This document shows, in pieces, positions 1 through 23,568 of a stretch of DNA of 23,568 bases. How positions within the stretch are numbered: position 1 is the stretch's first letter; each line of letters starts with the position of its first letter. The notes under the pieces were generated by a model that did no database searches, had not been told where the DNA came from, and saw only the letters and a list, made by a program, of their open reading frames with translations. The position numbers and the translations under genes were made by a program. The stretch comes from a virus. The stretch is taken from positions 1 to 23,568 of IMG/VR virus record IMGVR_UViG_3300006345_000099; one strand, 5' to 3'.

Positions 1-1
1 A

Positions 2-379
2 ACAATTACTACACCACCAGAACAGAGAGCAGAGATTCCTAGTAAGGATGTTTGTTTTATTGTTTCGTGGAATGATCTAAACAATCTTATTAGAGCAGCA
101 TCTATTTACAGTGTTGCTGATCTAGCAGTTGTAGGTAATGGCAGTGAAATTAATCTTGTTGTGCGTGACAAAAAGAATGATACATCAAACAACTACTCTG
201 TAAGAGTAGGAACTACTGATGCTAAGTTTACATTTAATTTTAAGGTAGAATATTTAAAACTTCTTCCTGCAGATTATGAAGTTACCATCAGCAAACAGAA
301 TGCTGCATTGTTTAGAGATGCAAACAGAGATTTAGAATATCTTATTGCATTAGAACCAGACTCTGTGTATAATGGGTAA
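2..379 (+). CDS. gp45: DNA polymerase sliding clamp gp45, C-terminal part (cut by window edge)
   Basis: The reading frame is open from base 2 to the TAA at 377-379, so the 5' part lies outside the window. The 125 visible residues match the C-terminal half of T4-type gp45, the trimeric ring that tethers DNA polymerase to DNA and, in T4, also activates late transcription. The frame contains VVRDKKNDTSN and ends IALEPDSVYNG, parallel to T4 gp45's final IxxALEADS. Its position just upstream of gp44 is the canonical T4 order (45-44-62-regA-43). Unusually, a second complete clamp gene lies at 22506-23180. Over the shared region the two proteins keep roughly half their residues identical, including an identical VVRDKKNDTSN stretch. 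They are therefore divergent paralogues, not a recent duplication or an assembly artefact. Confidence 0.9.
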   Translation, partial: TITTPPEQRAEIPSKDVCFIVSWNDLNNLIRAASIYSVADLAVVGNGSEINLVVRDKKNDTSNNYSVRVGTTDAKFTFNFKVEYLKLLPADYEVTISKQNAALFRDANRDLEYLIALEPDSVYNG

Positions 380-394
380 GACACCCTTTATGCT

Positions 395-910
395 ATGAAT
401 ATATTTGTTACCGACCCTGACCCTACTATCTCAGCAAGAGTGCTTCCTGACAAACACATTGTCAAGATGCCACTAGAAACATGTCAAATGCTTTCTATTG
501 TTTGCTCTGATGAGTGGGGTCATAGTTATGGTAAAATATATCGTAATGATGGACAACCATACAAAACATCCAAAGGTGCATTTCGTAATCATCCTTGCAC
601 AATATGGGCAAATGATTCTCTAGCAAATGCATGGTGGTTACTTACTCATGGTATCGCATTGTCTCTAGAATATACTCATCGCTATGGCAAAATTCATTCT
701 TGTCATAGACCACTACTAGAAGCAACACATCTCTTACCATCAGAAGACTACACCAAGCATACACCTTTTGTATTTGCAGGTCCTGACCAGTTCAAATACG
801 ATACAACTATTGACATTTTTACTGCATACAAGTATTATATTGCTAGTAAACCATGGGCAGCAGATAATTATCTACGCGACCCATCACGCAAACCACATTG
901 GTTATCTTAA
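395..910 (+). CDS. Conserved cyanophage protein of unknown function between gp45 and gp44
   Basis: A 171-residue soluble protein starting MNIFVTDPDP, with no signal peptide or membrane segment. It has a conserved-looking N-terminal block LPDKHIVKMPLETCQML, a central FRNHPCTIWA and a C-terminal SKPWAADNYLRDPSRKP. The repeated His, Cys, Trp and Asp residues suggest an enzyme, possibly metal dependent, but I recognise no catalytic signature. From memory, related proteins sit at this position, between gp45 and gp44, in other T4-like cyanophages, which would suggest a job linked to replication or repair. A DenV-type pyrimidine-dimer glycosylase was considered, but the motifs do not match. It starts 15 bases after the gp45 stop and ends 3 bases before gp44, so it lies in the same operon. 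Function unassigned. Confidence 0.75.
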   Translation: MNIFVTDPDPTISARVLPDKHIVKMPLETCQMLSIVCSDEWGHSYGKIYRNDGQPYKTSKGAFRNHPCTIWANDSLANAWWLLTHGIALSLEYTHRYGKIHSCHRPLLEATHLLPSEDYTKHTPFVFAGPDQFKYDTTIDIFTAYKYYIASKPWAADNYLRDPSRKPHWLS

Positions 911-913
911 ATT

Positions 914-1855
914 ATGAATGAATTTCTTTGGGTAGAAAAGTATCGCCCTAAGACTATTGAGCATTGTATTCTTCCTCCAGAGTTGAAGAAAACATTCAAA
1001 TCTTTTGTGAAGGCAGGAGAGATTCCTAATCTTCTCTTATGTGGAACTGCGGGAATTGGTAAGACTACAGTTGCAAAAGCATTATGTGAAGAATTGAAAG
1101 TTGACAGTATTGTTATCAATGGATCTGACGAAGGTAGATTTTTAGATACTGTAAGAAATAGTGCAAAGCAATTTGCATCTACAGTATCGTTGACCTCATC
1201 ATCCAAACATAAAGTCATCATTATAGATGAAGCAGATAATACAACCCATGATGTACAATTATTATTACGTGCATCTATAGAAGAATTTCAAAGCAACTGT
1301 AGATTTATATTTACTTGTAATTTTAAAAACAAAATTATAGAACCACTTCATTCTCGTACAACAGTTATTGATTGTAATACTCGTGGAAAACAGAAACAAC
1401 AAATTGCAGGACAATTTTTTGAAAGATGTCGTGGTATACTTACAGCAGAAGATATACAATTTACTGATGCTGTGGTCGCTGAGGTCGTTCAGAAGTTCTT
1501 CCCAGACTTCAGACGCACCCTCAACGAACTGCAAAGGTATGCAGCATCAGGGGTCATCGACACTGGCATTCTGGCACAGATAAGTCAGGTTCGATTAGAA
1601 AAACTTGTAGGAGCATTGAAGAGTAAAGACTTCGGTGCTGCTCGTAAATGGATTGTTGCCAATCTAGATAATGATCCTAATGCTATACTAAGGACAGTGT
1701 ATGATAATCTTTATGAATCTCTTGCACCAACAAGTATACCTCAAGCGGTATTGATTATTGCTAAGTATCAGTACCAATCAGCATTCGTTGCTGATCAAGA
1801 AATAAATCTCTTAGCAGCACTAACCGAAATTATGGTGGAGTGTAACTTCAAATGA
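914..1855 (+). CDS. gp44: Clamp loader ATPase, large subunit gp44
   Basis: A 313-residue AAA+ ATPase. With gp62 it opens the gp45 ring and loads it at primer-template junctions. The N-terminal WVEKYRPKTIEHCILP is the RFC-family signature. Walker A GTAGIGKTT is at residues 44-52, Walker B IIIDEAD ends at 105-108, the sensor-like TCNFKNK is near 134-140, and the C-terminal FFPDFRRTLNELQRYAASGVID closely follows T4 gp44. Length is about that of T4 gp44 (319 aa). The clamp-loader SRC motif reads SRT here (residues 147-149): the arginine finger Arg148 is kept but the cysteine is replaced. The ATG overlaps nothing upstream; the 3' end overlaps the next gene as ATGA. Unlike in T4, gp62 does not follow directly: four genes intervene. 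Confidence 0.97.
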   Translation: MNEFLWVEKYRPKTIEHCILPPELKKTFKSFVKAGEIPNLLLCGTAGIGKTTVAKALCEELKVDSIVINGSDEGRFLDTVRNSAKQFASTVSLTSSSKHKVIIIDEADNTTHDVQLLLRASIEEFQSNCRFIFTCNFKNKIIEPLHSRTTVIDCNTRGKQKQQIAGQFFERCRGILTAEDIQFTDAVVAEVVQKFFPDFRRTLNELQRYAASGVIDTGILAQISQVRLEKLVGALKSKDFGAARKWIVANLDNDPNAILRTVYDNLYESLAPTSIPQAVLIIAKYQYQSAFVADQEINLLAALTEIMVECNFK

Positions 1856-2130
1856 CTAACAAACTTATGAGTAAACGTGACAAGATTAGAGCACAAATGA
1901 AATCTAGATTTTATTATGTGTTCTGGGGTGCAGCAACCGTTGCTGTTGTAAGTGGACAACTATACGTTGGAACCTCTTATCGTGCTATGGCAAGATCCAT
2001 GAACAGGTGGTTTGAAGAAACTATTGATCTTATACAAATGCCACAAAGAAGAAGAACTGCACCACAACCTGATGGTTATTACTTACCTGTTCCATCTCCA
2101 GAAGACTATGGGATGACAATAGTACAATGA
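1852..2130 (+). CDS. Small single-pass membrane protein, function unknown
   Basis: A 92-residue protein with a basic N-terminus (KRDKIRAQMKSR), then one hydrophobic segment at about residues 21-41 (YYVFWGAATVAVVSGQLYVG), then an amphipathic stretch and a polar proline-rich tail. The layout predicts a single transmembrane helix anchored by positive charges on the cytoplasmic side. It starts at an ATGA overlap with the gp44 stop, implying translational coupling. A second ATG at 1867 (MSKRDK) is an alternative start. Small membrane proteins of this style follow gp44 in other cyanophages, as I recall. Why a membrane protein is embedded in the clamp-loader operon is unknown; membrane tethering of replication is only a guess. 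Confidence 0.8.
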   Translation: MTNKLMSKRDKIRAQMKSRFYYVFWGAATVAVVSGQLYVGTSYRAMARSMNRWFEETIDLIQMPQRRRTAPQPDGYYLPVPSPEDYGMTIVQ

Positions 2131-2297
2131 AAAAATCTGAACTAATACATTGGAGATTACAAGCAATGCTAAGAGAGCATACCTTTAGTGATCTAGCATA
2201 CCTAGGCATAAGAGATGATCAGCATTGGTATAGTATAGATGGCAATGAAGTGCCAGTAGATGCAATAGAAGAACTAGAGTCAGTAGAAACAGAATGA
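2127..2297 (+). CDS. Small hypothetical protein (56 aa) upstream of dam
   Basis: A short frame from an ATGA overlap with the previous stop (ATG 2127-2129) to TGA 2295-2297, which itself overlaps the dam start at 2294. It encodes 56 residues beginning MKKSELIHWRLQAML and ending in an acidic tail (EELESVETE). The middle has SDLAYLGIRDDQHWYSIDG. There is no recognised domain; the protein is small, soluble and acidic. The case for a real gene is that it fills the only gap between two coupled genes, overlaps both by exactly 4 bases, and uses codons like its neighbours. Function unknown. Confidence 0.7.
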   Translation: MKKSELIHWRLQAMLREHTFSDLAYLGIRDDQHWYSIDGNEVPVDAIEELESVETE

Positions 2298-3127
2298 AAA
2301 CACCACTACGATATCCTGGCGGTAAGTCAAGAGCAGTTCCTAAGTTATGTCAGTGGTTGCCTGAGAACATTACAGAATATCGTGAACCATTCTTAGGTGG
2401 TGGTAGCATGGCAATCGAGATGACAAAACGTTATCCTGATATACCTATCTGGGTCAATGATCTATACAAACCATTATATAATTTCTGGTTAGTATTGAGA
2501 GACGATGGAGACTACCTGTATGATCAACTCATACAATTAAAACAAAGACATCCTGATCAAGGGTCTGCTAGACAATTATTTTTAGATGCTAAGGAGAAAG
2601 TAAATGAATTGGATATTGGATACAAAGATAAAGCGGTTGCTTTTTATATCATTAACAAGTGTAGTTTCTCTGGTCTTACTGAATCTTCTTCCTTCTCACC
2701 ACAAGCAAGTGATTCCAACTTCTCCATACGTGGTATTGATAATCTCAAATACTATTCTAAGTTAATAAAAAATTGGAAGATTACATGTCTAGATTATAGT
2801 GAGTTACAATCTGATGAGAGTGATGTATTCTTATATGCAGATCCACCTTATCAGGTAAAAGACAATCTCTATGGTCATAAAGGTCAGATGCATAAAGGTT
2901 TTGACCATGCAAGATTTGCAGATATTATGGATGGACATTTGTGTAACGTCATGATATCATATAATAACCACCCCGATATCATTCATAGATTTGAGGAGTG
3001 GTATCAGTATGACTTTGCTCATACTTATACAATGAGGTCTACAGGAACATACATGATAGACCAAACAAAACGTCGTGAACTAATTTGTCTTAATTATGGA
3101 AAGTATAGGAGTCAGAGTGTTGCCTAG
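2294..3127 (+). CDS. dam: Dam-type (D12 class) adenine-N6 DNA methyltransferase
   Basis: A 277-residue protein with the alpha-class adenine methyltransferase layout. RYPGGKS at residues 6-12 and EPFLGGGS at 31-38 form the SAM-binding region (motifs X and I), and the catalytic motif IV DPPY is at 183-186. The C-terminal region YMIDQTKRRELICLNY is typical of D12/Dam enzymes. It should transfer a methyl group from S-adenosylmethionine to adenine N6 in phage DNA, plausibly at GATC-like sites, although specificity cannot be read directly. Phages use such enzymes against host restriction or to mark their own DNA. The gene is inserted between gp44 and gp62, which are adjacent in T4, and is joined to its upstream neighbour by an ATGA overlap. 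Confidence 0.93.
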   Translation: MKTPLRYPGGKSRAVPKLCQWLPENITEYREPFLGGGSMAIEMTKRYPDIPIWVNDLYKPLYNFWLVLRDDGDYLYDQLIQLKQRHPDQGSARQLFLDAKEKVNELDIGYKDKAVAFYIINKCSFSGLTESSSFSPQASDSNFSIRGIDNLKYYSKLIKNWKITCLDYSELQSDESDVFLYADPPYQVKDNLYGHKGQMHKGFDHARFADIMDGHLCNVMISYNNHPDIIHRFEEWYQYDFAHTYTMRSTGTYMIDQTKRRELICLNYGKYRSQSVA

Positions 3128-3305
3128 TGGATACTGCCAACTCTACAATACACGTAGAGGAGGTCTATCTACATTCGCACCAGAATCACAATCAGCAATT
3201 ATCATGGGTGAAGAAGTCCATGTTCAAACTAAGTCTGGAAGAACACAGATATATCGTGTCAATAATTCTAGAACAGGTGTCGTAGGTCCTATCAGAACAT
3301 TCTAA
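3096..3305 (+). CDS. Small hypothetical protein (69 aa)
   Basis: Begins inside the 3' end of dam (32-base overlap) and ends with a TAATG overlap with gp62 (stop 3303-3305, gp62 ATG at 3305). The 69 residues include GYCQLYNTRRGGLSTF and GEEVHVQTKSGRTQIYRVN, a pattern of short beta strands and glycine turns suggesting a small beta-rich domain. No family is recognised. The start is uncertain: GTG 3117 and TTG 3120 lie in frame downstream and would shorten the overlap. The tight junction with gp62 supports it as a real, translationally coupled gene. Function unknown. Confidence 0.7.
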   Translation: MESIGVRVLPSGYCQLYNTRRGGLSTFAPESQSAIIMGEEVHVQTKSGRTQIYRVNNSRTGVVGPIRTF

Positions 3306-3685
3306 TGGAACTAAAAGATTGGTTGAACTCTATCAACTTTAACAAGAACAATCTGATAGAAGAAGATCCAGAAACAATATCATCCTACCCTCCATACATT
3401 GTCAATAGGTGTTTGTCAGGACATCTAGACACTGTACTGTTTGCAAATGAAATGAACAAGTACAGTAACCTTGATAAGGATATGCAGTACTCTTTCTTCC
3501 TATATACTTTGAGGAAGAGAAAAAGATTTTCCCCTTGGTTGAAGAAGGAACAAGTCGATGACTTGGATCTAGTTAAAAAACACTATGGATATAGTAATGA
3601 GAAAGCGAAGGTCGCAGTAAGTCTTCTAACCAAAACCCAACTTGAAACTATTCGTAACCAACATGACATGGGAGGCAAAAAATGA
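3305..3685 (+). CDS. gp62: Clamp loader small subunit gp62
   Basis: A 126-residue protein placed directly before regA, as in T4. With four gp44 subunits, one gp62 forms the clamp loader and contacts the primer-template junction and the clamp. It has no ATPase motif, as expected. The segment NRCLSGHLDTVLFANEMNKYSNLDKDMQYSFFLYTL followed by RKRKRFSPWLKK parallels the MNLI...PRGKRYGKWAKL region of T4 gp62. It is shorter than T4 gp62 (187 aa), in line with my recollection of cyanophage versions. It ends in an ATGA overlap with regA, and its last codons carry the regA ribosome-binding site. Confidence 0.88.
   Translation: MELKDWLNSINFNKNNLIEEDPETISSYPPYIVNRCLSGHLDTVLFANEMNKYSNLDKDMQYSFFLYTLRKRKRFSPWLKKEQVDDLDLVKKHYGYSNEKAKVAVSLLTKTQLETIRNQHDMGGKK
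3670..3675 (+). promoter_or_regulatory. Strong Shine-Dalgarno site of regA
   Basis: GGGAGG lies 6 bases upstream of the ATG at 3682, inside the last codons of gp62. It is one of the best ribosome-binding sites in the window. It supports a start at 3682 rather than the internal ATG at 3724 that aligns with T4 RegA's first methionine. T4 RegA represses its own and neighbouring messages near their start sites, so this segment is a candidate autoregulatory target; that is inferred from T4. Confidence 0.7.
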
Positions 3686-4104
3686 CTGCGATCACTGAGG
3701 AAGTTGCATGGACTACCGACAGTATGATAGAGGTAGCACTACGCGAACCAGATGACTTTCTTAAAGTAAGAGAAACACTGACAAGAATTGGAGTAGCATC
3801 CAGAAAAGAAAAAAAATTATATCAATCATGTCACATACTGCATAAGCAGGGCAAGTACTACATCGTGCATTTCAAAGAGTTGTTTGCTCTGGACGGAAAA
3901 AAAGCAAACCTAAGTCTTAATGATGTGCAACGTAGGAATCGTATAGTACAGTTGCTAGGTGACTGGGGTTTGGTATCAATCAATAGTAAAGAGAGTATTG
4001 CTGACGTAGCACCTCTAAGTCAAATCAAAGTTCTTGCTTATAGAGAGAAAGGTGATTGGACTTTGGAAAGTAAATACAACATAGGAAAAAAGAAGGAGCA
4101 ATAA
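3682..4104 (+). CDS. regA: RegA translational repressor
   Basis: A 140-residue homologue of T4 RegA, the RNA-binding protein that represses translation of early phage mRNAs, including clamp and clamp-loader genes and itself. Matches include MIEVALREPDDFLKVRETLTRIG, LYQSCHILHKQGKYYIVHFKE and LLGDWGL, all close to T4 (MIEITLKKPEDFLKVKETLTRMG, LYQSCHILQKKGLYYIVHFKE, LLEDWGL). T4's Met1 aligns with Met15 here, so the protein has a 14-residue N-terminal extension if the 3682 start is used. That start has a GGGAGG ribosome-binding site and an ATGA overlap with gp62, whereas the internal ATG at 3724 has none. The protein ends in a lysine-rich tail. A terminator hairpin overlaps the stop. Confidence 0.96.
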   Translation: MTAITEEVAWTTDSMIEVALREPDDFLKVRETLTRIGVASRKEKKLYQSCHILHKQGKYYIVHFKELFALDGKKANLSLNDVQRRNRIVQLLGDWGLVSINSKESIADVAPLSQIKVLAYREKGDWTLESKYNIGKKKEQ

Positions 4105-4120
4105 CCGAACCTCCTTTTTT
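4089..4120 (+). terminator. Rho-independent terminator after regA
   Basis: AAGGAG (4093-4098) pairs with CTCCTT (4111-4116) across a 12-base loop. The stem is extended by a G-T pair and three A-T pairs down to 4089/4120, and the 3' arm is the run TTTTTT. The 5' arm lies in the last regA codons. This closes the gp45-regA transcription unit before hsp20. Confidence 0.7.
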
Positions 4121-4143
4121 GTGTCTGCTGTTATAATTAGTAG

Positions 4144-4160
4144 TGTCGCCTTCGGGGACA
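4144..4160 (+). promoter_or_regulatory. C(UUCG)G tetraloop hairpin in the hsp20 leader
   Basis: TGTC-G-CC, loop TTCG, GG-GACA forms a 6-bp stem with one bulged G and a C(UUCG)G tetraloop, an extraordinarily stable RNA hairpin known from T4 intercistronic regions, including that around regA. It lies 33 bases before the hsp20 start, after the regA terminator, and could act as an mRNA stabiliser, processing boundary or terminator. The structure is seen in the sequence; the role is inferred. Confidence 0.65.
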
Positions 4161-4174
4161 AAATTAACACTCGC

Positions 4175-4186
4175 TATAATAGGAGA
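4175..4186 (+). promoter_or_regulatory. TATAAT element followed by Shine-Dalgarno site of hsp20
   Basis: TATAAT (4175-4180) is followed directly by AGGAGA (4181-4186), which lies 6 bases before the hsp20 ATG at 4193. The AGGAGA is a convincing ribosome-binding site and fixes the start. The TATAAT resembles a -10 box, but a start site 6-8 bases downstream would remove most of the ribosome-binding site, so it is more doubtful as a promoter. Another TATAAT at 4132-4137 lies just after the terminator and is better placed. Confidence 0.5.
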
Positions 4187-4192
4187 ACCACT

Positions 4193-4618
4193 ATGGAAAT
4201 TCAAAGGTACACTGCTGCAGACTTACCAACACTGTTTGATAAGATAACAAAGAACAGCATAGGAATGGATAGTTATTTCGATTCATTCTGGAACACAACC
4301 CAGACTAACTACCCACCTTATAACCTAATCCAACTAAGTAATGAAGAATCACGACTTGAAATTGCACTTGCTGGCTTCAAGCAAGATGACGTCAAAGTCT
4401 ATACGGAGTATGGAAAGATATATGTCGAAGCAAGCAAAGAAAAATCAGAAGAAGATGGAACGTATGTCCATCAAGGATTGGCACAACGTGCCTTCCAACG
4501 AGCATGGACGCTCTCCGATGATACGGAGGTTAGATCCGTCGAGTTTAATGATGGACTCCTCAGTATCGTATTAGGAAAAGTAGTTCCTGAGCACCACAAG
4601 AGAGTCGATTACATCTAA
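4193..4618 (+). CDS. hsp20: Small heat-shock protein (Hsp20 / alpha-crystallin)
   Basis: A 141-residue protein with an alpha-crystallin domain at about residues 45-130. YPPYNLIQ leads into the first strands, LEIALAGFKQDDVKVY forms the core, GLAQRAFQRAWTL is the conserved AFxRxxxL strand, and GLLSIVLGKVVPEHHK closes the domain. It is an ATP-independent chaperone that holds unfolding proteins, probably host or phage structural proteins, during infection. Hsp20 is a characteristic T4-like cyanophage gene. The frame is open back to 4121, but the start at 4193 is chosen because of its AGGAGA ribosome-binding site and because upstream residues have no family match. It has its own leader after the regA terminator, so it is likely a separate transcription unit or processing unit. 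Confidence 0.95.
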   Translation: MEIQRYTAADLPTLFDKITKNSIGMDSYFDSFWNTTQTNYPPYNLIQLSNEESRLEIALAGFKQDDVKVYTEYGKIYVEASKEKSEEDGTYVHQGLAQRAFQRAWTLSDDTEVRSVEFNDGLLSIVLGKVVPEHHKRVDYI

Positions 4619-4637
4619 CCAGTTTAAAAACTGTCAC

Positions 4638-4669
4638 AATACCTCTGGCATATACATGTCAGGGGTATT
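4638..4669 (+). terminator. Long hairpin between hsp20 and the nuclease-like gene
   Basis: Bases 4638-4650 pair with 4657-4669 over all 13 positions, two of them G-U, with a 6-base loop TATACA. No U-run follows (the next bases are ATAATG), so it is either an imperfect terminator for hsp20 or an operator/RNA-stability element. A weak hairpin, CAGTT/AACTG, sits just before it at 4620-4633. Confidence 0.5.
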
Positions 4670-4673
4670 ATAA

Positions 4674-4696
4674 TGTGTATATACACAAAACAAATC
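4674..4696 (+). promoter_or_regulatory. Palindrome plus TATACACAAAACAAATC leader of the nuclease-like gene
   Basis: TGTGTATATACACA (4674-4687) is a perfect 14-base palindrome. It runs into TATACACAAAACAAATC (4680-4696), which ends directly at the ATG at 4697. The same 17-base string occurs before cobS (20018-20034), and a variant occurs before cobT (17766-17784). None of the three starts has a Shine-Dalgarno site. Probably a shared promoter or translation leader; its activity is inferred. Confidence 0.55.
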
Positions 4697-5293
4697 ATGT
4701 TTCCTAAAGAACTAAACTCAGCAGTAGATTTTTTAAATACACTTACAATTCAAATTGCTGAAGGACATGAAGATGGTAGAGTCAATAGTATTGCTGACGA
4801 AGATACCATTATAGATCTTCTTGCAGAAAGATATGGTAATGCTATTGAGAAACCAGTTGCAAGAGAGTGGTGGGATGTAAAGATATATGGTTATCCAGTG
4901 AATATCAAATCATCAGCATTTAAAAATGCAGCAGATAATTTTTCATCAAAAGCAGCAATACTATATGCACTTACAGATCTACCAGAAAATAAAGTAAAGG
5001 TACAGAGATGGCAAACTTTTGAAAATTTATTAAAGACACATAATAAAGATAACAATCGTGACTACTACATCATTGCACTAAACAAAACAACAGGAGAGTG
5101 TCACCTACAATCTCTCAAGTCACTTGAGAAACTAACATCAAATGGTAACAACTTACCATTCCAGATTAAATGGAAAGATAATGTGACACCAGTAACACGT
5201 ACCCATAGACAAGCGTACGAATTTATAGTAGAATGTTACAAGGACTCAGTACGTAAAAAGATATCATCACATGATGGATTTGAAAACTTATGA
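4697..5293 (+). CDS. Putative restriction endonuclease-like protein paired with a methyltransferase
   Basis: A 198-residue protein. The N-terminal GRVNSIADEDTIIDLLAERYG (28-47) and WWDVKIYGYPVNIKSS (58-73) resemble type II restriction enzyme cores. Asp60 followed nine residues later by Asn69-x-Lys71 looks like a PD-(D/E)xK active site with the acidic residue replaced by Asn, and it is followed by AADNFSSKAAILYALT. The gene overlaps the next one, a DNA methyltransferase, by 23 bases, the expected arrangement for a restriction-modification pair. A longer frame starts at ATG 4673, but that start lies in the palindrome. ATG 4697 follows the shared SD-less leader and is preferred. It could instead be a nuclease that attacks host DNA. 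Fold assignment is by motif only, with moderate confidence. Confidence 0.6.
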   Translation: MFPKELNSAVDFLNTLTIQIAEGHEDGRVNSIADEDTIIDLLAERYGNAIEKPVAREWWDVKIYGYPVNIKSSAFKNAADNFSSKAAILYALTDLPENKVKVQRWQTFENLLKTHNKDNNRDYYIIALNKTTGECHLQSLKSLEKLTSNGNNLPFQIKWKDNVTPVTRTHRQAYEFIVECYKDSVRKKISSHDGFENL

Positions 5294-6065
5294 TCTAAGA
5301 CTAGGTGATTGCCTAGAACTGATGAAAGAGATACCAGATGAGTCTGTTGACTTCATCTGTTGTGATCCTCCATATGGTACAACATCTATTAAGTGGGATG
5401 AGATCCTAGACTTTAATTTGATGTGGGAACAGTATGGTCGTATCATAAAACCAAAAGGTATGATGGCATTGTTCGGTTCTCAACCATTCTCCTCACAACT
5501 TATATGTTCTAAATTAAAATGGTTCAAGTATGAACTAATCTGGAACAAAAACAAATGTGGTTCGCCAGGTCTAGCAAAGTATAGACCTATGAAAACTCAT
5601 GAGAATATATTGTTGTTTGCCAAAAAACCTGGTGGAACATATAATCCTATCATGGAGAAAGGAGAACCATTTAAAAGACAGAGTAAGAATCCAGAGGGGT
5701 ATGTAAGTAAAAGGAATGATCATGGATATGGTCTTAAACCTGTAAAAGGTTTTGAAAACAAAGGCACACGATATCCTAAGTCAATCCTTAACATATCAAG
5801 AGACTTCTCTGCACAACAACAAGTACATCCTACACAAAAACCAGTTCCTGTATTGGAATGGTTGATAACAACATTTTCTAATGAGGGTGATACCGTATTA
5901 GACAACTGCATGGGATCTGGTTCTACAGGTGTCGCAGCAGTTAAACTTAACAGAAAGTTTATAGGTATTGACACTGACGAAAAATATGTTACAATAAGTA
6001 GAGAACGTATTGAATCTATCCCAACTGACGTAACAAAATGGCAAAAGGAAAGAAAGAACCAATAA
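5271..6065 (+). CDS. Beta-class DNA methyltransferase (N6-adenine or N4-cytosine)
   Basis: A 264-residue methyltransferase. The catalytic motif IV DPPYGTT is at residues 32-38, near the N-terminus, and the SAM-binding motif I DNCMGSGSTG is at about 211-220, near the C-terminus, followed by RKFIGIDTDEKYVTISRERI. This IV-before-I order defines the beta class. DPPY fits an adenine-N6 methyltransferase, although N4-cytosine cannot be excluded. It begins within the 3' end of the nuclease-like gene (ATG 5271; ATG 5274 is an alternative), so the two are translationally linked. It may protect phage DNA from that nuclease, from host restriction, or both. It is a different class from the Dam-type enzyme at 2294-3127, so the phage encodes two unrelated DNA methyltransferases. 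Confidence 0.93.
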   Translation: MMDLKTYDLRLGDCLELMKEIPDESVDFICCDPPYGTTSIKWDEILDFNLMWEQYGRIIKPKGMMALFGSQPFSSQLICSKLKWFKYELIWNKNKCGSPGLAKYRPMKTHENILLFAKKPGGTYNPIMEKGEPFKRQSKNPEGYVSKRNDHGYGLKPVKGFENKGTRYPKSILNISRDFSAQQQVHPTQKPVPVLEWLITTFSNEGDTVLDNCMGSGSTGVAAVKLNRKFIGIDTDEKYVTISRERIESIPTDVTKWQKERKNQ

Positions 6066-6430
6066 ACATAACACCACCAACTCCTCCTCAATTTTTAGTA
6101 AAATCTGAGAGAGTAAAGGTTGTCATCATGTTCAATGGTGATACCATCATCTGCGACTTACAAGAAGCAGTTGATAAAGAAAGTGGTGCAAGACAAGCAT
6201 ATATTGCAAACTACCCATACAAAGTTGAATATGATCAACCAAAACTTGATGCTGCAGGAATCGTAACAGATCCAGAAGTTAAAGTACATTATTCTCCATG
6301 GTGTCCTCTTTCACCAGAGGTCAAAATTCCATTGAATCATAATATGGTTGTAACTATACTAGAACCTATGCCAAGTCTTCGTGATACATATATTACTAAC
6401 GTACAGAAGATGGGTGGCAACGTAGAATGA
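6038..6430 (+). CDS. Small beta-rich protein, paralogue 1 of 3 before gp43
   Basis: A 130-residue protein. After a basic, proline-rich leader (MAKGKKEPINITPPTPPQF) comes a domain: VKVVIMFNGDTIICDLQEAVDKESGARQ, then YIANYPYKVEY, then YSPWCPLSP, then IPLNHNMVVTILEPMPSLRDTYI. The same sequence of elements (strand, turn with Gly/Asn and acidic residue, strand; P-containing strand; xPWxP; hydrophobic strand; EP...Y) recurs in the genes at 6427 and 7282. The strand pattern is reminiscent of Sm/LSm-like small beta-barrels, some of which bind RNA. That fold is a guess from the pattern. The start overlaps the methyltransferase 3' end by 28 bases. No function is assigned. Confidence 0.8.
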   Translation: MAKGKKEPINITPPTPPQFLVKSERVKVVIMFNGDTIICDLQEAVDKESGARQAYIANYPYKVEYDQPKLDAAGIVTDPEVKVHYSPWCPLSPEVKIPLNHNMVVTILEPMPSLRDTYITNVQKMGGNVE

Positions 6431-6849
6431 GTATAAAGATTTTATTATTAAGATCTAACGAAGAAATAATTACAGAGGTACAAGAGTTAGCAGATCCTGA
6501 GACTAAAGAATCTATAGGATTTAAGTTACATAAACCTTTTCGTTTAGATATTGTATCTGACGAAGGGGAACTTGTATTTAATCGTGAGAAGGGATATCAA
6601 TTATCATGGTTTCCATGGGCACCTCTAAGTAAGGACAAAGATTTCTTTCTTCCTGCAGGGCATGTTATTACAGCATACGAACCACTGGATAGTATTACAG
6701 AACAATATGTTCAAGCAATAAAAGAAGAACAATACGAGAAAAATTTTAAGGCACATGAAGATGTCATTGCGGGTGTTACTGATGAAGACTTAGATATGGA
6801 ACAAATATTTAAAGACGCAGAAGCAATACTAGACGATGAGGAAACATAA
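6427..6849 (+). CDS. Small beta-rich protein, paralogue 2 of 3 before gp43
   Basis: A 140-residue protein joined to its upstream neighbour by an ATGA overlap. SIKILLLRSNEEIITEVQELADPETKES, then FKLHKPFRLDI, then LSWFPWAPLSKDKDFFLPAGHVITAYEPLDSITEQYV aligns element by element with the gene at 6038 (WFPWAPLS versus YSPWCPLS; AYEPLDSITEQYV versus ILEPMPSLRDTYI). The C-terminus adds an acidic tail (EDLDMEQIFKDAEAILDDEET) that may contact a basic partner. The tandem relationship suggests duplication of a small domain. Function unknown. Confidence 0.82.
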   Translation: MSIKILLLRSNEEIITEVQELADPETKESIGFKLHKPFRLDIVSDEGELVFNREKGYQLSWFPWAPLSKDKDFFLPAGHVITAYEPLDSITEQYVQAIKEEQYEKNFKAHEDVIAGVTDEDLDMEQIFKDAEAILDDEET

Positions 6850-7297
6850 GTTATATGACATTGATGATAATTTAATTCTGTCATATAAAACAGATCATAA
6901 ATTTCATGGCAGTAAACTTATTGAAGTTACAGGGACAGTTATTTTAAAAAAATTTTTAGTTGATTACCCTGCACTAATCAATGGTCAAGTTGGCATCGCA
7001 TCATTTGATCAACCCATAGAAACTCCACTATATGATCTGAATTTTGTACCACAACCCTTCCCATTATTTGTAGGTGGCACACAGACATTTGAGCATCTTA
7101 TGTTCAACGGTCCTAGTTACTTTAACATAAGGGTTGACGAATATAAACCTAGGATGTATATTGGTAATCTAATTACCAAAACATTTATTCCAGAACTACA
7201 ATCTATTGCTCCTGTATATCTTTACGAAAAACAAGACAATAACATCTGGGACAAAGAAGACCTACGCAAATTAGAAACATTATGCAAATCGCTTTGA
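6836..7297 (+). CDS. Unknown 153-aa protein upstream of gp43
   Basis: Overlaps the previous gene by 14 bases and the next by 16. The 153 residues begin MRKHKLYDIDDNLILSYKT. They carry LITKTFIPELQSIAPVYLYE toward the C-terminus and a glycine/proline-rich centre (QPFPLFVGGTQTFEHLMFNGP). There is no signal peptide, membrane helix or recognised catalytic motif. The alternation of short hydrophobic stretches suggests a mainly beta structure. Its place among the three paralogues and just before the polymerase suggests an early-expressed role, but nothing more can be said. Confidence 0.72.
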   Translation: MRKHKLYDIDDNLILSYKTDHKFHGSKLIEVTGTVILKKFLVDYPALINGQVGIASFDQPIETPLYDLNFVPQPFPLFVGGTQTFEHLMFNGPSYFNIRVDEYKPRMYIGNLITKTFIPELQSIAPVYLYEKQDNNIWDKEDLRKLETLCKSL

Positions 7298-7521
7298 TAA
7301 TATTAAAGAGTGGTATTGAATTAATTACCATGGCAGAACAACTAGAAGAAGAACCTAGTTGTCATATGCAAGATCCTTATTTAATTAAGGAGGATGGCAC
7401 GTTAGAACCATGGCCACGTTACACAACAGACACTGACGTATTGCTTTATTCTGAAACTATTGCTACAATAGTCACACCAACAGCAGAATTAAAAAAGAAA
7501 TACGAGACAGTTACTAAATGA
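7282..7521 (+). CDS. Small beta-rich protein, paralogue 3 of 3 (short form) before gp43
   Basis: A 79-residue protein overlapping the previous gene by 16 bases and gp43 by an ATGA. MQIALIILKSGIELITMAEQLEEEP, then MQDPYLIKEDGTLEPWPRYTTDTDVLLYSETIATIVTPTAELKKKYE is a compact version of the domain in the genes at 6038 and 6427. It shares the opening strand-turn-strand (SGIELIT versus SNEEIIT), the Pro-Tyr strand, the PWP element, and the closing TP...L..KYE versus EP.....YV. The link is structural pattern rather than high identity. It directly precedes and is probably translationally coupled to the DNA polymerase. Confidence 0.78.
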   Translation: MQIALIILKSGIELITMAEQLEEEPSCHMQDPYLIKEDGTLEPWPRYTTDTDVLLYSETIATIVTPTAELKKKYETVTK

Positions 7522-10004
7522 GTTTTTACACCAACGTACAACTGGTTGGAGACAACATACACTACATCGGATACGAAGATGGACAACGTATTCAACGTAA
7601 GTTTAAGTTCTCTCCAACTCTTTTTGTCGTTACTAAAAAACAAACTAGATGGAAAACACTTGATGGTAGGTATGCAAAACCAGTAAGGTTTGAGTCTGTG
7701 CGTGAAGCACGTCAATTTGTTGACCAGTATAAAGAAGTTCCAAACTTTGAGGTGCATGGTTATGACAGATATTTGTATCAGTTTATATCTCAAGAGTTTC
7801 CTGACGAAGTAGATTACGATTTTAAGAAACTGAATATTATGTCACTCGATATTGAGGTGGCATGTGAGAATGGATTTCCTAATGTAAAAGAATGTGCTGA
7901 GGAGATGCTCAGTATCACAGTGCAGGATTATCAAACTCGTAAGTTAAAAGTATTTGGCACTCGACCATATAAAAATACACGTGATGATGTAGAGTTTATA
8001 TTGTGTGATGGAGAACAACATCTACTTCGTTGTTTTCTAGATTACTGGATACAAAACTTTCCTGATATTCTTACTGGTTGGAACGTAGATGGATATGACG
8101 TACCATATATTTGTGGTCGTCTAGAAAGATTGTTTGGTGAGAAAGAAATGAAACTCATGTCACCATGGGGTCATGTAAAGAGAGAAGAGATAGAAGTAAA
8201 AGGACGCGAACAAATATTCTACAGAATGTCAGGGATCAATGTCATCGACTACCTTGACTTATATAAGAAATTCACATATACAAATCAAGAATCATATCGT
8301 TTAGATCATATTGCATTTGTAGAACTTGGTCAAAGAAAAGTTGATCACAATGAGTTTGAAAACTTTAAAGATTTTTATACAAAAGATTGGCAAAAGTTTA
8401 TTGATTACAACATCGTCGACGTGGAATTAGTTTCACGACTAGAAGAAAAGATGAAGTTGATAGAACTTGCTGTTGCCCTAGCATATGACGCTAAGGTTAA
8501 TATGCAAGATGTATATTATCAGGTAAGAATGTGGGACACACTGATCTACAATTTTCTGAACAAAAAAGGCATTGTTGTTCCGCCAGGCAAACGATCAGAC
8601 AAAGATGAAAAATACGCAGGAGCATATGTCAAAGAACCGATTGCAGGACGCTATAATTGGGTGGTTAGTTTTGACCTCAATAGTCTGTATCCTCATCTCA
8701 TTATGCAGTATAATATTTCCCCAGAGACCCTCGTTGAAAAGAGGCATCCATCCGCTACAGTTAATGGAATCCTCTCGCAGAAGGTAGAGGTTCCTAAAGA
8801 GTTTTGTCTGTGTGCTAATGGTGCAATGTATCGTAAAGACATTCATGGTTTTTTACCAGAGATGATGAAGAAAATATACGATGAACGTGTGCAATCTAAG
8901 AAGTTGATGATCCTTGCCAAGCAGGAATATGAGAAAACCCCCACAAAAGAATTAGAAAAGAGTATAAGTAAGTATAATAATATTCAAATGGCACGTAAGA
9001 TTCAATTGAACAGTGCATATGGTGCTATTGGCAATCAGTATTTTAGATACTATAATATTATTAATGCTGAAGCGATTACGTTATCTGGTCAGGTGTCTAT
9101 CCGATGGATAGAACACAAGATGAATGCGTATCTAAACAACATATTGAAAACGGAGAAAAAAGATTATGTCATTGCTAGTGATACTGATAGCATTTACCTC
9201 AATCTGGGTAATTTGGTTGAAAAGGTATTCGAGGGGAGAGAGACAAATGATTCGAGCGTCGTCTCTTTCCTTAATAAGGTGTGTGAGATGGAACTTGAAA
9301 AATATATTTCTAGTTCTTATGAAGCGTTGGCCACATATGTAAATGCATACGAGCAAAAAATGATCATGAAGCGAGAGAACATTGCTTCTACTGGTATCTG
9401 GACTGCAAAGAAAAGATACATGCTCAATGTATGGGATAGTGAAGGTGTAAGATATCAAGAACCTAAACTCAAGATGATGGGTATTGAAGCAGTTAAATCT
9501 TCAACACCTATGCCATGTCGTAATGCTATTAAAGATGCTATCAAAATTATGATGGATGGCACAGAAAACGATCTTGTATCTTACATAGATAGTTTCAGAA
9601 AAACATTTGAAAATTTACCACCAGAAGACATTGCATTTCCGAGGTCAGTTAATGGACTACGTAAATACAAGGCGTCAACAACCGTGTATTCAAAGGGCAC
9701 CCCTTTACATGTTCGTGGAACTTTGCTTTATAATTTTCATATCGAAAAGAAAAAACTTGAATACAAATATCCACTAGTGCAAGAGGGTGAGAAAATTAAG
9801 TATCTACATCTTAGACGTCCAAACAAAATTAACGAAAACGTTATCTCTTTCCTTAACACATTTCCAAAAGAATTGGGACTTGAAGGGCAGATAGATCGTG
9901 ATGCCCAATTTAAAAAATCTTTTCTTGATCCTTTACAAATCATCACTAATGTGATAGGATGGGATACAGAGAAGAAGTCAACGCTAGAATTTTTATTTAC
10001 ATGA
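7518..10004 (+). CDS. gp43: DNA polymerase gp43 (family B)
   Basis: A complete 828-residue family B replicative polymerase with proofreading. Exonuclease motifs: Exo I LDIEVA (Asp111, Glu113; T4 Asp112 and Glu114), Exo [13 protein letters not shown] (around 191-194) and Exo [12 protein letters not shown] (Asp301). Polymerase motifs: [20 protein letters not shown] (Asp386), [27 protein letters not shown] (Asp555, Asp557), and thumb-proximal [12 protein letters not shown]. It is slightly shorter than T4 gp43 (898 aa). The C-terminal [10 protein letters not shown] resembles the T4/RB69 clamp-binding tail (...SLFDMFDF), so it should dock on gp45. No intein or split is present. The 5' end overlaps the upstream paralogue and the 3' end overlaps uvsX, both as ATGA. 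Confidence 0.98.
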
Positions 10005-11011
10005 GTTTTTTGAAAGATGTCGTTAAAGAAATAGGTAACGACTACGCAGGAATATTAGCAGACGGATCAGTAGGAGATATAGGAGGGTATGTAGATACTG
10101 GTTCTTATATTTTCAACGCACTGGTAAGTGGTAGTATCACAGGTGGTATCCCTTCTAATAAGATCACTGCTATCGCAGGAGAATCATCTACAGGTAAGAC
10201 ATTCTTTTGTCTTGGTATTGTAGAAAATTTTTTAAGAGAGAACAAGGACGCAGGAGTTATATACTTTGAGTCTGAAGCTGCCATCACTAAACAGATGATG
10301 GAGGATCGTAACGTGGACACCACACGTATGATGCTCGTACCTGTCACTACAGTACAGGAGTTTCGTACACAGGCAATCAGAATATTAGACAAATATTTAG
10401 AACAACCAGAGAAAGATCGCAAACCCTTAATGTTTGTTTTAGATTCTCTTGGTATGTTGTCAACAAGTAAAGAGTTACAAGACTCTGCTGAAGGTAAAGA
10501 CACTCGTGACATGACTAGAGCACAGGTGGTCAAAGCTATCTTCAGAATACTTACACTGAAGTTGGGTAAAGCGAACGTACCTATGCTAGTTACTAATCAT
10601 ACATATGATGTGGTTGGTGCTTATGTACCTACCAAAGAAATGGGTGGAGGTAGTGGACTCAAGTACGCTGCTTCTACAATAATCTATCTTTCAAAGTCTA
10701 AAGAGAAGGACGGTAAAGAAGTGATAGGAAATATAATCAAAGCAAAAACTGCCAAGAGCAGACTATCAAAGGAGAACGCAAGTGTTAGTATCAGACTCTA
10801 CTATGATGAACGTGGACTTGACAAGTATTACGGACTACTGGAACTGGGTGAGAAATATGGAGTTTTTGAACGTAAAGGTAACCGTGTTGTTGTTGGGGAG
10901 TCTAGCGTCTACCCTTCTGCTATTCTCAAGGATCCTGACAAATACTTCACAACAGAAATAATGGAAAAACTTGACTGGGCAGCGGGTCAAGAGTTTAGGT
11001 ATGGATCATGA
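10001..11011 (+). CDS. uvsX: UvsX RecA-like recombinase
   Basis: A 336-residue RecA/RAD51-family strand-exchange protein that drives recombination-dependent replication and repair. Walker A GESSTGKT is at residues 60-67, Walker B-like [12 protein letters not shown] follows, and [27 protein letters not shown] corresponds to the T4 UvsX loop region. The open frame extends back to 9959, but ATG 10001 is chosen. It overlaps the gp43 stop as ATGA, and [16 protein letters not shown] matches the usual UvsX start. It is placed between gp43 and gp41, consistent with joint early expression of replication and recombination genes. Confidence 0.96.
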
Positions 11012-11541
11012 GAGATGATTTATTCCCATGTCCTATTCGCAAATATCATTTAAGTGATTTGTTAATAGATAGATGGGCAAACGAACAATACGAAGAAGAA
11101 AAATTTAATATTACAGCACCGTTTAGATTACATATTACAGACATCCCTGCAAATTTATCAGCAAGTTATACTGATATAACAGAGAAATTCCTAGAAGATT
11201 TAAAAATACAAGATGATACTATTGCATTAATTACAGATATAATGTTGACAGTATTGGAGAAGGGTGATAGTTTAGATAGATGTAATACTCTACCTAGTCA
11301 TTACACTGCTACACATTACATAAGTAAAGAACCTGAGCAATCAGATATATTTCATCATCCTGCAAAATCTTTAATAGATCCATTCAATCCTAATCTAGAT
11401 GAATGGGTAAGTGGTGCAGGGTTGTATGTTAATCAAGGTGACGTTATAATACATCCATCTTTTTTAGAATATAGCACACCTAAAGTTGATAAAAAAAGAA
11501 TAGCAATAACTCTTTTAATTAGATTGCAACCTAAGAATTAA
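11008..11541 (+). CDS. Putative double-stranded beta-helix / 2OG-Fe(II) oxygenase-like protein
   Basis: A 177-residue protein starting at an ATGA overlap with uvsX. The C-terminal region [30 protein letters not shown] has the shape of the last strands of a 2-oxoglutarate/iron oxygenase (GDVVxFPSxLxHxVxP...RxSIxFN), but the expected distal histidine position is Tyr (LEYSTP). An earlier [19 protein letters not shown] could supply metal ligands (His-x-Asp-like). The N-terminal part is helical and unassigned. Small oxygenases of this family are common in T4-like cyanophages, with mostly unknown substrates. Assignment is by pattern and is tentative; the catalytic triad may be degenerate. Confidence 0.6.
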
Positions 11542-11543
11542 TT

Positions 11544-12239
11544 ATGAAAACAGTTTATTGGTCTTTCTCTCTTGGAGACACACTTGAGCAAACATTACCT
11601 ACAGATTACACAGATCCTCCAGAGAAATTTGGAAAAGATTATGATAAAGGATATCAACATGCAATGTGTCCTGCATGGAAAGAGTATGGTAAAAATACAT
11701 GGTTGGTAAAATCACCTTTTGATATTAAGTTTACTGTAGAAAGTCAAACAAAAATTATACATTCTCCATTGACACCAGAAGCAAAGTATTCTTTAATAGA
11801 TCAACCACCAGATTGGTTTGATAACGAGTATCCTGAGATACAATTTAAGTATTTGTTATCTTTATGGACAAAAGATAAAGATGTATGGGTAGAGCAAGTT
11901 CCACATCCTCTTCTTTCTAGATATGGTCTTGAACTGGTACCTGCAACGTTCCCTATTTCTGTATGGTTTAGACCATTATCTGTAGGAGTAAAGGTATTGG
12001 ATGTAAATGAACAAATTTTTATACCTAAAGGATTACCTTTGTATTATTTTAGATTATATTCTCAAAGATCTAGATCTAATTTTAAGATAGAATATGCACC
12101 ACCTACAAAGGAGAAAGTTAGTGGTGCTCTTGCAAACATGAGATTAAAAATATTTTCTAAGTTTGACTCATGGGGATTGATAGAAAATAGAGTAAAAGAA
12201 GAAAGTAAATGTCCATTCAAGTTTATGTGGAATAAATGA
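11544..12239 (+). CDS. Conserved hypothetical protein (231 aa) between uvsX and gp41
   Basis: A 231-residue soluble protein beginning MKTVYWSFSLGDTLEQTLP. The middle has HAMCPAWKEYGKNTWLVKSPFDIKF, then a beta-rich stretch FPISVWFRPLSVGVKVLDVNEQIFIPKGLPLYYFRLY that looks like a cupin-like or jelly-roll segment (IPKGLPL). The C-terminus is basic and helical. No catalytic motif is certain. From memory, proteins like this occur near gp41 in cyanophages. It is joined to gp41 by an ATGA overlap and follows the previous stop by 2 bases. Function unknown; a small-molecule-binding beta-barrel is the best structural guess. Confidence 0.72.
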   Translation: MKTVYWSFSLGDTLEQTLPTDYTDPPEKFGKDYDKGYQHAMCPAWKEYGKNTWLVKSPFDIKFTVESQTKIIHSPLTPEAKYSLIDQPPDWFDNEYPEIQFKYLLSLWTKDKDVWVEQVPHPLLSRYGLELVPATFPISVWFRPLSVGVKVLDVNEQIFIPKGLPLYYFRLYSQRSRSNFKIEYAPPTKEKVSGALANMRLKIFSKFDSWGLIENRVKEESKCPFKFMWNK

Positions 12240-13609
12240 ACGAAGTAGAACAGTTAGTTATAAAGAATCTATTACTTGATGAAGAGTATGTGCGTAAAGC
12301 AATGCCTTTTATTAAGACAGAGTATTTTGCAGACACCACAGGTAAGAAATTATTTGATGTTTTATCTAAATACTTTGTAGATTATAGTGCCATTCCTACA
12401 AAAGAAGCACTAGAAATAGAAGTTGGTCAGTTAAAGGATATTTCTGACGACCAACATCAAGAGATTGTAAAAGCTATTAATAATATTGATACAGAGAAAT
12501 CTGAGTTTGAATGGATATTAGATACAACTGAGAAGTGGTGTAAAGAAAGAGCATTATATCTTGCTTTAATGTCATCTATTAAGATTGCAGAAGGCAATGA
12601 TGAGCAGAGAGCAGCAGGAGCAATACCAACTATATTATCTGAAGCATTAGCAGTTACATTCGATAACCATATAGGTCACGATTACCTTGAAGATTACGAA
12701 GAACGATACGACTTCTATCATCAAAAAGAAGAAAAGATTCCTTTTGATCTGGAGTTCTTTAACAAGATTACAAAAGGTGGTCTTCCTAACAAGACTCTCA
12801 ATGTTGCTCTTGCAGGGACTGGTGTGGGTAAGTCTTTGTTCATGTGTCATTGTGCTAGTTCTGTTCTACTCCAAGGTAAGAACGTTTTGTATATTACTCT
12901 TGAGATGGCAGAAGAAAAGATTGCCGAAAGAATAGACTCTAACTTATTGAACTGTGATATACAGAACATTACTGAGTTACCTAAGATTATGTTCGAGAAT
13001 AAGGTAACAAGTATATCTAAAAAGACTCAAGGTAAACTAGTCATCAAAGAATACCCTACAGCATCAGCACATGTAGGTCACTTTAGGGCACTACTAAATG
13101 ATCTGGCATTGAAAAAATCATTCAAACCTGATATAATATACATAGACTATCTAAATATTTGTGCATCATCCCGATATTCTAAACTAGGCAATGTTAATTC
13201 GTATTCCTATATTAAAGCGATTGCGGAAGAGCTCCGTGGGCTTGCGGTTGAGGCTTGCGTACCTATCGTCTCCGCTACTCAGACGACTCGTTCTGGCTAT
13301 GGTAGTAGTGATGTCGATCTTACTGATACAAGTGAGTCCTTCGGTCTTCCTGCAACTGCTGATCTTATGTTCGCTCTTATATCTACTGAAGAGTTGGAAG
13401 AGATCAGTCAAATAATGGTTAAGCAACTCAAGAATAGATACAATGATCCTACTATTAACAAGAGGTTCGTTGTAGGGATTGATCGTGCAAAGATGAGACT
13501 ATATGATGTAGAACAATCAGCACAACAAGGCATTACTGACGCTAATCAAGACATTGAAATACCTGATAAGGATGAGATGTCGAAAAAATTTGCACAATTA
13601 AAAGTATGA
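12236..13609 (+). CDS. gp41: Replicative DNA helicase gp41 (DnaB-like)
   Basis: A 457-residue hexameric 5'-3' helicase that unwinds the fork and, in T4, partners the gp61 primase. The N-terminal helical domain (1-130) is followed by a RecA-like motor: Walker A AGTGVGKS at 193-200 (Lys199), ITLEMAEEKIAERID (DnaB motif 1a), Walker B DIIYIDYLN with Asp304, VSATQTTRSG (sensor/motif 3), and SESFGLPATADLMFAL (motif 4). T4 gp41 is similar in size (475 aa). The acidic C-terminal tail probably binds a loader or primase. It overlaps both neighbours by ATGA. No gp61 primase or gp59 loader lies in the window. Confidence 0.97.
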   Translation: MNEVEQLVIKNLLLDEEYVRKAMPFIKTEYFADTTGKKLFDVLSKYFVDYSAIPTKEALEIEVGQLKDISDDQHQEIVKAINNIDTEKSEFEWILDTTEKWCKERALYLALMSSIKIAEGNDEQRAAGAIPTILSEALAVTFDNHIGHDYLEDYEERYDFYHQKEEKIPFDLEFFNKITKGGLPNKTLNVALAGTGVGKSLFMCHCASSVLLQGKNVLYITLEMAEEKIAERIDSNLLNCDIQNITELPKIMFENKVTSISKKTQGKLVIKEYPTASAHVGHFRALLNDLALKKSFKPDIIYIDYLNICASSRYSKLGNVNSYSYIKAIAEELRGLAVEACVPIVSATQTTRSGYGSSDVDLTDTSESFGLPATADLMFALISTEELEEISQIMVKQLKNRYNDPTINKRFVVGIDRAKMRLYDVEQSAQQGITDANQDIEIPDKDEMSKKFAQLKV

Positions 13610-14079
13610 GTGACATTCATTTTAAGAAACACAGAGTGTTTCGTGAGACAGAAGATGTTATCTTCTATGATATATCAGTTGATGAATCAAATGCAGCAGA
13701 TTTAGTGGTGCATACTGGTGCTGCTATATCACCACCTGATGATGGAGTAGGAGCAAAACAATTTTATATACATGAGTTTCAAGACGATTACAACAGAGTA
13801 GTTCAAGGTGAAAGAACTTTTGAATTAGTCAATAATACATGGAAATATCCATATCATATAGTAAGGTTAGACGTACACAGTGGTGCACTTATAATTCCTG
13901 CAAAAACTTGGCACAGATCTGTGTCTGGAGAAGAGGGATCTATAGTAATCAATCAAGCAAAACGATATGATGGATTCAATGCAGCAGAGGAATTCAAACC
14001 TGTATCTTGTGCAGAAAATAGTTTGCTATATAAAATACTACTACACGAAAAACCTGTAATTCATCGTCTTGGAGAGTGA
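13606..14079 (+). CDS. Putative cupin-like protein
   Basis: A 157-residue protein starting at an ATGA overlap with gp41. The central IHEFQDDYNRVVQGERTFELVN and DVHSGALIIPAKTWHRSVSGEEGSIVINQAKRYDGFNA fit a cupin (RmlC-like) beta-barrel. The first has an FxxDxxRxVxG pattern, and the second has the IPxxTxHRSxSG box with a His in the usual metal- or ligand-binding place. A sugar- or nucleotide-sugar-type ligand is possible but not shown. No signal peptide. It lies between gp41 and mazG. Family-level fold call by pattern; function unknown. Confidence 0.65.
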   Translation: MSDIHFKKHRVFRETEDVIFYDISVDESNAADLVVHTGAAISPPDDGVGAKQFYIHEFQDDYNRVVQGERTFELVNNTWKYPYHIVRLDVHSGALIIPAKTWHRSVSGEEGSIVINQAKRYDGFNAAEEFKPVSCAENSLLYKILLHEKPVIHRLGE

Positions 14080-14081
14080 AA

Positions 14082-14486
14082 ATGACTGTAGATTTTAAAC
14101 GATACGAGAAGTTTGTCGATGCTGTCACATCCGATAGTTCTAAAGATTTTGTCTATCTTGCTGATCGTCTGGTTGAACTTGACAGAAAGGGTGCCAATAT
14201 TGAACGTCTTACCACTTCTGGTGTTGGCCTTGCTGCTGAGTCTGGAGAGTTCTTGGAGATCGTTAAAAAGATGGTATTTCAAGGTAAACCTTGGAACAGC
14301 GACAATAGAGAACACCTTATTATTGAGTTGGGCGATGTTATGTGGTATGTAGCACAAGCATGCATGGCACTAGACATATCATTTGACGATGTTGTTAGAG
14401 GTAATGTCAAAAAATTAGAGAAAAGATATCCTGGTGGATCATTTTCTGTTGACAAATCAGAGAATAGAAAAGCAGGAGATAGATAA
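14082..14486 (+). CDS. mazG: MazG-like nucleotide pyrophosphohydrolase
   Basis: A 134-residue protein with the MazG motifs ExxE at Glu53/Glu56 (AAESGEFLEIVKK) and ExxD at Glu82/Asp85 (IELGDVMWYVAQA), the Mg2+ ligands of the all-alpha NTP pyrophosphohydrolase fold. It hydrolyses nucleotides such as (d)NTPs. Cyanophage MazG has been proposed to lower (p)ppGpp or reshape nucleotide pools to favour the phage. The start at ATG 14082 is chosen over an in-frame GTG at 14076 because GGAGAG at 14071-14076 gives a good ribosome-binding site 5 bases upstream. The stop overlaps the next gene as TAATG. Confidence 0.92.
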   Translation: MTVDFKRYEKFVDAVTSDSSKDFVYLADRLVELDRKGANIERLTTSGVGLAAESGEFLEIVKKMVFQGKPWNSDNREHLIIELGDVMWYVAQACMALDISFDDVVRGNVKKLEKRYPGGSFSVDKSENRKAGDR

Positions 14487-14686
14487 TGTATCATAATAAT
14501 TTTTTTACTGAGGAACAATGGGAGTGCATCAGGGTATGTGTAGCAAACGCACCCATACCCTATGACATTTCTCTTAAAAAAATACCTGGTGATATCCTAC
14601 AGAAGATAGGAGAACCAACACCTCGCAAGGGTGAACCATTAGAAATCCCTTATTATGATCTAACACCTTATGGAATTAACAAATGA
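14486..14686 (+). CDS. Small conserved protein, copy A (paralogue of 23180-23377)
   Basis: A 66-residue protein with a striking central block WECIRVCVANAPIPYD, followed by KKIPGDILQKIGEP and a C-terminal YDLTPYGI. A homologue at 23180-23377 keeps WEC-x-RVCVANAPIPYD, KKIPxDIL-x-KIG-x-P and YDLTPYGI, about 60% identical. Two cysteines lie four residues apart (Cys13/Cys17 by approximate count). No known domain is recognised. It is coupled to mazG (TAATG) and to gp47 (ATGA). The strong conservation of a small protein in two replication-gene contexts suggests a binding partner in the replisome or nuclease complex; that is inference. Confidence 0.85.
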   Translation: MYHNNFFTEEQWECIRVCVANAPIPYDISLKKIPGDILQKIGEPTPRKGEPLEIPYYDLTPYGINK

Positions 14687-15726
14687 AGATAGCACTCATA
14701 ACAGATCAACATTTAGATGGACGTAAGGGTTCTCTTCCGTTCTGGAATTACTGGCAAAAATTTTATGACGAAATATTTTTTCCTACTCTTGAGAAGGAAG
14801 GTATCACTACAGTCTTTGATCTTGGTGACACATTTGATAACAGAAAGTCTGTGGATTTTAATACTCTTAATCGGATTAAAACAAATTATTTTGACAGACT
14901 TGAAAAGTATGATGTACACATGATTCTTGGTAATCATACTACGTACTATAAAAATACGAGTAAGATTAATTCACCAGAACTATTACTAGAAACTTATAAA
15001 AATATTAGAGTTTATAAAGATGTAGAAGAATTGAAACTAGGTAGTAAGAAGTTTTTGATGCTACCTTGGATAAACTCTGATAATAAAAACGAGTCTCTAC
15101 AATCAATAGCAGATTCAGATGCTAACATAGTATGTGGTCACTTAGAAATAAATGGTTTTGAAGTTACACCTGGTATGAGATTTGATCATGGTGGATTGGA
15201 TTGTTCTATATTTAAAAAATATGATAGAGTATGGTCAGGTCATTTTCATCATAGATCAAAGATAGGTAACATCCAATACTTAGGTAATCCATATCAAATG
15301 TATTGGAATGACTATAAAGATAAAAGAGGATTCCATATCTATGATACTGAAACAAATAAACTTAGGTTTATTCAAAATCCTTTTGAAATATTTCAAAAAG
15401 TTTATTACAATGATTTGGATAATGACTATTCAAATTTTAATATGGATGAATTCAAAGATTGTTTTGTAAAAATTATTGTTGAAGAAAAACGTAGTTATAC
15501 TAAGTTTGAAGAATTTGTTGAGAGACTTTACCGTACAGGAATACATGATATTAAGATTGTTGAAACATTAGTTGACATAGATGCGGTTGATGATGTAGAC
15601 TTGAATATCAAGGATACTCTTACATTGTTGAGTGAGTATATAGATGAAATTGATTTGTCTGTAGATAAAACCGATCTTAAAAAACTTATGCAATCTCTAT
15701 ACATAGAATCATGCGAGGTAGTATAA
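14683..15726 (+). CDS. gp47: Recombination endonuclease subunit gp47 (Mre11/SbcD-like)
   Basis: A 347-residue metallophosphoesterase that with gp46 resects double-strand ends for recombination-dependent replication and helps degrade host DNA. Motifs: DQHLDGRKG (Asp8, His10), LGDTFDNR (Asp49), LGNHTTYY (83-89), VCGHLEINGFE, and WSGHFHHRSK, the complete set of two-metal Mre11 signatures. T4 gp47 is 339 aa. The C-terminal third carries the capping and gp46-binding region. It overlaps the small protein upstream by ATGA. A DUF3110 protein separates it from gp46. Confidence 0.96.
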   Translation: MKIALITDQHLDGRKGSLPFWNYWQKFYDEIFFPTLEKEGITTVFDLGDTFDNRKSVDFNTLNRIKTNYFDRLEKYDVHMILGNHTTYYKNTSKINSPELLLETYKNIRVYKDVEELKLGSKKFLMLPWINSDNKNESLQSIADSDANIVCGHLEINGFEVTPGMRFDHGGLDCSIFKKYDRVWSGHFHHRSKIGNIQYLGNPYQMYWNDYKDKRGFHIYDTETNKLRFIQNPFEIFQKVYYNDLDNDYSNFNMDEFKDCFVKIIVEEKRSYTKFEEFVERLYRTGIHDIKIVETLVDIDAVDDVDLNIKDTLTLLSEYIDEIDLSVDKTDLKKLMQSLYIESCEVV

Positions 15727-15729
15727 TCT

Positions 15730-15999
15730 ATGTTTATCATCACTCTCAAAGGACATCCACAAGGAATATATTCTGTGTTTGATTCAAAAGATGAACGCAT
15801 TGTCCCTCTATTTGTAGAGGAAGACGATGCAGATCGCTATGTTATGGCACTAGAAGAGGATGAAGAGAATCCAGAATTAGAAGTGTTAGAAACAGAAGCA
15901 GATTTTATTATCAATTCCTGTAGAGCACAAGGTCAGAAGTTTTCTATTATAAGTCCTGATGATCTTATTATACCACCAGACGAAATAACTAAAGAATGA
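15730..15999 (+). CDS. DUF3110-like protein
   Basis: An 89-residue protein with the DUF3110 pattern of cyanobacteria and plants. The opening MFIITLKGHPQGIYSVF leads to VPLFVEEDDADRYVMALEEDEENPELEVLE (family FExEDDAxRYaxxLExQDFPxPxVe). It continues DFIINSCRAQGQKFSIISPDDLIIPPDE (family eFCxxaGyxxxxVPxGxLxxPPe). Cyanobacterial DUF3110 proteins are of unknown function, so this is probably a host-derived gene. It sits between gp47 and gp46: GAGG at 15715-15718 is a weak ribosome-binding site, and the 3' end overlaps gp46 as ATGA. It may modulate the nuclease complex or act on host physiology. Confidence 0.8.
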   Translation: MFIITLKGHPQGIYSVFDSKDERIVPLFVEEDDADRYVMALEEDEENPELEVLETEADFIINSCRAQGQKFSIISPDDLIIPPDEITKE

Positions 16000-17741
16000 T
16001 TGTTTTTGAAAAAGTTCGTTGGAAGAACTTCCTTTCTACAGGGAATGTCTTCTCAGAGATTGATCTACAGCGTTCTAGAACTAATTTAATTGTAGGACAC
16101 AATGGATCAGGTAAGTCAACCATCTTAGATGCGTTGACATTTTCTCTCTTTGGAAAACCATTTAGAAAAATTAGTAAGAGTATGCTAGTTAATAGTGTCA
16201 ATGAGAAAGACACTATGGTAGAGATAGAATTTAGTATTGGAAAAAATAGTTATCAGGTAATTCGTGGTATCAAACCTAATAGGTTTATGGTGTATTGTAA
16301 TGGTCAACCGTGGGATGAGGATGCCAAGGCAGTAGATCAACAAAAGAATTTAGAACAGAATGTATTGAAGATGAACTTCAAGTCATTCACACAGATTGTG
16401 GTGCTAGGATCTAGTACCTTTGTACCTTTTATGCGTTTGCCTGGTCAACAACGTAGGGAAATTATTGAAGATATACTAGACATTCAAGTTTTCTCTGTAA
16501 TGAATAGCAGATTAAAAGATAAGATAAGAGAAAATAATGAAGAGATCAAAGACTTAGATTATCAATTACATCTCTTAGATGAGAAAATAGAACTTCAGAA
16601 GAAGTATATGTTAGAATTGAAGAAGAAAACAGAAGCAGAGATTGATAAAAAGAAAGAAAAGATTAAGGAATATTCTGAAGAAGAAGAAAATTCTTTAGAA
16701 AAAATTCAGAATCTCACAGATGAAGTTACAAATCTATCAACAGAAATGGAAGAGTATTCCAAAAGTTCTAGTAAATTAAAAAAATTAAATACTTTTCTTA
16801 TTAGGTTGAATACAAAATTATCTTCTTGTAAGAAAGAGCATCAGTTTTTTGAAGACAATCATGTGTGTCCTACATGTACTCAAGATTTATCTGATGAGTT
16901 TAGATCAGATAAGATAGAAGAAGGAAAGACAAAACTTGATGAAATGAATGTAGGTTATGAAGAACTACAAACTGCAATTAAAGAAGAGGAAGAGAGAAGT
17001 GAAAAATTTATAGAACTGTCACAGGATGTCAATACAAAGAACACTACTATAACAAATATAAATTATCAGTTGATGAGCATCAGAAATAATATTGATGAAA
17101 TCAATAAAGAAATTAAAGAGTTAGAAGGATCTACACCAGATAAAAAAGCAGAGTTTGTTAAGTTAGAAGAGATGTTAGTAGATAAAAAAGAAACTAAGAA
17201 AAACTATACTACCAGTAAGAAAGATCGTGATGTGTTACAGGTAGCTACAACTCTCTTGAAAGATAGTGGTATCAAGACTAGAATCATCAAAACATATCTT
17301 CCTACAATGAATAAACTGATTAACCAGTTTTTACAGAGTATGGATTTTTATGTCAATTTCACACTTAACGAACACTTTGAGGAAACTATTAAGTCTAGAT
17401 ATAGAGACGTATTCTCATATGAAAGTTTTAGTGAAGGAGAGAAAGCTCGTATAGATATCAGTCTATTACTAACTTGGCGATCTATTGCTAAACTCAAGAA
17501 TAGTGTTGACACTAACCTACTTATTTTAGATGAAATCTTTGACGGATCGCTTGACCAGTCTGGTACTTCTGATCTTGGTTGGATCTTACGTAACTTTGAC
17601 GATAATACAAACGTATTTGTTATCTCACACAAAACTATTTTAGATGATAAGTTTGATCGTACCATTACTGTTAACAAGGATAAAAATTATTCTACCTTAG
17701 AGGAGACAGTTCACGAAGTGACACATGCACTGGTTGGCTAA
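15996..17741 (+). CDS. gp46: Recombination endonuclease subunit gp46 (Rad50/SbcC-like)
   Basis: A 581-residue SMC-type ATPase partner of gp47. Walker A GHNGSGKST is at 34-42, followed by a long coiled coil rich in Lys/Glu (about 170-285). The zinc hook CPTC is at 291-294, the coiled coil returns (about 300-415), the ABC signature FSEGEKARIDIS is around 478-489, Walker B LLILDEIFDGS has Asp512/Glu513, and the switch VISHK follows. T4 gp46 is 560 aa. ATP-driven closure gates gp47's nuclease. It overlaps the DUF3110 gene by ATGA and ends the long gp43-gp46 run before an intergenic leader. Confidence 0.97.
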   Translation: MIVFEKVRWKNFLSTGNVFSEIDLQRSRTNLIVGHNGSGKSTILDALTFSLFGKPFRKISKSMLVNSVNEKDTMVEIEFSIGKNSYQVIRGIKPNRFMVYCNGQPWDEDAKAVDQQKNLEQNVLKMNFKSFTQIVVLGSSTFVPFMRLPGQQRREIIEDILDIQVFSVMNSRLKDKIRENNEEIKDLDYQLHLLDEKIELQKKYMLELKKKTEAEIDKKKEKIKEYSEEEENSLEKIQNLTDEVTNLSTEMEEYSKSSSKLKKLNTFLIRLNTKLSSCKKEHQFFEDNHVCPTCTQDLSDEFRSDKIEEGKTKLDEMNVGYEELQTAIKEEEERSEKFIELSQDVNTKNTTITNINYQLMSIRNNIDEINKEIKELEGSTPDKKAEFVKLEEMLVDKKETKKNYTTSKKDRDVLQVATTLLKDSGIKTRIIKTYLPTMNKLINQFLQSMDFYVNFTLNEHFEETIKSRYRDVFSYESFSEGEKARIDISLLLTWRSIAKLKNSVDTNLLILDEIFDGSLDQSGTSDLGWILRNFDDNTNVFVISHKTILDDKFDRTITVNKDKNYSTLEETVHEVTHALVG

Positions 17742-17754
17742 GTGAATTTTTAGT

Positions 17755-17784
17755 GTATACTAAAGTATACCAATCAACAAATCA
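17755..17784 (+). promoter_or_regulatory. Inverted repeat and leader of the cobT-like gene
   Basis: GTATAC (17755-17760) and GTATAC (17765-17770) form a 6-bp stem with a TAAA loop. TATACCAATCAACAAATCA (17766-17784) then runs directly into the ATG at 17785. There is no Shine-Dalgarno sequence. The TATAC...ACAAATC pattern matches the leaders of cobS (20018) and of the nuclease-like gene (4680). TGTATACT at 17754-17761 could serve as a -10 element. Likely a promoter/leader unit; role inferred. Confidence 0.5.
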
Positions 17785-19956
17785 ATGTCTCAGAAAGAAA
17801 TTAAAGGAAATCTAGCAAGACTACTAGCAACAGAAAATTTAGTAGTGGAGCATCGTAACGTACCAACTGCACAGTTTGATGTAGAACGTAGAGTATTGAC
17901 TCTACCTAACTGGGACAAAGCAAGCAACATTGTATATGACATGCTTGTAGGTCATGAGGTAGGACATGCATTGTTCACACCTAATGAAGATTGGAGAAAG
18001 AAAGTTAAAGTACCACAATCATATGTAAATGTCGTTGAAGATGTTCGTATTGAGAAGTTGATGAAGCGTAAGTATCCTGGTATCCGCAAAAGTTTTTCTG
18101 GTGGATATGCCGAACTAAACGCATTAGATTTCTTTGAGATTGCTGATGAAAACCTAAGTGAGTTTGCATTGATTGATCGTATCAACTTACACTACAAGGT
18201 TGGTGCATCTGCTCTTATTCCTTTTACAGAAGAAGAGAAAGTATTTGTAACACGTGCAGAAAATACAGAAACATTTGATGAAGTTCTAACTCTTGCTGAA
18301 GACATTCGTGCTTTTGTTAAAGCATCACAAGAAGAGCAAAAGCAAGAATCAAATACTGATGGATCTTTGGATATTCAATTTGATGGTCAAGATAATAATG
18401 ATTATGATTCAGATACAGAATCACAGCAACCATCTAATAGTGATGCAACTGATGAAGAGATAGATCAAGAGTCTGACATAGATGACCCTAATTTTGATGA
18501 AGGGGAATCAGGTGGTTATGAAGGTGGTGATCATTGGGAAGGTGAGACTCAAGAAAAATTTGATAAAAAAACAGAATCATTATCTGATACAAGTAATACC
18601 AGAAATATTAATTATGTTGAGATTCCTAAAACAGTTGACTTAAATAAAGTTCTTGTTGATTGGAAAGTTATTCATGATTGGATTGATCAGAATGCAGAAG
18701 AGTCAGAAAAAAAACCAGATACACCTTGGGATACTAGATTGACTTATGCTGATGTTGATGCTAAGTATCAAGAGTTTCGTAATGAGAACAAGAAAGAAGT
18801 AAGTTATCTTGTAAAAGAGTTTGAGTGTCGTAAGTCTGCTGACGCATATGCACGTACTTCAACTGCTAAGACAGGTGTTCTTGATACTTCTAAACTTCAC
18901 ACATACAAGCACAGTGAAGACCTATTCAAAAGAATTAGCATCGTACCTGATGGTAAAAATCATGGCATGATTTTCATTCTTGATTGGTCTGGTTCTATGC
19001 AGTATGAAATTCTTCCTACTGTAAAACAGTTACTCAATCTAACTGCATTCTGTAAGAAAGTACAAATTCCTTTTGAGGTATATGCATTTACTAATGAGTG
19101 GCAGAGAGCAATCCGTGTTATGGAAGGTCAATCACAACCAGATTACTACTACTATCGTGAAAGAAATTACGTAGGTATAGAAAAAGGATATCTATATCTT
19201 GCAGAAGGTGAGTTTCATCTAATGAACTTTCTTTCTTCTCGTTCTAATCCAAAAGATTATGAGAGACAGTGCAGAAACATCTTCCGTGAAGCGTATGCTT
19301 TTTCTTGCAGAAATACTACATACCATTATTCAATAGGACTAGAATTATCTGGTACTCCATTGAACGAAGCAGTGATTATGCTTAACTACATCATTCCTAG
19401 TTTCAAAAGACAGAGTGATGTTCAAAGAGTAAATGTTTGTATCCTAACAGATGGTGAATCAAACTCTATTTCTTATGGTTCAAGTCATACTTATGATGAT
19501 GGAGAAGAGTCTAGAGTTACTCCTAAAACTATAGACTATGGTAACTGTGCATTACGTGATCGTAAGACAGGTAGAGTATATTCTAAAATGGATTATCATT
19601 CTGCTACCATAACATTTATTCAGCAAGTTCGTGACAGACATCCAGAAGTAAATGTTCTTGGATTCCGTCTACTACCTCCTTCTAGATTATCTGAATTCGT
19701 TGCTCGTTTTGGTTCATATGATAGATATGAAGAAGTACAAAAGCAATGGAGAAAAGATAAGTCTGCTGTAGTTCCAGACTCAAAAGGATATACTGAACTC
19801 TATGCTATCTCATCAAAAGATCTTGAGAATGAGCATGAGTTTGAAGTTAAGGAAGGTGCTAAAAAAGGTGATATTACTAGAGCATTCAAAAAAATGCTTA
19901 AGAGTAAGTCCACTAATAAAAAGTTACTTAACTCATTCATATCACACGTGGCATAA
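17785..19956 (+). CDS. cobT: CobT-like VWA-domain protein with HExxH motif
   Basis: A 723-residue protein. The N-terminal domain has GHEVGHALFTP (His57, Glu58, His61), an HExxH zinc-peptidase-like signature, then a region with VEDVRIEKLMKRKYPG. A long Asp/Glu/Ser/Gln-rich acidic linker (about 190-255) leads to a C-terminal von Willebrand A domain with MIDAS FILDWSGSM (Asp400, Ser402, Ser404) and ILTDGESNS. This matches the cyanophage proteins called CobT or peptidase. The next gene encodes the CobS AAA+ ATPase. CobS-CobT form the ATP-dependent part of cobaltochelatase (vitamin B12 synthesis), but MoxR/VWA pairs are also general chaperones. Its own leader and a following hairpin make it a separate unit. 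Confidence 0.85.
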   Translation: MSQKEIKGNLARLLATENLVVEHRNVPTAQFDVERRVLTLPNWDKASNIVYDMLVGHEVGHALFTPNEDWRKKVKVPQSYVNVVEDVRIEKLMKRKYPGIRKSFSGGYAELNALDFFEIADENLSEFALIDRINLHYKVGASALIPFTEEEKVFVTRAENTETFDEVLTLAEDIRAFVKASQEEQKQESNTDGSLDIQFDGQDNNDYDSDTESQQPSNSDATDEEIDQESDIDDPNFDEGESGGYEGGDHWEGETQEKFDKKTESLSDTSNTRNINYVEIPKTVDLNKVLVDWKVIHDWIDQNAEESEKKPDTPWDTRLTYADVDAKYQEFRNENKKEVSYLVKEFECRKSADAYARTSTAKTGVLDTSKLHTYKHSEDLFKRISIVPDGKNHGMIFILDWSGSMQYEILPTVKQLLNLTAFCKKVQIPFEVYAFTNEWQRAIRVMEGQSQPDYYYYRERNYVGIEKGYLYLAEGEFHLMNFLSSRSNPKDYERQCRNIFREAYAFSCRNTTYHYSIGLELSGTPLNEAVIMLNYIIPSFKRQSDVQRVNVCILTDGESNSISYGSSHTYDDGEESRVTPKTIDYGNCALRDRKTGRVYSKMDYHSATITFIQQVRDRHPEVNVLGFRLLPPSRLSEFVARFGSYDRYEEVQKQWRKDKSAVVPDSKGYTELYAISSKDLENEHEFEVKEGAKKGDITRAFKKMLKSKSTNKKLLNSFISHVA

Positions 19957-19961
19957 CCAGT

Positions 19962-19987
19962 TGGGAAAGTGGCACATCACTTTCCCA
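19962..19987 (+). terminator. Hairpin between cobT-like and cobS
   Basis: TGGGAAAGTG (19962-19971) pairs perfectly over 10 bp with CACTTTCCCA (19978-19987) around a GCACAT loop. It starts 6 bases after the cobT-like stop. The following TTTACTTATACC is only mildly T-rich, so termination may be partial. Confidence 0.65.
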
Positions 19988-20005
19988 TTTACTTATACCA
20001 TGAAC

Positions 20006-20034
20006 TATACTTTATATTATACACAAAACAAATC
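20006..20034 (+). promoter_or_regulatory. Promoter-like leader of cobS
   Basis: TATACTTTATATTATAC (20006-20022) flows into TATACACAAAACAAATC (20018-20034), whose 17 bases are identical to 4680-4696, ending 2 bases before the cobS ATG at 20037. No Shine-Dalgarno site is seen. The AT-rich block offers several -10-like hexamers (TATACT, TATATT, TATTAT) just after the hairpin that ends the cobT-like gene. Role inferred from repetition and position. Confidence 0.55.
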
Positions 20035-20036
20035 CC

Positions 20037-21126
20037 ATGCCTTTCCAATCAAAATTTACTAACGAAGAACTAATCACATTTCTAACAACAGACGAAGAAG
20101 TTGTTACTAGTGATAACGTCAAAGATGCTGCTGAACATTTTGGAGTGAAAGTGCAAAGCGTTACTAAAAGAATTAACAAACTTCCACAGTTCCAAAAAGT
20201 TACACGTGGTAAGTGGAATCTATCTGTAGCAGAAAAACTTGAGAAGACATTCAATGCACCTGCTGCACCTATTGTAGAACAGAATCTTGTACCAGACAAA
20301 GATCCAAACTATGTACCTTTCGGTAACTTTGCTGACGTAAAGAAGATCATCAGTTCTAAGATGTTCTATCCTACATTCATTACTGGTCTATCTGGTAATG
20401 GTAAAACATTCTCTGTAGAGCAAGCATGTGCTCAACTCAAGAGAGAACTTATTCGTGTAAACATTACCATTGAAACAGATGAAGATGATCTCATCGGTGG
20501 TTTCCGTCTTGTTAACGGTGAAACCGTATGGCATGACGGACCAGTTATTCAAGCTCTCAACAGAGGAGCTATCTTGCTCCTTGACGAAGTTGACCTTGCC
20601 AGTAACAAAATCCTCTGTCTCCAATCCATCCTTGAAGGTAAAGGAGTTTTCCTTAAGAAGGTCGGAAGATTCGTCAAACCTGCAAACGGATTCAACATCT
20701 TTGCCACAGCAAATACTAAAGGTAAAGGTTCAGATGACGGACGCTTTATTGGAACTAACGTGCTCAATGAAGCATTCCTTGAAAGATTCCCAGTAACATT
20801 TGAGCAAGCATATCCAAGTGTAAACAACGAAATCAAACTTCTAGGATTACACGCAGATAGAGTAGGTGTCAAAGATGCTGAGTTTGTTAAGAAGTTAGTA
20901 GATTGGGCAGACATAATCCGCAAAACATTCTATGATGGTGGTATCGAAGAGTTAGTCAGTACTCGTAGATTAGTTCACATACTTCGTGCATACTCTATCT
21001 TCAAGAACAAAGCAAAAGCAATCCAAGTTTGCATCAATCGTTTTGATGACGAAACAAAGCAATCATTTATGGAATTATATGATAAAGTGGATGCAGACTT
21101 TGAAATGCCTACTGAGGAGGTTAAGG

Positions 21127-21143
<17 letters not shown>
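20037..21143 (+). CDS. cobS: CobS-like AAA+ ATPase (MoxR family)
   Basis: A 368-residue AAA+ protein. The N-terminal 70 residues (TNEELITFLTT ... VKVQSVTKRINKLPQFQKVTRGKWNLS) look like a winged helix. The ATPase has Walker A TGLSGNGKT (Lys123), ETDEDDLIGGF, Walker B ILLLDEVD (Asp183, Glu184), the sensor FATANTKGKGSDDG, NEAFLERFPV with the arginine finger, and STRRLVHILRAY. It corresponds to the small cobaltochelatase ATPase subunit CobS, a hallmark cyanophage auxiliary gene. It pairs with the CobT-like protein upstream as a MoxR-VWA couple. The N-terminal winged helix is an addition to the ATPase core. The 3' end contains the AGGAGG site of the next gene and overlaps it by 17 bases. Confidence 0.94.
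21115..21120 (+). promoter_or_regulatory. Shine-Dalgarno site of the 57-aa gene
   Basis: AGGAGG lies 6 bases upstream of ATG 21127, inside the end of cobS. It is a perfect ribosome-binding site and decides the start of this small gene, although the frame is open much further upstream, where it only shadows cobS. Confidence 0.75.
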
Positions 21144-22503
<1,360 letters not shown>

Positions 22504-22505
22504 TT

Positions 22506-23180
22506 ATGGAATTCATGAAATTATCAGACAGCACACTTACAGTTCTTAAAAATTTTGCAGGGATTAATAATTCGATTCTTGTAAAAGAAGGAAGTCAACT
22601 ACGCACCATATCAGTTGCAAAGAATATTCTTGCAGAAGCAGATATACCAGAGGATTTTCCACGAGACGTTGCAATATACGATCTTAACCAGTTTTTAAAT
22701 GGATTGAGTTTACATCAAGACCCTAATCTTGATTTTACAGAAGATGCATATATTACAATTGAAGAGGGTAAAAGAAGGGTTAAGTATTTCTATGCAGACC
22801 CACAGGTAATTATTGCTCCACCAGAAAAAGAGATTAACCTACCAACTCAAGAAGTTTGTTTTCAATTAGAAAGCACTTCATTAGAAAAACTTGTAAAAGC
22901 AGCAGCAGTATATCAATTACCTGATTTATCTGTACTTGGAAAAGACGGTGAGATTCATATGGTTGTTCGTGATAAAAAGAATGATACATCGAATGAATAT
23001 GCAGTTTTTCTTGGAGAAACAGACCAGACATTTGAATTTAATTTCAAAGTAGAAAATATAAAAATTATACCTGGTGCATATGATGTTGTAATATCATCTA
23101 AGTTACTTTCAGAGTTTACAAATAAACAATATAATCTTAAGTATTTTATAGCATTAGAACCAGATTCAACATTTGGTTAA
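22506..23180 (+). CDS. gp45: Second DNA polymerase sliding clamp (gp45 paralogue, complete)
   Basis: A full-length 224-residue T4-type sliding clamp. The N-terminus MKLSDSTLTVLKNFAGINNSILVKEG matches T4 gp45 MKLSKDTTALLKNFATINSGIMLKSG. ILAEADIPEDFPRDVAIYDLNQFLNGLSL matches its AEANISDVIDFDVAIYDLNGFLGILSL. The C-terminus FIALEPDSTFG matches ALEADSTHDF. The start at 22506 gives MEFMKLS; ATG 22515 aligns with T4's Met1 and is equally plausible. A different, partial gp45 gene occupies the canonical site before gp44 at 2-379. The two share an identical VVRDKKNDTSN and about half their residues. Whether both form homotrimers or one mixed ring is unknown. The stop overlaps the next gene (TAATG). Confidence 0.93.
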   Translation: MEFMKLSDSTLTVLKNFAGINNSILVKEGSQLRTISVAKNILAEADIPEDFPRDVAIYDLNQFLNGLSLHQDPNLDFTEDAYITIEEGKRRVKYFYADPQVIIAPPEKEINLPTQEVCFQLESTSLEKLVKAAAVYQLPDLSVLGKDGEIHMVVRDKKNDTSNEYAVFLGETDQTFEFNFKVENIKIIPGAYDVVISSKLLSEFTNKQYNLKYFIALEPDSTFG

Positions 23181-23377
23181 TGTATAATCTTACAGAAGAA
23201 GAGTGGGAATGTGTAAGGGTATGTGTCGCAAATGCACCTATACCCTACGACATTACAAAAAAGAAAATACCTGCAGATATCTTAGCAAAGATAGGACAAC
23301 CTATTAGAAAGAAAGAAGAAGGTATTGCTAAAGTCAAATACGATTTAACACCATACGGAATACAACCTGACGACTAA
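23180..23377 (+). CDS. Small conserved protein, copy B (paralogue of 14486-14686)
   Basis: A 65-residue paralogue of the protein at 14486-14686. It shares EExWEC, RVCVANAPIPYD, KKIPADILAKIGQP and YDLTPYGI, and differs in the hydrophilic linker (KKEEGIAKVK). It is translationally coupled to the second clamp by TAATG and to the following oxygenase-like gene by TAATG. Both copies carry a nucleotide inverted repeat in the codons for RVCVANAPIPY (AGGGTATG ... TATACCCT here, with one G-T pair). No known function. Its association with the clamp paralogue suggests that the block from 22506 onward derives from a second replication-gene locus. Confidence 0.85.
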   Translation: MYNLTEEEWECVRVCVANAPIPYDITKKKIPADILAKIGQPIRKKEEGIAKVKYDLTPYGIQPDD

Positions 23378-23568
23378 TGTACCCAAATTTGATTGTTGAT
23401 AATTTTTTTGATGACCCTGACAGTATTGTTGATTTATCCACAAATTTAAAATACTCACCATCAGAAGATGGAAAGTGGCCAGGTTTAAGATCAGATAACT
23501 TACATAAGATTGATCATGGATTATTTGATTTTGTATGTAGAAAAATATCACATTTATTTTATCCTGAT
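23377..23568 (+). CDS. 2OG-Fe(II) oxygenase-like protein, 5' part (cut by window edge)
   Basis: The frame opens at ATG 23377 (TAATG overlap with the gene before) and runs to the right edge for 64 codons without a stop. It starts MYPNLIVDNFFDDPDSIVDL and continues GKWPGLRSDNLHKID, the typical N-terminus of the cyanophage 2-oxoglutarate/iron oxygenase family (xxDNFFDDPxxIVxLxxxLxY ... GxWPGxRSxxLHxID). The catalytic HxD...H residues would lie beyond the edge, so activity cannot be judged. Substrate unknown. Confidence 0.75.
   Translation, partial: MYPNLIVDNFFDDPDSIVDLSTNLKYSPSEDGKWPGLRSDNLHKIDHGLFDFVCRKISHLFYPD

Follow-up and report, generated by a model that had tools for sequence, protein, structure and literature searches.

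Three genes of a cyanophage genome fragment lie behind predicted copies of a cyanomyovirus promoter with an upstream dyad box

Why should three separate genes of one viral DNA fragment begin behind nearly the same short leader? The fragment analyzed here (the window; 23,568 nt) is myocyanophage-like and carries regA, gp43, uvsX, a DnaB-like helicase gene, gp46, gp47 and gp45. As the earlier note had described, an identical 17-mer, TATACACAAAACAAATC, was found at 4680-4696, ending 0 nt before the ATG at 4697 of an endonuclease-family gene, and at 20018-20034, 2 nt before the cobS ATG at 20037; a variant, TATACCAATCAACAAATCA at 17766-17784, directly adjoins the ATG at 17785 of a CobT-like gene. 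The genes referred to below are as follows.

3682-4104, within the window: regA (phage RegA)
4697..5293, plus strand: endonuclease-family gene (phrog_3978), 198 aa
17785..19956, plus strand: CobT-like peptidase gene (phrog_459), 723 aa
20037..21143, plus strand: cobS (phrog_249, AAA_5), 368 aa

A further in-frame ATG of the endonuclease gene, at 4673, shares bases with the -10 hexamer and is an unlikely start; a longest-ORF caller would place the start of this gene 24 nt too early. We consider it highly probable that each of the three leaders forms the 5'-terminal 16-18 nt of an mRNA made from its own copy of a cyanomyovirus-specific promoter, served by an activator at a dyad box.

To define what is conserved around these leaders, upstream regions of orthologues of the three genes were collected by protein similarity alone, without use of the motif. 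They shared TATAAT or TATACT, then about six bases, ATAC or ATCA as a start-like sequence, a leader rich in A and C, and the ATG. The upstream element came to light as k-mers enriched behind the stop codons of seven cyanophage genomes: ACTGTCACA, ACTGGCACA and TGTCCACT occurred at 21-27 times expectation. When aligned, the boxes form an 18-bp dyad, GMCASTT-N4-AASTGKC, usually followed immediately by ACA. Other approaches were set aside: an early regular expression for the post-stop element was too strict a pattern and gave no clear enrichment, an unseeded EM motif search returned mostly terminator stems and the late promoter, and a histogram of TATAHT positions was weak as sole evidence, with a visible peak mainly in one genome (G001).

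The distance from the box to the -10 hexamer is 37-40 bp, counted from the ASTG of the box. By box-match counts among the homology-selected loci, 44 of 59 cobT and 56 of 73 cobS upstream regions had a box at a distance of 37-39 bp from the hexamer; the same interval was found in 6 of 20 endonuclease upstream regions. Many endonuclease orthologues have no box, so the membership of an individual gene is not fixed. At cobT and cobS, box and -10 may be separated by a terminator, by a weak hairpin or by coding sequence, and still the spacing is rigid. Consistently, the spacing histogram of the seven whole cyanophage genomes gave 37 matches at 38 bp and 15 at 39 bp, with 1-7 in most other bins. All three sites of the window carry GMCASTT-N4-AASTGKC 37-40 bp upstream of TATAMT, the arrangement that defines the class.

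4618..4638, plus strand: endonuclease dyad box ACCAGTTTAAAAACTGTCACA (PWM 24.2 bits), sharing one base, the last, with the stop codon of hsp20 before it
4669..4674, plus strand: endonuclease -10 hexamer TATAAT, 39 bp from the box ACTG
4681..4696, plus strand: endonuclease predicted leader, 16 nt, AUACACAAAACAAAUC; start at 4681 predicted from the class profile
17705..17725, plus strand: cobT/peptidase dyad box GACAGTTCACGAAGTGACACA (PWM 24.4 bits), within the gp46 coding end (ETVHEVTH)
17756..17761, plus strand: cobT -10 hexamer TATACT, 39 bp from the box AGTG
17767..17784, plus strand: cobT predicted leader, 18 nt, AUACCAAUCAACAAAUCA; start at 17767, within 2 nt, predicted from the class profile
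19956..19976, plus strand: cobS dyad box ACCAGTTGGGAAAGTGGCACA (PWM 23.1 bits), overlapping both the stop codon before it and the hairpin's left arm
19962..19987, plus strand: terminator-like hairpin TGGGAAAGTG...CACTTTCCCA (z = -3.8), with the cobT stop before it and the cobS -10 after it
20006..20011, plus strand: cobS -10 hexamer TATACT, 38 bp from the box AGTG
20019..20036, plus strand: cobS predicted leader, 18 nt, AUACACAAAACAAAUCCC, from the class profile

With a two-part matrix trained on seven other cyanophage genomes, the window being excluded, the composite of box and -10 scored 30-33 bits at each of the three sites, and the maximum over 200 shuffled windows was 17.6. Rfam gave no match in the window.

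Next, the distribution of the composite was examined. Matches of at least 15 bits numbered 6-24 per genome in seven cyanomyoviruses, against 0-2 in the Markov control and 0.4-2 at other spacings; the seven-genome counts are partly circular, as the same genomes provided the training sites, while the window, IMG/VR and spacing controls are independent. T4 gave 0 composite matches, and the pelagiphage HTVC008M three low-scoring sites. An exact pattern search of IMG/VR returned at least 120 stretches at the right spacing and 13 when the hexamer was moved by 6 bp, and among the IMG/VR matches listed, the best protein match was to a cyanomyovirus for 116 of 120 loci. Bacterial and archaeal genomes totaling 257 Gb gave two matching contigs, both cyanophage-like, under a pattern slightly stricter than that used for IMG/VR, so that these counts are not directly comparable. 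Both contigs (L419 and L420) come from MAG TMED113, labelled Flavobacteriales, and look like cyanophage sequence binned with a bacterium. Boxes in P-SSM2, P-SSM4, S-PM2 and S-WAM2 stand mainly ahead of small-gene clusters, and the genes of these clusters are plausibly early. The earlier suggestion of a promoter class with a short leader is thus supported, with recurrence far beyond the window; co-regulation of the genes and the transcription starts are predictions. That reading had overlooked the defining dyad box, which precedes the -10 by 37-40 bp, and had given too much weight to the exact leader sequence. It had named a lack of further occurrences as the result that would speak against it, and such a lack was seen for the exact 17-mer beyond close relatives, not for the promoter class.

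Does the box act as DNA, or as part of an RNA hairpin? In 76 distinct homology-selected boxes the two half-sites vary mostly independently (for example, 37 G:G and 5 C:C vs 2 C:G at one pair), and only one of the six dyad pairs exceeded independence in Watson-Crick matches (42 vs 30.8 expected). Compensatory changes being mostly absent, an RNA hairpin function of the box was rejected. Independent half-sites, together with a cobT box that lies inside the gp46 reading frame at the usual spacing, favor a DNA operator; the box would most likely be an activator site near -53. The same observations bear on a different account, in which the three genes have ordinary host-like sigma-70 promoters behind terminators, the box being no more than the segment of a terminator or 3'-UTR hairpin that comes after the stop codon, with the -10 close behind through genome compactness. 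The box does often directly follow a stop codon, and it is frequently separated from the -10 by a hairpin; a hairpin before each gene, as had been proposed for the window, was found at the endonuclease gene (RNA folding z = -5.2) and at cobS (z = -3.8) and not at cobT (z = -0.5). A minority of class members also have a -35-like hexamer (5/6 matches; 11 of 140 vs 1 of 140 shuffled), and the endonuclease site has CTGGCA at 18 bp in the -35 place. Most class members have no TTGACA-type -35 at 16-18 bp, and the cobS and cobT sites are absent from the two-hexamer promoter list. Against a box derived from terminators stand the spacing, which holds at 37-40 bp whatever intervenes, the cobT box within coding sequence and half-sites without the covariation expected of an RNA stem; the zero count in T4 argues against host-like promoters that merely follow terminators. 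We regard this account as unlikely.

For a profile of start and leader, 140 distinct IMG/VR instances were used, with box and -10 as the sole selection criteria. Position +1 is A in 79% and G in 21%, +2 is T in 87% and +3 is A in 74%, and the ATG lies mostly 21-27 nt past the hexamer. At all three window sites a TATAAT-type -10 is followed about 7 nt later by a predicted purine start, as in host-like sigma-70 promoters. Class leaders are 75% A+C, compared with 55% at other intergenic starts, and folding at the start codon is weaker in the class (-1.57 vs -2.32 kcal/mol, p = 1.6e-4). The predicted 5' UTRs of the window genes are 16-18 nt long, and those of cobS and cobT fold at 0.0 kcal/mol (-18 to +18). 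The absence of a Shine-Dalgarno site from all three leaders, stated in the earlier note, was confirmed. As a signature of the class it did not carry over: an SD-like word is present in 18% of class leaders vs 25-35% of other cyanophage genes, a mild depletion, so SD-lessness is a tendency rather than a signature.

These properties might suggest that the leader itself is what selection has kept, as a non-SD translation signal or as the target of a translational regulator such as RegA. Class-wide, leaders are indeed A/C-rich, weakly folded and mostly SD-less, regA lies within the window, and in cyanobacterial genes with SD-independent translation weak 5' structure compensates (PMC6847405, PMC3121790). 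However, conservation begins upstream of the predicted transcript, at the box and the -10, leader sequence varies between near relatives, the strongest leader columns are those of the transcription start, and the SD depletion is slight. Selection on the leader as the primary cause is accordingly rated very improbable.

We asked whether the exact 17-mer has a role of its own. No further copies with up to 3 mismatches were found in the window; dinucleotide shuffles averaged 0.32 matches, and 5 of 100 shuffles gave two or more. In IMG/VR the exact 17-mer occurred upstream of these genes in close relatives only, the other matches lying inside unrelated coding-looking sequence, and it was therefore rejected as a functional unit. 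Near relatives already differ from it, at cobS in L147 and L149 (the L147 leader is TATACACAACAAATC) and at the endonuclease gene in L113. Judged by conservation, the exact identity is incidental, and the surrounding architecture is the conserved part. Coincidence in an AT-rich genome or recent duplication of the 17-mer, to which this narrow distribution and the shuffle matches could be credited, is scarcely credible as the whole explanation, because both copies occupy the same slot of a 30-33-bit promoter beyond the reach of 200 shuffles (maximum 17.6), a 16-nt leader identity has a chance of about 1e-6 per pair from class composition, local copying of leaders, which is possible, leaves the promoter unexplained, and conservation across the class already contradicts it. 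Homogenization of leaders within genomes was not seen (0.443 vs 0.431), though identical leaders before different genes recur: a 16-nt leader, ATACACACAGACACCT, precedes several different genes in L312, L314, L328, L364 and L389, like the 17-mer of the window.

The promoter class with its dyad box was compared with known phage promoters. Its host sigma-70 -10 with a phage-specific upstream box in place of a -35 resembles T4 middle promoters, in which a MotA box replaces the -35 (PMC2988021). The two differ in that the MotA box has a TGCTT core centered at -30, 12 +/- 1 bp from the -10, and is bound by a monomer, whereas the present box is an 18-bp dyad near -53; no MotA-like element is conserved between -10 and -35 in the class, the conserved box lying at about -62 to -42. 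Cyanomyoviruses have been reported to lack motA and asiA, and the same work describes a putative middle promoter in P-SSM4 and Syn9 and not in P-SSM2 or S-PM2 (PMC2984593); the box is present in all four genomes. Cyanophage and T4 late promoters (NATAAATA/TATAAATA) similarly have a -10-like element without a -35, but the dyad-box class has TATAAT or TATACT plus an upstream box, and no late-promoter TATAAATA was found upstream of the window genes; the hexamers of the three sites are TATAAT or TATACT. Promoters activated by P2 Ogr or P4 delta have a TGT-N12-ACA dyad near -55 and a -10 with a poor -35. A dyad near -55 is thus shared; by inspection, the TGT-N12-ACA site does not match GMCASTT-N4-AASTGKC-ACA. 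Work by Doron et al. in the ISME J of 2016 is said to have described a 'novel regulatory element' that controls the early genes of Syn9 and is abundant and conserved in T4-like cyanophages. That element reportedly serves early-gene control, and the dyad box mainly precedes small-gene clusters, in addition to the peptidase gene and cobS beside replication genes. The dyad box may be the same element, and its novelty is uncertain.

How might such a promoter work? What the sequences themselves show is the dyad box at its set spacing, the -10, a consensus around the start, the make-up of the leader and the way the promoter is distributed among phages. Host RNA polymerase with its main sigma factor would recognize TATAAT or TATACT, as the -10 and the purine start fit. 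Most sites being without a -35, a dimeric activator, most likely, would bind the dyad box, whose center lies some 53 bp before the predicted start, and recruit polymerase instead. A dyad near -53 at fixed spacing is the geometry of an upstream activator that touches polymerase, and it is on this ground that we infer one. Transcription would begin at the A (or G) of ATA, and the ribosome would probably load on the unstructured 5' end of a short, A/C-rich, weakly folded and usually SD-less leader. As the box also precedes clusters of small, plausibly early genes, the putative factor may be a host gene product or enter the cell with the virion. Presence and absence across nine genomes fit phrog_385, DUF1825 and several unknown families as box-binding candidates, none convincing. 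The phrog_385 proteins (~79 aa; S-PM2 143633-143872, L240; Syn9 175642-175872, L204) are annotated as transcriptional regulator, and the S-PM2 member matches all seven box-bearing cyanophages, not T4 or HTVC008M, which makes the family a weak candidate for the factor. More speculatively, and with some doubt on our part, the arrangement could be an undescribed cyanomyovirus system in which a dedicated dimeric protein (phage-encoded, virion-borne or a captured host factor) acts at the -53 dyad of promoters whose own leader is SD-less and A/C-rich. Such a system would take the place of MotA/AsiA and join host-takeover genes, the peptidase gene and cobS in one regulon.

According to published reports, T4-like cyanophages have no MotA, no AsiA and no middle promoters of the T4 kind, and how their early genes and middle genes are timed has yet to be settled. 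A box at a fixed position, found across cyanophages and nearly absent from cellular genomes, predicts transcription start sites; it lists the genes of the regulon in any cyanophage contig and can serve as bait DNA for isolation of the activator.

Two other upstream arrangements were noticed. TTGACAAGTTTGTCAA is a palindrome that overlaps a consensus -35 before TATAAT, at 123.7 kb in Syn9 (L203) and 125.2 kb in P-SSM4 (L288), upstream of a gp55-type late sigma gene in Syn9 and of the gene in the corresponding place in P-SSM4; it is possibly a repressor operator or a site through which the late sigma gene regulates itself. A host-like promoter, TTGACA...TATAAT/TATACT, is shared by the regions preceding small genes at Syn9 163373, P-SSM4 168625 and S-WAM2 175807, unlike the dyad-box class, and the small gene at Syn9 163373 encodes a high-light-inducible protein.
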